Source: a virus. Taken from it: a stretch of DNA of 64,000 bases. This document shows, one piece after another, positions 1 through 64,000 of the stretch. The notes under the pieces are model-generated. The model did no database searches. It was not told where the DNA came from and worked only from the letters and a program-made list of their open reading frames with translations. Within the stretch, counting starts at the first letter, position 1; each line of letters opens with the position of its first letter. Location of the stretch: positions 62,001 through 126,000 of the IMG/VR virus record IMGVR_UViG_3300043446_003158; one strand, 5' to 3'. The position numbers were made by a program, and so were the translations under genes.

Positions 1-549
1 CATATAGTTGAAGGTGCCAGAGATACCCAGAGGCATCGCATCAGAGAAAGAACCTTGACCGAAAGGATAGACCAGGAACACTGCAGAAGCAGCAGCAACA
101 GGTGCAGAGTATGCAACACAGATCCAAGGACGCATACCAAGACGGTAGGAAAGTTCCCACTCACGACCCATATAGGCGTAAATACCAATCAGGAAGTGGA
201 ACACAATCAGTTGGAAAGGACCACCATTATAGAGCCATTCATCAAGAGATGCGGCTTCCCAAATGGGATAAAAGTGCAATCCAATAGCGTTGCTTGAAGG
301 AACTACAGCACCTGAGATGATGTTGTTTCCCCACATTAGTGAACCAGAAACAGGTTCACGAATGCCGTCGATGTCCACAGGGGGAGCACCGATGAAGGCG
401 ATGATGAAACACGTTGCTGCAGCGAGCAGAGTAGGAATCATCAGGACTCCGAACCAACCCACATACAGGCGGTTGTTCGTTGAAGTAACCCACTGGCAAA
501 AAGATTCCCAAGTGGAAGTAGATCGTTGTTGAGCAATTGAAGCAGTCAT
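1..549 (-). CDS. psbA: Photosystem II D1 protein PsbA (3' end beyond window)
   Basis: D1 core subunit of photosystem II, a thylakoid membrane protein that binds the charge-separation cofactors; cyanophages carry it to replace host D1 lost to photodamage. The visible 183 residues start [20 protein letters not shown] and include the typical segments [35 protein letters not shown] and [20 protein letters not shown]. About half of the usual ~360 residues is present; the C-terminal half runs off the left edge. The gene stands alone with its own host-type promoter and a structured leader of about 160 nt, which fits strong independent expression. Confidence 0.98.
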
Positions 550-586
550 AATCGTTTAAAAGAATAGTAGGACCATCAGGGAAATG

Positions 587-701
587 GTGGTGATACTATG
601 CTCCCCGCACCCTCAGCGGGGATATGAGAGACTGTGTTTAACCTCCCCATAGGTCTCGGTTGAAAGAGGAACTTGTTACAAAAGATTAAGATCTTGTAAC
701 A
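587..701 (-). promoter_or_regulatory. Structured psbA leader with hairpins
   Basis: Between the psbA promoter and start codon the minus strand carries two clear dyads: TGTTACAA/TTGTAACA (674-701) and CCCCGC/GCGGGG (603-621), plus a weaker CCA(C/T)CA/TGGTGG hairpin near 583-600. They may stabilise the psbA mRNA or regulate translation. Seen in sequence; the role is inferred. Confidence 0.55.
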
Positions 702-716
702 TTTGTTTACCTATTT

Positions 717-745
717 ATCATACTACGGTTTCCCGTCCCTGTCAA
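717..745 (-). promoter_or_regulatory. psbA promoter, host sigma-70 type with late box overlap
   Basis: On the minus strand TTGACA (740-745), a 17-bp spacer and TATGAT (717-722). The box GATAAATA (711-718), close to the T4 late consensus, overlaps the -10, so psbA could be transcribed both early and late. Confidence 0.8.
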
Positions 746-767
746 GCCCCCAAACGAAAACTTGTTC

Positions 768-774
768 CTAAATA
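768..774 (+). promoter_or_regulatory. Possible late promoter of the plus-strand block
   Basis: CTAAATA lies about 28 bp upstream of the first plus-strand gene and resembles the shortened late box of T4-like cyanophages. The same string precedes the minus-strand gene starting at 40133. No better host-type promoter was seen here. Confidence 0.45.
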
Positions 775-802
775 AAAATAGTGTTTATCACAACATAAGA
801 AA

Positions 803-1294
803 ATGAAAAGACTTCTATTAGTTTTTTCGTTATTCTTCACTATTCCAGTTAATGCTGCTGAAATCACATCAAGAATTACTGATTCCGTTCAATTGAAAGT
901 TGATGGTGCCGCGATTCAATCAACACGAATTGGTAGTTCATACTCCGCTTCAGGTTCAAATATAGATGTAACCACCCTTGGTGGATTATCAACTGGTTCC
1001 ACAACAGCACCCGCTTCTATTACTGATGGAACCTATGGTATTAATACTAACGGTCAAGCATTTACATTTTCAGAAACTGCTATTGTTGGTGATGTTCCAG
1101 TAACCAATCAAACTGTTACTAACGGTGTTGTTGGTTCTCCAAATCTTTATGGAGATACGATTACACAACCTGGAGGTGACAAAGGTTCTCTTGCTGGTAC
1201 TCTTTCAACTACAGGTGTTCCTACTGTTACTGCAGGTGGTGCTGGAACCACAGCAACAGCACAACGTAGTATTGAGTTGAGCGTATTCAAATGA
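803..1294 (+). CDS. Secreted hypothetical protein, paralogue of the next gene
   Basis: 163 residues with a signal peptide (MKRLLLVFSLFFTIPVNA, cleavage predicted before AEITSR). The mature part is Ser/Thr/Gly-rich and contains SYSASGSNI and QAFTFSE, both echoed in the next gene (SYTVTGTNI, PFQFSE), so the two look like a tandem duplication. It overlaps the next start by 4 nt. Such signal-peptide proteins occur in cyanophages without known function; export to the host envelope is likely. I do not recognise a named family. Confidence 0.75.
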   Translation: MKRLLLVFSLFFTIPVNAAEITSRITDSVQLKVDGAAIQSTRIGSSYSASGSNIDVTTLGGLSTGSTTAPASITDGTYGINTNGQAFTFSETAIVGDVPVTNQTVTNGVVGSPNLYGDTITQPGGDKGSLAGTLSTTGVPTVTAGGAGTTATAQRSIELSVFK

Positions 1295-1650
1295 GACATA
1301 TCCTAGCAGGGTTGTTCCTGCTAGGGTTTTCTTGTCCTGCCCTAGCTGAAAGTGTTGTGCCTAATTTTACTAGAGGTACAATCAACGCAACAACCGAATC
1401 GACTACAAAGATTATAGAAACAATCCGCCAAGTTGAATATACAACTGGTGAATCTTATACTGTAACTGGAACAAACATCAACATTCCTAGCATTCCACAA
1501 AGAGGTGCTAATTATTCCATTATGACACAAGGTGCTCCATTCCAGTTCAGCGAAACCTATCTCGGCCCTGGAGTGGCAAAAGAAACATGGATAGATCGCA
1601 CCACAGAAACCCAATCAACCACTACATCAATATCTGTCTTTACACAGTAA
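1291..1650 (+). CDS. Secreted hypothetical protein, tandem paralogue
   Basis: 119 residues; signal peptide MRHILAGLFLLGFSCPALA followed by a Thr-rich mature chain. Shares the SYTVTGTNI...FQFSE core with the preceding gene, with the C-terminal repeats missing. The start overlaps the previous stop (ATGA), so the two are translationally coupled. Function unknown; envelope location is inferred from the signal peptide. Confidence 0.75.
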   Translation: MRHILAGLFLLGFSCPALAESVVPNFTRGTINATTESTTKIIETIRQVEYTTGESYTVTGTNINIPSIPQRGANYSIMTQGAPFQFSETYLGPGVAKETWIDRTTETQSTTTSISVFTQ

Positions 1651-2174
1651 CTAGTGCCTTACTTTGTGGATCCACAGCAGCTCAAACTGCTCCGTCAAAC
1701 ACTAACATCGCTGGTCCTAGTGCCAGTGCTACTGGTAACGTTACAAACCAGGCTGTCCAAGTATTACAAGGTCCTTATGCCGTCAACACATACGGTGGTG
1801 GTGTATCCTGTCAAGGACCGACGATGAGTTTTGCTCCGTTTGTTTTAACAACAGGAAATGGAAGTGATGATCCAGAAACATTTAAATCCTATAGTGGCAA
1901 CGCTGGTGTCAGTATGGGATTTAATTTTCCGTTAGATGGAAGTTTAAGTGAACTGTGTAAAGAAAGAGCAAGAACAGAAATTGCTAGACAACAAGCAGAA
2001 GCAGACAAAGCAAGATTAGATTTTGAATTAGTTAGATTATTAAAATGTGGTGAAGCATATAAAAATGGAGTTATGTTTCATCCTGATAGTCCTTACTACA
2101 AAATATGTGCCGATGTTGTTGTCAAATATCCAAAAGTTGAGGATGTAGTTAATGGATCCAATCGCACAAATTGA
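1587..2174 (+). CDS. Secreted hypothetical protein
   Basis: 195 residues. The only usable ATG lies 64 nt inside the previous gene; it gives a charged start (MDRSHHRNPINHY), a hydrophobic stretch to about residue 28 and a cleavage-like STAAQ, so it reads as a signal peptide. The middle has GNVTNQAVQVLQGPY and an acidic/basic helical stretch (ERARTEIARQQAEADKARLD). Three cysteines (in SCQGP, KCGEA and KICAD) could form disulfides after export. No family recognised. Confidence 0.65.
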   Translation: MDRSHHRNPINHYINICLYTVTSALLCGSTAAQTAPSNTNIAGPSASATGNVTNQAVQVLQGPYAVNTYGGGVSCQGPTMSFAPFVLTTGNGSDDPETFKSYSGNAGVSMGFNFPLDGSLSELCKERARTEIARQQAEADKARLDFELVRLLKCGEAYKNGVMFHPDSPYYKICADVVVKYPKVEDVVNGSNRTN

Positions 2175-3033
2175 TAATCCAAATTTAAAACCAATAATCG
2201 GAAATAATCCGATCAATATACCAAATTCAAACATTAATAAAATTACTGGTCCATCTATAATTTCAACTATAGAAAAACCAACAATTTATGATGTTGAACA
2301 ACCCGTTGTTCGTGGATTATCCATTCCTATAATTAATGCTCCAAATACTACAATAAACTACCCAGTTATTAATGTTCCAACTCAAGCAGAATTTGATGCG
2401 GCAGTAAAGGCAGAACGTGAAAAACAAGAAGCAGAAAAACAAGAAAAAACTAGAGGACTTCCCTCAACACCTACTCCTGCCCCTCAACTGCCACAGGTTG
2501 TTCAAACCCCCCCCGTTCAAACGCCAATTGCTGAAATACCAGCAGACAAACCAAACACTACTCCAACCTTTACTGTCGGTGGAATCAATATTAATTTACC
2601 TGATCCTTCTCTTGTTGCTACGGCTGGTGCTGTCGCAGTAGTTACTACAGCTTCTACGATGATTGCCACACAAGTATTAAACGTAGTTAAAAATGCGGCA
2701 GAACCAGTAATAAGAGAAGCAACAAAAAACAAATTTAAAATTAAAATCAAACAAGTCAAACCTGTTCTCCATTATGTTATGGCAGAAGAAGGGCATGTTG
2801 ATATATTTGAATATTCATCAGAGGGAACACGTTTAATAACACAAACTGATAATGTAGAGCAATACATACGTGACCAAGTAGATACAAATTCTCTTTATGA
2901 AATAGACAATAAAATTATTATTGATGATGTAATAAAAGACAAATTCACAAAAGAAGGGCAAGAAAGATTTAAATCTCTCTATGCCCCACCACAAAAGATT
3001 GCTAAAAAATTAGCAGCTAGATTATCATTCTAA
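2152..3033 (+). CDS. Proline-rich membrane-anchored hypothetical protein
   Basis: 293 residues without a signal peptide. The N-terminal third is Asn/Pro/Ile-rich, residues ~85-100 are a charged helix (AAVKAEREKQEAEKQEK), followed by a Pro-rich linker and one membrane-like segment at about 155-180 (SLVATAGAVAVVTTASTMIA), then a mixed C-terminal domain. Overlaps the previous gene by 23 nt. Its stop shares bases with the stop of the opposing gene at 3030, so the two strands converge with no spacer. Confidence 0.7.
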   Translation: MDPIAQIDNPNLKPIIGNNPINIPNSNINKITGPSIISTIEKPTIYDVEQPVVRGLSIPIINAPNTTINYPVINVPTQAEFDAAVKAEREKQEAEKQEKTRGLPSTPTPAPQLPQVVQTPPVQTPIAEIPADKPNTTPTFTVGGININLPDPSLVATAGAVAVVTTASTMIATQVLNVVKNAAEPVIREATKNKFKIKIKQVKPVLHYVMAEEGHVDIFEYSSEGTRLITQTDNVEQYIRDQVDTNSLYEIDNKIIIDDVIKDKFTKEGQERFKSLYAPPQKIAKKLAARLSF

Positions 3034-3185
3034 AGTTCAAAGTTTGAAATAAACCAAGTAATAATTGCTGCTGGAATATAAGCAATTATATTATAAAGTG
3101 CATCAAGCAATACGTTATCAAATTTAGATGACTTTTTTTGAAGTTTTTCTTTCTGTTCTTCTTCAGATAGACTTTTTGCTTGCAT
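3030..3185 (-). CDS. Small membrane protein
   Basis: 51 residues from MQAKSLSEEEQKEKLQKK, chosen because a strong GGAGG lies 8-10 nt upstream. A charged N-terminal helix is followed by one C-terminal hydrophobic segment (NIIAYIPAAIITWFI). Overlaps the end of the nuclease gene by 23 nt. Function unknown; possibly part of the lysis cassette. Confidence 0.6.
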   Translation of the reverse strand: MQAKSLSEEEQKEKLQKKSSKFDNVLLDALYNIIAYIPAAIITWFISNFEL

Positions 3186-3591
3186 TTCGTTTTGCCTCCA
3201 ATAAAGCAAAATCTTTTTTCTTTGTACCACCATCATATTCCCAAGCATATCCTTCAGAAACCATTTGATTGTTAATTGAAGTTGATTCTCCATTTATAAA
3301 CAAATGCCCAATAATACGTCCATACTTTTCCGTACTATCGGGCAATTCTGTTTTGATTATAATATCTTTAGCAAACTCTAATCTATGCTTGAGCCAATCT
3401 TTGACTTCAAGTCCAAGTTTTTTTTCATACGCATCAGTGGTACGACTTTCAGGAGTATCCACACCAGCGAGGCGAATACGTTTAGTGAGAGAAATATCAA
3501 ACCCCAGGTCAATATCAGCGTCAATAGTATCTCCATCGACTACCTTATGAACTTCGCGGATCCGATATATGTATGGGTCTTTATCTGCCAT
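3163..3591 (-). CDS. Thermonuclease-like (SNase) nuclease
   Basis: 142 residues of the staphylococcal-nuclease fold. Visible motifs are VVDGDTIDADIDLGF (metal-binding Asp), RIRLAGVDTPESR (catalytic Arg and Asp/Glu region) and EKYGR (second catalytic Arg), ending in a helical SEGYAW region. The length matches compact phage homologues. It lacks a signal peptide and so should act inside the cell, perhaps in host DNA degradation. Start ATG overlaps the stop of the upstream small membrane gene. Confidence 0.9.
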   Translation of the reverse strand: MADKDPYIYRIREVHKVVDGDTIDADIDLGFDISLTKRIRLAGVDTPESRTTDAYEKKLGLEVKDWLKHRLEFAKDIIIKTELPDSTEKYGRIIGHLFINGESTSINNQMVSEGYAWEYDGGTKKKDFALLEAKRNASKKSI

Positions 3592-3803
3592 TAGAAAGGA
3601 AACTTAATACTCCCAGTATTTAGTTTAGGAATAGGTAGTTTTTCAAATGCTTTATTCACTTGATTCTCAACAACTTTTCCAACAAACTCTTCTGGGTTAT
3701 TGAGAATTGATTCTGCTTTTTTATAAGTTACATAAGCACCATAACATAGTGCTCCACTAATTGTCAGACTTGTGATGGACAGAATGAGTGCTAGATGTTT
3801 CAT
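3591..3803 (-). CDS. Small membrane protein
   Basis: 70 residues; N-terminal hydrophobic helix (LALILSITSLTISGALCYGAYV) then a charged tail with NPEEFVGKVVENQVNKAFEKLP. The start has AGGAAATGAAAG just upstream. Similar short membrane genes accompany lysis genes in cyanophages, but no function is known. Confidence 0.65.
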   Translation of the reverse strand: MKHLALILSITSLTISGALCYGAYVTYKKAESILNNPEEFVGKVVENQVNKAFEKLPIPKLNTGSIKFPF

Positions 3804-3909
3804 CTTTCATTTCCTCGTTTGCTAATTTTAATATGTAGTAAATGCAATATAATGTAAATAAAAGACCACAAGATAATATTATTACAACTCCCCAAGGAAA
3901 ATCATTCAT
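3757..3909 (-). CDS. Small membrane protein
   Basis: 50 residues, MNDFPWGVVIILSCGLLF onward with one N-terminal membrane helix and a polar tail. The ATG overlaps the TGA of the upstream gene and has GGAGGGATGG 5' of it. The last 47 nt overlap the next gene. Overlapping stop/start codons support that it is translated. Confidence 0.55.
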   Translation of the reverse strand: MNDFPWGVVIILSCGLLFTLYCIYYILKLANEEMKDETSSTHSVHHKSDN

Positions 3910-4102
3910 TCCACCATCCCTCCTGTTTATGTATCCAGACTTTTAAATCTTTTACATATTTTCTTAATATGTTTGCTTGCTCTTCATGCCAAAAATCACC
4001 CGTTTCCATAAAGAGACGGGTGTGATTATCTATAGCTTTAAGTATTTGGTGGATTGGAGCATTCCAACACTCCCTCTTTGGAGTGTTCCATTCTCTGGGC
4101 AT
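3902..4102 (-). CDS. Conserved-looking hypothetical protein
   Basis: 66 residues rich in Trp and charged residues (MPREWNTPKRECWNAPIHQ...WIHKQEGWWNE), with no membrane segment. Overlaps 72 nt of the small gene upstream and 8 nt of the one downstream. The ribosome-binding site is weak, so coupling to its neighbour is likely. No family recognised. Confidence 0.55.
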   Translation of the reverse strand: MPREWNTPKRECWNAPIHQILKAIDNHTRLFMETGDFWHEEQANILRKYVKDLKVWIHKQEGWWNE

Positions 4103-4203
4103 TTGTATTCAACTGTATAAAGTTGGTTTTTATAAATCAAATCTGCTTGGCATAAATTAGGACCAATCATAACATTACCAGCAATCAAAACTTCAACTAA
4201 CAT
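4030..4203 (-). CDS. Small hypothetical protein in overlapping chain
   Basis: 57 residues, MLVEVLIAGNVMIGPNLCQA onward, with two Cys and a short beta-like N-terminus. Its ATG is fused to the preceding stop as TAATG, the same junction seen at 4310, which argues for real coupled translation. The final 72 nt overlap the next gene in another frame, so both readings cannot be fully constrained. Confidence 0.45.
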   Translation of the reverse strand: MLVEVLIAGNVMIGPNLCQADLIYKNQLYTVEYKCPENGTLQRGSVGMLQSTKYLKL

Positions 4204-4310
4204 TACTTCTTTTTACCCCCATTTTTTGCCTTTTTGGCAGTGGCATTTCCACAATTCTGCTTTTTATTATTAGCAGATCCTTTTTTACCTTTATTTGGAG
4301 ATTTAGACAT
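4203..4310 (-). CDS. Tiny Lys-rich protein
   Basis: 35 residues, about one third lysine (MSKSPNKGKKGSANNKKQN...KKK), with two tails of Lys/Gly/Asn. The ATG overlaps the upstream TAA (TAATG) with AGGAG five bases before it. Strongly basic, so nucleic-acid or envelope binding is possible; function unknown. Confidence 0.55.
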   Translation of the reverse strand: MSKSPNKGKKGSANNKKQNCGNATAKKAKNGGKKK

Positions 4311-4663
4311 TAGACTCCTGTGCGGGGTTGAACATATCCTTCAGTATCATCAACTTTAGTTTCAAGTGCTTCAACTCTTTCTTCAAGAGTTACTGATGTT
4401 TCTAAAACTGCTGGTGGTTCTGGTGGCGCTTCTACAAATTCTTCTCTACGTGGTTGATCTTTTTTTTCATCATCATCTCCACCTTTTTTCATAGTATTAA
4501 TACCAAAGGTAGCAGCAGAAGCCGTGAAGACCGTAGCAATAAAGGTTGGGTCCATCTTGGATAGGGCACCAGCATAACTAGCGGTGAGAAGGGCAGCAGA
4601 CCATCCCAGAATGGCAATACGAATAACTTGTCCCATACATTTTTCTCTTTTTGTGTTTTCCAT
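4310..4663 (-). CDS. Membrane protein, possible holin
   Basis: 117 residues: two hydrophobic segments at about 11-34 (MGQVIRIAILGWSAALLTAS) and 38-57 (MDPTFIATVFTASAATFGIN), then a charged, Pro-rich tail with a coiled-coil-like TLEERVEALETKVDDTEGY. Start chosen for AAGGA upstream. Position directly after the endolysin and two short membrane helices suggest a holin, but this is inference from context only. Confidence 0.6.
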   Translation of the reverse strand: MENTKREKCMGQVIRIAILGWSAALLTASYAGALSKMDPTFIATVFTASAATFGINTMKKGGDDDEKKDQPRREEFVEAPPEPPAVLETSVTLEERVEALETKVDDTEGYVQPRTGV

Positions 4664-4680
4664 TTGTCCTTAGTGTGAAG

Positions 4681-5349
4681 TTAACCTTTTTTCCAAGCTT
4701 CACCTTCTGCTTTTCTTCTACGTGCTAGTCCTGCTTCTACATTAGAACCAGGATTTCTGTAGAGGTAAAGCGCATCGGGCACCTTATCCCATTCTTTATT
4801 TTTTAAGACACGAGTAATAGTATTAAAATTATCGCCACCATAAAACCCAGCGCCCAAATTATAAGCGAAGGATAGAAGGGCACCTCTTTTGCCATCACTC
4901 ATTTCATTCCAATATGGAATTTTACGAAGTGCTGGTAGGAAATGTTTCTTCGCTTCATCAATCAGTAGCTCATCTGCTTCTGCTTGAGTAATCGTATCTC
5001 CCATCTTGAATGGTGATCCATCCTTCTTACGAGTGCATCCCCAACCAATAGTGATTGGAAGATTACCTGAGAGAGGATCTGGATAAGCATTCAATCTACA
5101 TCCTTCAAACTCTTTCACTAATTTGATTCCCATTTGTGGAACATCATCACCACCTGCTACAGGAGCTGCAGCAGCAGTGGGTGCTGGTGCAGCATTACCC
5201 TTTTTTCCCCTATAAATCTCCGCCCAATCAATATTATCTTCTAGATACTTGACTGGCAGATTATCTTCTAACCACTGTACAGCTTTAACGTGATTAGGAT
5301 TCTTCTCGTCATAAAACTTGAAGAAGTTATGTAAATCAATTCTTGCCAT
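4681..5349 (-). CDS. Endolysin, GH24 phage lysozyme with N-terminal module
   Basis: 222 residues. The C-terminal ~150 form a T4-type lysozyme that cleaves peptidoglycan glycan strands: IKLVKEFEGCRLNAYPDP carries the catalytic Glu, followed by ITIGWGCTR. Residues 1-48 (IDLHNFFKFYDEKNPNHVKA, VQWLEDNLP) are a separate module repeated at the N-terminus of the C39-like protein two genes upstream, followed by an Ala/Pro linker. There is no signal peptide, so release by a holin is expected. GGAGG precedes the ATG. Confidence 0.92.
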   Translation of the reverse strand: MARIDLHNFFKFYDEKNPNHVKAVQWLEDNLPVKYLEDNIDWAEIYRGKKGNAAPAPTAAAAPVAGGDDVPQMGIKLVKEFEGCRLNAYPDPLSGNLPITIGWGCTRKKDGSPFKMGDTITQAEADELLIDEAKKHFLPALRKIPYWNEMSDGKRGALLSFAYNLGAGFYGGDNFNTITRVLKNKEWDKVPDALYLYRNPGSNVEAGLARRRKAEGEAWKKG

Positions 5350-5473
5350 TTTGTCCTCCGAAATACCTTTGATAAAGTTCGTTTGCTTCCTTATGCCTAC
5401 CGTTATTTGTAAGATCCTTAATCACTTTAAGCATCTTTCTTTTAAAATTAGTCGAAGATTCTTCCCCATCCAT
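5336..5473 (-). CDS. Small hypothetical protein between lysis genes
   Basis: 45 residues, MDGEESSTNFKRKMLKVIKD onward, charged and helical. The start was chosen for GGAGG a few bases upstream. It overlaps the upstream peptidase gene by 26 nt and the endolysin start by 14 nt, so the three genes are coupled. Possibly a lysis accessory; no family recognised. Confidence 0.6.
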   Translation of the reverse strand: MDGEESSTNFKRKMLKVIKDLTNNGRHKEANELYQRYFGGQNGKN

Positions 5474-6119
5474 CGTTGCCTCCTGGACACCAACGGTGCT
5501 TAAGAACTGCTTTGGTGTAAATGGTTTTCTTGCCATTTGTTACTGGACCCGTGTAGTTGTCATTAAGTGAACCATAAGGATCATTTACATAGTATCCTTT
5601 ACCATCTGGGGTCTTACCAATTACAACACACATGTGCCCACCAGTAGGTGCAGAAAGAGAACCCCTATGGAGTATGCCAATAACAACGGGCTTTCCAGCG
5701 TCCAAACTTTTATCAATATCAGCAAAAGATAAATTGTAACTAAAGTGTGACTTAACACCATAACCTGCCAGAACTTTCGTCTGTACCGCATGGTCAGTTG
5801 TATCACCAATTGCAAATACTTTCTTAACGTATTCGTCATCACCTTTAATGCTTCCTGGCTTGAGGAAAGCAAGGCACATAGCGCACGATGAAGAGTTGCA
5901 AGTTCTATGTGCATCTCTATAATTGTCTACTTGATTGAAGTATGGAACTGCAAGAACTTCTGGTGTAGGTGGTTTAGTTCTAAAAATTCCAATCCATTCT
6001 GTTTCCGAATCATCAAGGAATTGAGCAGGAAGGTTATCTTCCAACCACTGAACTGCCGCCACATGGTTCGCATTACCATCATCATAATATTTGAAAAAAT
6101 TATGAAGATCTAATGTCAT
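5448..6119 (-). CDS. C39-like cysteine peptidase with endolysin N-terminal module
   Basis: 223 residues. The first ~48 (LDLHNFFKYYDDGNANHVAA, VQWLEDNLP) match the N-terminus of the endolysin. The rest reads as a C39/papain-like peptidase: NSSSCAMCLAFL supplies the nucleophilic Cys, GGHMCVVIGK the His and YVNDPYG the Asp. Such enzymes cut peptide bonds and may here cleave peptidoglycan cross-links or a virion or host protein. The start was placed at the ATG after GGGAGAAAGG. A late box (AATAAATA) lies 25 nt upstream. Confidence 0.8.
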   Translation of the reverse strand: MTLDLHNFFKYYDDGNANHVAAVQWLEDNLPAQFLDDSETEWIGIFRTKPPTPEVLAVPYFNQVDNYRDAHRTCNSSSCAMCLAFLKPGSIKGDDEYVKKVFAIGDTTDHAVQTKVLAGYGVKSHFSYNLSFADIDKSLDAGKPVVIGILHRGSLSAPTGGHMCVVIGKTPDGKGYYVNDPYGSLNDNYTGPVTNGKKTIYTKAVLKHRWCPGGNDGWGRIFD

Positions 6120-6144
6120 GCCTTTCTCCCGAATGCAACTAAAG

Positions 6145-6152
6145 TATTTATT
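6145..6152 (-). promoter_or_regulatory. Late promoter box of the lysis cassette
   Basis: AATAAATA on the minus strand, 25 nt upstream of the C39-like gene start, one base from the T4 late consensus TATAAATA. Position at the head of the peptidase-endolysin chain fits late expression. Confidence 0.5.
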
Positions 6153-6315
6153 AATATGAGTATTCTTCAATCTTATCTAATACTTTATTAAGGTATTGAT
6201 GTGCTAACCATTTTGGATCATAACTAGATTTATCCATCCATTCTCTATCCAAATCTCTTTTAATTTTAAGAACTTCACACTTTATAATATCCCTAGTCAG
6301 TTGTCCGCGTGGCAT
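6151..6315 (-). CDS. Small hypothetical protein
   Basis: 54 residues from MPRGQLTRDIIKCEVLKIKR, basic at the N-terminus and acidic at the end (DKIEEYSY). A second ATG two codons earlier (6321) touches the T-tract of the preceding terminator. Neither has a clear ribosome-binding site. Function unknown. Confidence 0.5.
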   Translation of the reverse strand: MPRGQLTRDIIKCEVLKIKRDLDREWMDKSSYDPKWLAHQYLNKVLDKIEEYSY

Positions 6316-6321
6316 AGACAT

Positions 6322-6354
6322 AAAAAAACTCTGCTGCTTATTTAGCAACAGAGT
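6322..6354 (-). terminator. Rho-independent terminator after peroxiredoxin
   Basis: Minus-strand stem ACTCTGTTGCT/AGCAGCAGAGT (one G-T pair) with a 5-nt loop followed by seven T. It closes the peroxiredoxin transcript. Confidence 0.85.
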
Positions 6355-6375
6355 CAAATAATATTACTTATTATT

Positions 6376-6903
6376 TCAAACAGTGGCACCAACTTTTACA
6401 TTTGCAGAAACATATTCAAGAACTTTATCTGGAGTTGTTTCTTCATAAGGATCGGTATCCCCATTATCACGTAAACCCTCTTCAACAAAAAGTTTTTCAA
6501 TAATTCCGTTATCTACAACAGCAGCATATCGCCAAGAACGATTACCAAAACCAAGATTTGATTTATTCACAAGCATACCCATAGAGCGTGTGAAATATGC
6601 ATTACCATCTGGAATTAAAGTAATCTTTTCAATATTTTGGTCCTTTGCCCAGGCATTCATCACAAACCCATCATTAACAGAGATGCAATAAATATCGTCG
6701 ATGCCAAGACCAATAAAGTCGTCGTATTTCTCTTCGAATCCAGGTAACTGATAGGCACTGCAAGTAGGAGTGAAAGCACCAGGCAAACTAAAAATGACCA
6801 CACGTTTATCATTAAACAGTTCTGATGTTGTACGATTTACAAATTCTCCATTTTCCCTGAATAAAAATTGAACTTCAGGAATAGTATATCCTTCGCTACG
6901 CAT
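6376..6903 (-). CDS. Peroxiredoxin, Prx5 type
   Basis: 175 residues of the thioredoxin-fold peroxiredoxin family, reducing H2O2 and alkyl peroxides with a peroxidatic Cys. The diagnostic motif is FSLPGAFTPTCSAYQLPGFE, followed by the conserved Arg region (GNRSWRYAAVVDNGI). Start placed at ATGCGTAGC after a strong GGAGG. A second Cys (DDIYCISVND) is at the position common in Prx5 enzymes. Together with Dps and ferredoxin it suggests protection of photosynthetic infection against oxidative stress. It ends at a strong terminator. Confidence 0.92.
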   Translation of the reverse strand: MRSEGYTIPEVQFLFRENGEFVNRTTSELFNDKRVVIFSLPGAFTPTCSAYQLPGFEEKYDDFIGLGIDDIYCISVNDGFVMNAWAKDQNIEKITLIPDGNAYFTRSMGMLVNKSNLGFGNRSWRYAAVVDNGIIEKLFVEEGLRDNGDTDPYEETTPDKVLEYVSANVKVGATV

Positions 6904-6925
6904 TTTAACCTCCATAATTTTTTTA

Positions 6926-7447
6926 TTAGTTTTTTAATTTTAATCCACAAAAAAGAACTTTTTTTTCTGTTTTACACACATCACCATAATGTCCTAATGA
7001 AGCAAGAAAAAAGATTCCATTTCCTTTTCTAGGTTTAATTGATTTTATTGTTTTTCTTTTTTCATTTAAAGTAAATACAGTTTCCCCACCATCACAATCA
7101 TTTAAATAAATTAAAAACCCAAAATCTTCATTATGATCATGCTTATGAAATTTTTGATATCCTCCAGGATAATAATGTATAATATGAGACCAAAATAATT
7201 CAAATTTTTGTTCAAATTTTTTTTCAAAATCTTGTTTTATAGATTCTAAAAAATTAACTAGGTCATCATCATAATCTAATAAATTATCAGTATGATCTCC
7301 ATTTTCAGTAACAACTTTATTCGCTGGAGAATAGTTTTCTTCATTCCTCCAATAAATTGAATTTTTTTTATAAAACTCCAATTTATCTAATAAAAAATTT
7401 AGAGATTCATCATTAATTTTAAATTCATATAAAGAAGGAAGTTTCAT
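6926..7447 (-). CDS. 2OG-Fe(II) dioxygenase
   Basis: 173 residues of the 2-oxoglutarate/Fe(II) oxygenase superfamily, which hydroxylates protein, nucleic acid or small substrates. The core reads YQKFHKHDHNEDFGFLIYLN (iron His and acidic/second ligand) with a distal His in FLASLGHYGD. The N-terminal 80 residues are Asn/Asp/Lys-rich and unassigned. One of six such proteins in the window; substrate unknown. Confidence 0.8.
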   Translation of the reverse strand: MKLPSLYEFKINDESLNFLLDKLEFYKKNSIYWRNEENYSPANKVVTENGDHTDNLLDYDDDLVNFLESIKQDFEKKFEQKFELFWSHIIHYYPGGYQKFHKHDHNEDFGFLIYLNDCDGGETVFTLNEKRKTIKSIKPRKGNGIFFLASLGHYGDVCKTEKKVLFCGLKLKN

Positions 7448-7490
7448 TCTAATTATGATATAATATGTTCTCTATATCATATCATATTAT

Positions 7491-7610
7491 TTAAAAAATA
7501 CCAGGAATAATTTGACCAGTGGTAAGATAAGAAGCAACTCCAGCAACAAATCCAATCATCGCAAAACGAGCATTAAGAATTTCTGCTTCGGGGGTAAATC
7601 CAAATTTCAT
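7491..7610 (-). CDS. hli: High-light-inducible protein (Hli), short
   Basis: 39 residues with the chlorophyll-binding signature AEILNARFAMIGFVAGVASY, a single thylakoid-membrane helix. Hli proteins bind pigment and protect photosystems from excess light. Start ATG follows AAGGAG and overlaps the upstream stop (ATGA). The residue pattern E..N.R..M is complete. Confidence 0.95.
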   Translation of the reverse strand: MKFGFTPEAEILNARFAMIGFVAGVASYLTTGQIIPGIF

Positions 7611-7819
7611 TTGTTTTCTCCTTGATAAGAGTGTTTTTGTTTAAGGTCTGGGTTTGGATTACAAACCAGTTTTTGTTTGATAGGTTTAATCACAATAAAC
7701 TTATCACTTTTAAGAGTGCCTGCAATTTTAACTTCTAGTTCTGCATTTTTGTCCCAGGCACCAGTATTAATTAACTCTTGAAGGGCAAGATTAAATTGCC
7801 CAAGCATGTTTGCACTCAC
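7607..7819 (-). CDS. Hypothetical protein downstream of ferredoxin
   Basis: 70 residues beginning at GTG (GTGAGTGC), which overlaps the ferredoxin TGA as GTGA and has AGGAAGAG upstream. An N-terminal helix ([20 protein letters not shown]) is followed by a basic, beta-like part ([20 protein letters not shown]). It is co-translated with ferredoxin and hli. No family recognised. Confidence 0.6.
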
Positions 7820-8106
7820 AGATTCTCTTCCTGTTCAGTAAGGATCACACAATCGCTAGTGGGGTATGCTACACAGGTTAGCACCCAACCATCTGCAACT
7901 TGTTCATCATCAAGAAAAGATTGATCCTCATTATCTACTGTACCACTGATAAGTTTACCAGCACAAGCGGAACAAGCACCAGCACGGCAACTGGAAGGAA
8001 GATCTACGCCTGCCTCTTCAGCAGCGTCCATAATATATTGATCTTCAGGACACTGAATGGTAGTTTCAGTTCCATCGGGAGATTGGAGGGTAATGTTAAA
8101 TGCCAT
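7816..8106 (-). CDS. petF: Plant-type [2Fe-2S] ferredoxin
   Basis: 96 residues of the photosynthetic ferredoxin family, which carries electrons from photosystem I to reductases. Cluster ligands are visible in [15 protein letters not shown] (three Cys) and [13 protein letters not shown] (fourth). Full length for the family. In cyanophages such ferredoxins may feed phage-redirected metabolism such as bilin reduction or ribonucleotide reduction. A host-type promoter lies just upstream (8170-8198). Confidence 0.96.
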
Positions 8107-8192
8107 TAATAAGTCTCACAAATTTTTTCTACAGATGCTGCCAGTAAAACAAAGAAAGCAACACTAGTAATTGTAAAGATAGTTGAAGTCAT
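8106..8192 (-). CDS. Tiny membrane peptide upstream of ferredoxin
   Basis: 28 residues, [20 protein letters not shown] then EKICETY: one membrane helix, the size of small photosystem or cytochrome subunits, though I cannot match it to one. Its TAA overlaps the ferredoxin ATG (TAATG). The ferredoxin promoter lies over its start, so only read-through transcripts would carry it whole. Confidence 0.5.
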
Positions 8193-8198
8193 TGTCAA
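8170..8198 (-). promoter_or_regulatory. Ferredoxin operon promoter
   Basis: TTGACA (8193-8198), 17 bp, TACAAT (8170-8175) on the minus strand; predicted start near 8163, 57 nt before the ferredoxin ATG. Confidence 0.7.
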
Positions 8199-8206
8199 GC
8201 CCCTAA

Positions 8207-8410
8207 TCAGAAGATCCCGAAGAAGAGTTTGCCAGTGATAAAATAAGAAATAGCACCAGCAAAAATCCCGACCATTGCCCAGCGCCCATTATACATCTCC
8301 GTAGTTTGCATGGGGGTCAGAAGACCTTTACGTTTGTATTCTTGATAAACCATTTCAGGCTCTTTGGCCCACATGTTTTGTTGTCCGTACTCATTAGTTG
8401 TTACAGTCAT
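8207..8410 (-). CDS. hli: High-light-inducible protein (Hli), long
   Basis: 67 residues from MTVTTNEYGQQNMWAKEPEM; a polar N-terminal half then TTEMYNGRWAMVGIFAGAIS, the single chlorophyll-binding helix with E..NGR..M. Full length for an Hli. It has its own promoter (8438-8466) embedded in the terminator of the glycan operon, so it can be expressed independently of it. Confidence 0.95.
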   Translation of the reverse strand: MTVTTNEYGQQNMWAKEPEMVYQEYKRKGLLTPMQTTEMYNGRWAMVGIFAGAISYFITGKLFFGIF

Positions 8411-8437
8411 TGTAGTTTTGTAAAGAACTGTTACAAT

Positions 8438-8466
8438 ATTATATAGCAAAAATAAAGAGGGGTCAA
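8438..8466 (-). promoter_or_regulatory. hli promoter overlapping a terminator
   Basis: TTGACC (8461-8466), 17 bp, TATAAT (8438-8443). The -35 lies in the hairpin and the spacer is the 3' arm plus T-tract of the preceding terminator. Confidence 0.8.
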
Positions 8467-8476
8467 GACCCTCTTT
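8448..8476 (-). terminator. Terminator of the glycan operon
   Basis: Minus-strand hairpin AAAGAGG...CCTCTTT with inner GTC/GAC pairs, followed by ATTTTT. It closes the long operon that starts at gmd. Confidence 0.75.
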
Positions 8477-8505
8477 GTTCGGATATCCTAACACAATAAG
8501 TATAT

Positions 8506-9297
8506 TTACTCAGACGATTTAACAATTGGTATTCTGTTAGCATAAGCATCATAATCAAATATAAAGTTCCAATCTGAAATATCAACTGCTTCATTTCTCC
8601 AAAATTGCCACAGACCCTCATAACTACTTCTATGAAAACTATCTATATGGTCATCATGAATATCGGATCCCAACTCAATTTTATACATAAACAAAGGCAT
8701 TGCAAAAGTATTTCCAGAATTGTAAATTAAATCATCTGCTACTGCTCTTGGTTTTACTCCGTTATCAAGTTTATACTTATCTTCCCTACAATGAAGATTG
8801 ATAAGTTTTTGTGCATGATGACGAGTTATTAAATAACATGCCGTAGAAAAATCATTAACAAATCTACGATGAAGTCTCATATGTATTTGAGATGGATTAA
8901 TAATCGCTAATTGTATTACATCATAATCATAAGGAATCTTACAATAAAAGTCTTTCCAATTAAATGGCCAATGTTTTACAGTATCTAAATCACAATCATC
9001 TTCCATAATTAAAGCAACTTGTTCATTAGAAAATTCTAAAAAATGCTTTAATGCTTTTAAATGTGAAGTAACGCACCCTACTTCTCCAGAATTCATCATA
9101 TCTGGATATCTTCCTTTAAGCAAATGTCCAAGATCATCATCTCTACCATCATAAGCAGATATACGAGTATAATTTTCTATTTGCCAATATTTAAATTGTT
9201 CCTCCATGTATTTGGCACGTTCTTGTTTATCATCTAAATTAATATAATAGATGTGTGGAAGACCCTTAAGTTTATATGCAGATTTATTTTTATCCAT
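8506..9297 (-). CDS. Glycosyltransferase family 25-like
   Basis: 263 residues. IYYINLDDKQERAKYMEEQF is the family N-terminus, GEVGCVTSHLKALKHFLE follows, and ALIMEDDCDLD is the acidic nucleotide-sugar/metal site. GT25 enzymes add sugars to lipopolysaccharide or similar glycans in the cytoplasm. Last gene of the 12 kb glycan operon, one base from its neighbour and just ahead of the terminator. Donor and acceptor are not readable from sequence. Confidence 0.85.
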   Translation of the reverse strand: MDKNKSAYKLKGLPHIYYINLDDKQERAKYMEEQFKYWQIENYTRISAYDGRDDDLGHLLKGRYPDMMNSGEVGCVTSHLKALKHFLEFSNEQVALIMEDDCDLDTVKHWPFNWKDFYCKIPYDYDVIQLAIINPSQIHMRLHRRFVNDFSTACYLITRHHAQKLINLHCREDKYKLDNGVKPRAVADDLIYNSGNTFAMPLFMYKIELGSDIHDDHIDSFHRSSYEGLWQFWRNEAVDISDWNFIFDYDAYANRIPIVKSSE

Positions 9298-9298
9298 A

Positions 9299-10009
9299 TC
9301 AATCTAAATTTTCTAATAAACAACCTTGCCAAGCAAGTGGTAAAACTCTTTCAAAGAAATGAGATTCCATAGGATTTGGATCATAATCAGTATAATCTAT
9401 CATTTTTTGATAAAACTTTTTAGTGTACTTTAAAATATTCTGTTTGGGGACAACAAAATTTGCACCTGGGCAGAATGACAAATATTCTGGAATTTGTTTT
9501 ATAATGAATAAATCTTCCAAAAAATCTTTTATATTTTTTATTCTGGGATAAACTTTTAAATCTTTATTATCTCCCATAAATCTTTCAGTTTTTTCCAAGT
9601 GAGAAGAATCATTTACATAAAATCCTTCTCCCCATGGTTCAAAATAATTTTTTTCTCCAGTTCCTATTGGATCGTTATCTATTGGGACAAACCAATTTGC
9701 ATTCAAAGCATAAATTAATCTTTCCCGATTAGTATAAGTTCTCCAAGTTATATTACCTTTAATTAAAATATTAATATCAGCAAGATCATCATAATTTTCG
9801 ACAATATATCTACCATAATCATATATGTTAGATCCAACATTTGGTGACTCAAATACTTTTCCCAAATGTTTGTATTGATCTACTCCATTTCCACTTCTAT
9901 CATAAATGTAAATATGTTCTGAGGTTATTCCATGATCTTCAAGATCTTTTAACCATTCTAAATCATGACTAGAATGATTTGTGACTACAATTCTTCTACT
10001 TATACTCAT
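9299..10009 (-). CDS. DUF3431-like protein
   Basis: 236 residues related to the C-terminal half of the protein at 11081-12520 and to DUF3431: VVTNHSSHDLEWLKDLEDHG, NVGSNIYDYGRYIVENYDDL (Asn/Gly followed by the Tyr..Ile..Asn-Tyr pattern), ILIKGN and PGANFVVPKQ. DUF3431 genes sit in glycan loci but have no proven activity. The start overlaps the stop of glf by 4 nt (ATGA). Confidence 0.65.
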   Translation of the reverse strand: MSISRRIVVTNHSSHDLEWLKDLEDHGITSEHIYIYDRSGNGVDQYKHLGKVFESPNVGSNIYDYGRYIVENYDDLADINILIKGNITWRTYTNRERLIYALNANWFVPIDNDPIGTGEKNYFEPWGEGFYVNDSSHLEKTERFMGDNKDLKVYPRIKNIKDFLEDLFIIKQIPEYLSFCPGANFVVPKQNILKYTKKFYQKMIDYTDYDPNPMESHFFERVLPLAWQGCLLENLD

Positions 10010-11091
10010 TGTTTCTTAAATTTATTAAATGCAGATTCAATCACAACATGCATATCCATATACTTATATTCAGATAGTCTACCCCCAAATATAGTATTTG
10101 TCAATAATTTAGATTTTTCTTTATACTTATTAAAAATATTTTGGTTATAAAAATCGTTTATTGGATAATATGGTGTTAATCCAATCCTATATTCTATAGA
10201 ATATTCTTTAGTAATGATAGTATTTTTTGTGTTTACGTTTTCAAAGTGCTTATGCTCTACAATTCTAGTCCATTTTTTAGTATCACAAGTATAATTCATT
10301 TGAGAAACTGCTTGATAATTATCTGAATTAATAATTTCAGTATCAAATTTTAATGACCGATACTGTAAATTTCCATACTCATAATCAAAAAATTCATCTA
10401 TACATCCAGTATATACTATAGTTTTTGCCAAGGAATTGTAATAATTTTTGTCAGAAAAATAATCAACACCTAGTTGAATTGGTATTCCCTCAAGCATGTT
10501 TTCAAACATTTTAGTATATCCACCTACTGGAATACCTTGATATCTATCATTGAAATAATTATTATCAAAAGTAAATCTTAAAGGAAGTCTTTTAATTATA
10601 AAGGAGGGAAGATCCTTTGCAGATCTTCCCCAATGTTTTTCAGTATATCCTTTAATTAAAGTGTTGTATATATCCTCACCAACAAGAGCCAGCGCCTGTT
10701 CTTCAAGATTTCCAACAGTTCCCTTAAATTTTTGAGATTCTATTATTGTTTTTACCTGTTGAGGATCTTTAGTATTCCACAATTCATAAAAAGTATTCAT
10801 ATTAAATGGCAAAGAATATAATTTATTCTTATGCCATGCTTTAGGAGAATGTATATAATTGTTAAATTCAGCAAATCTATTTACAAAATTCCAAACTAGT
10901 TTGTTACTAGTATGAAATATATGTGGACCATATTCATGAACATTTATCCCTTCAATATTTTTAGTATAGCAATTTCCAGCAATATGATTTCTCTTATCTA
11001 TAATTAAACAAGACTTGCCATTATCTACGGCAAGTCTTGCAAATGTAGATCCGAACAAACCACAACCAATTATTAAATAATCATATTTCAT
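10006..11091 (-). CDS. glf: UDP-galactopyranose mutase
   Basis: 361 residues, FAD flavoenzyme converting UDP-galactopyranose to UDP-galactofuranose. Seen: the N-terminal Rossmann motif DYLIIGCGLFGSTFARLA, KRNHIAGNCYT, the substrate-site VHEYGPHIFHT, and the GYTEKHWG and PVGGYTKMFE segments of the family; near the end FGGRLSEYKYMDM binds FAD. Length typical. It implies that the glycan contains galactofuranose. Its start overlaps the upstream gene by 11 nt. Confidence 0.96.
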   Translation of the reverse strand: MKYDYLIIGCGLFGSTFARLAVDNGKSCLIIDKRNHIAGNCYTKNIEGINVHEYGPHIFHTSNKLVWNFVNRFAEFNNYIHSPKAWHKNKLYSLPFNMNTFYELWNTKDPQQVKTIIESQKFKGTVGNLEEQALALVGEDIYNTLIKGYTEKHWGRSAKDLPSFIIKRLPLRFTFDNNYFNDRYQGIPVGGYTKMFENMLEGIPIQLGVDYFSDKNYYNSLAKTIVYTGCIDEFFDYEYGNLQYRSLKFDTEIINSDNYQAVSQMNYTCDTKKWTRIVEHKHFENVNTKNTIITKEYSIEYRIGLTPYYPINDFYNQNIFNKYKEKSKLLTNTIFGGRLSEYKYMDMHVVIESAFNKFKKQ

Positions 11092-12520
11092 TAAATATTA
11101 ATCTCCAAAATCTTTCAACATGATATGCCATTTGTGGATTATTTGGATTATATCTATTTTTACCATCAAAATATCTTTCATTAACTTGAAGTAGTTTTTC
11201 ATTTACTTCATCATATCCATCAACACTTGGATCGTATTCAAATATTTTAAGTATATTCTTATAAAACTCTATTGGTCTTGAATGTATTGCTTTTTTTGAT
11301 ACGACAAATTGAGCACCAGATGCATAAGTATACGTTTCCCCTTCTGCAGGTAAACGATCAAACACTTTAACATAAGCATCCACTATATTTGGACACTCCA
11401 TATGATACGGTTCTCTTATATATTCATAATCACCAGTTATAACACATGCAAGTATTTTATAAAAATCTCCAATTTGTTTATCATTAAAAATGATATCATT
11501 TAAAAGATTAAAAAGTCTTTCTTGTTGATCCTGATGAGGGTAAATGTGATCAAAAGGATTTCCCTGAAGAAATATAGTATAATTTGCTAGATTATCATAA
11601 TTATTAATAATATGATGCAGGTATGTATGAGGTTCTCTACCAATATTTTTTAAAGGAATTGCATTATCAATTATATCATCCCCTTTATTATAAAGAGTGA
11701 TATAATTTAAATAATTTTTTGTCCATTCAATATTTTCATTATATCTGGCAACAACTATTTCAAAATATTTTTTATCATTATCTTCTATAACATCAGATAA
11801 AATTTTAAATAAAAGGTTTGTTTTTTCAATATCATTTACTTGATATTCATTATGCCAACTACAAGCATTTCTAAAATGTAAAAATTTACCTTTAAAATGA
11901 AGTTCATAATTATATCCATTGGTTAAAGATTTATCTTTTAAATTTAACCCACAGTATTCATCTGGATATTCAACTCCACTATCAAAAAATTTAATTTTTT
12001 GATTACTTAATAAAGAATATGTCCCACCACCTGTGTCTAAAGATTGTCCATCTACAATTTTTGGATAAAAATCAAATTCAATATTTTTTACAGAAGATTT
12101 TTTAAATCCACAAAGTCCAGGCCAAACATATTGAATATTTTTACGGGTTTGCAATAATCCAAATACATCATATTCACCAACTTCAAGATATGGATTAAAA
12201 TCACTAATTAAAAACATATCATGATCTAAAAAAATAACCATATAATCATCATCATCTTTTAAGATCTGATTTTCATAAATCCAACTAATTACCTGTCCAT
12301 TATAAAAACTTGGTGTTTGACCTGGTTCAGATACATGGCAATAAAAATTTACATCATTATTTTGACATATATTTTTAAACTGCTCATAATATTCATTATC
12401 TCTAGTATCATAAACTACATTAATTTCACAATCACCAATTAAAAACTTTTTAATAGAGTTTATTTGATGTTGTAAAATATCTGGTCTATTAAAAACGAAA
12501 GAAAAAATTTTTATTTTCAT
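11081..12520 (-). CDS. Two-domain protein: glycosyltransferase-like + DUF3431
   Basis: 479 residues. Residues 1-~230 look like a nucleotide-sugar-binding glycosyltransferase fold (MKIKIFSFVFNRPDILQHQI, VIFLDHDMFLISDFNPY with an acidic DHD in place of DXD). From about 255 the chain is DUF3431: VVARYNENIEWTKNYLNYIT, NIGREPHTYLHHIINNYDNL, TIFLQGNPFDH, SGAQFVVSKKAI. The fusion suggests that DUF3431 works on the same glycan. The partner at 9299 has only the DUF3431 part. AT-rich. Confidence 0.7.
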   Translation of the reverse strand: MKIKIFSFVFNRPDILQHQINSIKKFLIGDCEINVVYDTRDNEYYEQFKNICQNNDVNFYCHVSEPGQTPSFYNGQVISWIYENQILKDDDDYMVIFLDHDMFLISDFNPYLEVGEYDVFGLLQTRKNIQYVWPGLCGFKKSSVKNIEFDFYPKIVDGQSLDTGGGTYSLLSNQKIKFFDSGVEYPDEYCGLNLKDKSLTNGYNYELHFKGKFLHFRNACSWHNEYQVNDIEKTNLLFKILSDVIEDNDKKYFEIVVARYNENIEWTKNYLNYITLYNKGDDIIDNAIPLKNIGREPHTYLHHIINNYDNLANYTIFLQGNPFDHIYPHQDQQERLFNLLNDIIFNDKQIGDFYKILACVITGDYEYIREPYHMECPNIVDAYVKVFDRLPAEGETYTYASGAQFVVSKKAIHSRPIEFYKNILKIFEYDPSVDGYDEVNEKLLQVNERYFDGKNRYNPNNPQMAYHVERFWRLIFNEI

Positions 12521-12532
12521 GTTATTAAAATA

Positions 12533-13429
12533 TTAGAGTTGAGAATTAATCCATTCTTCAAGTTTTACAGTTGGTTCCCAACCAAAAGTTTTGCGAAGTT
12601 TTTGATTATTGGCAAGACTTACTCTTGCTTCTCCAGGACGAGGAGAAATATTTATTGAAGGATGTCCAATCATCCTAGCAATTTGATTAATGGAATAATT
12701 ATTGCCAGTTCCAACATTATAAACTTGCCCAAATGCCTCTGAATCAACATTGGTTGTTGCAGCAAGGATATTTGCATTCACAACATCACCAACATAAGTA
12801 AAATCTCTTCTTTGATTTCCATCACCAACAATAGTCAATTCTTCACCTGCTGCACGTTGACGTAAGAAAATACCAATTACGGGAGCATATTGACCACGAA
12901 GTGGTTGTCTTTCACCATAAACATTAAAATACCTAAAGCATATAGTTTGAAGACCATAGAGTTTCGTATACATTTTACATAATTTTTCACCATTTACTTT
13001 TGAAACCGAATATGGATTTAAACAATCGTCGGGTTGAGTTTCTATATTAGGTGGTTCATTCATTCCATATCCAGAAGAAGTAGAAGAATACATTACTCTT
13101 TTCACTCCCGCTTCTCTAGCACATTGAAGAACAGTACAAGTTCCTACAGAGTTGATACTAACTGCTTCAATTGGATTTAAAATAGCAGGTTGAATACGTG
13201 CTTCCGCAGCAAGATGAAAAACATAATCTACACCATCGTAAAGAGGTCGTGTATTTTCATAGTCACGAATATCATACTTGTAATTTTGTGCCCTGTCATT
13301 CCAATAAAAGTGTTCATGAACATCAGAATATTCATTATCAATTACAATTACTTCGTGCCCCAAATCAATAAGACGATCTACAAGATTTGATCCGATAAAT
13401 CCAGCACCACCAGTTACTAAACTCTTCAT
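12533..13429 (-). CDS. NAD-dependent sugar epimerase/dehydratase (GalE-like)
   Basis: 298-residue extended short-chain dehydrogenase. VTGGAGFIGSNLVDRLIDLG is the NAD-binding start, VFHLAAEARI follows, and the catalytic pair is seen in SSTSSGYG and NPYSVSKVNGE (Tyr-x-x-x-Lys). FNVYGERQPLRGQYAP is typical of UDP-glucose/GlcNAc 4-epimerases. It could make UDP-galactose for Glf, a reasonable but unproven pairing. Overlaps the upstream gene by 4 nt. Confidence 0.88.
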   Translation of the reverse strand: MKSLVTGGAGFIGSNLVDRLIDLGHEVIVIDNEYSDVHEHFYWNDRAQNYKYDIRDYENTRPLYDGVDYVFHLAAEARIQPAILNPIEAVSINSVGTCTVLQCAREAGVKRVMYSSTSSGYGMNEPPNIETQPDDCLNPYSVSKVNGEKLCKMYTKLYGLQTICFRYFNVYGERQPLRGQYAPVIGIFLRQRAAGEELTIVGDGNQRRDFTYVGDVVNANILAATTNVDSEAFGQVYNVGTGNNYSINQIARMIGHPSINISPRPGEARVSLANNQKLRKTFGWEPTVKLEEWINSQL

Positions 13430-14064
13430 TTTTTAATCTCCAAAGGTTTCCAAAAATTTCTATTTAAGTTAAAAAAATCAACACTAGGATAAGAACTTAA
13501 TTTCATATCAGTTCCATTTGAACTTGTTTGATAAAACATAGGATCATCAAACGCATAAGCATTATAATATTTTTGAATTTCAGCAAATCCGATATCAAGA
13601 TGATCTCCTATTTGATAAAAATATTTTGCTATATTTTTACATATAGAACAATATTCTTCTGTAAGAAATAGCATAGCATGTGTACTAAGCATATTATATA
13701 TTTTCAATAACCCATTATCTAAAATATCATATTTCACACACGGTCCAGAATGCGAATTCATTCTTCCCCAAGAAGATATTCCAAGATAAATTATATCAGA
13801 ATCATCAGGAACTTCTATAATTGGATGAAAATTTTTAATGTCACAATCATCTTCCAAAATTATATAAGGTGGTTCAAAAGAACTTAATATCGTGTAGTGG
13901 GATGCTGCACATCCAGACATGGGATTTTTATGCTCCAACCCCTCAACTCTAGTAGAATTTGTAAATCCACAATCAGATATTATTTTTTTTATTTTTTTAT
14001 TTTTATCAATATCTTTTTCCATATTGATATAGTAAACTGGAATTTCCAATAAATTAAGTTTCAT
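13426..14064 (-). CDS. Glycosyltransferase family 25-like, second copy
   Basis: 212 residues. IPVYYINMEKDIDKNKKIKK, the GCAASHYTIL loop and YIILEDDCDIKNFHP match the GT25 plan seen at 8506, with a shorter C-terminus. Acts on a surface glycan by analogy. Sits between the epimerase and GT6 genes, 1-4 nt from both. Confidence 0.75.
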   Translation of the reverse strand: MKLNLLEIPVYYINMEKDIDKNKKIKKIISDCGFTNSTRVEGLEHKNPMSGCAASHYTILSSFEPPYIILEDDCDIKNFHPIIEVPDDSDIIYLGISSWGRMNSHSGPCVKYDILDNGLLKIYNMLSTHAMLFLTEEYCSICKNIAKYFYQIGDHLDIGFAEIQKYYNAYAFDDPMFYQTSSNGTDMKLSSYPSVDFFNLNRNFWKPLEIKK

Positions 14065-14065
14065 A

Positions 14066-14797
14066 TTATTTTCTAATTTCAGAATGATTTTTTAATAAAT
14101 GAATTATTTTTCTTTGGGTTGGATCAATATTAGGATAATTTAGATCTTTATTCGGATCAATATCATAAACTTCTGGAAAAGAATATTCTGGTCCAAGAGT
14201 ATAAACCCTTTCACTATTTTCCAAGAAAAACTTATTAATATGACTTTCATCATGCCATTCTGCAATTATATTTTTTTCCAAATCTATTTGAATTTGTTGA
14301 TGAAGTTTTTGAATCATTTCAAACACATAAGGAACTCTTCCACCCCATAGAGATCCTTGCCAATACCTACCAGTATCTTCTTCAACATATGCTTGAGAAA
14401 TTCTTCTTTTTTCATAAGGAATTCCTTGAGACTTTTTATAGAATCCTGGGTGATAAACTCCTATGAAATCTTTTTCTGTTAAAATTTCTTCCTCCAAAAT
14501 TTTTTGATTTACTAACATATCAGCATCTAGATAAATCAAATAATCGTAATTAAGTAAATTATTTTTTTCTTTTAAAATAGTTTTAAATCTATGTAAAGTT
14601 GGTAATGGCCATTTCTCAAGTTGGGTTTCAATTATTTTAATATTATTAGGAATTTCTCCTCCAAAATCAGCATCGGTAAAACAAAAATATGTTTTTTCAG
14701 AATTTGTTAAAAAATATTTTTCACAATTTTCATAATATTTTGGAAAGAAATCTGCATACTTTCCAGTTCCAATAAAAATAATAGCAATATTTTTCAT
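14066..14797 (-). CDS. Glycosyltransferase family 6 (ABO/alpha-1,3-Gal type)
   Basis: 243 residues. GT6 retaining enzymes transfer Gal or GalNAc. Seen: IAIIFIGTGKYADFFPKYYE, PLPTLHRFKTI, the metal/donor motif YLIYLDADMLV, YWQGSLWGGR and IIAEWHDESHINKFFLE, all in the order of the animal/bacterial GT6 fold. The family is uncommon in bacteria. A diverged paralogue lies directly upstream. Confidence 0.88.
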   Translation of the reverse strand: MKNIAIIFIGTGKYADFFPKYYENCEKYFLTNSEKTYFCFTDADFGGEIPNNIKIIETQLEKWPLPTLHRFKTILKEKNNLLNYDYLIYLDADMLVNQKILEEEILTEKDFIGVYHPGFYKKSQGIPYEKRRISQAYVEEDTGRYWQGSLWGGRVPYVFEMIQKLHQQIQIDLEKNIIAEWHDESHINKFFLENSERVYTLGPEYSFPEVYDIDPNKDLNYPNIDPTQRKIIHLLKNHSEIRK

Positions 14798-14799
14798 TA

Positions 14800-15495
14800 T
14801 TAATTTCTAAGTTCTTGATGATTTTTCTTTAATGCAATAATTTTAGCATGAAATGGATAATTTAGATTGTCAAGTTGCTCTTCAGCAAAACAATATGAAG
14901 GTGTTAAACTTAATGTTGGGGGATTGTCAATCAAATAACGATTCATATGAGATTCATCATGCCAAAGAGCAATCACTTCATTTTCAAGATCTTTTTTTAC
15001 TTTTTCAGCAATCACTTCTGACATCTCAAGAAACCGTTTGGTAGAACCACCATTGAACCCACCAGCATAATAGTTCTCCCCTTCCTGACCCACAGGCACG
15101 TATGCGAGCGACTGTGGGTTTCTATCGTAAGTCCTCTGTTCCTTTGGATAGAAGGACTGGTAGGGATGCTGAGTGGCAACTAGATCGCTTAGAACCTCAT
15201 CACCGACCTTATCTACCAAACCCATATCCACGTCGAAGTAGAAACAATAATCAAACTGGGAGATAAACTCCTTCTCTTTTATGAAGTAGTTGTACCTTTT
15301 CAGGGTAGGCATTGGCCAAGGTTCGTGATCAATCTGACAAACTCTTACGTTATCAGATGTTTCTACTTCATGGTCAGTAAACAGTAAACACTCAATCTCA
15401 TGTCCATTAAGAAAGTTTTCTTCAATATTATCAAGGAGTCTTTCAACAAACCGAATGTACTTATTTGTAGCAATACACAGGATACAGATTTTCAT
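14800..15495 (-). CDS. Glycosyltransferase family 6, second copy
   Basis: 231 residues, same plan: KICILCIATNKYIRFVERLL, PMPTLKRYNYFI, YCFYFDVDMGLV (DVD), YYAGGFNGGS and VIALWHDESHMNRYLID. Base composition is clearly less AT-rich than the flanking glycosyltransferases, which suggests separate acquisition. It is preceded by a ~95-nt gap, the largest in the operon. Confidence 0.88.
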   Translation of the reverse strand: MKICILCIATNKYIRFVERLLDNIEENFLNGHEIECLLFTDHEVETSDNVRVCQIDHEPWPMPTLKRYNYFIKEKEFISQFDYCFYFDVDMGLVDKVGDEVLSDLVATQHPYQSFYPKEQRTYDRNPQSLAYVPVGQEGENYYAGGFNGGSTKRFLEMSEVIAEKVKKDLENEVIALWHDESHMNRYLIDNPPTLSLTPSYCFAEEQLDNLNYPFHAKIIALKKNHQELRN

Positions 15496-15590
15496 ATTTT
15501 TATCAAATTATCTAATATTACGTTATGTTCAATATTATCTATACAGCATTTTTGAGGGGTAATTCTATTTGATTAAATAAACATACAAAT

Positions 15591-16874
15591 TCATAAAGTT
15601 TTATCATTTAATGTTTTATATATTAAATATGTTGGGCACCCATCATTTGTCAAATAACTTATTTGCAATCCCATATTATTACAAAATTCATCTACAGCTT
15701 TTACAACGTCAGGAAACATAATATCGCTATAGTCGTGTCCCATAATTATCCCACCAGTTTTAACTTTTCTAAAAGATAATTCTAAATCTTTTTTTACTGC
15801 TTCATAAGTATGGTCGGCATCAATATAAACTGCATCTAAATATTCATCTTCTAGAGAATTTAGAAAATCTAAAGTATATGATCTAACTATTTTTACGTTA
15901 TCAAAATCTTTAAATTCTTTCAAAATTTGATCATACATTTCACTAAGATTAAGAAAAACAATATTATTTCCATCTTTGTCACCAGAACACATATTTTCTG
16001 GAAATATATCAACAAGAAATAATTCAGAGGGTAATAATTTTTCTAAAATAATTTTAGAAAAATCACCTTTAAAAATACCAAGTTCTGCTATTTTTAAATT
16101 TTTTGGAAGAAAGTCCAAAAGATTATTTCTATTATCTATAGTTTGAATTAAAAATTTTTTCATATAATTATACTTATTATCCGATACTACACCACCAGCA
16201 AAATGATAAATTTTAAACTTAGTTTTATCTAAGATAGAGCTTGGAAAATGAGAAACATGTTGTTGAAGATTATAATTATATAAATTATTTCGTAGCACAT
16301 AAGTTACAAACCCATGTTGATCAACATGAGATCCATAAAATCCAGAGTCTTCACACTCAACAATAAACTTATAAATATCTTCTAAAATTTTATATGCGCT
16401 TTTATTAAATCCAAAAACACCACAACATATACTATTCACATTAGAATATTTTACTAGTTCATCTTCATTTAATAAAGGTCCTGCCCAAAAACTTCCAGTA
16501 ATTTTATGCGGATTTTCTAAATCTTCTGTTGCGAATGATAATTTTCCATCCTCAAAAGATATAAAAATGTCATCAATATTATCAAGAACAAGAGTGTCTA
16601 CATCTAAATGAAGAACTCTATCATAATTTTTCAATAGTTCTTTACCCAAAATTAAGCGATATGCCATACGCTTAGCGTGAGTTTGTGGAAACTCTGTTTT
16701 AATTACATTACAATAAATTTGCAATTCTGGAATATCATACTCACTAAAAACAAAAATATTTTCTTTACTAATAAATTTATTTAAAGAATTAACAGACAAT
16801 TCTAACAATTCTTTATATCTAAAATCACCATAAAAACAATAATAAACACAATTATATTGATTTATATTTTTCAT
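15591..16874 (-). CDS. Fusion: GT8-like transferase + SAM methyltransferase
   Basis: 427 residues. Residues 1-~245 resemble family 8 transferases (YYCFYGDFRYKELLELSVNS, LHLDVDTLVLDNIDD, HVDQHGFVTYVL). From about 255 a class I methyltransferase follows: IAELGIFKGDFSKIILE (SAM loop), LVDIFPENMC, LDAVYIDADHTYEAVKKDLE and GGIIMGHDYSD. It could add a sugar and methylate it, or methylate the acceptor. Overlaps the fucosyltransferase stop by 4 nt. Confidence 0.8.
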   Translation of the reverse strand: MKNINQYNCVYYCFYGDFRYKELLELSVNSLNKFISKENIFVFSEYDIPELQIYCNVIKTEFPQTHAKRMAYRLILGKELLKNYDRVLHLDVDTLVLDNIDDIFISFEDGKLSFATEDLENPHKITGSFWAGPLLNEDELVKYSNVNSICCGVFGFNKSAYKILEDIYKFIVECEDSGFYGSHVDQHGFVTYVLRNNLYNYNLQQHVSHFPSSILDKTKFKIYHFAGGVVSDNKYNYMKKFLIQTIDNRNNLLDFLPKNLKIAELGIFKGDFSKIILEKLLPSELFLVDIFPENMCSGDKDGNNIVFLNLSEMYDQILKEFKDFDNVKIVRSYTLDFLNSLEDEYLDAVYIDADHTYEAVKKDLELSFRKVKTGGIIMGHDYSDIMFPDVVKAVDEFCNNMGLQISYLTNDGCPTYLIYKTLNDKTL

Positions 16875-17659
16875 AAAATTTTCCAGTGAGGCAAATACAA
16901 ATCTTTAGTATTGTGATTAATACAATCCCCAGAAAACCAATTTTTAGGAGCAATCACATTTTTACTATTCGCCAACCATGCTCCCCACCAACTAAAAGTG
17001 CTATTACAAATAATATGATAAGCACACTGACTCATAATATACAAATCAAAGTAAGGATTTTCAGTTTCTGAAATTAAAAATCTATCTTCAGAAAACAGTT
17101 CTTGTTTTTTACACCATTCAATATCATCCGAAAAAACAAGAACTGGTAAATCTTGAGGAAACTGTTCAAGAGCATCACTATAATATTGATTATTTTGTAA
17201 AGGATGACTTGGATTTGTTACATAATCATTTCGTCGTATATGAAGTGCTATTGATCCCGTATATTCTTCAACTATTTCTTGACAATCTTCTTGAATATTA
17301 TTTTTAAAAACAAAATCAACAGAACGTAATTCGTCTTCTATACTTTTAAAATATTTTTCTGATTGAAAATACCCAACAAAATTGCAATTACCACTAATAT
17401 TTTCAACTAAATCACTATCATAATGAAAAAATTTTTCATGAATAGAAGAATATTGTTTTAGTTCTCTATCACATTTAATATCAAAACAATCATCAATATT
17501 ACTAAAGAGTCTTTGATAATAATACTTACCAAAAATTTCTTTTGGAGGTATGCAAAAAGTTGTATTATACTTTTTTGCAACTGCTTTAATGAAGGCATAT
17601 TGAAACATTTGATTTCCTAAATGCCCATTATTACCTAACTGATTAAAAGAAAAAGTCAT
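16871..17659 (-). CDS. Alpha-1,2-fucosyltransferase-like (GT11)
   Basis: 262 residues. GT11 enzymes use GDP-L-fucose. Seen: NGHLGNQMFQYAFIKAVAKK, SIALHIRRNDYVTNP (donor-binding HxRRxDY), VLVFSDDIEWCK and IICNSTFSWWGAWLA, in the usual order. Directly downstream of gmd, fcl and the ColD-like gene, so donor synthesis and transfer sit in one transcript; it might use fucose or a related GDP-dideoxy sugar. Confidence 0.92.
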   Translation of the reverse strand: MTFSFNQLGNNGHLGNQMFQYAFIKAVAKKYNTTFCIPPKEIFGKYYYQRLFSNIDDCFDIKCDRELKQYSSIHEKFFHYDSDLVENISGNCNFVGYFQSEKYFKSIEDELRSVDFVFKNNIQEDCQEIVEEYTGSIALHIRRNDYVTNPSHPLQNNQYYSDALEQFPQDLPVLVFSDDIEWCKKQELFSEDRFLISETENPYFDLYIMSQCAYHIICNSTFSWWGAWLANSKNVIAPKNWFSGDCINHNTKDLYLPHWKIL

Positions 17660-18819
17660 AATTTTTCTAAAATATTTTTAAGCAAATTAATTTCTTTATC
17701 ACCAATAAAATGATTATTTCCGAGATAAATTCCATTCTCATGAATTAAATCAACATTAAGTTGATCTTTATTTGATATTATTTTATATCCTTCCAAGAAT
17801 GGTTGTTTTAATAAATTTCCACTAATTATAGGTCTATGCTCTACACCATTTTCAGCAAACAATTTTTTAAGTCTATCTGCAATATCTTTAGTCTTACAAA
17901 TTAGAGGAAAACAAAAATTACTACACGTTGGATAATATTTTGGAATAATAAATTTATCTGAATAATTTTTTACAAGATTTATAAAATTTAAATAATTTTT
18001 ATTTCTTATTTCAATATAATTATCTAATCTTTTAAGTTGAGATAATCCTAAAACAGCACCAAGTTCATGATTCCTAAAATTATATCCATCTGTCACAAAA
18101 AGAAATTGATCAGAAATATCTGGATATTTTTCAACATACTCTTTATATCTGGTAGATTCCCTTGCTAAACCATGACTTCTTTTCATCTTCATCAAGTCAT
18201 ACAGTTCATAATTATTTGTAGATACCATTCCACCTTCAACTGTTGAGATATGATGCCCAAAGTAAAAACTAAAAGTTGCACCTAAACTGTCAGATCCTCT
18301 TTTAGATCCATCTGGAGATTTGCATCCATGAGATTCGCAAATATCATCCAAAATTAAAGCATTTGGAAAAAGACTACGATATCTTTCAGTATTAGCAGAA
18401 AATCCAATCAGATGAGTAACAAATATCAATTTAATATCGGGATGTTTTTCTGCAATATATTGAAGATCTTCTTCACAAAAACTAAAATTGTTTATATTAA
18501 TATCGCAAAAGATGGGAGTAAATCCCAATTGAATAACTGGACCAATATTAGTTACCCACGTACAAGAAGGAACTAAAACCTTATCACCATCTTTTAAATT
18601 ATACAGTTCTTTTACTGCAGAAAGAAGTAAATAATTAGCAGTACTTCCAGAAGAAACATACAAAGAGTATTTTGAACCTAACCATTTACTCCATTCACTT
18701 TCAAACTTTTTAACCATTTTACCATTAGTAAAACGATCAGAAGTTAAAACAAATTTAGCAAGATTAAATCTATCACTAAAAGTGATATTATTTTTCATCA
18801 AAGGCCATTTAAATTGCAT
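17656..18819 (-). CDS. ColD-like PLP 3-dehydratase (active-site Lys replaced by His)
   Basis: 387 residues of the DegT/DnrJ/EryC1 fold. Seen: SGSTANYLLL (PLP phosphate), LILDDICESHG and FSFYFGHHISTVEGGM. Where aminotransferases have the PLP-binding Lys (VK-N-I), this protein has His189, the hallmark of GDP-4-keto-6-deoxymannose 3-dehydratase (ColD, about the same length). ColD acts on the product of Gmd, encoded two genes upstream, and leads to GDP-colitose. The start overlaps fcl by 11 nt. RfbH-type enzymes share the His, so the exact substrate is inferred. Confidence 0.8.
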   Translation of the reverse strand: MQFKWPLMKNNITFSDRFNLAKFVLTSDRFTNGKMVKKFESEWSKWLGSKYSLYVSSGSTANYLLLSAVKELYNLKDGDKVLVPSCTWVTNIGPVIQLGFTPIFCDININNFSFCEEDLQYIAEKHPDIKLIFVTHLIGFSANTERYRSLFPNALILDDICESHGCKSPDGSKRGSDSLGATFSFYFGHHISTVEGGMVSTNNYELYDLMKMKRSHGLARESTRYKEYVEKYPDISDQFLFVTDGYNFRNHELGAVLGLSQLKRLDNYIEIRNKNYLNFINLVKNYSDKFIIPKYYPTCSNFCFPLICKTKDIADRLKKLFAENGVEHRPIISGNLLKQPFLEGYKIISNKDQLNVDLIHENGIYLGNNHFIGDKEINLLKNILEKL

Positions 18820-19729
18820 TTTCTTTATACCATTTGTAAGTTGTTTCAATACCATCACGAAGACCAATCTTTGGTTCCCATCCAAGTGCCTTGATCTTAT
18901 CCACATTCAAAACTTTACGAGGAGTTCCATTTGGTTTTGTTTTATCCCATTTAATATTTCCCATAAACTTAACAACATTAACAATTGTTTTGGCAAGTTC
19001 TTTAATCGTTACATCTTCACCAGTTCCAATATTAATATGTCCTGCTTCATCATATTTCTGCATACAAACATAACACGCCTCTGCAAGATCATCAACGTGT
19101 AGAAACTCTCTCATAGCAGAACCATCACCCCAAAGAGTGACACTTTCTCCAGGAACAGCATCATGAAACTTCCTAATCATCGCAGGAAGCACATGGGATG
19201 ACTCCAGATCAAAGTTGTCATTCGGACCATAAAGATTTGTAGGCATCAGAGAAATGGCATTAAATCCATATTGCTGACGATATGCTTCACACATCTTCAC
19301 ACCAACTATTTTTGCAAGAGCATATCCTTCATTAGTTGGTTCTAAAGGACCAGTCATCAACTGATCTTCAGTAATTGGTTGTGTTGCCATCTTAGGATAG
19401 ATGCAGGATGAACCAAGGAACAGAAGTTTCTTTACACCCCAACGATAAGAAGAATCAATAATGTTGGTTTGGATGCGAAGATTTTCAGTCAGGAAATCTG
19501 CTTTATAGTTATTGTTTGCCATAATGCCGCCAACCTTAGCAGCGGCAACAAAAACATAATCAGGTTCTACGGATTGAATATACTCATCAGTTATTAATTC
19601 ATCCGTAAAGTCTACATATTTACGAGTTGCTTTAATAATGTTTGTATATCCTTTTTGTTCAAGGTTTCTCACGATTGCAGAACCAACCATTCCATTGGCA
19701 CCACAAACTAATACTCTAGAATCACTGTC
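18809..19729 (-). CDS. fcl: GDP-L-fucose synthase
   Basis: 306 residues; epimerase-reductase that turns GDP-4-keto-6-deoxymannose into GDP-L-fucose (or, in ColC-like relatives, colitose). Seen: [20 protein letters not shown] (NADP loop), [42 protein letters not shown] (Tyr-x-x-x-Lys), [13 protein letters not shown] and [13 protein letters not shown]. Start set at the ATG overlapping the gmd stop by 8 nt. Less AT-rich than the transferases downstream. Confidence 0.96.
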
Positions 19730-20723
19730 CATAAATGCACATGTCCTCAACTAATTGATTAAATGAAATCTTAGGTTGCCAACCTAATTTTTCTTTTGCC
19801 TTAGTGGCATCACCTAATAAGGTCTCTACTTCAGCAGGTCTAAAATATTTAGGGCTCACCCTAATAACCTCTCTTTTGGTGTGTTTATCAATACCAACTT
19901 CATCCAATCCTTCACCTCTCCAAATGATGTTCATACCAAAATAAGGAGCAGCAGTTTCAACAAATGCGCGAACGGAATATTGCTCCCCTGTGGCAATCAC
20001 ATAATCATCAGGTTCATCCTGCTGAAGCATCAACCACATTGCCTCTACGAAGTCTTTAGCGTGTCCCCAGTCACGTTTGGCGTTTAAATTTCCGAGATAT
20101 AATACGTCCTGTTGCCCAGTTGAAATTCGTGATAGTCCGCGAGTGATTTTTCTTGTGACAAAAGTTTCTCCTCTGCGAGAGGATTCGTGATTGAAAAGAA
20201 TTCCAGAACTTGCATGTAGTCCATAAGACTCTCTGTAGTTTTTGACGATCCAGTATCCATAAACTTTTGCAACTCCATAAGGTGAACGAGGATAAAAAGG
20301 TGTAGTTTCTGATTGAGGAATTTCTTGAACCTTACCAAACATTTCAGACGTTGATGCCTGATAGATTCTTGTTTTTTTCTCCATTCCCAGAAGACGAACT
20401 GCCTCAAGAATACGAAGAGTTCCAAGGCCATCAACCATACCCGTATATTCAGGTATCTCAAAAGACACTTTTACATGACTTTGAGCGCCAAGATTATATA
20501 TTTCATCTGGTTGAACTTGCTGAATCACTCTTACAAGATTTGTAGAATCAGTAAGATCACCGTAGTGAAGTTTAATTTGATCGTAAATATGATCAATCCG
20601 ATAGGTATTAATCAAAGATGCTCGACGAACAATACCATGAACTTCATATCCTTTTTCTAAAAGAAGTTCAGCAAGATAAGATCCGTCTTGTCCAGTAATT
20701 CCTGTTATTAATGCTACTTTCAT
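19722..20723 (-). CDS. gmd: GDP-mannose 4,6-dehydratase
   Basis: 333 residues; first step from GDP-mannose toward GDP-fucose/colitose. Seen: [81 protein letters not shown] and [20 protein letters not shown]. Length slightly short of the usual ~345-370. First gene of the operon, with a promoter built over the terminator of the preceding gene (20744-20772). Confidence 0.97.
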
Positions 20724-20743
20724 AAAGCAAAGTACTTTTCAAC

Positions 20744-20772
20744 ATTATACTAAAAAAGATGAGTTTATGCAA
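20744..20772 (-). promoter_or_regulatory. Glycan operon promoter within terminator
   Basis: TTGCAT (20767-20772), 17 bp, TATAAT (20744-20749). The -35 overlaps the hairpin loop and the spacer contains the 3' arm and T-tract of the preceding terminator. Confidence 0.7.
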
Positions 20773-20781
20773 CTCATCTTT
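20752..20781 (-). terminator. Terminator after the methyltransferase gene
   Basis: Minus-strand stem AAAGATGAGTT/AACTCATCTTT around a 5-nt loop, then a T-tract. Perfect 11-bp stem. Confidence 0.9.
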
Positions 20782-20786
20782 AAACA

Positions 20787-21458
20787 TTATAAATTTGGAT
20801 TATCAAATGGTGGAGTATTATTTCTAACCATTACTAAAAGTTTGTCATTATCAAAAGGTTCTGTAAATTTATTTTTATGTTCAGTTTCTACAAATGAGAT
20901 GTGATTATAATATAACATATGATTATACATCCAAATTTGACTTGAATAATCATCTTCGTTTTTAAATCTATCAATATCTTCAATAATAAGATATCCTCCA
21001 GGATTTAAATACTTATGAGCATTTCTAATTATTTTAATTTGATCCCAAAATTCATGACTAGAATCATCAATAATAACATCAAATTTAACATTAGTTTTTT
21101 GAAAAGATTCGTTAATTGATGTTTCTTCCTTAACGTTCATATAATCATAATGAACGTTTTCTAATTGTTGATTTTTAGCATACTGTAAAAATTCTTCAGA
21201 GTGGTCCCACCCGTAAAGAATAGCATTTGGAAAATATTTTCTCCACATTTGCATGGAAGTATTTTTAAAAATTCCTATTTCACCAAAAACTATTGGTTTA
21301 TATCTAATTGGAGAAAAAATTAAATCATAAAAGGGAGTGTAAGCATGTTGCCACTTTCTTGGATTATATGGAGATTTATCTGCTTCAAAGATAGCACCAA
21401 GTTTACATAAATCAGTACTTGAAGTTTGGGAATTAAAAATAACCTTATTATCAATCAT
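20787..21458 (-). CDS. Class I SAM-dependent methyltransferase
   Basis: 223 residues. VFGEIGIFKNTSMQMWRKYF gives the SAM-binding loop, LYGWDHSEE the acidic strand-2 end, FDVIIDDSSHEFWDQI and LNPGGYLIIEDIDR the later strands. Resembles the glycan/phage methyltransferases of the cephalosporin-hydroxylase-like group. Transcribed ahead of the glycan operon and separated from it by a terminator, so a surface sugar is a possible but unproven target. Confidence 0.75.
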   Translation of the reverse strand: MIDNKVIFNSQTSSTDLCKLGAIFEADKSPYNPRKWQHAYTPFYDLIFSPIRYKPIVFGEIGIFKNTSMQMWRKYFPNAILYGWDHSEEFLQYAKNQQLENVHYDYMNVKEETSINESFQKTNVKFDVIIDDSSHEFWDQIKIIRNAHKYLNPGGYLIIEDIDRFKNEDDYSSQIWMYNHMLYYNHISFVETEHKNKFTEPFDNDKLLVMVRNNTPPFDNPNL

Positions 21459-21459
21459 A

Positions 21460-21678
21460 TCAAGATGCTACTTCAATAGATTCAAGATCTTGATACAAGT
21501 ATTCCATGAGCATCTCATAATCATCCAAGGGATCTCCCGAAAATACTACGCCTTCATTTTCATAAAAACGACGAACTTTCTTATAAAGTTTTGGACTTTT
21601 TACATCAAGGTAGATTTCGCCATTAGCAGCAAGGCGAAGAGTGTTTACATCTTTCTTGAATTTTTGAATCAGAGACAT
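21460..21678 (-). CDS. Conserved-looking small hypothetical protein
   Basis: 72 residues: KKDVNTLRLAANGEIYLDVK, then a basic helix (KLYKKVRRFYENEG) and an acidic end (DYEMLMEYLYQDLESIE). No membrane segment or known motif. Directly behind a strong promoter (21702-21730) and one base from the methyltransferase. Confidence 0.7.
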   Translation of the reverse strand: MSLIQKFKKDVNTLRLAANGEIYLDVKSPKLYKKVRRFYENEGVVFSGDPLDDYEMLMEYLYQDLESIEVAS

Positions 21679-21701
21679 TGTTTTGAATTGTTTACCCTAG
21701 T

Positions 21702-21730
21702 ATTATAAAAGTTAAAAACGTTTTAGTCAA
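21702..21730 (-). promoter_or_regulatory. Host-type promoter
   Basis: TTGACT (21725-21730), 17 bp, TATAAT (21702-21707), 24 nt before the ATG at 21678 and 27 nt after tRNA-Pro. Confidence 0.85.
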
Positions 21731-21756
21731 GTGGTCCAATTAAGAAACTGGACAGT

Positions 21757-21829
21757 CGGGATGATAGGATTTGAACCTACGGCCCCTCGCTCCCAAAGCG
21801 AGTGCTCTACCAAACTGAGCTACATCCCG
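21757..21829 (-). tRNA. tRNA-Pro (UGG)
   Basis: 73 nt with acceptor CGGGATG/CATCCCG, anticodon stem CTCGC/GCGAG around TTTGGGA (anticodon TGG) and T-loop TTCAAAT. Reads CCA and other CCN codons. No encoded CCA. Confidence 0.95.
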
Positions 21830-21834
21830 TTTAA

Positions 21835-22359
21835 TCATTCCACAAGAGTGAAATTAATTTGCCCCCCTTTAACCCAACAATGGGCAGTTGGACTACCAGA
21901 AGTATAATCATAAACTAAAGTATATTTTGATGTACTTAGTTTAAAAGGATCTTGAACATGTATATCTCTCCAACTTTGTCCAGAAAAATTAATTTCTTTC
22001 CAAAGTCCTCCAGACCAAATATCAAAACTTTTTCCAGAAGTTGGATATTGATTAGAACTATTTTGACTCTTATATGTTATATAATTATAATAAGGATTAT
22101 CATCTAAAGCAATATCATACCAAGTTTCTCCTGCTGGCCAATTTTTAACTCCATTTGTGGAATCAGGACTAAATGTATAAGTTTGACCAGAAACAACAAC
22201 ATCTATATCAGCAGGGCGAGCAGAAATTGCTGGAAGATCAGGATCAATATTAAGTAATGTTCCCGTCCATCCTAAAAAAACTCCACCACTCATTCCCTGT
22301 CCACCTTCTAATATTTCAGCACCACTTACTGAAGTGATTTCAAAAGTTACATTTGCCAT
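21835..22359 (-). CDS. Hypothetical beta-rich protein
   Basis: 174 residues, MANVTFEITSVSGAEILEGG onward. Gly/Ser/Trp-rich with many Asp and Tyr, no signal peptide or membrane helix; the composition (GGVFLGWTGT, WYDIALDDNPYYNY) suggests a beta-sandwich, perhaps a virion or fibre accessory. Lies directly behind tRNA-Pro and starts after small membrane genes. No family recognised. Confidence 0.6.
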   Translation of the reverse strand: MANVTFEITSVSGAEILEGGQGMSGGVFLGWTGTLLNIDPDLPAISARPADIDVVVSGQTYTFSPDSTNGVKNWPAGETWYDIALDDNPYYNYITYKSQNSSNQYPTSGKSFDIWSGGLWKEINFSGQSWRDIHVQDPFKLSTSKYTLVYDYTSGSPTAHCWVKGGQINFTLVE

Positions 22360-22372
22360 GTTTTATTTAAAC

Positions 22373-22489
22373 TTATTTTCTATTATGTATATATGCAATT
22401 CCCATAATAGGAACTACAATTATACCAAATCCACAAAGTCCTAACCAAATTGGACTATTTGCAAGTGTTTCTACTATGTGAAAAATCAT
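22373..22489 (-). CDS. Tiny membrane protein
   Basis: 38 residues; one membrane helix (SPIWLGLCGFGIIVVPIMGI) and a short basic tail (HNRK). The ATG overlaps the upstream TGA (ATGA). Function unknown. Confidence 0.5.
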   Translation of the reverse strand: MIFHIVETLANSPIWLGLCGFGIIVVPIMGIAYIHNRK

Positions 22490-22578
22490 CGTGGATAAGC
22501 ATGTGTAAGACCCCAATAAATCCAAGACCCAATAAGTATAGCATAAATCAGCGTAGAAATCAAAAGTGTTTTAGTCAT
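22486..22578 (-). CDS. Tiny membrane protein
   Basis: 30 residues, MTKTLLISTLIYAILIGSWI followed by YWGLTHAYPR: one membrane helix. Overlaps its neighbours by 4 and 8 nt, which supports coupled translation. Confidence 0.5.
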   Translation of the reverse strand: MTKTLLISTLIYAILIGSWIYWGLTHAYPR

Positions 22579-22771
22579 CTTCCTCTTTAATTATTTTATC
22601 TTTTAATAGTTCTTCTAATCTTTTTCTCATGTTATTGCTATCTTGCTTCATGTAATCGCGTAAAGAATAACCACGTTGATTTCTTAAAATACATGTACCT
22701 TGATAAAACATTGTTGCTGCAAATACCAACAACAATACAATACCAATTATTTCAGGGTAATGTTGAGCCAT
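22571..22771 (-). CDS. Small membrane protein
   Basis: 66 residues; N-terminal membrane helix (IIGIVLLLVFAATMFYQGTC) then a charged helical tail (NNMRKRLEELLKDKIIKEED), giving an anchored coiled-coil-like shape. Member of a run of five overlapping small genes. No family recognised. Confidence 0.6.
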   Translation of the reverse strand: MAQHYPEIIGIVLLLVFAATMFYQGTCILRNQRGYSLRDYMKQDSNNMRKRLEELLKDKIIKEEDD

Positions 22772-22950
22772 GGTAAAAGCGGAGGAATAACACCTACTAA
22801 CCTTAAAAGTCCTTCAGCAAATAAAGCAAGAACCACCCAACCGACGCACATACTAATGATAGAAGCATTACGGTTGTGTCGTCGTATTGCTGCATCAATC
22901 ATCTCCTGAACTTCAGAACGTGTAATAAACTCTTCCTGCTCATACATCAT
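22747..22950 (-). CDS. Small membrane protein
   Basis: 67 residues: charged N-terminus (YEQEEFITRSEVQEMIDAAI RR), membrane helix at about 35-58 (SMCVGWVVLALFAEGLLRLV). A second ATG is one codon later. Overlaps both neighbours. Function unknown. Confidence 0.6.
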   Translation of the reverse strand: MMYEQEEFITRSEVQEMIDAAIRRHNRNASIISMCVGWVVLALFAEGLLRLVGVIPPLLPWLNITLK

Positions 22951-23095
22951 TTCTCATCTCCAAGAATTTTGCAAGGGGATCTCTGCGGGTTTTTACAATT
23001 TCCACTGCTCTTTTATAAAACATATTGTCCGTATTACCAGACTCTTCAAATGTTGCCTTGATCTTCACCCAATTATCATAGGTGTGCTGATCCAT
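22940..23095 (-). CDS. Small soluble hypothetical protein
   Basis: 51 residues, MDQHTYDNWVKIKATFEESG onward, charged and helical with RRDPLAKFLEMRND near the end. Overlaps the next gene by 11 nt. First of the small-gene run behind a moderate promoter (TTGACA with TAGACT, 16 bp, around 23120-23147). No family recognised. Confidence 0.55.
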   Translation of the reverse strand: MDQHTYDNWVKIKATFEESGNTDNMFYKRAVEIVKTRRDPLAKFLEMRNDV

Positions 23096-23199
23096 AGGAT
23101 TTTAAGTTGAATACTACTAGTTAGTCTAGTCAGTAGTTTCAACTTGTCAACTATGTGTTGGTTTCAAGAAAGTGATTAAGAAATTATTAAATTTAAAAC

Positions 23200-23282
23200 G
23201 GAAGTGGTTGGATTCGAACCAACGGTGCTATTAACACGCTTGTTTTCAAGACAAGTACCTTAAACCACTCGGTCACACTTCC
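23200..23282 (-). tRNA. tRNA-Ser (UGA)
   Basis: 83 nt, acceptor GGAAGTG/CACTTCC, anticodon stem CTTGT/ACAAG around CTTGAAA (anticodon TGA), long variable arm as expected for Ser, T-loop TTCGAAT. Reads UCA. Confidence 0.95.
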
Positions 23283-23291
23283 AAAAAGTCC

Positions 23292-23549
23292 TCAACGAAC
23301 TTCAAAATCTAAACGTCTTACTTTACGTTGACGACGTGCCTCTTGCCAGGCAATATCTTCATTTGTAAGAACACCTTTTTTAGATTTATTATTTATAGAG
23401 TTTAGCATAACAATTTGTGATAAGTCAACTGCTGAGATAACTCCTCCACGAATTGTTGCCATATTAGGACAACCACATGTTACAGTTTTAGTAGGATGCC
23501 CCTCTAACTCCCTACCACAGGAGCGACATCTGATTCTTAAATTTTCCAT
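23292..23549 (-). CDS. Zinc-ribbon-like hypothetical protein
   Basis: 85 residues. RCRSCGRELEGHPTKTVTCG and CP provide four cysteines spaced like a zinc ribbon (CxxC...CxC), followed by a basic C-terminus (EARRQRKVRRLDFEVR). Possible nucleic-acid or protein binding. It lies 8 nt after Dps and shares its transcript. Confidence 0.65.
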   Translation of the reverse strand: MENLRIRCRSCGRELEGHPTKTVTCGCPNMATIRGGVISAVDLSQIVMLNSINNKSKKGVLTNEDIAWQEARRQRKVRRLDFEVR

Positions 23550-23557
23550 GATACCAT

Positions 23558-24091
23558 CTATTCTTCTATTTGTTCTTCAGTATTTTCTTTTATTTGCTCT
23601 TCAATAATTTCTTCTATTACTTCTTCTTCTACTTCTTCTTGAACTTTTTTGGATCCAGAATCAGAGAATGAACGAAGCATCCATACAAATTTACCATGAG
23701 ACTCCATTAAATCTTGAACTAGATTTGCAGTCGCATATGATTTTTGTTGTTCAGATTCTTCGGATATTTTAGACATCATATCACAAAAATCAATATTTGA
23801 TTGAAGAAGATCGGAAATCATATTTTCCGCATTTGCAGAACTTGATGCTTCTTTGATTTTAGAAACTTCAAGAACACGATTTAAACTACTCAAAGGTTTT
23901 ACATTCAAGTATCTCATATGTTCTGATAATCTATCTATCTCTTCAAACATGGTCTCATATTGACCACCAAAAAGAGTATGAAGTTGTTGAAAATCTTGTC
24001 CAACAACATTCCAGTGATAAACCCAAGTTTTATGAAATAGAACGAAAAGAGATGCCTGGGCATCACTTAACAGTTTAAACAGTGTTTCCAT
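23558..24091 (-). CDS. dps: Dps-like ferritin (DNA-protection/iron storage)
   Basis: 177 residues. KTWVYHWNVVGQDFQQLHTL and QYETMFEEIDRLSEHMRYL carry the His, His, Asp and Glu ferroxidase ligands of Dps, which oxidises Fe(II) with H2O2 in a 12-subunit shell. The C-terminal ~35 residues are almost only Glu/Ile/Val (VEEEVIEEIIEEQIKE), an acidic tail unlike host Dps. Start chosen at METLFKLLSDAQ, 17 nt after the late box TATAAATA. Confidence 0.9.
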   Translation of the reverse strand: METLFKLLSDAQASLFVLFHKTWVYHWNVVGQDFQQLHTLFGGQYETMFEEIDRLSEHMRYLNVKPLSSLNRVLEVSKIKEASSSANAENMISDLLQSNIDFCDMMSKISEESEQQKSYATANLVQDLMESHGKFVWMLRSFSDSGSKKVQEEVEEEVIEEIIEEQIKENTEEQIEE

Positions 24092-24107
24092 TATACCATT
24101 TTTTAGG

Positions 24108-24115
24108 TATTTATA
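24108..24115 (-). promoter_or_regulatory. Late promoter of dps
   Basis: TATAAATA on the minus strand, an exact match to the T4 late consensus, 17 nt before the Dps ATG and 5 bp past the 3' end of tRNA-Val. Confidence 0.75.
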
Positions 24116-24119
24116 AAGT

Positions 24120-24190
24120 GGGCAATATCGGATTCGAACCAATGACCAACTGCGTGTAAAGCAGCTGCGCTACCGCTGCGCTAATCGCCC
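24120..24190 (-). tRNA. tRNA-Val (UAC)
   Basis: 71 nt: acceptor GGGCGAT/ATTGCCC, anticodon stem GCTGC/GCAGT around TTTACAC (anticodon TAC), T-loop TTCGAAT. Reads GUA. Confidence 0.93.
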
Positions 24191-24198
24191 ATAAAAAA

Positions 24199-24363
24199 TT
24201 AATTTTTGTCCATCATATATTCTACGGTATTTGCCACATCATTCATGGCATCGCGTAAATTTTCTCTTTGTCCAGATTCTTGTTTAATGATTGGTCGATG
24301 ATCGTCGGTTAAAGTCCAACGCCACTGCTTCATATCTTTGCAATACCAAAGATTAATTTTCAT
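24199..24363 (-). CDS. Small hypothetical protein
   Basis: 54 residues, MKINLWYCKDMKQWRWTLTD onward, ending in VANTVEYMMDKN. Trp-rich, no membrane segment. Upstream GAAAGAGAG may serve as ribosome-binding site. Own promoter at 24386-24414. No family recognised. Confidence 0.6.
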   Translation of the reverse strand: MKINLWYCKDMKQWRWTLTDDHRPIIKQESGQRENLRDAMNDVANTVEYMMDKN

Positions 24364-24385
24364 TCATTTCTCTCTTTCCTTATAT

Positions 24386-24414
24386 AGGATACATTAAAAA
24401 GGGGAGTTTGTCAA
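24386..24414 (-). promoter_or_regulatory. Promoter inside terminator hairpin
   Basis: TTGACA (24409-24414) sits in the loop/3' arm of the terminator at 24396-24420; 17 bp later TATCCT (24386-24391). Would drive the 54-residue gene and tRNA-Val. Confidence 0.7.
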
Positions 24415-24420
24415 CTCCCC
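24396..24420 (-). terminator. Terminator after the outer-membrane-like gene
   Basis: Minus strand GGGGAGTT-GACA-AACTCCCC followed by TTTTT; perfect 8-bp stem. Confidence 0.9.
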
Positions 24421-24444
24421 AATCTTACCTTATAAGGTTAAGTA

Positions 24445-24816
24445 TCAGAAAGCATAACGAACTTTCAGTTCGCCACCGAGTCCAAACACTTCGGAATCAA
24501 AACCATACTCACCAGCAACTTTGAATTTGCCAGTCAGTTGATTAGCAATAGGGAAGTTGATACCGACTTCACCAACAGCAACGCCTTGACCATCTTGACC
24601 ATTACGCCACTCATAACCAGGACCAATTTCACCAAACACAGTTACACCATTAGTGCTAACTTTTTGCTCATAACCAACACGAAGTTCGGTTTGAGCGCCA
24701 GTGTAATCACCGTCAACAAGAGCAGTGGTAGTCTTGCTTTCTACATAAGGGCCAGCAAACGCAGCCGAAGCAAGGAAAGGAGATGCAGCAACAGCTGCGA
24801 TAGCGGGTTTAAACAT
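24445..24816 (-). CDS. Outer-membrane-like secreted beta protein
   Basis: 123 residues: signal peptide MFKPAIAAVAASPFLASAAF (cleaved near AFA-GP), then alternating beta strands with aromatic ends (TELRVGYEQKV, VFGEIGPGYEW, GEVGINFPIA, GKFKVAGEYGF) and a C-terminal VRYAF ending in Phe, the usual outer-membrane barrel signal. Probably inserted in the host outer membrane; role unknown. AGAGGTA precedes the ATG. It has a promoter and a late-like box upstream. Confidence 0.75.
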   Translation of the reverse strand: MFKPAIAAVAASPFLASAAFAGPYVESKTTTALVDGDYTGAQTELRVGYEQKVSTNGVTVFGEIGPGYEWRNGQDGQGVAVGEVGINFPIANQLTGKFKVAGEYGFDSEVFGLGGELKVRYAF

Positions 24817-24928
24817 AATAGTACCTCTATAGTTTCTCGCAGAGTAATACCTGCGGATGTAAGGAGTTTCGACAAACTCCGTTTATTTCAGTGAGTCAAC
24901 GAGTATTTGAGGTCTCATCACCTGAACA

Positions 24929-24963
24929 TATTTATTTTAACATTCTCTTTGGGATCATGTCAA
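24929..24963 (-). promoter_or_regulatory. Promoter of the outer-membrane-like gene
   Basis: TTGACA (24958-24963), 18 bp, TAAAAT (24934-24939), overlapping a late-type box AATAAATA (24929-24936). Confidence 0.65.
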
Positions 24964-24991
24964 GTGGGGGGAAAACCGTACTTTTAAAAGA

Positions 24992-25062
24992 GCGGGGTAT
25001 CGGAATCGAACCGACGACATCTAACTTGGAAGGATAGCGTTCTACCGCTGAACTAACCCCGC
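24992..25062 (-). tRNA. tRNA-Gly (UCC)
   Basis: 71 nt: acceptor GCGGGGT/ACCCCGC, anticodon stem CTATC/GTTAG around CTTCCAA (anticodon TCC), T-loop TTCGATT. Reads GGA. Confidence 0.95.
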
Positions 25063-25109
25063 AAAATGGGAGAAATCTCCCAGCACATTTCCTTCACACG
25101 GATAGGAAT

Positions 25110-25138
25110 ATTATATAGTAATTTTTAAATTATGTCAA
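25110..25138 (-). promoter_or_regulatory. Consensus promoter ahead of tRNA-Gly
   Basis: Perfect TTGACA (25133-25138), 17 bp, TATAAT (25110-25115). The -35 lies inside the last codons of the oxygenase gene. Confidence 0.9.
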
Positions 25139-25699
25139 GTCGTTTGCAACTACAGAAAAATTTAAAATACATCTTGGATTTTTTTTAGGAATTCCTGCAG
25201 CATGATATAAAGATCCATCAAAAACAACGACTCTACCTTTTTTTGGACATACTTCTTGCAATATTTTTGGTTTATAATCTTTTGGTTTAATTAAACATTT
25301 ATTTTTTTCAAATTTTTCTTTAGAAATAATAGTATTTCCATCAGAATTATTTACATAATACAAATAAACTAAATGTGGTTCATCAATATCAACATGAAAT
25401 AAGTCATTATATTTAGAAGAACGTGATGGTATCTGTAAAAAACTTCTACCATGTATTGCGGAAATATTAATTTTTATTTTATTAGAAATTTGATTAACTA
25501 AAGAAATTACATGCTCATATGCTGGACTCTTATTTTTTTTATCCAAAGTAATCAAAGAATGAGAAAATCCTACTCCAGAAAATTCCCCACCACCAACTAT
25601 ATCAGAAGTAAAAAACCAAGGAAAATTTGTTCCTAAAAAATAGGTTTCTAATTTATCTTGGTAATCTTTTGGTATAACGTTATCTATTATTCTGATCAT
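25130..25699 (-). CDS. 2OG-Fe(II) dioxygenase
   Basis: 189 residues. The iron site reads DLFHVDIDEPHLVYLYYVN (His-x-Asp) with the distal His in VFDGSLYHAAGIP and an Arg soon after (NPRCILNFSVV) for 2-oxoglutarate. MIRIIDNVIPKDYQDKLETY is the usual start of this group. Flanked by tRNA genes on both sides. Substrate unknown. Confidence 0.85.
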   Translation of the reverse strand: MIRIIDNVIPKDYQDKLETYFLGTNFPWFFTSDIVGGGEFSGVGFSHSLITLDKKNKSPAYEHVISLVNQISNKIKINISAIHGRSFLQIPSRSSKYNDLFHVDIDEPHLVYLYYVNNSDGNTIISKEKFEKNKCLIKPKDYKPKILQEVCPKKGRVVVFDGSLYHAAGIPKKNPRCILNFSVVANDLT

Positions 25700-25715
25700 A
25701 TCAATTTTTTTTAGA

Positions 25716-25787
25716 AGCCCCCGACTGGATTTGAACCAGCGACCAACGGTTTACAAAACCGTTGCTCTACCACTGAGCTACAGAGGC
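25716..25787 (-). tRNA. tRNA-Thr (UGU)
   Basis: 72 nt: acceptor GCCTCTG/CGGGGGC (two G-T pairs), anticodon stem ACGGT/ACCGT around TTTGTAA (anticodon TGT), T-loop TTCAAAT. Reads ACA. Confidence 0.94.
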
Positions 25788-25791
25788 GAAA

Positions 25792-25859
25792 GGTGATGAG
25801 TGCCCATCACCCGCAGAAGACACTTTCTGCAAGTTTCACTGCATTAGAGGGCAGTGAAA
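25792..25859 (-). ncRNA. Hairpin-rich spacer between tRNA-Asn and tRNA-Thr
   Basis: Three perfect hairpins in 68 nt: TTTCACTGC/GCAGTGAAA (25834-25859), GCAGAA/TTCTGC (25813-25830) and GGTGATG/CATCACC (25792-25811). They may be tRNA-processing signals or a small structured RNA. The dyads are seen; the role is unknown. Confidence 0.4.
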
Positions 25860-25894
25860 ATATGATAGAATCGAACATTTCCAACCCTATCAAC

Positions 25895-25966
25895 TCCCCC
25901 ACCTGGACTCGAACCAGGAACCCCAGAGTTAACAGCTCCGTGCTCTGCCAATTGAGCTATAAGGGA
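25895..25966 (-). tRNA. tRNA-Asn (GUU)
   Basis: 72 nt: acceptor TCCCTTA/TGGGGGA (with G-T pair), anticodon stem CGGAG/CTCTG around CTGTTAA (anticodon GTT), T-loop TTCGAGT. The only tRNA here not reading an A-ending codon. Confidence 0.94.
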
Positions 25967-25985
25967 ATAATGGTAGGAGGGATTT

Positions 25986-26114
25986 CTATGTGCCGACAGA
26001 ATCACCTTTCACATCATCCAGTCTAAACCAGCGAGAGGTGTTGCACTTCCTACATTTGATGGAGTAAGTGTGATATACCTCATAAGGATATAACAGGGAC
26101 TTACCCTCTATCAC
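25986..26114 (-). CDS. Possible 42-residue CxxC protein in the tRNA array
   Basis: GTG-initiated frame of 42 residues between tRNA-Arg and tRNA-Asn: YHTYSIKCRKCNTSRWFRLD contains a CxxC knuckle. A GGAGAA/TTCTCC hairpin lies just upstream; its GGAG is rather far for ribosome binding. The coding sense is plausible from the clean, protein-like composition, but not proven. Confidence 0.4.
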   Translation of the reverse strand: MIEGKSLLYPYEVYHTYSIKCRKCNTSRWFRLDDVKGDSVGT

Positions 26115-26141
26115 TTTTATATATGGAGAATAATTCTCCAA

Positions 26142-26215
<74 letters not shown>

Positions 26216-26241
26216 ATTGTGGAAGAGCAAATTCTTCCAAA

Positions 26242-26313
26242 TAGGACTGCAGAGAATTGAACTCTGTTCACACCGTTATAAGCAGTGGGCTTTAACCAAT
26301 AAGCAACAGTCCC
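26242..26313 (-). tRNA. tRNA-Ile (UAU)
   Basis: 72 nt: acceptor GGGACTG/CAGTCCT, D-stem GCTT/AAGC, anticodon stem CACTG/CGGTG around CTTATAA (anticodon TAT), T-stem CAGAG/CTCTG. Reads AUA directly. Bacteria normally read AUA with a CAU anticodon modified by lysidine, so this form is uncommon. Confidence 0.88.
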
Positions 26314-26362
26314 ATAGGGACCTCTCTGTTTGTGCATTGTTAAGAGGCATGAGAGGGGCGGG

Positions 26363-26398
26363 TCTTATGCGAGGGTTGGAACCCCGCTGCCCATAAGA
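26363..26398 (-). other. tRNA-minihelix-like dyad at the tRNA operon start
   Basis: On the minus strand TCTTATG, a 5-nt linker, a T-arm-like hairpin CGGGG-TTCCAAC-CCTCG, then CATAAGA directly abutting, as acceptor and T-arm do in a tRNA. It lies over the predicted transcription start of the promoter at 26401-26429, so the RNA may lack part of the first strand; it may also be a DNA operator. Also read as a terminator for the gene upstream. Confidence 0.4.
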
Positions 26399-26400
26399 GT

Positions 26401-26429
26401 ATTATAAGGGATGGTAGTAAGGTTGTCAA
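26401..26429 (-). promoter_or_regulatory. Consensus promoter of the tRNA array
   Basis: Perfect TTGACA (26424-26429), 17 bp, TATAAT (26401-26406), directly ahead of tRNA-Ile, -Arg, -Asn and -Thr. Confidence 0.92.
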
Positions 26430-26435
26430 GGGTCC

Positions 26436-27134
26436 TTACCAAACGCTAGTTAAGCAATGGCGAGTAAAAAATTGAGTGTTAGTTTCAATTAAAGTATAAA
26501 ATTCATCTAATATTTCTTTATACTTTTTAGAAGTATAATCACTTCCAGCATTATTAAATTGATATTTTGGAACTTGATAAAATCTCTCTTTTGGTAAAAT
26601 TCCAATTTCATCAGTAATTAATTTGGACATATATTTTGGTCCAAAAGAATTTAAAATAAAATCAACTTTATTAAAAGACAAATTTGAATTTTCAATAATA
26701 TCAAAATTTATAATACTATTTTTCATACAGGTTTCCCAAAAATTATGTTTTCTGACAGATGCCATCAAACAATTAGAAATTTTTTCTCCCCAATTAGGCC
26801 AAGACTCTATGAGATAAACACTTTTGTATTGTAAAAAATTATAAAAATTAGAGTAACAATACATATCCATATCTGCATATATTCCCCCATACTTATGAAG
26901 AATGCAAAATCGTGCAAAATCAACTCTCATAATATGATATGGCCAAGAATCATAGTATTCTAAAAATTCAGAATACTCAACTTTAACAAGATTTCTAAGA
27001 TCATCATCACTCCACATTATGTACTCAAAATCTTTAAATTTAGTTTTCCAAGATTTTTGGCACTCTTTCCAAATAGGATGCCAATCTTTTTCATGATCTG
27101 GAGCAGTTTGATGAATTATTTTTGGTATTTTCAT
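26436..27134 (-). CDS. Glycosyltransferase, GT32/OCH1-like
   Basis: 232 residues. IPKIIHQTAPDHEKDWHPIW is the family start; HIMRVDFARFCILHKYGGIY ADMDM holds the Asp pair for the nucleotide sugar and metal; a His/Trp-rich end follows. Acts on cytoplasmic glycan precursors. It lies outside the main glycan operon, next to two oxygenases. Target unknown. Confidence 0.85.
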   Translation of the reverse strand: MKIPKIIHQTAPDHEKDWHPIWKECQKSWKTKFKDFEYIMWSDDDLRNLVKVEYSEFLEYYDSWPYHIMRVDFARFCILHKYGGIYADMDMYCYSNFYNFLQYKSVYLIESWPNWGEKISNCLMASVRKHNFWETCMKNSIINFDIIENSNLSFNKVDFILNSFGPKYMSKLITDEIGILPKERFYQVPKYQFNNAGSDYTSKKYKEILDEFYTLIETNTQFFTRHCLTSVW

Positions 27135-27704
27135 TTATGCAAAAGGTGGCCCACCATACCACCCAACTAAAGAAATTCTTCTTCCCCAAGTTGTTTTTTT
27201 TACCCTATGAGAAACTATTGAAGGAAAAATAACAACGTCACCAGCGTCTAATTTAAAACTAATCGTTTTTTTTGTTGGATGAAACAATTCTAATTCTCCT
27301 CCCCCATAATCATTTTGAGAACTTAAACACATAACAATACTTAATTTTCTAATTTCATTAAATCCATTTGAATCTAACATGTCAATGTGCCATCTATAAT
27401 GACCATCTGGTGGTTCATATACAGTAAACTGTATTTGATCTTTCCAATCAGTCAAATTAAAATGATAATATTCTATATTTGCTGATCTGATAAAATGGGA
27501 AAGCATAGAAGCAACCCATGTATCTTTGTCAAGCCAACGTTGATTAGACTTTCTAATTTTTGTATTTAAATTGTTGTTTTTAGAATGTAATAATGATGGT
27601 TTCAAAAGTCTTTCATCATAAAAATCTTTTACAATGAGATCACATACATCCTTACTCATTTGAGAAGGTATATAATAATGCCCTAAAATAGGTTTATCTC
27701 CCAT
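27135..27704 (-). CDS. 2OG-Fe(II) dioxygenase, PKHD/prolyl-hydroxylase-like
   Basis: 189 residues. HYRWHIDMLDSNGFNEIRKL provides His-x-Asp, GGGELELF the characteristic turn, VVIFPSIVSHRVKKTTWGRR the distal His and the 2-oxoglutarate Arg. Similar to the YbiX/PiuC hydroxylase group, full length for it. One base from the GT32 gene and likely co-transcribed. Substrate unknown. Confidence 0.88.
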   Translation of the reverse strand: MGDKPILGHYYIPSQMSKDVCDLIVKDFYDERLLKPSLLHSKNNNLNTKIRKSNQRWLDKDTWVASMLSHFIRSANIEYYHFNLTDWKDQIQFTVYEPPDGHYRWHIDMLDSNGFNEIRKLSIVMCLSSQNDYGGGELELFHPTKKTISFKLDAGDVVIFPSIVSHRVKKTTWGRRISLVGWYGGPPFA

Positions 27705-27755
27705 AAAATAAACTCACAAGATATTTAAAAAAATTACATCAATCTTAAATTAAAT

Positions 27756-27947
27756 TTAATTTTTATTTTCTTTTCTGATATTTTTTTCTTGAGAAATTTC
27801 TAACCTACGAGTTTTAACAAGTTTAGAAATTTCTTGCAATGCTTTACGTGCTCTAGTTCCAGCAGCATTATTACCGTTTACAAACTTTTCATCTTCAGTT
27901 TGCCATGTTGCAAACAAAGTGGTAAGTTCTTGAATACTTTGTGACAT
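27756..27947 (-). CDS. Histone H1/Hc1-like DNA-binding protein
   Basis: 63 residues: FATWQTEDEKFVNGNNAAGT, then RARKALQEISKLVKTRRLEI and a Lys-rich end. The pattern of GN.AA..R.R...I.KL.K..R.E resembles the small histone-like Hc1 family found in Chlamydia and cyanobacteria, which coats DNA. Start at ATGTCACAAAG after GGAG. Family assignment is by eye. Confidence 0.55.
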   Translation of the reverse strand: MSQSIQELTTLFATWQTEDEKFVNGNNAAGTRARKALQEISKLVKTRRLEISQEKNIRKENKN

Positions 27948-28031
27948 AATAATCTCCAAAAAATAAGATATATCTATATAGCACACTTTTATTTTAGTGT
28001 CTTGAAAAATTTAAATTTAAAGTAAACTTAA

Positions 28032-28559
28032 TTATATTGGAATTAAACTTAACATACTATTTGGTTGTTGATTATCAGTTATAGAAACTTGAACATCAAA
28101 CCCTAGAGTAATTCTTGGTTCTTCATACTCTTCATCAACAATTACTTTATGTTTTCTATATCCAGGTCCTATGTAAATATTTCCAACCTCATTAATTATT
28201 TCATAATTTTCAAAGATTGTTCTTGTTTTTTTAGGATCAATGCAAATATATCCATGATAATCCCAATAATGATCATGCCAATCTAAAACTTGATTTGAAT
28301 GATGATAATTCAACCAACTTTGCATCCATTTTGTTTCGTTTGGTACATATTCAGTTATAATATTTTTTAATTCCTGAAATAAATTATTGAATAAAATTGA
28401 AGGTGAAGATAAAGCAAAAAAATTATATTGAGAATATGTCCAAGTTGAATCTTTACCGTTAAAGTATTGTTGATGTAACTGGTGGCAGTGATGAATTTGA
28501 TTTATTAATTCTTTTTGATTTTCAATAATAAAATCAGACTTATATATTTTAAAATCCAT
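28032..28559 (-). CDS. 2OG-Fe(II) oxygenase-like protein
   Basis: 175 residues. The likely iron site is VLDWHDHYWDYHGYICIDP with distal His in GPGYRKHKVIVDEEYEEPRI, followed by Arg and a beta-strand (ITLGFDVQV). N-terminal helices precede it. Spacing matches cyanophage 2OG proteins of the H-x-H/D group. Ligand identity is uncertain, so the call is moderate. Confidence 0.65.
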   Translation of the reverse strand: MDFKIYKSDFIIENQKELINQIHHCHQLHQQYFNGKDSTWTYSQYNFFALSSPSILFNNLFQELKNIITEYVPNETKWMQSWLNYHHSNQVLDWHDHYWDYHGYICIDPKKTRTIFENYEIINEVGNIYIGPGYRKHKVIVDEEYEEPRITLGFDVQVSITDNQQPNSMLSLIPI

Positions 28560-28576
28560 AAATTAATTATCAACTA

Positions 28577-28598
28577 AAGGGGGAGTATGCTCCCCCTT
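28577..28598 (-). terminator. Hairpin after the muramidase-like gene
   Basis: Perfect 9-bp stem AAGGGGGAG/CTCCCCCTT with a 4-nt loop. T-runs on either side are short, so it may end the muramidase-like transcript or stabilise its 3' end. Confidence 0.55.
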
Positions 28599-28613
28599 AT
28601 TTATTCTATTGTA

Positions 28614-29237
28614 TCAAACTTCTACCGTGATCAGTCGGTTGGCATAATCATGTGCATAAGATGTACGGGCACCATGATGCCCCCAACCAATCCAACTATA
28701 CGCATAGTCCATGTAACGATTGATAGATTTACCAGGAATTTTCATCCTATCTTCAATCTCTTTCCATTGGACTTCATTTGTTAGATAACGAAGTTGCGTG
28801 TGAAGCGATGATGGTGAGCCACCAAACTTCTTAGCAAAATCACCCAATCCATAATAACGGTTGGCAGATGTCCATTGAATCAGACCATAACCACCCCAGC
28901 AGGAATGATATGCTCTGATACTACCACCTTCGCAAATATTAGGCACGAACGTAGATTCTTGCCTAATATTGCCCATGATAGTAGCAAGGGCGTTTCTGTC
29001 TTTAATTCCAATGTCCTGAAAATAACTCAGGGCAACATTTTCATTTTCATTACACCCTTTACAAATTAACCTTTTTTCTTTTGGCTTCGGTGGAGCAACC
29101 TCTAGGATCGCTGTCTTCTCTGGTTCAAACTCCTTGATAATAGAATATGAAGGAGCACTAGCAGATGATGGCAGTGTTGCCGAAATGGTTGTAACCGTTG
29201 CCAGAAGGGGCAAGGCTACTGTAAGGAATTGTTGCAT
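28614..29237 (-). CDS. Secreted phage tail-lysozyme-like (muramidase) protein
   Basis: 207 residues. Signal-like start MQQFLTVALPLLATVTTISA; a Pro-rich linker with a CKGC pair; then a catalytic-type domain NALATIMGNIRQESTFVPNI, GGYGLIQWTSANR and a C-terminal GWGHHGARTSYAHDYANRL, matching the Phage_lysozyme2 fold that cleaves peptidoglycan. Secretion suggests action in the host periplasm. Separate from the main lysis cassette; own promoter at 29366-29394. Confidence 0.8.
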   Translation of the reverse strand: MQQFLTVALPLLATVTTISATLPSSASAPSYSIIKEFEPEKTAILEVAPPKPKEKRLICKGCNENENVALSYFQDIGIKDRNALATIMGNIRQESTFVPNICEGGSIRAYHSCWGGYGLIQWTSANRYYGLGDFAKKFGGSPSSLHTQLRYLTNEVQWKEIEDRMKIPGKSINRYMDYAYSWIGWGHHGARTSYAHDYANRLITVEV

Positions 29238-29365
29238 TAAAATTAATTGAACTCTACATCCGTATAGGCAAAGGAGTAGTTCCCCTTCTCAGGGGCAGTG
29301 CCCACGGCTCTAATTGTCACATCAAAATCTCATGATGTTTACCCTACTCATAATAGGGATTTTAC

Positions 29366-29394
29366 ATAATAAGTGATTATTTATCGTTTGTCAA
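29366..29394 (-). promoter_or_regulatory. Promoter of the muramidase-like gene
   Basis: TTGACA (29389-29394), 17 bp, TATTAT (29366-29371); a GATAAATA late-type box (29378-29385) lies in the spacer. The -35 overlaps the end of the upstream gene. Confidence 0.75.
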
Positions 29395-30119
29395 CCCGAT
29401 GTGGATTTTATTTGAAAATCCCCAATACATCCTTTCTGTAATGGAAGTCTTAGATCATGGTCATTAAATTCTAAACTATGAACAAAAAAAACTTGAGTTA
29501 ATCTTTCTTTTGTCCCAAAACTTGGAACACCATGCTCTTCATATCCATCAAATAATATACATCTATTAAAAATATTCTCAATCCTAACAGATTCTAGATA
29601 TCTTTCTCTATGTGTATTCCAAGTATTAATTTCTTTTTCACTTAAATCTAAATTATTGTTATGATATTTAAATTTTAATTCATTAACATATCCATTAAGA
29701 TAATCATCAGTTTGCAGTTTATTTTTGATAGAATATATTGAAGTTCCAGTTCCTTCTTCTGAATTTGGATCCAAGTAAATAACTCCACCAAATACTGTTG
29801 AATCACTATGAATATATCCACGATTATGTGGATGATTTTTATCTTTATTAAAAGGTTTAATGTGTTGGAAATGAGTATCTATAGAAATACTTTTTATATC
29901 ATGTTCACTATAAAATAATGACAAAATTTTTTTAATCATAAATTTTGTCATTATTAATCCTTGCTCATCAATTTTATTAATGTGGTTTGTTCTTGCTCCA
30001 GGCCACCTACCAGTTTTATTAGGATAAAAATTTTGAGATAAAGCGTAATTTCTTACTTCATATGGATCTGGATAAAAATTATCAATAATAGTTACGGGAA
30101 AAGATTTATTATAAAACAT
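29391..30119 (-). CDS. 2OG-Fe(II)/DUF6445-like oxygenase
   Basis: 242 residues. FPVTIIDNFYPDPYEVRNYA is the family start; NRGYIHSDSTVFGGVIYLDP supplies His-x-Asp, GTGTSIY follows, and LFDGYEEHGVPSFG the distal His with Arg in KERLTQVFFV. This is the long form with an inserted helix around residues 130-175. Role unknown. Confidence 0.8.
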   Translation of the reverse strand: MFYNKSFPVTIIDNFYPDPYEVRNYALSQNFYPNKTGRWPGARTNHINKIDEQGLIMTKFMIKKILSLFYSEHDIKSISIDTHFQHIKPFNKDKNHPHNRGYIHSDSTVFGGVIYLDPNSEEGTGTSIYSIKNKLQTDDYLNGYVNELKFKYHNNNLDLSEKEINTWNTHRERYLESVRIENIFNRCILFDGYEEHGVPSFGTKERLTQVFFVHSLEFNDHDLRLPLQKGCIGDFQIKSTSG

Positions 30120-30128
30120 AAATTTATT

Positions 30129-30305
30129 TTATTCTCCGATATATTCTAAAGAGTATATATCATGATCCTCAATATCAGGATTCAACCATTCACTAAACTC
30201 TAATTGAATAGCACGAGCATTTTCAAGATCTTGTTCAGATAGTGTATGAATCCTATCAACTGCCCAATCATGAGTTTGGCGAAGTGTTTGCTCCAAAGTT
30301 ACCAT
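30129..30305 (-). CDS. Small acidic hypothetical protein
   Basis: 58 residues, MVTLEQTLRQTHDWAVDRIH onward, acidic C-terminus (NPDIEDHDIYSLEYIGE). Overlaps the GIY-YIG gene by 38 nt in another frame. A promoter-like TTGACG/17/TACAAT (30340-30368) lies just upstream. Confidence 0.5.
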   Translation of the reverse strand: MVTLEQTLRQTHDWAVDRIHTLSEQDLENARAIQLEFSEWLNPDIEDHDIYSLEYIGE

Positions 30306-30717
30306 AATCTTTTCGCATATAGCGTCCTAGAATATTACTATTGTAGTATGCTGGTGTTCCGTCGTCAAGTGCTTCTTTTAATACATTATTCAAAAAAAGT
30401 TGTTTTGTTTCTTCGTAGTTACAATCTCCTTTTGTTTTATGAAGAGACAATATCTCTCTATTGAAAATATCTTTATTACATTTCTTATAATCTTCCTTTA
30501 ACTCTGGACAAGAACCATAATACTTTTTCCAATCAGATTCTTGCTTTACTCTTCTTTTTTTACCTGGAGGAGTTCTATAAGACCAAAAATATTTTCTACC
30601 AATATACTTTCTTCCTGTAACTATATTAGTAATCAAATAAACAAATCCAAAGTATTCGTTAATATCATTAGAGTCGAATACTTCACCATTATATTTCCAA
30701 GGGTTCTCATAGCTCAT
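30268..30717 (-). CDS. GIY-YIG-type endonuclease
   Basis: 149 residues. FGFVYLITNIVTGRKYIGRK (GIY-YIG variant, Tyr and Arg seen), a basic insertion (PPGKKRRVKQESDW), ...FNREILSL and a catalytic Glu in GDCNYEETKQLFLN, then NSNILGRYMR. Single-domain, no recognition domain beyond it, so it could be a homing or mobile endonuclease, or a repair nuclease. No intron is visible nearby. Promoter at 30766-30795. Confidence 0.8.
   Translation of the reverse strand: MSYENPWKYNGEVFDSNDINEYFGFVYLITNIVTGRKYIGRKYFWSYRTPPGKKRRVKQESDWKKYYGSCPELKEDYKKCNKDIFNREILSLHKTKGDCNYEETKQLFLNNVLKEALDDGTPAYYNSNILGRYMRKDYGNFGANTSPNS
30340..30368 (-). promoter_or_regulatory. Promoter within GIY-YIG gene
   Basis: TTGACG (30363-30368), 17 bp, TACAAT (30340-30345), placed to serve the small gene at 30305. 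Confidence 0.5.
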
Positions 30718-30765
30718 ATAGTAATCTTTAAGAGCTATTATTTATCTTTCAACCCTAGCAAAGCG

Positions 30766-30795
30766 ATTCTAGCAATAAAAAAGGGGGTTTGTCAA
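30766..30795 (-). promoter_or_regulatory. GIY-YIG promoter inside terminator hairpin
   Basis: TTGACA (30790-30795), 18 bp, TAGAAT (30766-30771); the -35 is the loop and 3' arm start of the terminator at 30777-30802. Confidence 0.65.
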
Positions 30796-30802
30796 CCCCC
30801 TT
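30777..30802 (-). terminator. Terminator of the Ala/Lys-rich gene
   Basis: Perfect 9-bp stem AAGGGGGTT/AACCCCCTT, 4-nt loop, then a T-tract on the minus strand. Confidence 0.9.
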
Positions 30803-30822
30803 GCATCAAATTAAAATCAAAT

Positions 30823-31836
30823 TCAATCGTTGTCAGCTCTATCAATAATTCTATTAGTTTTATTGTAAACTACATGAGCAATTTTTTCTCTTCTTCTTCT
30901 GTTTCTGTTCGCCGTTTCATGATCTCCTTCACGTTCAGCTTTCCACTGAGCAGATTTTGCTTTTGAGTGAGCACCAATTGCTTTCAATTCTGGGGAAGTT
31001 TTTCTCTGTCTACCAGTTCTAGGATTTTTTTCAGTCATTGCTTGATCGAATCCACCAGCATGTCTGCCAGTTGAAAATGAAACTCCCTTTGTTCCTTTAG
31101 CAAGTTTTTCAGTTAGAGTTTCTTCAACAATTTCATTTCTCCACTCTTCACTCATATTTGTCATAATGACGAGTGCTGCTTCATTAGTATCTGCATACCC
31201 TTCAGCAACCAAGTACTCAAGAATGTAATCAAAAAGATCTGCCTCTTCTCCAAGTCTTTCAGCAGCTCTACCAGCAGCAGCACCTGCCTTACGTGCCTTT
31301 TGAGCAACTGCACCAGCAGCGCCTGCTGCCTTGCGTAAACCCTTTCCGAGCAAGCTCTTAACGCCTTTCTTTACTTCTGCCTTCTTGGCGCTTGCAGCAG
31401 CATGAACGGCAGATGCTGCCTTTTGAACGCCGTGAGCGGCAGCACGTCCTGCTCTTCTTGCCTCGTCCTTGGCAATAGAACCAGCGATACCAGCAGCTGC
31501 CTTAACACTCTTTGCCTTTGCCTTAACACGCTCTACAGCGCCTTTTACGGCAGCTTTACGTGCCTCTCCACGCTTTGTGGAGGTAGTTGATTTTTGATAT
31601 GCTCTTGCTTCTTTTGAACCTGCTGGAGCATATGGATTGAGTTCCATCAGATATTCAGTTGCTGCTTCTTCTACAGCCTCTGCTGCTTCATCAAGTTCGT
31701 AACCAAATTCTACAAATTCTTCAATAAGTTCTTCTACAACTTCTTCAATCATTACATCGGTAATATCGTCAACTTCTCCAAGATATACCTGTCTGTAAGT
31801 TTCGGTAAGTTCTCTATGCTGTGATGGTAATAACAT
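30823..31836 (-). CDS. Ala/Lys-rich virion-type protein, paralogue A
   Basis: 337 residues in three parts: an acidic helical N-terminus (VVEELIEEFVEFGYELDEAA), a ~120-residue Ala/Lys/Arg repeat-like core with histone-H1 composition (GAVERVKAKAKSVKAAAGIA), and a C-terminal domain with YLVAEGYADTNEAALVIMTN and MSEEWRNE shared with the protein at 56751. A T4 late box sits directly upstream, so it is probably packaged or bound to DNA in the virion. Function inferred from composition only. Confidence 0.65.
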   Translation of the reverse strand: MLLPSQHRELTETYRQVYLGEVDDITDVMIEEVVEELIEEFVEFGYELDEAAEAVEEAATEYLMELNPYAPAGSKEARAYQKSTTSTKRGEARKAAVKGAVERVKAKAKSVKAAAGIAGSIAKDEARRAGRAAAHGVQKAASAVHAAASAKKAEVKKGVKSLLGKGLRKAAGAAGAVAQKARKAGAAAGRAAERLGEEADLFDYILEYLVAEGYADTNEAALVIMTNMSEEWRNEIVEETLTEKLAKGTKGVSFSTGRHAGGFDQAMTEKNPRTGRQRKTSPELKAIGAHSKAKSAQWKAEREGDHETANRNRRRREKIAHVVYNKTNRIIDRADND

Positions 31837-31861
31837 TGTCTCTACAAAATACCTTTCTAGT

Positions 31862-31869
31862 TATTTATA
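31862..31869 (-). promoter_or_regulatory. Late promoter TATAAATA
   Basis: Exact T4-type late box 26 nt upstream of the Ala/Lys-rich gene, immediately after the T-tract of the preceding terminator. Confidence 0.8.
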
Positions 31870-31893
31870 AAAAAAGAGGGTCCTAGGACCCTC
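31869..31893 (-). terminator. Terminator after nrdB region
   Basis: Stem GAGGGTCC/GGACCCTC, 2-nt loop, then TTTTTTT on the minus strand; its base overlaps the stop codon of the 53-residue gene. Confidence 0.9.
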
Positions 31894-32053
31894 ATGTTAC
31901 ATCATCATTTTTTTTACCTAACCACTCTTTTTCATAATCATAATCACCAAACAAGAAATCATCGCATTCTGCTGCTTCTCTATAAGCATTTAAAATTTCT
32001 TGTTCCACCCATTCATCATAGTTGGAATCCTGAGAAAGTATCTTTGGTAACAT
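31892..32053 (-). CDS. Small hypothetical protein overlapping nrdB end
   Basis: 53 residues, MLPKILSQDSNYDEWVEQEI onward, acidic and aromatic. The first 38 nt overlap nrdB in another frame; the ribosome-binding site is weak, so coupling to nrdB is assumed. Function unknown. Confidence 0.5.
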   Translation of the reverse strand: MLPKILSQDSNYDEWVEQEILNAYREAAECDDFLFGDYDYEKEWLGKKNDDVT

Positions 32054-33158
32054 CTTGCTTAATCCCACCTACTATGTAGGACTCAACTTCGGTTTCTTGT
32101 GGAGCAACTTGAAGTCCTTTTGAAGAAATCCAATGTTCAGTCCAGGGAAGAGGATTGTTCTTTGCAGAAATATCATAAAGAGGTTTCAGTCCAATCGCTT
32201 TCATTCTACGATTAGCAATCCATTCAACATACTGCTGCAACAGTTTGTCATTTAGACCAATCATAGAACCATCCTTGAACAGATACTCTGCCCAAAGTTT
32301 TTCTTGGTTTACAGCAGTTTCAAATGTTTTATAAACCCACTGCTCTTCTTCCCTAGCAATACGTGCCATCTCGGGGTCATCACCTTCTTTCCATTTATTC
32401 ATAATGTTCTGGGTAATGACTAAGTGCTGATTCTCATCACGGGCAATTAGTGAGATGATTTTTGCACTTCCTTCCATAAGTTTGAGTTCGCCAAAAGCAA
32501 AACTGCAAGCAAATGACACGTAAAAGCGAATACCTTCAAGAATATTAACGTTTGCAACTGCTCTGAAAAGTTTGCGCTTGAGTTCATACCTTGCCTCTTG
32601 TGCGTATGGGACTTGTTCTAACGCATGAATCCATTCATTAGAATTATCATAATGATGAGCACTATTGATGAAGTCGTTATATGCTTGAGTTACACTCACA
32701 GCACGTTCCATAATACGATCCTCTTTTAGAATCGTATCAAAGACTTCAGAGGGATCTGAATAGACGTTTTTGATGATATAGGTATAGGAGCGAGAATGAA
32801 TCATCTCCATAAATTCCCATACCTTCATACACGCTTCCAGTTCAGGAAGAGAGCAGTAAGGCGCGAACGCCATACCAGGACCTCTTCCTTGAACGGAGTC
32901 AAGCATAACCTGATACTTCAGGTTACTGGTGAAGATGTGTTTTTGCTCTGGGCGTAGCATATGATAATCGCTACGGTCTTTTTGAAGAGAAACTTCTTCG
33001 GGTCTCCAGAAATAACCCAGTTGCTGTGTTGTTAATTTATCAAAAATTGGATACTTGTAAGAATCATATCTTTGTATTCCTAATGGTTGTCCAAAAAACA
33101 TTGGTTGCTTTTTGGTATCTACTTCACTGGAATTAAAAACGGTCATGGATTCAACCAT
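32016..33158 (-). CDS. nrdB: Ribonucleotide reductase beta subunit, class Ia
   Basis: 380 residues. It houses the diiron-tyrosyl radical centre: seen are the iron ligands in EACMKVWEFMEMIHSRSYTY (Glu..Glu..His), KEDRIMERAV and GSAKIISLIARDENQHLVI (Glu/Asp..Glu..His). It pairs with NrdA upstream to make deoxynucleotides for phage DNA. Start placed at ATGGTTGAATCC after AGAGGA; T4 NrdB is about the same size. Confidence 0.95.
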   Translation of the reverse strand: MVESMTVFNSSEVDTKKQPMFFGQPLGIQRYDSYKYPIFDKLTTQQLGYFWRPEEVSLQKDRSDYHMLRPEQKHIFTSNLKYQVMLDSVQGRGPGMAFAPYCSLPELEACMKVWEFMEMIHSRSYTYIIKNVYSDPSEVFDTILKEDRIMERAVSVTQAYNDFINSAHHYDNSNEWIHALEQVPYAQEARYELKRKLFRAVANVNILEGIRFYVSFACSFAFGELKLMEGSAKIISLIARDENQHLVITQNIMNKWKEGDDPEMARIAREEEQWVYKTFETAVNQEKLWAEYLFKDGSMIGLNDKLLQQYVEWIANRRMKAIGLKPLYDISAKNNPLPWTEHWISSKGLQVAPQETEVESYIVGGIKQDVTKDTFSGFQL

Positions 33159-33180
33159 TTTTTTATCCTCTAAACCTGTT

Positions 33181-35478
33181 TTAAATCTTACAAGACTCAC
33201 AATCTTCCTCCTCTGCTTGTTCTAGTTGAGAAATTAAATCTTCAAGAGACTGACGGGTTTCTTCAACCTCATCATTCTTCATGTCGTGTGTATTCTGATA
33301 ATAGCTGGTTTTCCAGCCGTACTTATATGTAGTCAATAGGTCCTGTGCCATTATTGAAGTAGGAACTTCATTATCTGGATAATTTTCTGGATTATAGGAC
33401 CAGTTTCCAGAAATCGCTTGATCGAAGAACTTTTGCATAACTGCAACAATATTAATATACCCACGATTGCTAGGCATATCCCACAGAAGCGTGTAATTGT
33501 TCTTAAGTGTTTGATACTGGGGAACAACTTGCTTAAGCGGTCCTTTCTTTGATTTTTTAATGGACAAGTACCCTCTAGGCGGTTCAATTCCGTTTGTGGC
33601 ATTTGACACAACGGAACTGCTCTCCGAAGGCATTTGTGCGGACAACGTGCTGTTCCGTACTCCATATTGCTTGACACGCTCACGAAGTGCTTCCCAATCA
33701 TACTTGAGTGTATTAGGTACAATTTCGTCTACATCTTTCTTGTAAGTATCTATAGGAAGAATACCATGTCCATATTTGGTTCTATGCGAATATTCACATG
33801 CACCTTTTTCTTGAGCAAGATCAACCGTTGCTTGAATTAGATAATATTGAAATGCTTCAGTAAGATCATGAACCAATTTCCAAGCACCAGAATCATCATA
33901 ATTTTGCCCATGTTTGGCAAGGTAGTGTGCTAAACCAATAAATCCTACTCCAAGCGAACGACGTGCTCTGGTGGCAATTTCTGCTGCTTTGACGGGGTAT
34001 CCCTGAAAATCAATGAGTTCATCAAGACTCCTAACAGCAAGATCACAAAGAACTTGAAGATCTTCGTTATCCCTAATTTTTCCAACGTTAATAGCAGAAA
34101 GAATGCAGAGAGCAATTTCACCATCAGGATCGTCAATATGTTGAATAGGTTTAGTTGGTAGAGTAATTTCTTGACACAGATTACTCATCTCTACTTTATC
34201 CATAAAAGATGAGTGCGAATTACAATGATCAATATTCATAATGTAAATACGACCAGTTTCTGCACGTTCTTTCAGGAGGTCCAAAAAGAGTTCTTGAGCA
34301 CCGATAGTTTTTCTTGGAATAGACTCATCTCGTTCATAAGATACATACAACTCGTCAAATCGATCAGTGCCAAAAGCATCATACAAACCAGGAACGGAGT
34401 GGGGAGAGAAGAGTGAAATCTCCTCGTTGCGGATGAAGCGTTCATAGAAGAGTTTAGAGATTTGGATAGAATAGTCTAACTTACGAACACGATTATCTTC
34501 GGTTCCTTTGTTATTTTTTAATACTAGGATATCTTCTATTTCTTGGTGCCAGATGGGGAAGTGGACAGTTGCGCTTCCACCTCTAATGCCATTTTGTGTG
34601 CAGCATCGGACAGTCGCCTCAAACTTCTTGAGGAAAGGGACAACACCTGTATGTTGAACTTCTCCACCTCTGATTTTACTGTTGATGCCCCTGATTCGAC
34701 CTGCGTTGATACCAATTCCTGCTCTTTGTGCAACATAGCGACCAATTGCCATATCAGAGCTGAAGATGCTATCAAGGGTGTCATCAACATCAACAAGAAC
34801 GCAACTCGCATATTGACGAAGTGGGGTTCTAACACCTGCCATGATTGGCGTAGGAATGTTGATTTTGTGCTTTGAGATTGCATCGTAGTACTTCCTCACG
34901 TAATCTAAACGTGTTTCTTTTGGATACTTGGAGAAGATAGTTGCCGCAATCAGAAGGTACATAAACTGTGGCGTTTCGTAAAGTTCACCAGTGCTTCTAT
35001 CTTGCACGAGGTACTTATCAACGACTTGACGTAGACCTGCGTAAGTGAACAAATAGTCACGACTATGATCAACAAACGACTCAAGTTTATCAAACTCTTC
35101 ATCGGTATAAAGTGTGAGAATTTCGGAGTCATAAACACCTCTACCAACGGCACGAAGTACGTGTTGTTTAACTGTAGGGCAATCATGCATACGCCCAAAC
35201 AACTGCTTACGAAGAGCAAACAAAAGCAAACGAGCAGCAACAAACTGATAGTTTGGATGATCAAGATCAATCAAATCTGAAGCAGAACGAATCAAAATCT
35301 CTTGAATTTCTGCTGTAGTAATACCATCATAAAATTGAATACCCGATTGCATTTCTACTTGAGATGCTGATACACCTGCTAGGTCTTTGCAAGCTTCTTC
35401 AACCATAACATGCAATTTATTCAAATCAAGAGATTCGGTTTTGCCATTTCTCTTAAAAACTTTTGTTCCGTTACTCAT
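33181..35478 (-). CDS. nrdA: Ribonucleotide reductase alpha subunit, class Ia
   Basis: 765 residues. ATP-cone-type start KVFKRNGKTESLDLNKLHVM, YASCVLVDVDDTLDSIF (active-site Cys), EISLFSPHSVPGLYDAFG, NMDHCNSHSSF-like MNIDHCNSHSSFMDKVEMSN, NLCQEITLPTKP (Cys and Glu) and PTAS-type SSESSSVVSNATNG. It ends EEDCESCKI, the C-terminal thiol pair. Host-type dNTP synthesis for replication. ATG set at 35478 after GGAAGAAGG. Confidence 0.97.
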   Translation of the reverse strand: MSNGTKVFKRNGKTESLDLNKLHVMVEEACKDLAGVSASQVEMQSGIQFYDGITTAEIQEILIRSASDLIDLDHPNYQFVAARLLLFALRKQLFGRMHDCPTVKQHVLRAVGRGVYDSEILTLYTDEEFDKLESFVDHSRDYLFTYAGLRQVVDKYLVQDRSTGELYETPQFMYLLIAATIFSKYPKETRLDYVRKYYDAISKHKINIPTPIMAGVRTPLRQYASCVLVDVDDTLDSIFSSDMAIGRYVAQRAGIGINAGRIRGINSKIRGGEVQHTGVVPFLKKFEATVRCCTQNGIRGGSATVHFPIWHQEIEDILVLKNNKGTEDNRVRKLDYSIQISKLFYERFIRNEEISLFSPHSVPGLYDAFGTDRFDELYVSYERDESIPRKTIGAQELFLDLLKERAETGRIYIMNIDHCNSHSSFMDKVEMSNLCQEITLPTKPIQHIDDPDGEIALCILSAINVGKIRDNEDLQVLCDLAVRSLDELIDFQGYPVKAAEIATRARRSLGVGFIGLAHYLAKHGQNYDDSGAWKLVHDLTEAFQYYLIQATVDLAQEKGACEYSHRTKYGHGILPIDTYKKDVDEIVPNTLKYDWEALRERVKQYGVRNSTLSAQMPSESSSVVSNATNGIEPPRGYLSIKKSKKGPLKQVVPQYQTLKNNYTLLWDMPSNRGYINIVAVMQKFFDQAISGNWSYNPENYPDNEVPTSIMAQDLLTTYKYGWKTSYYQNTHDMKNDEVEETRQSLEDLISQLEQAEEEDCESCKI

Positions 35479-36473
35479 ACCTTCTTCCAATTGTTAAACT
35501 TAATTTTTGCTTCTAAACCTGTGTATGTATTTGATTTTAACATATCCATAACATTAAGTCCAGCAAGAACCATATCATTAATGTCTTTTTGCTGAATGTT
35601 ATTTGGCCAAATAATTACCTTATGGTTTTGTCGTATGGTTTTAGCAATACGCTCGACGATTTGTTTGTTGCGTGGTTCGTTATCATAAACCCAAACAGGA
35701 TCGTAAAAATTCCAGTTACTAATATCAACATCAGCTCCGCACATAGCAATTGAGTTGCAAATGAACGTGGAGTCGAATGGTCCTTCTGTAATGTAGACTG
35801 TTTCATTTTTCTTTACTGTGTTCAATCCGTAAATTTTTGGTACATCATCATAAAGCATTACGGTGATGTATTTATTTGCCGAAGGACCAAGTGCTCTTCC
35901 TTGAAATCCTATTAAATTATTTTCCTCATCATACATCGGTATAATAATGCGACTTTCATCTTTATGAATAGTATCAAATGTTAATTTTTGAGTATTTGTC
36001 CATTCTTTAAATTTGTGAGCAAAGTAAAACTTTTCAGGATTTAATTTTCTCTTTTCCAAATATTCTTTGGCAACTGGAACTTCTGATGCTTTGGGCAAGT
36101 CTAACTTTTTCAGGTTTTTGGAATTTTCACGTTTTGTGAAAAAGTCTGGTTTTTGAAAATTAAACTTGGGTTCTTCAACTACAAAGTTTCTGCCCGTATG
36201 TCCTTCTTTAAATTTTTCTAACGTATATTGTTTATGCAGTTCAGAATCTAACTCTTTTAAAAAATTATTAAAAGATAAACTTGCTCCACAATTATGACAC
36301 TTAAAGTTTGTGTTGTTCTTTACAGGGTAAATATATCCCCTGGTTTTGTTTTTGTTCTTTTGAGAGTCACCACAAAGAGGGCATCGGAAGTTGTAGAGAT
36401 CTGCCTTAACTCTTTTGAATTTTTGTAAACGCGACGAAACAAGACCAATGTACTTGGAATCAATAAAATCCAT
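35475..36473 (-). CDS. 61: DNA primase (T4 gp61-type)
   Basis: 332 residues. The zinc finger is CPLCGDSQ...KCHNCGAS (about 31-61), then a TOPRIM-like core: SRIIIPMYDEENNLIGFQGR, VYITEGPFDSTFICNSIAMC (catalytic Glu), WVYDNEPRNK and NDMVLAG. It makes RNA primers for lagging-strand synthesis with the gp41 helicase. Overlaps nrdA by 4 nt. A host-type promoter at 36500-36528 lies upstream, inside the neighbouring gene. Confidence 0.93.
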   Translation of the reverse strand: MDFIDSKYIGLVSSRLQKFKRVKADLYNFRCPLCGDSQKNKNKTRGYIYPVKNNTNFKCHNCGASLSFNNFLKELDSELHKQYTLEKFKEGHTGRNFVVEEPKFNFQKPDFFTKRENSKNLKKLDLPKASEVPVAKEYLEKRKLNPEKFYFAHKFKEWTNTQKLTFDTIHKDESRIIIPMYDEENNLIGFQGRALGPSANKYITVMLYDDVPKIYGLNTVKKNETVYITEGPFDSTFICNSIAMCGADVDISNWNFYDPVWVYDNEPRNKQIVERIAKTIRQNHKVIIWPNNIQQKDINDMVLAGLNVMDMLKSNTYTGLEAKIKFNNWKKV

Positions 36474-36483
36474 TATCAGAAAA

Positions 36484-36840
36484 TCACTTCGTGCGCTCTA
36501 TTGTAGCAGAGCTTGGAACGTTGGTCAACATCCTGGGAACAAATGCATTTATAATTCCAATCAGAGCAACAATTACTGCAATTACTCCTCCAGCTTGCCA
36601 TCTAAATTTATATAAACCATCTACTTTACCTTCTATATCTTCTACTTTCTTACAAAGATCTCCATCATCTTTACCACATTGATCTATTCTTTCATCATGT
36701 ACAGCAAGCATTTTACAAATATTTTGATTAGTTTCACTTAAGGTTTGAATTGCAGTATCAACCTTTTCAATAATCTGTTCATGAGCTTTAAATCTTTCTT
36801 GCAACACCGCTAGTTGTATTTTAGATTCGTTGCTGAACAT
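36484..36840 (-). CDS. Coiled-coil membrane protein
   Basis: 118 residues: coiled coil (about 8-75, LQERFKAHEQIIEKVDTAIQ, DIEGKVDGLYKFR), one membrane segment (AGGVIAVIVALIGIINAFV), then a Pro-rich tail. Shape of a small spanin or holin-like protein, but no match claimed. AAAGGGGAAA precedes its ATG. Confidence 0.65.
   Translation of the reverse strand: MFSNESKIQLAVLQERFKAHEQIIEKVDTAIQTLSETNQNICKMLAVHDERIDQCGKDDGDLCKKVEDIEGKVDGLYKFRWQAGGVIAVIVALIGIINAFVPRMLTNVPSSATIERTK
36500..36528 (-). promoter_or_regulatory. Promoter of the primase-nrdA-nrdB operon
   Basis: TTGACC (36523-36528), 17 bp, TACAAT (36500-36505), inside the 3' end of the coiled-coil membrane gene and 27 nt before the primase ATG. 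Confidence 0.7.
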
Positions 36841-36841
36841 T

Positions 36842-37075
36842 TTATTTCCCCTTTAAGAAATCTAACCAGGGTTTTCTAGACCTATATCCACCTGTAGCAT
36901 AATTTCCTCTACGTTGAGTTTTTCCAAGTTTTGGAGTGATACCTGCATTTGGTCCTTGTGCTGGTGATTTTTCACTATATCCAGCAATAGGGCCAGAACT
37001 TCCAGTTGTCATTCCACCAACAACTGCATCTTCTTTTAATTCTCTAATTATTTTTATAATTCTTTCTATGTCCAT
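36842..37075 (-). CDS. Small hypothetical protein
   Basis: 77 residues: an N-terminal helix (MDIERIIKIIRELKEDAVVG), then a Gly/Ser-rich loop-like region GGMTTGSSGPIAGYSEKSPA and a basic C-terminus (YRSRKPWLDFLKGK). Shared stop/start with the next gene (37075). Probably virion-associated by location; function unknown. Confidence 0.6.
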   Translation of the reverse strand: MDIERIIKIIRELKEDAVVGGMTTGSSGPIAGYSEKSPAQGPNAGITPKLGKTQRRGNYATGGYRSRKPWLDFLKGK

Positions 37076-37446
37076 TAGATGTAATTTAAAACAGAACTAC
37101 AATATTCATCTTCATCTACTTCATTAAGTCTAGTTTTAGGATATTCTGGAATTCTATTTAAAAATATCAAAAAACTTTTTAAAGAAGGCCAAAGATCTTT
37201 TTCTAAATTATAAAACAAAAGAGGAACAGCAGCATCATCAAAAACATTAAAAAGAACTGTTAGGTGATTTAGTAAAAGATGAGATTTTAGAATCCCATCT
37301 TTTTTATATTTTCTCAACAACTTTTTGATATAGCGAATTCTTTTCAAATCTTCATCAAAATCTTCCTTGGTCACCGCTTGGGGATTGTTATAAAATTTTA
37401 TAGCAAAGAGTAAATAATTACTCTCATTCAACTCATCAAATCTCAT
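37075..37446 (-). CDS. Conserved phage hypothetical protein
   Basis: 123 residues, helical: NYLLFAIKFYNNPQAVTKED, RIRYIKKLLRKYKKDGILKS, LLLNHLTVLFNVFDDAAVPL and WPSLKSFLIFLNRIPEYPKT. Such proteins are found near late genes in T4-like marine phages, with no assigned role. Overlaps neighbours by one base. Confidence 0.65.
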   Translation of the reverse strand: MRFDELNESNYLLFAIKFYNNPQAVTKEDFDEDLKRIRYIKKLLRKYKKDGILKSHLLLNHLTVLFNVFDDAAVPLLFYNLEKDLWPSLKSFLIFLNRIPEYPKTRLNEVDEDEYCSSVLNYI

Positions 37447-37452
37447 ATATTA

Positions 37453-38052
37453 TCAAGTATCTGGGAATCTAGCGTCGTCTACATTATCATTTTGAATTCC
37501 ACCATTTCCAGCAGAATCTTTGCCCATAGCAACTAGAGTTTCAGACTTAACTCTCAAATTACCATGACAATCAACATAAGTTGTTACACCAACCCAACCA
37601 GCATGTCCAACACCAAAAGCACCTGCTTTACCACCAAAAGTTGTGGTTCTAGCAACATCTGCTTCTGCAGTATCAACACCAAAAACAGTTCTTGTTAAAG
37701 GATTTGCAGAGAAACCAGATGTTCTTACTTCTGGTGCCTGGTATGTAACGTTTTCCAGTGAAGAAATTGGTCTTTGTGTAATATAATAAGATGCTGCAGT
37801 AATAATTCCAGTTGTTGGATGTGGAATTAGATATTGAGTAGTAGCAACAGATGCAACTGTATTACTAGTAACCGATGATATTACTGCATGACCATAAGTG
37901 GCACCAGCGCCAACAACAATAACATCACCCTCATTAACTTCAAATCCAGAGGTTGAAAAAGTAGTTCCAGTTCCAGTAACAACTTCTGAAGAAAGGTTTA
38001 TCCAAACAGTTCCACCATTTCCGACTAGATCTTTATTGCCCCAAAGAGCCAT
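37453..38052 (-). CDS. Virion structural-type protein
   Basis: 199 residues, Gly/Thr/Val/Ala-rich, few Lys: MALWGNKDLVGNGGTVWINL, GTTFSTSGFEVNEGDVIVVG, GYVFTRTVFGVDTAEADV-like stretch TRTVFGVDTAEADVARTTTF and GHAGWVGVTTYVDCHGNLRV. Beta-sandwich-like composition typical of phage capsid or tail decoration proteins. Late box TATAAATA upstream and a following strong terminator-like context support late expression. Confidence 0.7.
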   Translation of the reverse strand: MALWGNKDLVGNGGTVWINLSSEVVTGTGTTFSTSGFEVNEGDVIVVGAGATYGHAVISSVTSNTVASVATTQYLIPHPTTGIITAASYYITQRPISSLENVTYQAPEVRTSGFSANPLTRTVFGVDTAEADVARTTTFGGKAGAFGVGHAGWVGVTTYVDCHGNLRVKSETLVAMGKDSAGNGGIQNDNVDDARFPDT

Positions 38053-38082
38053 GTGCCTTACCTATAATTCTTTTTCTATTGA

Positions 38083-38090
38083 TATTTATA
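38083..38090 (-). promoter_or_regulatory. Late promoter TATAAATA
   Basis: Exact T4-type late box 31 nt before the virion-type gene, directly after the T-tract of the terminator. Confidence 0.8.
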
Positions 38091-38117
38091 AAAAAAGGAG
38101 ACCTTTGTCTGGTCTCC
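38090..38117 (-). terminator. Terminator of the 427-residue gene
   Basis: Minus-strand stem GGAGACC/GGTCTCC with a 7-nt loop and T-tract; the late promoter begins at its end. Confidence 0.85.
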
Positions 38118-38144
38118 CATGTTTTTGGTTTTCTAATGAGATTT

Positions 38145-39428
38145 TTAAACTCCTTTATCAGCACCGCTCTTGGTTTTGTGACTCTTATATCCTTTATTTT
38201 TCATAAACCAAGCAAGAGCATAAATGTTCTTATCTTTACCTTCTGAAGTTTTTCCTTTAGAAAGTTCGGGATACTTCTTCATCGCTTTAACAGTTCCTTC
38301 AAATCCTGGAGGAGCAACTTCCTGAATATCATCACCCTCTTGAGTATTATCTTCAGAATAATTTAAAGGAAGTCTACCAGATCTTTGCAATTGCATCGTT
38401 TGACGCTGGCGAGTGAGTGCCATTTGAACTTGCTGCTGTCTTAATTTGAGTTTTTTCTTTGCTTCTTCATCTTCTGGTTTTTTTGTAGCAACTGGAGGTT
38501 CAGCCTGCTCCATCGTTGGTTTTGTATTAATGTATTTTGAATTATTAACTCCTTCACCAGTAATAGCATCGCTAGAATTTTTTTTCTTTGCTTTTTTTGC
38601 TTCACCAATATATTCTTCTTTTTTTACTTCTCCTTTTTCCCAACCAATACCATCACCATCATCATCCCACCATCTTTTTACTTTAGGTTTTACTTTACTT
38701 TTCTTCTTCTCATCAAGCATTTCACCTTCTAATTCATAAGAAGCAGAAACAGTTCCTCTTTTTTTAATAGCATTACCTATTGCAGCACGACGCTTTAGAA
38801 GATACTTATCATTTTTATCTCTACTTGCTGGAATACCATCATTATCAAGATCACCCTTTGGATCTTCTTTACCAACAGGATCTAATCCTTTACCTGCTTT
38901 TACTTTTGCAGTTTTTTGTCCTTTAGTATCATCCTTATTTTCTTTTGGATGATACCCAGTCATTTCAACTCTTCTAATATTTGGATTTGAGCGAAGCTCT
39001 GCCATTTTTGCACGAGTTGCTTTACGACGATAAGTATTTCCAGTTTTCTTATCAGTAACAACTACCCAATATTGCTTTTCATCACCTTCGGTTATATCTT
39101 CGGTTTCTTCAGAATTAACACCCTCAACAAACACTTTAACAAGAGCATTTACTGTAGATTTTCTTGCAAGTTCAGGAATTCCATATTGTTCCGAAACACC
39201 AATTTTAAGTTTTTTTCTTGCAAGTGCTTTTACTGTTGATGGTGCTGGCGATGAAGCAAGTTGCCTCTCATATGCCTGTGCAACTTGAGCAGGATTCATG
39301 TCTGTATGTGAACCCATTTTTTCTTTAACTTTAAGTTTAACATCAGATGCTAACTGCGATGCCTGCTTCTCAACATCAGTATCTCCAGCAGCATGTCCAC
39401 GATGAGGACCACCTATATTTACAGCCAT
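38145..39428 (-). CDS. Lys-rich virion-type protein with Ca-binding-like loops
   Basis: 427 residues, Lys/Glu/Asp-rich. Two acidic loops, DLDNDGIPASRDKND and WWDDDGDGIGWEKGE, resemble Ca-binding (EF-hand/thrombospondin-type) loops. The C-terminus PPGFEGTVKAMKKYPELSK... NIYALAWFMKNKGYKSHK is a recurrent C-terminal motif of cyanophage virion proteins. A late-type box AATAAATA is upstream. Likely a virion or prohead-associated protein. Confidence 0.65.
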   Translation of the reverse strand: MAVNIGGPHRGHAAGDTDVEKQASQLASDVKLKVKEKMGSHTDMNPAQVAQAYERQLASSPAPSTVKALARKKLKIGVSEQYGIPELARKSTVNALVKVFVEGVNSEETEDITEGDEKQYWVVVTDKKTGNTYRRKATRAKMAELRSNPNIRRVEMTGYHPKENKDDTKGQKTAKVKAGKGLDPVGKEDPKGDLDNDGIPASRDKNDKYLLKRRAAIGNAIKKRGTVSASYELEGEMLDEKKKSKVKPKVKRWWDDDGDGIGWEKGEVKKEEYIGEAKKAKKKNSSDAITGEGVNNSKYINTKPTMEQAEPPVATKKPEDEEAKKKLKLRQQQVQMALTRQRQTMQLQRSGRLPLNYSEDNTQEGDDIQEVAPPGFEGTVKAMKKYPELSKGKTSEGKDKNIYALAWFMKNKGYKSHKTKSGADKGV

Positions 39429-39459
39429 GGAATTTTTGTAATTTACTTTTTTCTATACT

Positions 39460-39467
39460 TATTTATT
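39460..39467 (-). promoter_or_regulatory. Late-type promoter AATAAATA
   Basis: Late box 32 nt upstream of the 427-residue gene, within the end of the preceding gene. Confidence 0.55.
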
Positions 39468-39903
39468 AATTACCAGTTGTTTCAATAACATCTTTGATCC
39501 ATGATTTAAACATAACACTATCTTCAGTTACACAGATTAAATGATTTGTTCCTCTGCGAATTATTTTTCCAGTCATCCCAGTAATTAAACTTTGTACAAA
39601 ATCACCCTCTTTAAATATTTCGCCACTAATATACTTTTCTCTCAATTCCTGTTCACCAATTACTGGAGAATTTTGAGAAGTTTTTATTGATAAATTTTTT
39701 TCTTTGGATGTTTGTCTAGGGTCTTGCTGCCCAAACCGTTGCCTTTTATTATAAAACTGTAGTCTACCACCTATAGTTTTTGCTTCAAATTCTCCTGTTT
39801 TGTTATTATGCCAATCCCCATGCCCATTTCCAACAAGACCTAATCTTTTTGCATGAAAAGATGCTAGAGATGCTTCTTCTAAAAATTGAGAAAAACTTTT
39901 CAT
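39466..39903 (-). CDS. Virion-type protein with MKSFSQFLEEA start
   Basis: 145 residues. MKSFSQFLEEASLASFHAKR is a short N-terminal motif common on T4-like cyanophage late proteins. Then GEFEAKTIGGRLQFYNKRQR, and a C-terminal module KEGDFVQSLITGMTGKIIRR GTNHLICVTEDSVMFKSWI, a small beta domain found on several marine phage proteins. Probably virion-associated; exact role unknown. Confidence 0.65.
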   Translation of the reverse strand: MKSFSQFLEEASLASFHAKRLGLVGNGHGDWHNNKTGEFEAKTIGGRLQFYNKRQRFGQQDPRQTSKEKNLSIKTSQNSPVIGEQELREKYISGEIFKEGDFVQSLITGMTGKIIRRGTNHLICVTEDSVMFKSWIKDVIETTGN

Positions 39904-40133
39904 TACTTATGTTTACAAATTTTAGAGGTTATTACTTTTTCATTTGCCATTATGTATTCTAAAACACCAAACCTCATCTTTTTATATTTATTCTTTATTT
40001 TTTCTGTCTTGCAAGTTTTTATTTTATCGTCAAAAGTTTTATAAACGTGAGTAATAAAATCTTTATATTTTGCTGTAGACGTTTTAGATTTAGTTTCAAA
40101 TGAATTAATAATGTCCGAAATTATTGAATTCAT
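39903..40133 (-). CDS. Small Lys-rich hypothetical protein
   Basis: 76 residues from MNSIISDIINSFETKSKTST; the longer frame reads into tRNA-Leu and is not used. Very Lys-rich (KTCKTEKIKNKYKKMRFG). A CTAAATA late-type box lies upstream at 40150-40156. Ends one base before the next ATG. Function unknown. Confidence 0.55.
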   Translation of the reverse strand: MNSIISDIINSFETKSKTSTAKYKDFITHVYKTFDDKIKTCKTEKIKNKYKKMRFGVLEYIMANEKVITSKICKHK

Positions 40134-40149
40134 ATCAAACTTTTTATTT

Positions 40150-40156
40150 TTATTTA
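40150..40156 (-). promoter_or_regulatory. Late-type promoter CTAAATA
   Basis: CTAAATA on the minus strand between tRNA-Leu and the Lys-rich gene, same string as before the plus-strand block. Confidence 0.4.
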
Positions 40157-40157
40157 G

Positions 40158-40230
40158 TGCCCGTGAGAAGATTTGAACTTCCACTGTATGGATTCTAAGT
40201 CCACCCTCTCTACCGTTGGAGTACACGGGC
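40158..40230 (-). tRNA. tRNA-Leu (UAG) with short variable arm
   Basis: 73 nt: acceptor GCCCGTG/CACGGGC, D-stem CTC/GAG, anticodon stem GTGGA/TCCAT around CTTAGAA (anticodon TAG), five-base variable loop, T-stem GGAAG/CTTCT. UAG reads CUA, so Leu, but bacterial Leu tRNAs normally have a long variable arm; identity by anticodon alone. Confidence 0.75.
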
Positions 40231-40233
40231 AAA

Positions 40234-40304
40234 TGGAGAATAGGAGAATCGAACTCCTAATAAGTGCTTGCAAAGCACCCGTTATACCGTTTAACTAATT
40301 CCCC
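40234..40304 (-). tRNA. tRNA-Ala (UGC)
   Basis: 71 nt: acceptor GGGGAAT/ATTCTCC, anticodon stem GGTGC/GCACT around TTTGCAA (anticodon TGC), T-loop TTCGATT. The usual Ala identity pair G3-U70 is not obvious in the acceptor. Reads GCA. Confidence 0.88.
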
Positions 40305-40307
40305 AGT

Positions 40308-40323
40308 AAACCCCGAAGGGTTA
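40308..40323 (-). terminator. Possible stem-loop ahead of tRNA-Ala
   Basis: AACCC-TTCG-GGGTT hairpin with a stable TTCG tetraloop between the oxygenase stop and tRNA-Ala. No T-tract follows; it may be a processing signal rather than a terminator. Confidence 0.4.
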
Positions 40324-40328
40324 TTTAT

Positions 40329-40844
40329 TTATTTTCCCCAAATTTGAATAGTACATCTCATATCTTCACAATGTGGAGATACTTGAGTTACAAAATGTTC
40401 TTGAGTTTCATCATTTAAAACTAGCATATTTTGTTTTGGAAGAATTGCTTTGAAAAAATTTTCTGGGCACTCATCATCTTTCCAAACAAATAAACCACCA
40501 TCACTAGTAGAACTAGGAGTATTCAAATATAAAGTTGCTCCAAATTTATATTTGGCATCAGAGTGCGATGAAATTGCGGAATATGGGTGCCAAATATAAT
40601 ATTGAAATAGTAGTTCGTCATAAGAAAACTCTTTAAATATTGAACTTAATTCAATTTTAAGATCTTCTAATATTTGTTTATTATCTAATGGTGTCACAGT
40701 ACAAACACCATCAACATTAACCATTATATTCTCTTCCCAAAAAAAATGATTAGATCTCCAACACGATTTTTTTGTTTTTTCTATAACATCATTCCTACAG
40801 GCATTAAAAAGACGATCAGATAAAACTTCTTCGTAAATTTTCAT
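40329..40844 (-). CDS. 2OG-Fe(II) dioxygenase
   Basis: 171 residues. WHPYSAISSHSDAKYKFGAT supplies His-x-Asp, LYLNTPSSTSDGGLFVW the following strands, LVLNDETQEHFVTQVSP the distal His and DMRCTIQIWGK the 2-oxoglutarate Arg. Typical length for cyanophage 2OG proteins. In one chain with the next gene (4-nt overlap). Substrate unknown. Confidence 0.85.
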   Translation of the reverse strand: MKIYEEVLSDRLFNACRNDVIEKTKKSCWRSNHFFWEENIMVNVDGVCTVTPLDNKQILEDLKIELSSIFKEFSYDELLFQYYIWHPYSAISSHSDAKYKFGATLYLNTPSSTSDGGLFVWKDDECPENFFKAILPKQNMLVLNDETQEHFVTQVSPHCEDMRCTIQIWGK

Positions 40845-41023
40845 TGTACTTGCTTTTCAATTTCAGAATCTAGATTATAAATTACAGCACGAATATCAGA
40901 AATCCTAGGAGGAACACTTACCTCATCATAGGTATATCTTTTTTGTGCATCAAAAAGAATTTGCCGAACTGCAGCAGCAGAACGAACATCCATTTTAATT
41001 GTTACTTGTTTTTCTTTAGTCAT
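40841..41023 (-). CDS. Small hypothetical protein
   Basis: 60 residues, MTKEKQVTIKMDVRSAAAVR onward; a short beta strand followed by helices (ILFDAQKRYTYDEVSV, ISDIRAVIYNLDSEIEKQ). Starts inside the last codons of mazG (ATGA overlap). Function unknown. Confidence 0.6.
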   Translation of the reverse strand: MTKEKQVTIKMDVRSAAAVRQILFDAQKRYTYDEVSVPPRISDIRAVIYNLDSEIEKQVQ

Positions 41024-41436
41024 CGGTCGTCAGCAGCACGGTTTTCGGAGAAGTAAACATCAAAAGCACCTTCAGGATAACGCTTCAGAAGTTTTTGAAC
41101 ATTACGAGCAACTACATCATCAAGAGTTACTTCAAGTGCCATACAGGCTTGAGCAACATACCACATAATATCACCAAGTTCAATAATCAAATGTTCACGA
41201 TTATCTTCATTAAAAGGTTTGCCCTGGAAAATCATTTTTTTAACAATCTCCATAAACTCACCACCTTCGGCATTAATACCAACAGCAGAAGTTAGAAGAC
41301 GTTCAATATTTGCACCTTTCTCATCAAGAGCAACTAGGCGATCAGAAAGAGAAAGAAAGTCTTTAGATGCATCAGAAGTTACAGCATCTACAAACTCTGC
41401 GTACTTATTAAAATCAACGTGTTTTGCAGTTTCCAT
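41020..41436 (-). CDS. mazG: MazG-like nucleotide pyrophosphohydrolase
   Basis: 138 residues of the all-alpha NTP-pyrophosphatase family. INAEGGEFMEIVKKMIFQGK and LIIELGDIMWYVAQACMALE carry the E-x-x-E and E-x-x-D metal sites, followed by KRYPEGAFDVYFSENR. In cyanophages MazG is thought to affect nucleotide or alarmone pools. Its own promoter is inside the helicase gene (41484-41512), 48 nt before the ATG. Confidence 0.9.
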   Translation of the reverse strand: METAKHVDFNKYAEFVDAVTSDASKDFLSLSDRLVALDEKGANIERLLTSAVGINAEGGEFMEIVKKMIFQGKPFNEDNREHLIIELGDIMWYVAQACMALEVTLDDVVARNVQKLLKRYPEGAFDVYFSENRAADDR

Positions 41437-42812
41437 TAAAATTTAAATCCTTCAAACGACTTTTTAGGTTTCTGTTCTTCATAATTATACTCTTCATCTT
41501 GTCCAGAGTCAAGTATATCTTTTTGTGCAGTTTGCTCACAATCATACAGTCTCATTTTAGCACGGTCAATACCAACAATAAATCGTTTATAAATTGTGGG
41601 GTCATTATAACGATTTTTAAGTTGTTTTACCATAATCTGCCCAAGTCCTTCCAACTCTTCAGTACTAATAAGGGCAAACATAAGATCAGCAGTAGCAGGG
41701 AGACCAAAGGACTCGCTAGTATCAGTAAGTTCAACATCGCTATTGCCATAACCTGAACGAGTGGTTTGAGTAGCAGATACGATTGGTACGTTGAACTCAA
41801 CTGCAAGTCCCCGTAACTCTTCAGCAATTGCTTTAATATACGAATATGAATTGACAGAAAGGTTTGACTTATACCTGCTGGAAGCACAAATATTAAGGTA
41901 ATCAATGAAAATAATATCAGGTCTAAATGACTTCTTAAGTGCAAGTTCATTAAGAAGTGATTTAAAGTGTCCACTATGTGCAGATGCTGTAGGATATTCT
42001 TTAATTATAAGAGTTCCTTGTGTTTTCTTTGCAAGATTTGTAACCTTGTTTTCAAACATCTGGCGAGGAAGTTCTACTAATTGTTGAATTGGAACATTTA
42101 AAAGGTTTGCATCAATACGTTCAGCAATTTTCTCCTCTGCCATCTCCAGTGTAATGTAAAGCACATTACGTCCGTCAAGCACACAGGAGCTAGCCATATG
42201 ACACATGAAAAGAGACTTACCAACACCTGTCCCAGCAAGAGCGATGTTAAGAGTCTTGTTAGGAAGACCACCTTTCGTAATTTTGTTAAAATATTCCAAA
42301 TCAAACGGAATACGATTTTCTTTTCTGTGATAAGACTCATATCGTTCCTCATAATCTTGTAAGTAATCATGACCAATATGATTATCAAAAGATACTGCTA
42401 GAGCATTTGAAAGAATGCTTGGAATAGCATCTCTATTCTTCTTTTCATCATTACCATCTGCAATATGGATTGATTCCATAAGAGCGAGATAGATTGCACG
42501 ATCACGACACCACTTTTCAGTAGTATCAAGCAACCATCTTTCATCTACAATAGAATCGTGAAGTGATTTAGAAATTTCTCTAATTTCTTTGACTTCACTA
42601 TCTGATAAATCTGTACGATTTTCAATTTCAATATTAAGTGCCTCAAGTGTAATTGAGGAACCATATTTAACGATAAAATTTACAACTTCTTGAAAAACTA
42701 CTTTTTCTGTTCTTTGTTCAAAATAATTTGGTTGAATAAAAGGAATTACTTTCCTAGAATAATTTTCATTAAATACAAGGTTTCGCAGAATAGTAGTTTC
42801 AATTCGTTCCAT
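41436..42812 (-). CDS. 41: Replicative DNA helicase (T4 gp41/DnaB-type)
   Basis: 458 residues. DnaB-like N-terminal helical domain, then the RecA-type core: [20 protein letters not shown] (Walker A), [14 protein letters not shown] (Walker B), [11 protein letters not shown] and [20 protein letters not shown]. Hexameric 5'-3' helicase of the replisome, working with gp61 primase. Start at MERIETT within the last codons of uvsX (14-nt overlap). Confidence 0.95.
41484..41512 (-). promoter_or_regulatory. mazG promoter within gp41 gene
   Basis: TTGACT (41507-41512), 17 bp, TATAAT (41484-41489), located in the 3' end of the helicase gene. Confidence 0.7.
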
Positions 42813-43806
42813 AAGAGAATTCTTGTTTTGCAATTTCGTCAAGTTTTTGCATTACTTCTTCGGTAAAGTAATCTTCTGGATTCGCAAGAATTTGCTTTCC
42901 ATAGATTTTCTTACCGTCAATTTCGTAACGCCCTGCTACGTTTTTCCAAAGTCCGCCAATTTCACCGAGTTCAAGAAGACCATAATATCTATCAAGACCA
43001 CGATGATCGTAATAAAGGCGTACTTCAACATCTTTATTTTCCTTACTTAAACGTGATTTAGCAGTTTTTGCTTTGATAATATTCCCAATAACTTCAGTTC
43101 CGTCTTTTTCCTTTTTCTTGGAAAGATAGATAATGCTAGAAGCAGCATATTTTAAACCACTTCCACCACCCATTTCTTTTGTTGGAACATAAGCACCAAT
43201 AACATCATAGGTGTGATTAGTTACAATCATAGGAATGTTTGCCTGCCCCAACTTGAGTGTAAGCATACGGAAGGCACCTTTTACAAGTTGTGATTTAGTC
43301 ATGTCACGAACTTGCTTATCATTAAGAGCATCAGTAATCTCCTTTTCAGTTGAAAGCATACCTAAAGAGTCTAACACAAACATACAGGGTTTGCGTTCTT
43401 CTGCAGGTTTCTTTAAGTAAATATCAACTGCCTTTAGTGCCTTACCACGAAACTCTTCTACGGTGACAACATTAACCACGACAAGACGAGATGTGTCGAT
43501 GCCGCGTGACTCCAAGAGTGATTTAGTAATGGCAGCTTCAGTATCAAAGTAGAGACAATAACCATCGGGGTGAGTATCAAGAAAATTCTTAACCACAGCG
43601 ATAGAGAAAAAAGTTTTTCCAGTAGAAGACTCTCCAGCAATAGCAGTAATCTTATTCCCAGATACACCACCAAATATGCTACCTGAAACCAGTGCATTAA
43701 AAATGTACGAACCTGTGTCAACATAAGTTTCAGTCTCATCTATATCAGAAGCGAGAGAAGCATATTCTCCCCCAACCTCTTTAATTATATCCTTTAGAAA
43801 ATCCAT
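42799..43806 (-). CDS. uvsX: UvsX recombinase (RecA-like)
   Basis: 335 residues. [20 protein letters not shown] (Walker A), [38 protein letters not shown] (Walker B), [25 protein letters not shown] and [20 protein letters not shown]. Strand exchange for recombination-dependent replication. Shorter than T4 UvsX (391), as in cyanophages. Three tiny genes lie between it and gp43. Confidence 0.95.
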
Positions 43807-43930
43807 TCTTCTTTACCTTAAGTATGTTTATTTTATAAGACCAAAGTTTATTATAAAGTTTGGGATTAGAAAACTTTATTGTTTCAATAATAATGTCTAG
43901 TTCTTTTTCATTAATAGGAAGTTTTATCAT
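43781..43930 (-). CDS. Tiny paralogue pair, member 2
   Basis: 49 residues: [30 protein letters not shown]. Aligns to its upstream neighbour (MDLPINDKELNTIVKALGFG, GDAALYHKLKLVKEL), so the two are a tandem duplication. ATG overlaps the upstream TGA (ATGA); the end overlaps uvsX by 26 nt. Function unknown. Confidence 0.6.
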
Positions 43931-44091
43931 GCAACTATCCCATATTCTTCTCGGAGAATTTTTTTATAAGGCAAACCTTGATCTTTAAGTTCTTTTACAA
44001 GTTTTAGTTTATGATAAAGAGCAGCATCTCCACCAAAACCAAGTGCTTTTACAATAGTATTCAGTTCTTTATCATTAATAGGCAAATCCAT
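43927..44091 (-). CDS. Tiny paralogue pair, member 1
   Basis: 54 residues, MDLPINDKELNTIVKALGFG onward, ending [12 protein letters not shown]. Paralogue of the next gene; the reading frame is supported by that similarity. Between gp43 and uvsX, so possibly a replication accessory. Confidence 0.6.
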   Translation of the reverse strand: MDLPINDKELNTIVKALGFGGDAALYHKLKLVKELKDQGLPYKKILREEYGIVA

Positions 44092-44094
44092 AAA

Positions 44095-44214
44095 TCACTC
44101 AAACTTATAATGTGAATATTGAGATTTAAAAATTTCTACCTGTTCTTTAGTTTTAAAGAACTTAAAAAGGACAGTATTTGGAAATTCTTTAAGTTGATAT
44201 TTGACTTTAATCAT
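44095..44214 (-). CDS. Tiny hypothetical protein
   Basis: 39 residues, MIKVKYQLKEFPNTVLFKFF, KTKEQVEIFKSQYSHYKFE. Start fused to the gp43 stop (TAATG), so it is translated with the polymerase. No family recognised. Confidence 0.55.
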   Translation of the reverse strand: MIKVKYQLKEFPNTVLFKFFKTKEQVEIFKSQYSHYKFE

Positions 44215-46715
44215 TAGGAAAAAAATAGTTCAAGGTTTACAGTTTTTTCTTCTTTCCACCCAATAATATTCAAAATTGTTTTGAGTGGATCCAAGAATGC
44301 TTTTTCAAATTGTAGTTCATAGTCAATATATTTGTCAAGACCAAGTTCAGTAGGAAACTGTTGAATGAATGAAATTACATTTTCCTGAATAGTGTTTGGT
44401 TTTTTAAGAAAAATAAATTTGACTTTTTCACCATTATTAATAAGTGAATATTTATTGGTAAGTTTTTTTTGTTTTATATAATAATTAAAAAGGAGTGCTC
44501 CGCGAACTTGAATTGGTGTTTTAGGAGCATAAATGTCAGATGAAGAATAATACTTACGAACATCGGAGGCAGTTCTTGGAAAAGCAATCTGTTCTGGCGG
44601 AAGACTCTTAAACTCTTCGCGGCACTTATCAATAAATTCAATCATATCATTTTCGGATCCGCTCATCATAATGTTAAAAGATTCTTTTAACATCTTGCGA
44701 CAGGGAGCAGGAGTAGAAGATTTAATTGCTTCAATTCCTTTAATTTTCAGTTTAGGTTCTTCATAACGAACACCTTCACTATCCCATACACTCAAGATGT
44801 ATCGCTTCTTCGCAGTCCAAATACCACGTTCAGCAATACATTCACGCTTCATGAACATCTTTTGATCATAAGCATTTACATACTCAGCCAGTTCTTGGTA
44901 AGAACTTTCAATATACTTTTCAAATTCCATCCGACAGACCTTATCAAGGAACGAAACAACGCCTTGAGTAGTTTTCTCTCTTCCCTTGTATACACTTTCA
45001 ACCAAAGGACCCATATTAACGTAAAGAGAATCAGTATCTGAAGCAATAACATAATCTACATCTCCACTCTTAAGAATTTTGTTTAGGTATTCATTTACCT
45101 TATTCATAATCCAATTGATTGAAACCTGCCCAGAAAGAGTGATTGCTTCTGCATTCGCCAACTTAAAGTATCGGAAATACTGATTACCAATTGCACCATA
45201 AGCAGAGTTTAATTGAATCTTACGTGCCATTTGGATGTTATTGCACCGAGCAATCTCTTTTTCCAACTCCTTTGTCTTTTTCTTTTCGTATGCTTGTTCT
45301 GCCTCAAGCATTTTCTTTTTGAAAATCACACGTTCATTATAGATTTTCTCCATAAGTTCTGGTAGAAATCCACGAATATCCTTACGATACATAGCACCAT
45401 TTGCACATACCGCATAATCCTTATACATCTCAAAGTTAATGCTCTGATTCAGAATCTTATCAACATTAACTGATGGATGTCGCTCTTCAACCAGAGTTTC
45501 TGGGGAGATGTTATATTGCATAATCAAATGTGGATATAGGGAGTTAAGGTCAAAACTCACCACCCAATCATACATTCCAGGAATTGGTTCTTTTACATAG
45601 GCACCTTCATACTTGGAATCCTTATCAGAACGCTCTTTAGGGGGAATCACAATATTTCTCTTTTTAAGATAATTGTAAATGATTGTATCCCACATACGAA
45701 CTTGAGAAAACACGTCCTCATAGTTTGCCTTGGCATCATATGCCATCGTAAGAGCAAGTTCAATTAGTTTCATCTTGTCTTCCAAACGGTCAACAAGTTC
45801 CACGTCCTTGATGTTATATTCTACGAACTTTTGCCAACCTTTTGTATAGAAATCCTTGAACGTATCAAACTCAGAGTGATCCAGTTTCTTTTGCTTAAGT
45901 TCAACCTCGGCAATATAATCTAGGCGATAAGATTCTTGTGCCTTGTAAGTAAATTTCTTATAAAGATCAAGATAGTCTAACTGTGAGATTCCACCAATAT
46001 CATAACAAAGATGTTCACGCCCAGAAATATAAACCTTATCTTCAGTCACCAACCCCCAAGGAGACAATCGTTTCATTAATTTTTCACCAAGAACACGATC
46101 AATACGCCGAACAAGATATGGAATATCGTACAGTTTACTATTCCATCCAGTTACAACTTCTGGAATATTTTCTTCAATCATCCACCAGTGAATAAAATCA
46201 TTCAAAAGATTATATTCATTAGAAAATGAACGATAAGAAACGTTCTTTTGATTATTTTGAAATGGTCCTTTTCCCCAAGTACGAATTTGTTTTGATGAAT
46301 AATCCTGAACAGTAATCAAAAGAACTTCTTCCGATGCAGATTCCACATCAGGAAATCCATTTTCAGAAGCAACCTCAATATCAATTGTAGTTACTTTAAT
46401 CTTGTTAATATCAAACTTAAGTTCTTCTTCTGGATAAATGTCAGAAATATATTGGTAGATATATTGAGTATTTCCAAAGATTTTGAAATTTTCTACGTTC
46501 TCATATTTTTTAACAAATTCCCTACAATCACGCACGGAACCAGGTTGAACTGATTCAACATATTCTCCACCTAAAGTTTTATATTTTGTTTTATTATTTG
46601 AAGGGACAAAAAGAGTCGGGTTAAACTTTTCACGGGTCATGAAATGTTTTCCATCTTCATAACCACGGACAAGAAAGTTGTCCCCGACCATTTGAACGTT
46701 AGTATAAAATCTCAT
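44214..46715 (-). CDS. 43: DNA polymerase (T4 gp43, family B)
   Basis: 833 residues. Exonuclease motifs: VTTIDIEVASENGFPDVESA (Exo I), NSKLYDIPYLVRRIDR (Exo II), and EYNIKDVELVDRLEDKM (Exo III). Polymerase motifs: VSFDLNSLYPHLIMQYNISP (motif A), ARKIQLNSAYGAIGNQYFRY (motif B) and VIASDTDSLYVNMG (motif C). C-terminal LDPLKTILNIIGW...LELFF resembles the clamp-binding tail. Replicates phage DNA with gp44/62/45. T4 gp43 is 898 residues; cyanophage forms are shorter. Confidence 0.97.
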   Translation of the reverse strand: MRFYTNVQMVGDNFLVRGYEDGKHFMTREKFNPTLFVPSNNKTKYKTLGGEYVESVQPGSVRDCREFVKKYENVENFKIFGNTQYIYQYISDIYPEEELKFDINKIKVTTIDIEVASENGFPDVESASEEVLLITVQDYSSKQIRTWGKGPFQNNQKNVSYRSFSNEYNLLNDFIHWWMIEENIPEVVTGWNSKLYDIPYLVRRIDRVLGEKLMKRLSPWGLVTEDKVYISGREHLCYDIGGISQLDYLDLYKKFTYKAQESYRLDYIAEVELKQKKLDHSEFDTFKDFYTKGWQKFVEYNIKDVELVDRLEDKMKLIELALTMAYDAKANYEDVFSQVRMWDTIIYNYLKKRNIVIPPKERSDKDSKYEGAYVKEPIPGMYDWVVSFDLNSLYPHLIMQYNISPETLVEERHPSVNVDKILNQSINFEMYKDYAVCANGAMYRKDIRGFLPELMEKIYNERVIFKKKMLEAEQAYEKKKTKELEKEIARCNNIQMARKIQLNSAYGAIGNQYFRYFKLANAEAITLSGQVSINWIMNKVNEYLNKILKSGDVDYVIASDTDSLYVNMGPLVESVYKGREKTTQGVVSFLDKVCRMEFEKYIESSYQELAEYVNAYDQKMFMKRECIAERGIWTAKKRYILSVWDSEGVRYEEPKLKIKGIEAIKSSTPAPCRKMLKESFNIMMSGSENDMIEFIDKCREEFKSLPPEQIAFPRTASDVRKYYSSSDIYAPKTPIQVRGALLFNYYIKQKKLTNKYSLINNGEKVKFIFLKKPNTIQENVISFIQQFPTELGLDKYIDYELQFEKAFLDPLKTILNIIGWKEEKTVNLELFFS

Positions 46716-46984
46716 CAGGAAATAATATCAATATATTTTTTAATAATATCAGAGTTTGGATTGATAATTGTTAAGATGCTGTCAGAATTGACTAAAAATT
46801 CATCTTGTTTTGTGTAGTCACATAACCAGTTTTGTAAGTAAACGTCTTCTGTTATTCCTTTTTTTATTTCACAAGGTTTAATTAGTTTACAATTTGGATC
46901 TCCTAATTCTGATTCAACTTCTTCAATTTGAGATATAACTATTGTACCATTTTTAAATACAATCGTCTTAATTGTTGCTTCCAT
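46715..46984 (-). CDS. Sm-like protein, copy 2
   Basis: 89 residues from MEATIKTIVFKNGTIVISQI, chosen for AGGAGA upstream. The strand order (VFKNGTIVISQIEEVESE, KLIKPCEIKK, WLCDYTKQDEFLVNSDSIL TIINP, then KKYIDII) matches the Sm-like proteins of cyanophage origin. It could bind RNA as a ring. Overlaps copy 1 upstream by 17 nt and gp43 downstream by 1. Confidence 0.6.
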   Translation of the reverse strand: MEATIKTIVFKNGTIVISQIEEVESELGDPNCKLIKPCEIKKGITEDVYLQNWLCDYTKQDEFLVNSDSILTIINPNSDIIKKYIDIIS

Positions 46985-47312
46985 CTTCAGTCTCCTGACC
47001 ATTCACGTCTTCGTTGTTAGTTCCTTCTGGATCATACATTTTTGCAAGAGAATCAATTGGATCTACAATTGTAACAATCCAATCAAAAGGAACTACCATT
47101 TGATTACTTTTAGATAAAAGCATCCATTTGGTTAGAGATACATTTACAACACTTGAATTTTTTTCCTCTTCGGGAACTAAAACTGGTGAATCATAAAAAA
47201 CTCTTTGGGGATTGGTAAACAAATATCCATAAAGTTTTTCTTCCTGGTGAACTTCTTTAACATCCGCAATCACGGTTTCACCAGATTTTAACAAAACTAA
47301 TTTTACTGTCAT
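46968..47312 (-). CDS. Sm-like protein, copy 1
   Basis: 114 residues: VKLVLLKSGETVIADVKEVH, YLFTNPQRVFYDSPVLVPEE, SLTKWMLLSKSNQMVVPFDW, IVTIVDPIDSLAKMYDPEG, then an acidic tail. The GET...NP...W...F.I.TI.DP plan is that of phage Sm-like proteins. First gene behind the promoter at 47336-47364, ahead of the polymerase. Confidence 0.65.
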   Translation of the reverse strand: MTVKLVLLKSGETVIADVKEVHQEEKLYGYLFTNPQRVFYDSPVLVPEEEKNSSVVNVSLTKWMLLSKSNQMVVPFDWIVTIVDPIDSLAKMYDPEGTNNEDVNGQETEDGSNN

Positions 47313-47335
47313 TTTTTTTAAAGTTTCCTCTATCT

Positions 47336-47364
47336 ATTTTAGCAAGAAAAAAAGGAGGTGTCAA
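47336..47364 (-). promoter_or_regulatory. Promoter of Sm-like/gp43/uvsX region inside terminator
   Basis: TTGACA (47359-47364), 17 bp, TAAAAT (47336-47341); the -35 is in the 3' arm of the hairpin and the T-tract is the spacer. Confidence 0.75.
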
Positions 47365-47386
47365 CTGGATTTTGCCAGTTACCTCC
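47345..47386 (-). terminator. Terminator of the hsp20 gene
   Basis: Two-part stem GGAGGT/ACCTCC and ACTGG/CCAGT on the minus strand, then TTTTTTT. Confidence 0.8.
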
Positions 47387-47418
47387 CGTGGCATAGCGCC
47401 GACGATATTCAATTTTAT

Positions 47419-47853
47419 TTATAGATAATCTTTTCGTTTGTGATACTCTGGAACAATTCTACCAAGCACAACGGTTAGAAGCCCATCCTCAAAATCAACT
47501 GATCGTACTTCCGTATCATCAGAGAGTGTCCACGCTCTCTTAAAACTCCGTTGAGCCAAACCCTTGTGGAGATAGTTGGACTCCGTTTCTTTATCTTCCT
47601 TTTGGCCCTCCACAAAGAGTTTACCGTCTTGTGTGTAAACATAAACTTCTTTTTTCTTAAACCCAGCAAGTGCAATCTCTAGTCGAGATTCTACATTATT
47701 TACCTGAACTAGATTGTAAGGTGGATAATTTGTTGTAGTTTCATGAAGGTTGAATAGACGATCAAAATATTCATCCATTCCAATACTATTACGAGTAATT
47801 TTATCTAAAAGAGTAGGCAAATCAGTAGTAGTATACCTTGAGAGGTTAGTCAT
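47419..47853 (-). CDS. hsp20: Small heat shock protein Hsp20
   Basis: 144 residues. Alpha-crystallin domain: YPPYNLVQVNNVESRLEIAL, AGFKKKEVYVYTQDGKLFVE GQ, YLHKGLAQRSFKRAWTLSDD and VRSVDFEDGLLTVVLGR. ATP-independent chaperone, a signature gene of T4-like cyanophages and probably involved in virion or host protein folding. An extended -10 (TGTTATAAT, 47914-47922) lies upstream, and a terminator on both sides makes it monocistronic. Confidence 0.95.
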   Translation of the reverse strand: MTNLSRYTTTDLPTLLDKITRNSIGMDEYFDRLFNLHETTTNYPPYNLVQVNNVESRLEIALAGFKKKEVYVYTQDGKLFVEGQKEDKETESNYLHKGLAQRSFKRAWTLSDDTEVRSVDFEDGLLTVVLGRIVPEYHKRKDYL

Positions 47854-47913
47854 TATAGTAGCTCCTTAAAAAGCGAGTTTGTGTTTTGTGGATCCTTTCG
47901 GCATCCGTATATA

Positions 47914-47922
47914 ATTATAACA
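47914..47922 (-). promoter_or_regulatory. hsp20 extended -10 promoter
   Basis: TG-T-TATAAT on the minus strand with no clear -35, just downstream of the T-tract of the regA terminator. Confidence 0.5.
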
Positions 47923-47930
47923 GAAAGAAT

Positions 47931-47953
47931 AAAAAAGGGAGTGTTGAACCCCC
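47931..47953 (-). terminator. Terminator of the regA operon
   Basis: GGGGGT/ACTCCC stem (one G-T pair), 5-nt loop, TTTTTT on the minus strand. Confidence 0.7.
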
Positions 47954-47960
47954 TACAAAA

Positions 47961-48401
47961 TCATTCGGTTTCTTCTACCCTTTTCTTTTTAGATCCAATA
48001 TTATATTTTGTTTCTAAAATCCATTCTCCCTTATCTTTATAAGAAAGAACTTTAATTTGATTTAATGGTGCAATATCTTGAATTTTTTCAAGATCTACAA
48101 TTGTAATTAGACCCCAATCCGCAAGAAGTTGGGCAATACGATTGCGACGCTGAACATCATTTACAGTAAGGTTTGCATGTTTGCCATCCAGGGCAAACAG
48201 TTCTTTAAAATGAACTAGATAATATCTACCTTGCTTATGTAAAATATGGCAAGATTGGTAGATTTTCTTTTCCTTTCTTGAAGCGACTCCGATACGAGTC
48301 AAAGTTTCACGCACTTTCAAAAAGTCATCAGGTTCATTAAGAACCACTTCAACCATTTGATTTGGCGTCCACTTCACTTCAGGTTCTTGAACGACACTCA
48401 T
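47961..48401 (-). CDS. regA: RegA translational repressor
   Basis: 146 residues. Matches the T4 RegA plan: MVEVVLNEPDDFLKVRETLT RIGVASRKEKKIYQSCHILH, KQGRYYLVHFKELFALDGKH and VNDVQRRNRIAQLLADWGLI. Binds near start codons of early mRNAs and blocks initiation. Longer than T4 RegA (122) at both ends. Overlaps gp62 by 4 nt, as in the T4 order gp62-regA-gp43. Confidence 0.95.
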   Translation of the reverse strand: MSVVQEPEVKWTPNQMVEVVLNEPDDFLKVRETLTRIGVASRKEKKIYQSCHILHKQGRYYLVHFKELFALDGKHANLTVNDVQRRNRIAQLLADWGLITIVDLEKIQDIAPLNQIKVLSYKDKGEWILETKYNIGSKKKRVEETE

Positions 48402-48778
48402 TTTGTTCCTCCAGTTTCAAATTTTGATTTAATAAAATTAAGTTGTTCTGTAGTAAGAATCCTCAAAGCTTGTTTTGCCTTCTCATTACTATACCCATAA
48501 TAACGTTTGACATAATCAAGATCTTTGATTTTATCTTGTCGGAGCCAGGGAGAAAATCTCTTCTTTTTCCTCAGACTATTTATAAAAAACTCATATTGCA
48601 TCTTCTTTGGAAGAAAATGATATCGGTTCATTTCATTCGCAAACATAATGCAATCAACATGTCCAGACAAACAACGATTGATAATATAAGGTGCATATTC
48701 CTTCTCAAGTGAAGGATCTTCTTCAATCAGATTCTGTTTCGTTTGATTGATCGAGTTTAACCAGTCCTTCAATTCCAT
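48398..48778 (-). CDS. 62: Clamp loader small subunit (gp62)
   Basis: 126 residues from MELKDWLNSINQTKQNLIEE; NRCLSGHVDCIMFANEMNRY and FLPKKMQYEFFINSLRKKKR F are typical, ending in YGYSNEKAKQALRILTTEQL. With gp44 it loads the gp45 clamp. Shorter than T4 gp62 (187), usual for cyanophages. The first 56 nt overlap dam. Confidence 0.9.
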   Translation of the reverse strand: MELKDWLNSINQTKQNLIEEDPSLEKEYAPYIINRCLSGHVDCIMFANEMNRYHFLPKKMQYEFFINSLRKKKRFSPWLRQDKIKDLDYVKRYYGYSNEKAKQALRILTTEQLNFIKSKFETGGTK

Positions 48779-49595
48779 AATTAAAAAGCAGTAGTTCTTT
48801 ACGTGTTTTTTGATCTCGCATATATTCACCAACTGAACGCATCGTATAAGTCAAATCAAACTCCGCAGCATTCCAGTTCTTAAAGCGATCTTTGACAAGT
48901 TGATCAGAATTATAACTCACTAATTGATCCATGTTATTAGCATCGCAATCAGCAGCAAACTTATCGTGATCAAATCCTTTGTGCATTGATCCTTTTCTGC
49001 CATAGAGATTATCCTTAATGTCATAAGGAGGATCAAGATACATAAAAACACCCATATTTGCATCCATCAAATAATCATAAGAATAATTAGTTATACTCCA
49101 ATTTTTAATTATCTCAGAATACCCAGGCAGTTTTTGAATTCCCTGCAAACTAAAGTTGGAGTTGGATGCTTGTGGTGAAAATGATGAACTCTCTGTGAGA
49201 CCACTGAAACTACACTTATTGACAATATAGAAAGCCACAGCACGATCAAAATTTGACACAGTTTGGTCATTGATCCGCTCCTTTGACTGGAGAAAAAGTT
49301 CTCTTGCTAAATCAGGAGTATTATTTGCCGTCTTTAAATCTACCAATTCGCTTTTTAAATCATATCCAAACATCTGGAGTTGCTGCCAGAAATTTACAAG
49401 AGGTTCATATAAATCATTTACCCAAATATCTAGGTTAGGATATTTCTTCGTGATATAAATCGCAACACTTCCTCCACCAAGAAATGGTTCGCGGAATTGA
49501 TCATAATTGCGAAGGTCTGGGAAATAAGGTGCCATCTTTTCACAGGCACGGGACTTACCACCAGGATAACGAAGAGGGGTTTTTAAAGATTTCAT
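48723..49595 (-). CDS. dam: DNA adenine methyltransferase (Dam)
   Basis: 290 residues. TPLRYPGGKSRACEKMAPYF (SAM loop), REPFLGGGSVAIYITKKYP, DIWVNDLYEPLVNFW and FMYLDPPYDIKDNLYGRKGS (catalytic DPPY). Methylates adenine, probably GATC, to protect or mark phage DNA. ATG placed 7 nt after GAGGAG; it overlaps the stop of the gene upstream (49595). Confidence 0.93.
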   Translation of the reverse strand: MKSLKTPLRYPGGKSRACEKMAPYFPDLRNYDQFREPFLGGGSVAIYITKKYPNLDIWVNDLYEPLVNFWQQLQMFGYDLKSELVDLKTANNTPDLARELFLQSKERINDQTVSNFDRAVAFYIVNKCSFSGLTESSSFSPQASNSNFSLQGIQKLPGYSEIIKNWSITNYSYDYLMDANMGVFMYLDPPYDIKDNLYGRKGSMHKGFDHDKFAADCDANNMDQLVSYNSDQLVKDRFKNWNAAEFDLTYTMRSVGEYMRDQKTRKELLLFNYGIEGLVKLDQSNETESD

Positions 49596-50167
49596 CAAAG
49601 GTGCTCCTCAATCAAAGAAAACATATCATCAACATTACAGTCTTTTTCAGCAGGAATGACATTTTCAACAATCATAGTATAATCACCCTTCTTCAATGCA
49701 CATTTGGGGTCCTTTGCATTCTCATCAATACATTCGTAAACTTTATCCCATGTGGTATAACCCACAGACATAGCCTTAGTATCAACTAAAAGTAGATAAT
49801 CAAATGTTTTAATTAGATCTTCTTTTTTCCATTCTGTTTTATCTTTACTAGAAGGATGAAAATTTTTCAATACAAATGGCCTGCAGTCACCACGGCAGTC
49901 TTTACCAGTTTTGTCTTTACCTGTTTTAAACAGACCAAATTGACTTTTCATTTCAACAGGTTTTTTCGTTTCTTTTAGAATAAAATCCCTGCCAGTTTGA
50001 AAAAGTCCCACATGGTCCAATTGATCATCGGACCACTTACAAAAAGACTTCTCAGTATAATGGGCACGAAGTCCCCTGAATGCGGAACTTTTCATTTGTT
50101 TTGTATTGGATGCATTTACCCATCCAAAAAATTGCTCAAAGTTAACGCGAGAAAAATCAATACTCAT
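49595..50167 (-). CDS. Hypothetical protein, possible PD-(D/E)XK-type nuclease next to Dam
   Basis: 190 residues. MSIDFSRVNFEQFFGWVNAS, GLRAHYTEKSFCKWSDDQLD, VGLFQTGRDFILKETKKPVE MKSQFGLFKTGKDKTGKDCR, LLLVDTKAMSVGYTTWD. The D..(x)n..E-M-K pattern and a second VDTK are compatible with a restriction-type PD-(D/E)XK core, but this is a by-eye reading. Its stop overlaps the dam start, so the two are co-translated. Confidence 0.6.
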   Translation of the reverse strand: MSIDFSRVNFEQFFGWVNASNTKQMKSSAFRGLRAHYTEKSFCKWSDDQLDHVGLFQTGRDFILKETKKPVEMKSQFGLFKTGKDKTGKDCRGDCRPFVLKNFHPSSKDKTEWKKEDLIKTFDYLLLVDTKAMSVGYTTWDKVYECIDENAKDPKCALKKGDYTMIVENVIPAEKDCNVDDMFSLIEEHL

Positions 50168-50363
50168 AATCAGGTTTGTTATACTTAAGGTATTCAAAAA
50201 AAGTAAGTTTCATTTCCTTCTGCGTCATGCCACAGTGGGCAGCAGCAGCAGGCAAAGTCATTTTAGCACGAAAAAGACCTTCGTTTGCCTCTTGCACATT
50301 TGCAGGAGTTGTTTTTACTGGAACTACATATAAGGTTTTGTAATCGATTTTGTAAAAACTCAT
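50157..50363 (-). CDS. Small conserved-looking protein
   Basis: 68 residues, MSFYKIDYKTLYVVPVKTTP onward; the C-terminal MTLPAAAAHCGMTQKEMKLT FFEY resembles a helix-turn-helix. Between gp44 and the possible nuclease; overlaps both by a few bases. A regulatory role is conceivable but unproven. Confidence 0.6.
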   Translation of the reverse strand: MSFYKIDYKTLYVVPVKTTPANVQEANEGLFRAKMTLPAAAAHCGMTQKEMKLTFFEYLKYNKPDYEY

Positions 50364-51304
50364 TTGAATTCACACTCCACCATAATTTCTGTTAGTGCTG
50401 CTAAGAGGTTAATTTCTTGGTCAGCCACGAACGCACATTGGTATTGATACTTAGCAATAACAAGAACGGCAGCGGGAATAGATTGGGGTGAAAGGCAATC
50501 GTAACAGGCGTCATACACCCTACGAAGTAAACTAGAAGCATCGTTGTCCAAGTTCCCGACCACCCACTTTCGTACTTCCGAAAAGTTTTTTTCTTTGAGA
50601 TTTTTAACGAGTTCATTTACACTAATATCAGAGAAAGATGCAAGAATGCCAGAATCAATTTTACCTCCAGTTGAATATCTTTGACATTCATTTAAAACTC
50701 TTCGGAAATCTGGAAAATGCTTGGAGATTATTTCAACAAGAACTTTTTGATCATACTCAATTTTTTCCTGATCCAAGATCGTTTGGAGACGTTTGAAGAA
50801 AGATCCTGCAAGTTGTGCTTTTTGTTTTCCTTTAATTGTGAAGTCAATAACTGCACATCGGGAATGGAGAGGTTCAATAATTTTGTTTTTGTAGTTGCAG
50901 GTAAAAATGAATCTGCAGTTGTTATAAAATGCCTCAATATTCGCCCGTAATAGGAGTTGTACGTCGTTGCCCGTGTTATCTGCCTCATCGATGATGATGA
51001 CTTTGTGTTTAGAAGATCCCGTAAGTGAGACGGTCGAAGCAAAGTTTTTTGCTTGGTTCCGTACAGTATCCAAGAAACGTCCTTCGTCGGATCCGTTGAT
51101 GACATAATAATCTGCTCCTAGTTCGTTACATAATGCCTTTGCAATTGTAGTTTTACCAATACCAGGAGGTCCTGCAAGAAGAAGGTTAGGAATCTCACCC
51201 TTCTCCACAAACTCCTTGAATGTTTTTTTAGTATCATCGGGAAGAATACAATCCTCAATCACTTGAGGGCGGTACTTCTCCACAAAAAGAAATTCACTTG
51301 TCAT
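50360..51304 (-). CDS. 44: Clamp loader large subunit (gp44)
   Basis: 314 residues, AAA+ ATPase. EKYRPQVIEDCILPDDTKKT, NLLLAGPPGIGKTTIAKALC (Walker A), KVIIIDEADNTGNDVQLLLR (Walker B, DEAD), CRFIFTCNYKNKIIEPLHSR CAV. Four subunits with gp62 load the sliding clamp. T4 gp44 is 319 residues. Confidence 0.96.
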   Translation of the reverse strand: MTSEFLFVEKYRPQVIEDCILPDDTKKTFKEFVEKGEIPNLLLAGPPGIGKTTIAKALCNELGADYYVINGSDEGRFLDTVRNQAKNFASTVSLTGSSKHKVIIIDEADNTGNDVQLLLRANIEAFYNNCRFIFTCNYKNKIIEPLHSRCAVIDFTIKGKQKAQLAGSFFKRLQTILDQEKIEYDQKVLVEIISKHFPDFRRVLNECQRYSTGGKIDSGILASFSDISVNELVKNLKEKNFSEVRKWVVGNLDNDASSLLRRVYDACYDCLSPQSIPAAVLVIAKYQYQCAFVADQEINLLAALTEIMVECEFK

Positions 51305-51307
51305 AAT

Positions 51308-51820
51308 TTAGATCCAATCAGGTTTTCGTTGCGGCATACGAAGATAATTAGATGCAACCCAAGGTTTGGATGCGATATACATCTTGTAAGCAGTAAAAGT
51401 GTCAATGCTTGTGTCAAGTTTATACTCATCTGGCATAGCACGGGCAAATGGACTTACTTCTGTAATCTTCCCCTTAGGAAACAAATAATATGCTTGCAAC
51501 AAAGTATTATAACATGAGTGTTGTTTACCATATCGCAAATTATATTCATCGGCAAGATTCATACCATGTTTAATTAACCAATAGGCATTATGAATACTAT
51601 CCAGCGCCCATTTAGTACAAGGATGATTGCGAAATGCACCTTTTTCAGTTTTATAAGGAGTGCCATCACTCTTGTGTAGAGGACCATATCCATGACCCCA
51701 TTTGTCAGATGCCACAATAGAAAGCATTTGGCAGCACTCTAGAGGCATCTTAACGATGTGTTTGTCAGGAAGGCAAATGGCACTTTCAGCAGGCCAAGGG
51801 GAAGTTACAAAAATGTTCAT
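51308..51820 (-). CDS. Widespread phage hypothetical protein
   Basis: 170 residues. Pattern CLPDKHIVKMPLECCQMLSI, RNHPCTKWALDSIHNAYWLI KHG and EYNLRYGKQHSCYN matches a common phage family whose members keep DKHVVKM and HPCTKW; its role is unclear. Between gp45 and gp44, so a replication or repair link is possible. Overlaps gp45 by 4 nt. Confidence 0.7.
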   Translation of the reverse strand: MNIFVTSPWPAESAICLPDKHIVKMPLECCQMLSIVASDKWGHGYGPLHKSDGTPYKTEKGAFRNHPCTKWALDSIHNAYWLIKHGMNLADEYNLRYGKQHSCYNTLLQAYYLFPKGKITEVSPFARAMPDEYKLDTSIDTFTAYKMYIASKPWVASNYLRMPQRKPDWI

Positions 51821-52482
51821 CCGAAGGTTGAATCAGGTTCCAGAGCAATATAATACTTCAGATTGTACTTGGTGTTCGTGAATTGTGACAAAAGTTTAGA
51901 AGACACCACAACGTCATACGCACCAGGAATAATCTTGATGTTTTCTACTTTAAAGTTAAAGGTAAACTCGGTATCAGTTTCACCAACAACGATAGCATAT
52001 TCATTAGAAGTATCATTTTTCTTATCACGAACCACAAGTTTAATGACACCCGCCTCACCAATGGCAGAAAAATCTGGAAGTTGATAAACTGCTGCTGCCT
52101 TTACCAGTTTTTCAAGAGATGTGCTATCAAGTTGAAAGCAAACATCTTTTGAAGGTAATTGAATATCCTTTTCAGGAGGAGAAACAATTACGTTAGGATC
52201 TGCGAAGAAATACTTTACTCGCCTCTTACCTTCACGAATGCTCAAATAAGATTCTTCCTTAAAGTCCAGATCTGGATCTTGGTGAAGTCCAAGTCCATTC
52301 AAGAACTGATTAAGATCATAAATGGCAAAATCACGAGGAAACTCTTCAGTAATCTCTGCTTCTGCCAGGATATTTTTTGCCACGGAAATAGTACGAAGGC
52401 GATTTCCTCCTTTTACAAGAATTGAATTGTTAATACTTGCAAAATTCTTAAGGATAGTCAACGTGTTATCGGAAAGTTTCAT
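51817..52482 (-). CDS. 45: Sliding clamp (gp45)
   Basis: 221 residues from MKLSDNTLTILKNFASINNS, which matches T4 gp45 (MKLSK.T..LLKNFA.IN). Continues with DFAIYDLNQFLNGLGLHQDP, RVKYFFADPNVIV and NLKYYIALEP. Trimeric clamp for gp43 and, through gp55/gp33, late transcription. A GTG seven codons earlier is a possible alternative start. Confidence 0.95.
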   Translation of the reverse strand: MKLSDNTLTILKNFASINNSILVKGGNRLRTISVAKNILAEAEITEEFPRDFAIYDLNQFLNGLGLHQDPDLDFKEESYLSIREGKRRVKYFFADPNVIVSPPEKDIQLPSKDVCFQLDSTSLEKLVKAAAVYQLPDFSAIGEAGVIKLVVRDKKNDTSNEYAIVVGETDTEFTFNFKVENIKIIPGAYDVVVSSKLLSQFTNTKYNLKYYIALEPDSTFG

Positions 52483-52499
52483 AGTTTCTGGTTTTAGTT

Positions 52500-53027
52500 T
52501 CACTTGTTTTCAATAAGATTAAGGTGATTAATTAGAAGAATAGTATAGTGTAAAACCTTGAACAAATCAGCACGAGGAGTGCCCTTGGTGTCATAGCGAT
52601 CAATATACTTGGTTACATTACCTGCACAGAATCCTTCGCGGCGATTATGTTTGATTTTGTCAAGAGTTTGCTCCTTTCCACCACCAGTGCGATCCACATA
52701 ATGCTGCCTATATGTGCTAGCAATATATTCTTCAAGTTGTTTAAGAATTTTATCTTCGTTGTATTTCCAAAAACCGTTTTTGTTAGTATCTTCAGGCATT
52801 TTAATATTATAAGAATTTAAAGAAAAAGTATCAGAAGACGCAAAAGGATTACCAGTCAAACTAATACCATCATAATTCCAAAAATCTTGGGAATGGTCTA
52901 CCATTCCACCAGGAAGATGAGATCCAGAAAAAGAAATGGTATCTGATCCACTTGCACCAAAAATGGTTGATTTTCCAGTGGAAATGTAGTCTGAATAGTT
53001 TGTTTCAAAATTTTGAGAGGCGGTCAT
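52500..53027 (-). CDS. DUF3310 domain protein
   Basis: 175 residues from MTASQNFETNYSDYISTGKS, after GGAG. The N-terminal ~90 residues are Ser/Gly/Thr-rich and disordered-looking. The C-terminal part QHYVDRTGGGKEQTLDKIKH, NRREGFCAGNVTKYIDRYDT and LFKVLHYTILL is a DUF3310-like domain, widespread in phages, possibly linked to nucleotide metabolism. First gene after promoter 53078-53106; gp45 follows. Confidence 0.75.
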   Translation of the reverse strand: MTASQNFETNYSDYISTGKSTIFGASGSDTISFSGSHLPGGMVDHSQDFWNYDGISLTGNPFASSDTFSLNSYNIKMPEDTNKNGFWKYNEDKILKQLEEYIASTYRQHYVDRTGGGKEQTLDKIKHNRREGFCAGNVTKYIDRYDTKGTPRADLFKVLHYTILLINHLNLIENK

Positions 53028-53040
53028 AATTCTCCATAGT

Positions 53041-53075
53041 AAAAAAACAAAGGGAAGGCATATCTTTACCTTCCC
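53041..53075 (-). terminator. Terminator-like hairpin overlapping transcription start
   Basis: Minus-strand GGGAAGG/CCTTCCC with a 10-nt loop, then TTTGTTTTTTT. The promoter at 53078-53106 starts within the 5' arm, so new transcripts cannot form the full stem. Confidence 0.8.
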
Positions 53076-53077
53076 CA

Positions 53078-53106
53078 ATTATATCAGAACGGAGCAGGTT
53101 GGTCAA
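53078..53106 (-). promoter_or_regulatory. Promoter of the DUF3310-gp45-gp44 operon
   Basis: TTGACC (53101-53106), 17 bp, TATAAT (53078-53083), inside the end of cobS. Confidence 0.85.
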
Positions 53107-54214
53107 TATATTCAACCGTCAATTCAGGTTGAGTAGGCATCTGGAAATCAGCATCAACCTTGTCGTAAAGTTCAAGAAAAGATTGCTTAGTTGCATCATC
53201 AAAACGATTGATGCAAACTTGAATTGCTTTTGCCTTGTCATTAAAGATGCTGTAAGCACGGATAATATGAGTCAGGCGGCGGGTGCTGATAATTTCTTCA
53301 ATGGCACCTTCATAGAAGGTTTTACGAATTACATCTGCCCAATCCACCAGACGCTTGCAGAAATCACGGTCTTCCACGCCAAGGTCTAGAGCGATGCCTT
53401 CCAGGATCTTCTGCTCGGTTGCAGGAGCAGGATAGGACTGTTCAAAAGTCACAGGGAAACGCTCCAGGAATGCCTCATTGAGCACGTTGGTGCCGATGAA
53501 GCGCCCATCATCAGAACCCTTACCCTTGGTGTTGGCGGTGGCGAACACGTTGAACCCAGCAGCAGGTTTTACGAACTTACCAATCTTCTTCAGGAATACA
53601 CCCTTGCCTTCCAGAACGGATTGAAGACAGAGGATTTTGTTAGAGGCAAGGTCAATCTCATCCAGCAGAAGAATTGCACCACGCTCAAGTGCCTCAATCA
53701 CAGGACCATTGTGCCATGCAGTGTTCCCATCAACAAGCCTAAAACCACCAATAAGGTCATCTTCATCAGTCTCAATCGTAATATTTACACGAATCAATTC
53801 ACGCTTAAGTTGAGCACAAGCTTGCTCAACACTGAACGTTTTGCCATTACCCGAAAGACCCGTAATGAACGTAGGATAAAAAAGATTGGACTGAATAATC
53901 TTTTTAAGATCGTTAAAATTACCAAACTTGACGAAGGTATCATCTTTATCTGGAATGAGGTTTTGTTCCACAGAAGGAAGGGCAGCAGGAGCACTAAAAG
54001 AACGTTCAATTTCTTCTACACGTTCTTGAGTTACTTCAAGATTCCAGCGCCCACGATCAGTTTTAAATTGTTCCAAACGGCGTGTCACAGTAGGATAAGA
54101 AAGGTTGCGAGAAGCACAGAAACCACGGATGTCTCCCGCAGAAAGTTCGGTGCCGTAAAGAGTTTTGAGTGATTCAATCAGTTGTTCGTCGCTCACAGAA
54201 ATTTTACGAGGCAT
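53084..54214 (-). CDS. cobS: CobS-like AAA+ ATPase
   Basis: 376 residues. N-terminal HTH-like region (SAGDIRGFCASRNLSYPTVT), then a MoxR/CobS-type core: FITGLSGNGKTFSVEQACAQ (Walker A), VNITIETDEDDLIGGFRLVD, ILLLDEIDLASNKILCLQSV (Walker B), FNVFATANTKGKGSDDGRF. CobS inserts cobalt into the B12 ring together with CobT/CobN; in cyanophages it is a signature gene of uncertain job. The vWA protein just upstream (54510) is a natural partner. Confidence 0.9.
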   Translation of the reverse strand: MPRKISVSDEQLIESLKTLYGTELSAGDIRGFCASRNLSYPTVTRRLEQFKTDRGRWNLEVTQERVEEIERSFSAPAALPSVEQNLIPDKDDTFVKFGNFNDLKKIIQSNLFYPTFITGLSGNGKTFSVEQACAQLKRELIRVNITIETDEDDLIGGFRLVDGNTAWHNGPVIEALERGAILLLDEIDLASNKILCLQSVLEGKGVFLKKIGKFVKPAAGFNVFATANTKGKGSDDGRFIGTNVLNEAFLERFPVTFEQSYPAPATEQKILEGIALDLGVEDRDFCKRLVDWADVIRKTFYEGAIEEIISTRRLTHIIRAYSIFNDKAKAIQVCINRFDDATKQSFLELYDKVDADFQMPTQPELTVEYIDQPAPF

Positions 54215-54246
54215 GATTTAGTTGGGTGATTTGTTTCAACAAAGTA

Positions 54247-54252
54247 ATTATA
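54247..54252 (-). promoter_or_regulatory. cobS -10 element after terminator
   Basis: TATAAT 33 nt before the cobS ATG, directly after the terminator's T-tract; no convincing -35, so confidence is limited. Confidence 0.45.
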
Positions 54253-54257
54253 CAAGC

Positions 54258-54282
54258 AAAAAGGGGGCAGGTAAGTGCCCCC
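54258..54282 (-). terminator. Terminator after the repeat peptide gene
   Basis: Perfect 7-bp stem GGGGGCA/TGCCCCC, 6-nt loop, TTTTT on the minus strand. Confidence 0.9.
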
Positions 54283-54305
54283 TGTGACAGTTTAGAAATT
54301 GGTCG

Positions 54306-54479
54306 TCAGTCCATAGTAAACTTCTTTTTTGGAAGTGGTTTTTTAGGAGCAGGAACTGCTTCAACAACAGGTGCTGGTTCTACTACAGAAACTGCTTCAA
54401 CAACAGGTGCTGGTTCTACTACAGGTGCTGATTCTACTACAGGTGCTGGTTCTTGAAAAAAATCTGTAAATCTACTCAT
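54306..54479 (-). CDS. Pro/Val/Glu tandem-repeat protein
   Basis: 57 residues: MSRFTDFFQE then five near-identical units of PAPVVE/SAPVVE/SVVE type and a basic end (KKPLPKKKFTMD). The DNA repeats too (15-48-nt units), so the number of units may vary by slippage. A flexible spacer of unknown role. Late-type box GATAAATA at 54504-54511. Confidence 0.7.
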   Translation of the reverse strand: MSRFTDFFQEPAPVVESAPVVEPAPVVEAVSVVEPAPVVEAVPAPKKPLPKKKFTMD

Positions 54480-54503
54480 TAGATGCGATAGAATTCTATA
54501 AAT

Positions 54504-54511
54504 TATTTATC
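54504..54511 (-). promoter_or_regulatory. Late-type promoter GATAAATA
   Basis: GATAAATA on the minus strand 25 nt before the repeat-protein ATG, overlapping the end of the upstream gene. Confidence 0.5.
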
Positions 54512-56663
54512 AAGCAACAAGTTCTACAAACTCACCAAGAATTTTCTTATTCATTTTTTTAGTCTTCAAACTTTTCACAAATGCACTTTTAATCTGTGCT
54601 TTTGTAGCATCTTCAGCAACAGAAAATTCAGATTCTTGAGAAAGAGCACTAGAAGAAAGACCAAAATAAGAATGATATCCTGAACTTTTGATGGAAAATG
54701 CTTTTTCCTTTTTCCAAGAAGTCATTACTTTATCATACTCACTTCCATAATAACCACAATAACGGCGAATAAAATTACCAGCATCACGAGATTCAAGAAC
54801 ACGAATTCCAATAAAATTAATATCCGCAAATTTATCCCTCAAGTTGCGAAGAAGAATATTAGTAAATTCATGCCATTCACAATCACACGAATAAGTCATT
54901 CCAGTTTTACGATCACGAAGGAATGCACTAGGTCCGATATGAGAAGTTCCAATATAAGGTTCATCTTCCCAACGGCGATGAACTTCACGGTGATACTTAA
55001 CAGGGCAAGCTTCACCATCGGTTAGAACAACACACTGAACCTTCTGTAGTTTGTTTTCTTTTTGAAATTTAGGAAGAATTTGGTGCATGGAAATAAGCGC
55101 CTCATTCAAAGGAGTTCCAGAAAGACTCATACCAGTAGGAACATTATACCTGGTATAAGATTTATAACCAAAACTTGCAGCAAGACGAAAGACGTTTTTC
55201 ATCTGTTCCTCAAGTACTTTACCATTTACTTTACTAGTAAACAGATTCATCATGGAGAACCATTCACCAACTTGAACAAGTCCATCTTTTTTCTTGTAGG
55301 CAAGTTGCCGAATGTTTGCCTTCCCATTTTCATCATAGGACCAAAGAGGATAATCTGTCGTAAACGCATAGACATCAAAAGGAATAGAAACTTTTTTACA
55401 GAACCAAATCAAGTTAAAAAGTTGTTTGACAGTATCCATCATAACTTCTTGCATGGATCCAGACCAGTCAAGAATAAAAATCAGACCATGGTTCTTACCA
55501 TCGGCAAGTGTTGTAACCTTTTTAAAAATATCTTCGTTATATTTGTAGGTATGAAGTTTGGAGCAGTCCAGAACACCCGTGCGGGCAGTAGAAGCACGAG
55601 CATAGGAGTCTGCTGCTTTACGGCATTCAAACTCTTTTACCAGATAGTTGACTTCCTTTTGAGCAGAACGCTTGAATTCAACAAACTGTTTGTCAACTTC
55701 TCCAAAAAGATCTTCATGAGTGTACCCAACATTCTCTGCATAGTCTGACCAACTTTTTTTGCAATTAGAATGAATCTCCTCATTTGGAACAATAACCTTA
55801 TTCAAATCAAGTTGAGGAAGTTCAAGATAAACATTCTCGTAACCATCAGAATTTACAAGATCCTTAAGTGCATCTTCAAGTGATTCCATCGTTTTTACTT
55901 CAGGATCACTTTCTTCACCACCTTCAATAGATGAAGAAGGTTTTTTCTCTTGCTCTGGAGTTTTTTCGTTTGAGGCAGAACCTTGCGATCCTTCAGAAGA
56001 AGGTTGGTCGTTTTCACCTTCTTGTTGATCCGTAAAATCAGATGCAGGTTGTTGACTTGCCCCACCCTGTTGAGATTCCAGATTATCAATCTGAATTTTA
56101 GTTTCTTCTTGTTGCTTTTGCTTACAATATTTGTACAGTTCTTCTGCCGCAATCAAAACATCGGCAAACGTTTCAGTTTCTGCAATCAAATTAATGATTT
56201 CAGTTTCTTGCCCACGCTCAATCGGAACATTTACATAATTACCAATCTTAAACCACAGGTTTGCACGGTCGGCAAGAGTATAAGTTTCCAGATTATCATC
56301 TTTAATTTGAAAGAAATCTTCGTCACAGAATTCCTTATAACCGTTATAAAAGGTCTTGGAAAGACCAGGATAACGGCGCTTCATCATCTTCTCAATACGT
56401 GCATCTTCTACGATGTTCACAAATTGGGGAGGAACTTTTACGTTTTTAGTCCAATCCTCATCAGGAGTATAGAGAGCATGTCCAACTTCGTGACCCACCA
56501 GAAGATCATACACGGTGTTGCTTGCCTTCTCCCACATAGGAAGTGTAAGAACACGGGTGTGAACGTTAAAGCAGGCAGTTTCTACCTTCTTGTGCTCAAC
56601 CACAAGGTCTTCGGTGGCAAGCAGTTTGGCAAGTTGAGACTTGATTTCGTGGCGAACGGTCAT
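54510..56663 (-). CDS. CobT-like vWA protein with metallopeptidase-like N-terminus
   Basis: 717 residues from MTVRHEIKSQLAKLLATEDL. N-terminal LLVGHEVGHALYTPDE (HExxH) and NIVEDARIEKMMKRR form a zinc-peptidase-like site. A Gln/Glu/Ser-rich linker at about 200-260 follows. C-terminal vWA: GLIFILDWSGSMQEVMMDTV (DxSxS MIDAS), GTPLNEALISMHQILPKF. The CobS/CobT plan suggests an ATPase-adaptor pair with cobS downstream, acting perhaps on virion or host protein complexes. Start GTG/ATG choice is not supported by a strong SD. Confidence 0.75.
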   Translation of the reverse strand: MTVRHEIKSQLAKLLATEDLVVEHKKVETACFNVHTRVLTLPMWEKASNTVYDLLVGHEVGHALYTPDEDWTKNVKVPPQFVNIVEDARIEKMMKRRYPGLSKTFYNGYKEFCDEDFFQIKDDNLETYTLADRANLWFKIGNYVNVPIERGQETEIINLIAETETFADVLIAAEELYKYCKQKQQEETKIQIDNLESQQGGASQQPASDFTDQQEGENDQPSSEGSQGSASNEKTPEQEKKPSSSIEGGEESDPEVKTMESLEDALKDLVNSDGYENVYLELPQLDLNKVIVPNEEIHSNCKKSWSDYAENVGYTHEDLFGEVDKQFVEFKRSAQKEVNYLVKEFECRKAADSYARASTARTGVLDCSKLHTYKYNEDIFKKVTTLADGKNHGLIFILDWSGSMQEVMMDTVKQLFNLIWFCKKVSIPFDVYAFTTDYPLWSYDENGKANIRQLAYKKKDGLVQVGEWFSMMNLFTSKVNGKVLEEQMKNVFRLAASFGYKSYTRYNVPTGMSLSGTPLNEALISMHQILPKFQKENKLQKVQCVVLTDGEACPVKYHREVHRRWEDEPYIGTSHIGPSAFLRDRKTGMTYSCDCEWHEFTNILLRNLRDKFADINFIGIRVLESRDAGNFIRRYCGYYGSEYDKVMTSWKKEKAFSIKSSGYHSYFGLSSSALSQESEFSVAEDATKAQIKSAFVKSLKTKKMNKKILGEFVELVA

Positions 56664-56691
56664 GGGTTTGTTGCGTATGGACCCATAATAC

Positions 56692-56716
56692 AAAAAAAGA
56701 GGGTGGTAAAACCCTC
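56692..56716 (-). terminator. Terminator after paralogue B
   Basis: Minus-strand stem GAGGGT/ACCCTC, 6-nt loop, TTTTTTT; a TATTAT -10-like site follows. Confidence 0.85.
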
Positions 56717-56750
56717 CAGTGTGCCAGTTTGAAAAGTGGTCCCAATATTT

Positions 56751-57707
56751 TTACATAAAGTTTTTTCTACCACCATGAGCAGCCATTACTGAAGCAATTG
56801 CTTGGCGAGAAACTTCTCTACGTCTCTCATCAGCGGCTTTACGTTCAGCATCACTCATGGGTTTTGCTGGTTTTTGTGGTTTTGTAGATCCTCTACCAGC
56901 ACCAACTCCACCTCTCTCAAGTCTTCTATCATTTGCTCTATCAGACTCTTCCTCACTAATCATAATATTTTGTTTCCATTCTCTACTCATGTTTTCTAGA
57001 ATTGCAAGTGCTGCTTCTTCAGTATCTGCATAACCTTCATCAATTAAATATGCCATAATATACTCATCATTTAAACCTTTCCTTGCTACATGACCAGCAA
57101 GTTTAGCAGCACCAGATGCTCCCTTTCCAACTTCTTTTGCAACTCCACCAACATGCCCTGCTGCTTTTTTAATAGTTTTTCCAGTTTCTTTTGCAGCATT
57201 CATAGCAGCATTATGTCTTGCAATTCCTCTATTAATTGCACCAGCAACACGATCTAATACACCTGGTTTTTTAGGCTGTTTCTTTGCAGCAGCAGAAACG
57301 GCAGATTGTCTCTGTAAAGATGCCTTCATTCCTGATGGTTTTGCTGCAGATGCTTTTGATTCTGCATCTCTTCTTGCTGCCTTTTGAGCACGAAGTCTTT
57401 CAAGAGACTTACCAGTTGGTTTACCAGATTTGAACTTTTGCCCCTTTGCAGTCACAGGTTCAATTCTAGTACCACCTGCTCTTGCCTCACTCAAAACATA
57501 TTCTTCAGCAATATCATAAACAAACTCGGTAAATTCTTCATCACCAAGTTCTTCAATCAAAATATCAATACCTTCTTCGTTTAAACCCATCTCATAGAAA
57601 TATTGTGCAGCAATTTCTACTTCTTCTGAAAATTCTTGCGTTACATCTTCCTGGGCATATACATTTTCATATGCCTCAAATAAGGATTGCATTTCCGTTG
57701 CTTTCAT
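56751..57707 (-). CDS. Ala/Lys-rich virion-type protein, paralogue B
   Basis: 318 residues. Acidic N-terminus (EIAAQYFYEMGLNEEGIDIL), basic Ala/Gly/Lys-rich middle (RGIARHNAAMNAAKETGKTI) and a C-terminal YLIDEGYADTEEAALAILEN MSREWKQNI shared with the protein at 30823. Same three-part plan and late box upstream, so a duplicated, DNA-binding or virion-packaged family. Function inferred from composition. Confidence 0.65.
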   Translation of the reverse strand: MKATEMQSLFEAYENVYAQEDVTQEFSEEVEIAAQYFYEMGLNEEGIDILIEELGDEEFTEFVYDIAEEYVLSEARAGGTRIEPVTAKGQKFKSGKPTGKSLERLRAQKAARRDAESKASAAKPSGMKASLQRQSAVSAAAKKQPKKPGVLDRVAGAINRGIARHNAAMNAAKETGKTIKKAAGHVGGVAKEVGKGASGAAKLAGHVARKGLNDEYIMAYLIDEGYADTEEAALAILENMSREWKQNIMISEEESDRANDRRLERGGVGAGRGSTKPQKPAKPMSDAERKAADERRREVSRQAIASVMAAHGGRKNFM

Positions 57708-57728
57708 TTTTATAAAAACGTTTTTAGT

Positions 57729-57736
57729 TATTTATA
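57729..57736 (-). promoter_or_regulatory. Late promoter TATAAATA
   Basis: Exact T4-type late box 22 nt before the paralogue B gene. Confidence 0.8.
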
Positions 57737-57743
57737 AAAAGAC

Positions 57744-57962
57744 TCATTCTTCATCCGCATGAGGATTTGCTTTTTTATCAGTTTTTACTGTATTTCTATA
57801 CTTGTTAATTGCGGTAGATAGTTTATCAAAATGTGATCTAGCTTGAGATGCTGTTTGTTGTGCGGCAGCATCTGTAGCATCACTCCTTTTTTTCAAATTT
57901 TCTAATCTATCTTTAAATTGTTGAGATTTACTTTCAATTTGAAATTCTTGAAAGGTTTTCAT
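57744..57962 (-). CDS. Small coiled-coil virion-type protein
   Basis: 72 residues, MKTFQEFQIESKSQQFKDRL onward, with long helix ENLKKRSDATDAAAQQTASQ and an acidic end. The MKTFQEFQ start resembles the N-terminal motif of other late proteins (compare 39466). Late box TATAAATA directly upstream. Confidence 0.65.
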   Translation of the reverse strand: MKTFQEFQIESKSQQFKDRLENLKKRSDATDAAAQQTASQARSHFDKLSTAINKYRNTVKTDKKANPHADEE

Positions 57963-57975
57963 TTTAATTAATTTT

Positions 57976-58119
57976 TTAGATATTTATAAATGAAGAAGCG
58001 CCCCCTTGGAGGCGCTTCTTGAGTGCTTGGCGTCGTGCCTTTGCTTGTCGGAGTGCTTGAGGTTTAAGTTTCCTCTTCTGTTCCTTTTTGGAGTGGTGTT
58101 GCCAGTTGGGGGTGTTCAT
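57976..58119 (-). CDS. Basic peptide running through a terminator
   Basis: 47 residues with Lys/Arg/Gln-rich repeats (KKEQKRKLKPQALRQAKARR QALKKRL). The frame continues through the terminator hairpin (57993-58020) and the late box (57981-57988) to stop at 57976. Weak ribosome-binding site. May be a real basic peptide or a chance frame. Confidence 0.45.
   Translation of the reverse strand: MNTPNWQHHSKKEQKRKLKPQALRQAKARRQALKKRLQGGASSFINI
57981..57988 (-). promoter_or_regulatory. Late promoter TATAAATA
   Basis: Exact late box 19 nt before the 72-residue gene, directly downstream of a terminator. Confidence 0.8.
57993..58020 (-). terminator. Terminator of the replication operon segment
   Basis: Perfect 10-bp stem AAGAAGCGCC/GGCGCTTCTT, 8-nt loop, then CATTTATA; T-tract poor, but the stem is very stable. 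Confidence 0.7.
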
Positions 58120-58120
58120 T

Positions 58121-58909
58121 TTAGGTTACGGCCCAGTCTATGACCGTGCGAATTTGTTGGTTGTAAGACCATACAGACTTTAGCATATCAGCATCCACTC
58201 CGTGGGTTTCCATTTGAACTATGAGGGAATTCAGATCTTTAGGGAAGCAGGTGCCACCAAATCCACGATCATTATCAAATCCAGGAACTTGAGTATGAGA
58301 TTGCCCAATTCTACTATCGGAAGTTACACCAGAACACACCGTATCATAATTCATCCCTACTGCTTCGCAGAGATCATACATTTTATTAAAGTATGCAACC
58401 TTCAGTGCTAGGAAACTATTGGCAAAATATTTAATTGCCTCACTTTCATCAGAAGTAGTTATAACACTTGGAATTTCTGGAAATATAGTTTTAAAGAAAT
58501 TTACAAATTGCTGACAAATATTTTTGTCTCCACCAACAACATTTCTTTCAGAATTTCTAAAATCCTCAACAGCATTTCTTGCAGTTAAAAATTCTGGATT
58601 ATGAATAACTTTATATTTTTTAGAATATTTTTTAGTAGTTCCAATAGGTACAGTTGATTTAATTACAAAAATACCATCAACAGTTTTTGGAAGATCTTTA
58701 AAAAAATTATCTAAAATTGAAAGATCACATTCTCCAGTACTTTTCATGGGAGTGGGGAGACAAACAAAAATAAATGCTTGTCTTAAAACTTCATCTAATG
58801 TATTGAAAGATTTATTTTTATCTACATCAAAAACTTTACAAGTTACTTTATCTCTTAAATTTTGATATACTGCATTTCCAACAAATCCATTTCCAATAAT
58901 TCCAATCAT
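58121..58909 (-). CDS. Short UDP-glucose/GDP-mannose dehydrogenase-like protein
   Basis: 262 residues. MIGIIGNGFVGNAVYQNLRD (NAD loop), FVCLPTPMKSTGECDLS, VIKSTVPIGTTKKYSKKYKV and the catalytic Cys in GFGGTCFPKDLNSLIVQME. Full enzymes are ~390-450 residues; the C-terminal sugar-nucleotide domain is missing, with a natural stop just after the central helix. So it could be a regulatory, partner or trimmed enzyme. Sits between gp46 and a virion gene rather than the glycan operon. Confidence 0.75.
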   Translation of the reverse strand: MIGIIGNGFVGNAVYQNLRDKVTCKVFDVDKNKSFNTLDEVLRQAFIFVCLPTPMKSTGECDLSILDNFFKDLPKTVDGIFVIKSTVPIGTTKKYSKKYKVIHNPEFLTARNAVEDFRNSERNVVGGDKNICQQFVNFFKTIFPEIPSVITTSDESEAIKYFANSFLALKVAYFNKMYDLCEAVGMNYDTVCSGVTSDSRIGQSHTQVPGFDNDRGFGGTCFPKDLNSLIVQMETHGVDADMLKSVWSYNQQIRTVIDWAVT

Positions 58910-60618
58910 ACACTAATCCTACTAAATCCTTTTACTTTATCAAATTTTATCACATTTTCAAATTTATCGTGCAAATCTGTTTTATGAGAGATCACAAAGA
59001 TATTAGCATCTTTGATCACATAACGGATAATCTTAAGAAACTCATCAGTTCCGAATCCATCAAGCGATGAATCAAAGACCTCATCCATAATCAGCAGATT
59101 GGTATTGACGGAGTTTTTGACTCGGGCGACTTCTCTCCAAGTGAAGAGAAGGGCAAGGTCGATTCTCATTTTCTCACCCTCACTAAAGGAACTATAAGAA
59201 AAGTCTTCGTGAATGGGTGATTTTACTGTTTCATTAAATTCTTCATCCAGATGAAAATTAATATAAAAGTCCATCATCTGAAGATAACGATTCACCTGCT
59301 GATTTATGAACGGAAGATACTTCTTAATGATCTTCGTTTTAACGCCATCGTCCTTGAGTAAGGAATAGGCAAAATCGTAATAAACGATTTTTTGTTTTTT
59401 GTTTGAAAGGTCTTCTATTGTGTTTTGGAGATTAGTTTGAAATTCTTCTAGCTTCTCATGTTCAGTATTTCTGTTTGCAAGGTTTTTGGTAATAGTTTGA
59501 ATTTCAGATTCAAGTTCTCGTATTTGTCTCTGGTTGAGTGAAATGCGAGTATTGTTTTGAGAAATCTCATGGTTGAGTTTTGTAATCTCCTTGGAAAGAA
59601 CTGTAAATTGACGCTCTCGTTCTTTTTCTAATTCTATTGCCTCCTCAAGTTCTTGAAAACCTTTCTGGAGTTCCTTTGCTTTATTTTGAGCATCTACAAT
59701 TCTATTTAACCGAAATTCTTCTTCTATAGTTTGAGTGCAAGTAGGGCATACCGTATTTTCAGTAAAAAACTTATGCTCTTTGGTAATAGTAAATACTTTT
59801 TGAGATAATTTCCCCTTTAAATTGTTAAGCTTTACTAACTTTTCTTCTGCACCAATAACTTCTTCTTGCTCTTTAATGTACTTAAAAATACTTTCTTCAA
59901 TAACAGAATTATCTGTCATATAAACACCAACTTCATTATCTAAATTGGCAATCTTTTCTTTATTGGCATTTATATTGGCATTTCCACGATTCTCAAGTTC
60001 TTCAATAAAATCTTGTTGCATTTTAATTTTGTCTTTAAAATTTTCTTTTGCAACATTTAAAGATTTAATTTCATCCTTTTGAGCACGAATTTTATCTTTG
60101 ACAATATTATTCATCGCAGAAAAAATACGAATATCTAAAAGATCTTCAATTACCTCACGTCGATTTGCAGAAGTCAACTGCATAAAAGGAACAAATGCAC
60201 TACTTCCCAAAATTACAATCTGGGTAAAAGATTTATAATTTACTTTAAGAATATTCTCTTCAAGAATTCTTTGATTAGCACGATCATCCGCTTCTTTGTG
60301 AAGAGGTTGACCATTTACTTCAATATCAAAAACATTTGGTTTAATTCCACGGCGAACCAAATAATCTCTACCATTAACAGAAAATTCAATTTCAACTAAA
60401 CAATCTTTTTCGTTTACAGTATTGACTAACTGTGGTTTATTAATTTTACGAAAAGGTTTATTAAAAAGAACAAACGTAAGAGCATCAAGGATTGTAGACT
60501 TTCCTGCTCCGTTTGTTCCAATAATTAAATTTGTATTGTTTGATTCTAAATTAACTTCAGTAAATTGATTTCCAGTTGAAAGAAAATTTTTCCACTTGAT
60601 TTTATGAAATACTAACAT
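58906..60618 (-). CDS. 46: Recombination nuclease subunit gp46 (SbcC/Rad50-like)
   Basis: 570 residues. NTNLIIGTNGAGKSTILDAL (Walker A), long coiled coils with central zinc hook ENTVCPTCTQ, and SSFSEGEKMRIDLALLFTWR EVA (signature) with LLIMDEVFDSSLDG (Walker B). With gp47 it resects DNA ends and helps break down host DNA. Overlaps its partners by 4-17 nt. T4 gp46 is 560 residues. Confidence 0.96.
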   Translation of the reverse strand: MLVFHKIKWKNFLSTGNQFTEVNLESNNTNLIIGTNGAGKSTILDALTFVLFNKPFRKINKPQLVNTVNEKDCLVEIEFSVNGRDYLVRRGIKPNVFDIEVNGQPLHKEADDRANQRILEENILKVNYKSFTQIVILGSSAFVPFMQLTSANRREVIEDLLDIRIFSAMNNIVKDKIRAQKDEIKSLNVAKENFKDKIKMQQDFIEELENRGNANINANKEKIANLDNEVGVYMTDNSVIEESIFKYIKEQEEVIGAEEKLVKLNNLKGKLSQKVFTITKEHKFFTENTVCPTCTQTIEEEFRLNRIVDAQNKAKELQKGFQELEEAIELEKERERQFTVLSKEITKLNHEISQNNTRISLNQRQIRELESEIQTITKNLANRNTEHEKLEEFQTNLQNTIEDLSNKKQKIVYYDFAYSLLKDDGVKTKIIKKYLPFINQQVNRYLQMMDFYINFHLDEEFNETVKSPIHEDFSYSSFSEGEKMRIDLALLFTWREVARVKNSVNTNLLIMDEVFDSSLDGFGTDEFLKIIRYVIKDANIFVISHKTDLHDKFENVIKFDKVKGFSRISV

Positions 60619-60871
60619 TTTTAGGGGGAATTACGATATCGTCAGGAGTAATTACAGCGTATTTGTAATTATACATCTTGCAAGTTTTTATTGCAAGTTC
60701 GTCGTCAACCTCAACAACGTCCATCTCTGTTTCTTCTTGATCTTCAAGCATCAAAGCATAACGTGTTGCATCATCCTCTTCTTCAAAAAGAAATAAAACT
60801 TTTTGACCGTACTGATCTTGTACGGCATATGCTCCGTCGTCTTTTTTATCTTTTAGAGTTAAAAGAAACAT
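60602..60871 (-). CDS. DUF3110-like protein
   Basis: 89 residues between gp46 and gp47: KVLFLFEEEDDATRYALMLE, DQEETEMDVVEVDDELAIKT and VITPDDIVIPPKN. Matches the cyanobacterial DUF3110 pattern (ATRYA..LE.Q...V..V..), so it looks like a host-derived domain. Function unknown. Overlaps gp46 by 17 nt. Confidence 0.65.
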   Translation of the reverse strand: MFLLTLKDKKDDGAYAVQDQYGQKVLFLFEEEDDATRYALMLEDQEETEMDVVEVDDELAIKTCKMYNYKYAVITPDDIVIPPKNVSIS

Positions 60872-61909
60872 TTACTCTACTTCGCAAGCTTGCTGGTATA
60901 AATCTTGAAAAATTTCTTTAATAATTGTTTTATCAAATTGAAATTCAGATTCATCAATATACCGATTAAGAATTGAAATTGTACTTTCTTCTTCTTCAAT
61001 TTGAAAATCTTCATTTTCTATAATATCAAAGTTTTCTACAATTTTAAGTTCTTGAACTTTTGCAGAATAAAGTTTATCAATAAATTTTTCAAAATCTTTT
61101 GGTTTAGATTTTTTACGAACAATCACTTTAACAATTTTATCTTCATACTCCGTAGCATCAAATAATTGATAAGGAGTATCTTCATAATAAATGTTATAAA
61201 ATAATTTATAAGGATTGTTAATTGGAGTATGAGTAAGGGTTTCCGTATCAAAAATATGAAATCCTCGCGTATCGTTTACATCCGTCCAATACATTTCATA
61301 AGGATTACCGAGATAGAAGATACTTCCATTATCAGAACGAGTGTGGTAATGACCAGAAAATACCTTTTTGAACTTTGAAAAAATAGTCGAGTCCAGTCCA
61401 TGATCCTCCATAACAAGATTGCGATTTACCCGAAAACCTTGAAACTCAAGGTGTCCCATAGCAATTTTTGCTCTTGTTTTTTCAATATGATTTAAAGTTT
61501 CGTCATAGTTTTCACTACAAATCCAGGGAACCATCATGATGTTTAGACCACCAACATTAATGGTTTGAGGAGAACTATAAGTTTTAATATTTGGATAAGT
61601 TTGAAGAAGCAAACTTGGAGAATTGACAGTATTCGTATTTTTATAGTAACAATCATGATTACCAATAATCATGTGAACCTCATAGTTCCGCAGAGGTTCA
61701 AATACAACTCTCTTTGCCCATTCAAGACTTTGGTAATCAATTGATTTGCGACTATCAAAAGCATCACCCATATGAATGACTGCTTCTACCCCGTGTTCTT
61801 TTAAAGCAGGGAAAAATACATTCTTATAAAAGAGTTCAAAATAATCGTGGAGATATTTTGACCCTTTACGAGCACCATAATGGGTATCTGTAATGATGGC
61901 AACCTTCAT
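60872..61909 (-). CDS. 47: Recombination nuclease subunit gp47 (SbcD/Mre11-like)
   Basis: 345 residues. VAIITDTHYGARKGSKYLHD, GVEAVIHMGDAFDSRKSIDY, VHMIIGNHDCYYKN, AMGHLEFQGFRVNR and VFSGHYHTRSDNGSIFYLGN PYEM give the metallophosphoesterase signatures. Nuclease partner of gp46. Length as T4 gp47 (339). Confidence 0.96.
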   Translation of the reverse strand: MKVAIITDTHYGARKGSKYLHDYFELFYKNVFFPALKEHGVEAVIHMGDAFDSRKSIDYQSLEWAKRVVFEPLRNYEVHMIIGNHDCYYKNTNTVNSPSLLLQTYPNIKTYSSPQTINVGGLNIMMVPWICSENYDETLNHIEKTRAKIAMGHLEFQGFRVNRNLVMEDHGLDSTIFSKFKKVFSGHYHTRSDNGSIFYLGNPYEMYWTDVNDTRGFHIFDTETLTHTPINNPYKLFYNIYYEDTPYQLFDATEYEDKIVKVIVRKKSKPKDFEKFIDKLYSAKVQELKIVENFDIIENEDFQIEEEESTISILNRYIDESEFQFDKTIIKEIFQDLYQQACEVE

Positions 61910-62379
61910 CGGGTTTTATATTGGATGTTGTCTTTGATGGTATTATAGTCACTGCTGGTACCAAAAAGCAAGCCCTCATCCACCATCATCACTTCATCAA
62001 AACCACTTCTCTCAATAATTTTAGATTTTATTTCTAATTGCTTCTTTTCTTTTTGAATTCTTCTCAAAAAAGCATAATGAATGATTTGGGTAAAGTAGGC
62101 AAATGGATTACTACTTTTATTTGGATCAAAATTATGAATATACTGAATACAATTTTCTACGCCATCCGAAATCATATCCTCACGAAACATATAATTCACA
62201 AAATTTGGTTTATATGATAAGTGGGTTGCAATTTTCAAAAAGCAATCTCCCAAATAATTTGATATTTGAGGTTTTGCCATTCCATTTTCTTTGGACTTAA
62301 TATATTTTTGACGATAAACAATAAGTTCTTCTAATAATTGCTTATTATTTACATAATGCTCTGATTTCTTTTTGGACAT
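61906..62379 (-). CDS. 55: Late sigma factor gp55
   Basis: 157 residues. ISDGVENCIQYIHNFDPNKS SNPFAYFTQIIHYAFLRRIQ KEKKQLEIKSKIIERSGFDE is the region 2-like core of T4 gp55, which directs host RNA polymerase to TATAAATA late boxes together with gp45. Short N- and C-termini. It overlaps gp47 by 4 nt. A TTTAAA/17/TATAAT site (62415-62443) precedes it. Confidence 0.95.
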   Translation of the reverse strand: MSKKKSEHYVNNKQLLEELIVYRQKYIKSKENGMAKPQISNYLGDCFLKIATHLSYKPNFVNYMFREDMISDGVENCIQYIHNFDPNKSSNPFAYFTQIIHYAFLRRIQKEKKQLEIKSKIIERSGFDEVMMVDEGLLFGTSSDYNTIKDNIQYKTR

Positions 62380-62414
62380 AACATTGCTTTTTTAAATTAA
62401 AAATATTAATTACT

Positions 62415-62443
62415 ATTATATCATCATTTTTAAATATTTTAAA
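62415..62443 (-). promoter_or_regulatory. gp55 operon promoter
   Basis: TTTAAA (62438-62443), 17 bp, TATAAT (62415-62420) on the minus strand. Confidence 0.55.
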
Positions 62444-62446
62444 CTC

Positions 62447-62475
62447 TTGACAAATCTCTTGAAAATGAGTAGAAT
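62447..62475 (+). promoter_or_regulatory. Plus-strand promoter antisense to the Sm-like and uvsW genes
   Basis: TTGACA (62447-62452), 17 bp, TAGAAT (62470-62475) on the plus strand, pointing into minus-strand genes; would make antisense RNA. Confidence 0.5.
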
Positions 62476-62501
62476 GCCTTTGTTAGGTTTGAAGATGAGA
62501 T

Positions 62502-62921
62502 CTAGCTTTCTTTATGATCTTTATTATTTTTAAATATATTTTCTAGTTTTTTACGAGCTTCTTCTACTGACGAAAGATATCCCATTCTGTCGGATAGTTT
62601 AACTTTACCACTTTGAGTGGTTACTGGCATTTCTTCATCATCACTTTCAATATAATTATTATAACAATTTATTACTAGTTGATTATTAACTTCTGTCATA
62701 GTAATAATTTTATCTAATCTAATAATAAAAAAATCATCAGATGGTATTTCCATCCATGGTTTTATTTTTATCATTTGACCAGAATGATTTGTAATAACTT
62801 TAATTACAACTGGATTTTGCAACACTACAATAGGATCTCCATCATTTTCATCAATTGATACTAATGAAAATATTTCTTCTCCACTAACTAATTTAATGCT
62901 GCTATAGAACTCTTCTCCCAT
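62502..62921 (-). CDS. Sm-like protein, copy 3
   Basis: 139 residues. SIKLVSGEEIFSLVSIDEND, VVLQNPVVIKVITNHSGQMI KIKPWMEIPSDDFFIIRLDK and an acidic tail. The same GE...NP...W...F.I arrangement as at 46715 and 46968, plus a longer C-terminus (SVEEARKKLENIFKNNKD). Between uvsW and gp55. RNA binding is possible by family analogy. Confidence 0.6.
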   Translation of the reverse strand: MGEEFYSSIKLVSGEEIFSLVSIDENDGDPIVVLQNPVVIKVITNHSGQMIKIKPWMEIPSDDFFIIRLDKIITMTEVNNQLVINCYNNYIESDDEEMPVTTQSGKVKLSDRMGYLSSVEEARKKLENIFKNNKDHKES

Positions 62922-64000
62922 TAGTTTTTAATCGGTATGTTTACAATATCGTAGTTAAAATTTTCTTCGTTATAAACTTTAATTCTTTCTATTAAATGAT
63001 TGAGTGTATAATTTTTTCTTGATTTATAACTGATATCATCAGCAATATCATATAAAGTTGCTTTTGTTTTGTTGTCGCTTTTTCTTAAGACTCTTCCGAT
63101 TGATTGGAGGTTTCTGATTCTTGATTTACTAGGGGAAGCAAAGATAACATTATGTAGATTTCTGATGTTAATACCAGTAGAAAAAGTACCGTAAGAAGCA
63201 ACGATGATTGCATTATTTTCCTTTTCAGTAATTTCTCTGACTTGTTCTCGGTCTTCAGTATCCACACCACCATGAACAAAAAATACATGGCGATTATCTG
63301 TGATGCTACTATTTATGAGTTCGTATAATGGTTGTCCATGACCTTCAACTCTTGAAAAAAGAATTAAAGTATTACCCTTAAGATCAAGAGCAAGATTGCG
63401 AATAAACTTGTTTCTACGTTCATGATTAATAATATATTGAACTTCTTCTTCAAAAGTTTCAAATTTATTTGGTGGGTGTTTCAATAGAAGAATATTAATA
63501 TCTAACTTTGCAACGTGACCTTTCTGCATCAACTCATCAGTACGAATAATTTTATAAGAAGGTCCAAATAATCCTTCTAAAACCCATTTATGAGTTTGAG
63601 ATCCATCAAGAGTTCCAGTAAAACCGTAACGATATTTTGCATCAGAAAGTTTTGTCATTATAGATACTAATGACTTTGATTTAAACTGGTGTGCTTCATC
63701 TCCAACAACCACATTAAATCTTGAAAAGTATTGACGGGGAAGTTTGTAGATAGACTGCCAGGTTGTAATGATGACCTGTGAGTCTGTTTCTCTTTCTTTA
63801 CCCGCATATATCTTGTGGCAAAATGAACCAACATCCCACCCATAATCTGCAAAATCTTTATACATCTGCTCTACAAGGGATGTCGTTGGAACGACTATCA
63901 ACGTATTTTGCCCTTTCTCAACGTAATATCTCACAATTGAGTATATCATCAGAGACTTTCCAGAAGCAGTTGGAGATATCAACAACTTTCTATTATGTCT
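62921..64000 (-). CDS. uvsW: UvsW helicase (5' end beyond window)
   Basis: 360 residues of an SF2 helicase, open at the right edge (starts RHNRKLLISPTASGKSLM, motif I). Then VVPTTSLVEQMYKDFADYGW, VVVGDEAHQFKSKSL (DEAH), YGFTGTLDGS (motif III), LILFSRVEGHGQPLYELI, ASYGTFSTGINIRNLHNVIF and QSIGRVLRKS (motif VI). Unwinds R-loops and branched DNA to switch origins to recombination-dependent replication. About 140 residues are missing at the N-terminus relative to T4 UvsW (503). Confidence 0.96.
   Translation of the reverse strand, partial: RHNRKLLISPTASGKSLMIYSIVRYYVEKGQNTLIVVPTTSLVEQMYKDFADYGWDVGSFCHKIYAGKERETDSQVIITTWQSIYKLPRQYFSRFNVVVGDEAHQFKSKSLVSIMTKLSDAKYRYGFTGTLDGSQTHKWVLEGLFGPSYKIIRTDELMQKGHVAKLDINILLLKHPPNKFETFEEEVQYIINHERRNKFIRNLALDLKGNTLILFSRVEGHGQPLYELINSSITDNRHVFFVHGGVDTEDREQVREITEKENNAIIVASYGTFSTGINIRNLHNVIFASPSKSRIRNLQSIGRVLRKSDNKTKATLYDIADDISYKSRKNYTLNHLIERIKVYNEENFNYDIVNIPIKN

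Follow-up and report, generated by a model that had tools for sequence, protein, structure and literature searches.

Five intergenic sites of a viral genome were analyzed, and each of them is very probably a dual-purpose element in which a predicted intrinsic terminator and an early-type sigma-70 promoter share the same bases. This reading is carried by the geometry of the parts, by their enrichment over chance, by their conservation in related phages and by compensatory changes of the stem around a fixed -35 box. The sites lie in a stretch of 64 kb (called the window) of a record of 177,187 bases (177 kb) with 34% GC, and the virus is a T4-like cyanophage as judged by its similarity to Synechococcus phages.

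In the RNA, where the upstream transcript ends, the G-rich/C-rich hairpin and the U-tract would form an intrinsic terminator; in the double-stranded DNA the same bases would form an early-type promoter, recognized by the host RNA polymerase and its main sigma factor. The -35 box would be supplied by the hairpin loop, an internal loop or the 3′ arm, the 3′ arm and the T-tract would make up the spacer of 17–18 bp, and the -10 box would follow. The hairpin would be absent from the downstream transcript, and the element would therefore end the upstream unit and leave the downstream one unattenuated, so that adjacent genes of different timing could be neighbours. Both termination and initiation would be expected at each site in infected cells, as far as can be read from the sequence. 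An attenuator role was considered and ruled out, the hairpin being upstream of the expected start.

Composite sites in the window

Nearly all long genes of the window are on the minus strand, and all five sites were found on this strand between co-directional genes (Table 1). The preliminary description had proposed one common terminator-promoter design for the five sites without naming the strand, and all five hold the described parts: a GC-rich hairpin, a T-tract and a host-type promoter with its -35 box in the hairpin and its -10 box past the T-tract. The proposed spacer of 17–18 bp was also confirmed, with 17 bp at sites 1, 2, 3 and 5 and 18 bp at site 4. The gap between the flanking genes had been given as under 50 bp, which is wrong, since the measured gaps are 63–106 bp; of the supposed saving of space, the overlap of terminator and promoter (about 20–25 bp) stands and the shortness of the gaps does not.

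The layout is that of an intrinsic terminator, a GC-rich hairpin downstream of a stop codon with the U-tract directly after it, the stem of site 2 being AT-rich at its base. The hairpin folds of the five sites have z values of -2.6 to -5.6 against shuffles. The -35 box of site 2, TTGCAT, matches poorly, yet it is kept with a changed stem in S-SKS1 and S-SRM01.

Table 1. Predicted terminators and promoters in the window, with flanking genes and intergenic gaps of sites 1 to 5.
Feature	Position	Strand	Parts	Remarks
Site 1 terminator	8454..8476	-	hairpin AAAGAGGGTCTTGACCCCTCTTT, then ATTTTTG	fold -10.3 kcal/mol; compensatory changes in relatives; between glucosyltransferase and hli genes, gap 95 bp
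Site 1 sigma-70 promoter	8438..8466	-	TTGACC-17-TATAAT	for hli gene (8207-8410); -35 at 8466-8461, in loop/3′ arm
Site 2 terminator	20755..20781	-	hairpin AAAGATGAGTTGCATAAACTCATCTTT and T-tract	fold -12.9 kcal/mol; between methyltransferase-like and nucleotide-sugar epimerase genes, gap 63 bp
Site 2 promoter	20744..20772	-	TTGCAT-17-TATAAT	weak -35; for nucleotide-sugar epimerase gene
Site 3 terminator	24401..24420	-	hairpin GGGGAGTTGACAAACTCCCC and TTTTT	fold -14.6 kcal/mol; after Phage_OMP gene; between outer-membrane-type barrel gene and 54-residue unknown, gap 81 bp
Site 3 promoter	24386..24414	-	TTGACA-17-TATCCT	-35 at hairpin apex
Site 4 terminator	30779..30804	-	hairpin GCAAGGGGGTTGACAAACCCCCTTTT and T-tract	fold -15.3 kcal/mol; between unknown and SegE-type GIY-YIG gene, gap 105 bp
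Site 4 promoter	30766..30795	-	TTGACA-18-TAGAAT	for SegE-type GIY-YIG gene; homologues in IMG/VR, S-SKS1 and S-SRM01
Site 5 terminator	47353..47387	-	two-part hairpin, outer GGGAGGT/ACCTCC, inner ACTGG/CCAGT	fold -17.0 kcal/mol; after hsp20; between hsp20 and DUF6561 genes, gap 106 bp
Site 5 promoter	47336..47364	-	TTGACA-17-TAAAAT	TTGA unpaired in internal loop of hairpin
Class II, late	31862..31895	-	terminator running into TATAAATA	
Class II, late	38083..38120	-	terminator running into TATAAATA	
Class II, late	57981..58019	-	terminator, then TATAAATA	
Class III	53051..53106	-	TTGACC-17-TATAAT abutting 5′ side of terminator hairpin	expected start inside 5′ arm

Enrichment over chance

Four composites of the whole record reach a promoter score of at least 11 (by an approximate E. 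coli sigma-70 matrix), and all four are on the minus strand. The 12 dinucleotide shuffles, scanned on both strands, had a mean of 0.08 such composites per genome and a maximum of 1, and a chance origin of the composites is rejected. A sixth composite was located outside the window, at G000:C1:6863. The scanner used for these counts missed site 2, with its poor -35 box, and site 5, with its internal loop, and a second, fold-based finder was added, by which site 5 was recovered.

The motif search in related cyanophages, which had been suggested earlier, was run, and superimposed elements are present there. With the fold-based finder, limited to hairpins behind co-directional stop codons, 16 composites were counted in ten cyanophage genomes, where shifted windows predicted 2.8. 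Related phages are not independent, and counts from them overstate the number of events. When the start of the -35 box was plotted relative to the hairpin end in these genomes, a cluster was seen from -24 to -12, with the stretch from -11 to +4 empty and only a low background at other positions, together with a second cluster upstream of the hairpin that represents the class III arrangement described below. The 5′ arms are G-rich, with 144 G against 52 C in 35 composites.

A pattern in which the apex hairpin, the T run and TANAAT were fixed and spacers of 13–24 were allowed retrieved 97 stretches from IMG/VR, 62 of them distinct, and the spacer was 17 or 18 in 59 of the 62. From bacterial and archaeal genomes totalling 257 Gb, the same pattern retrieved only 20 stretches, with a spacer of 17–18 in 14 of 15 distinct ones; the design therefore arises, rarely, in assemblies of cellular genomes too. 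Many of these rare bacterial composites (L515-L534) are in Oscillospiraceae and other Clostridia.

Gene orientation and junctions

Cyanophage terminators with a nearby gene were sorted by the orientation of that gene, genes being called by a simple longest-ORF rule. An early or late composite was present at 35 of 130 that precede a co-directional gene and at 1 of 29 that precede a convergent gene (Fisher p = 0.006); for the early class alone the counts are 17/130 and 1/29, which is not significant (p = 0.20). The sole convergent exception is S-SRM01 179327, with a SegE-type gene oriented opposite to that of the window. In S-CREM1, a terminator between the gene for the single-stranded DNA binding protein and a convergent baseplate gene has a similar stem and T-tract, a GAAA loop and no -10 box.

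Similar cassettes adjoin different genes. For site 3 no BLAST relatives were found in the phage collection, and its relatives come instead from the IMG/VR pattern scan: the element joins the OMP gene to gene X in the window, a PstS-like gene to X in contig L076 and a PstS-like gene to gene Y in contig L020, the PstS-like gene being named by eye from its C-terminal sequence. Exchange of modules at the element would yield these combinations, as seen at one site in three contigs.

Genes of the SegE/SegD GIY-YIG type adjoin composites in this phage, in S-SRM01 (opposite orientation) and in KVP40 (L424 797-1228; window 30268-30717; L425 574-1269).

Late and class III arrangements

In the ten cyanophages, 20 terminators run into the T4-type late promoter TATAAATA, which lies 0–9 nt after the hairpin, against 0.3 expected, and in T4 itself there are 3 against 0.05 expected. 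These are referred to here as class II. Behind hsp20, some relatives of site 5 (L277, L306 and L324) carry the late form in place of the early one. In these three, the terminator and TATAAATA are placed between the inverted repeat TTTGACCGCA / TGCGGTCAAA.

In class III, the -10 box of the promoter abuts the 5′ side of the terminator hairpin. Further class III promoters are at G000:C1:61447-61418 and 579-562 (minus strand), and the evidence is weaker here, with 9 against 2.2 expected. A transcript begun at such a promoter would be missing part of the stem, and the complete hairpin would be present in read-through RNA alone.

Conservation in related phages and alternative explanations

The relatives of site 5 in one register comprise 17 distinct sequences, in which 99.5% of the cells are paired and four of the seven outer pairs have changed on both sides, against at most one in slid versions of the alignment. 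The sequences in a second register are fewer and show much the same, though less strongly supported. The TTGAC is invariant in both registers although its TTGA is unpaired in the RNA hairpin, and this constancy, at 17 bp from the -10 box, points to a -35 function, because a terminator would favour pairing or deletion of these bases.

A conserved GAATATCGTCGGCGC stands just after the hsp20 stop codon, upstream of site 5 (window ~47412-47393, minus strand; relatives among L265-L339), and it is retained even where the composite is absent (L296 and L335).

Of 62 distinct sequences for site 1, upstream of hli, 61 have TTGAC at 17–18 bp from the -10 box and 28 have a strong hairpin with a T-tract. 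Stems of differing sequence surround the same -35 box and two pairs have changed on both sides; one relative (L408) has kept the terminator at the hli locus and lost the -35 box. In about half of the distinct relatives the hli promoter thus persists although a strong hairpin is lacking; it does not need the hairpin, and the functions of termination and initiation separate in evolution. As judged from the relatives, evolution keeps both signals, the terminator and the promoter.

The pair of signals may be real and the overlap no more than compaction or a by-product of the joining of modules, with no interplay of the two functions. We regard this form of the dual-purpose reading as fairly probable. 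The separation of the functions in the hli relatives, the exchange of modules at the element with similar cassettes by different genes, and the same pair of signals in tandem, 9–28 nt apart, in phage RB49 all agree with it. The same overlap recurs in several registers, in several phage groups and in rare bacterial contigs, which speaks rather for some advantage over a tandem order, perhaps of size alone.

The preliminary description had expected termination and initiation to be tied together. Since termination would fall within the next promoter, a hand-off is conceivable in which the polymerase, on terminating in the T-tract, halts within the promoter and re-initiates there, so that upstream transcription would load the downstream promoter. 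In this reading T4-like phages would use the hand-off with both the early (-35 in the hairpin) and the late (T-tract into TATAAATA) promoters, in hosts without Rho. We consider such a device unlikely, and the separation of both functions at hli argues that it would not be obligatory.

After its release, RNA polymerase is able in vitro to slide and to start again from promoters close by (PMC6978380; recycling also in PMC11347151). The likeness to the present sites is the release of RNA at an intrinsic terminator near a promoter; the difference is that recycling was seen in vitro with the E. coli polymerase and with separate terminator and promoter, whereas here the two are superimposed and the host is cyanobacterial.

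The T4-like cyanophages are thought to use the unmodified host polymerase for early genes (PMC2984593), and cyanobacteria are without Rho (PMC13289151), an absence that rests on the literature, as the controls of our Rho search cross-matched. With an unmodified polymerase and no Rho, an intrinsic terminator would therefore be a natural way to end a unit. A canonical intrinsic terminator was reported at only 22% of the transcription units of Synechococcus elongatus, and cyanobacterial intrinsic terminators are poorly characterised (PMC13289151).

Inverted repeats over a -35 box are a common layout of operators, and in roughly half of the hli relatives the promoter lacks a strong hairpin; the sites might then be promoters only, with the repeat around the -35 box as the operator of a dimeric repressor and no termination. 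An operator would keep its sequence, whereas here the stem sequence varies with compensation and the repeat shifts its register around a fixed -35 box, and the G-rich 5′ arms with the T-tract are as in RNA terminators, which makes this reading very improbable. It is scarcely credible that the sites are terminators only, with TTGAC and the -10 box as chance matches aided by AT-rich DNA (34% GC) and by TTGACAA, a near inverted repeat that fits a hairpin apex easily, in view of the shuffle counts, the spacing of 17–18 locked in many contigs, the invariant TTGAC in the unpaired internal loop of site 5, the near absence of composites before convergent genes and the persistence of the hli promoter without the hairpin.

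For the dual-purpose element, the covariation points to an RNA-level terminator and a DNA-level promoter that are satisfied in the same 40 bases, in hosts lacking Rho. The natural variants with and without a hairpin on one promoter provide a ready set for asking whether termination feeds initiation.

Other RNA elements

An orphan abiF RNA (Rfam RF03085, 49.9 bits) was detected at 26356-26320 of the window, on the minus strand beside tRNA genes and with TTGACA-17-TATAAT just upstream; no Abi_2 gene was found in the record alongside it. It is also present in S-SRM01 at 184077-184113 and is possibly a decoy against host defence. A PhotoRC-II RNA (RF01717) is located near a psbA-like gene at 678-588 of the window, on the minus strand.

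Comparison with known systems

The PeSL (promoter-early stem-loop) motifs of T4-type phages are reportedly the subject of Arbiol et al. 2010 (doi 10.1093/gbe/evq006) and Comeau et al. 2014 (doi 10.1093/gbe/evu129). They are cited as motifs that combine a promoter with a terminator and that reportedly bring about the shuffling of gene modules; few candidates were found in cyanophage S-PM2, and this phage was judged distinct, without the dense PeSLs of other T4-like phages (PMC4503421). The idea of a composite promoter-terminator is thus not new in kind, being known from T4-type phages.

The likeness of our sites to PeSLs lies in a T4-like phage, an early-type sigma-70 promoter with a stem-loop at intergenic junctions, and the tie to module exchange. 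The sites carry a host-type promoter in a T4-like genome (TTGAC-17/18-TATAAT-like), the stem-loop is a hairpin with a T-tract and compensatory changes, and site 3 marks a junction of exchanged modules (one site, three contigs). The order of parts in RB49, a stem-loop followed by a separate promoter, was not found, and the copies are not near-identical, sharing by inspection the motif and the geometry and no extended sequence. The sites of the window most likely work like PeSLs; the different order of parts in RB49 and the lack of near-identical copies here leave strict membership unassigned.

The difference in order is one of arrangement. In RB49 the -35 box begins 9–28 nt after the hairpin, in tandem, whereas in the window the hairpin contains it and the T-tract is part of the spacer. 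The hairpin promoters of KVP40, for example AAAGGGTTGACAGATGTCAGCCCTTT-ttt-gTATGCT, are superimposed like the window sites, with the -35 box in the hairpin, a T-rich spacer and then the -10 box, and one of them adjoins a SegD GIY-YIG gene. Their -35 box is in the 5′ arm, paired with GTCA, whereas that of the window sites is in the loop, the internal loop or the 3′ arm. If such superimposed forms are counted as PeSLs, the window sites would not be excluded by the RB49 order of parts. Composite promoter-terminator motifs are hereby extended to cyanophages, where they were thought sparse, and a form with the late promoter is added.
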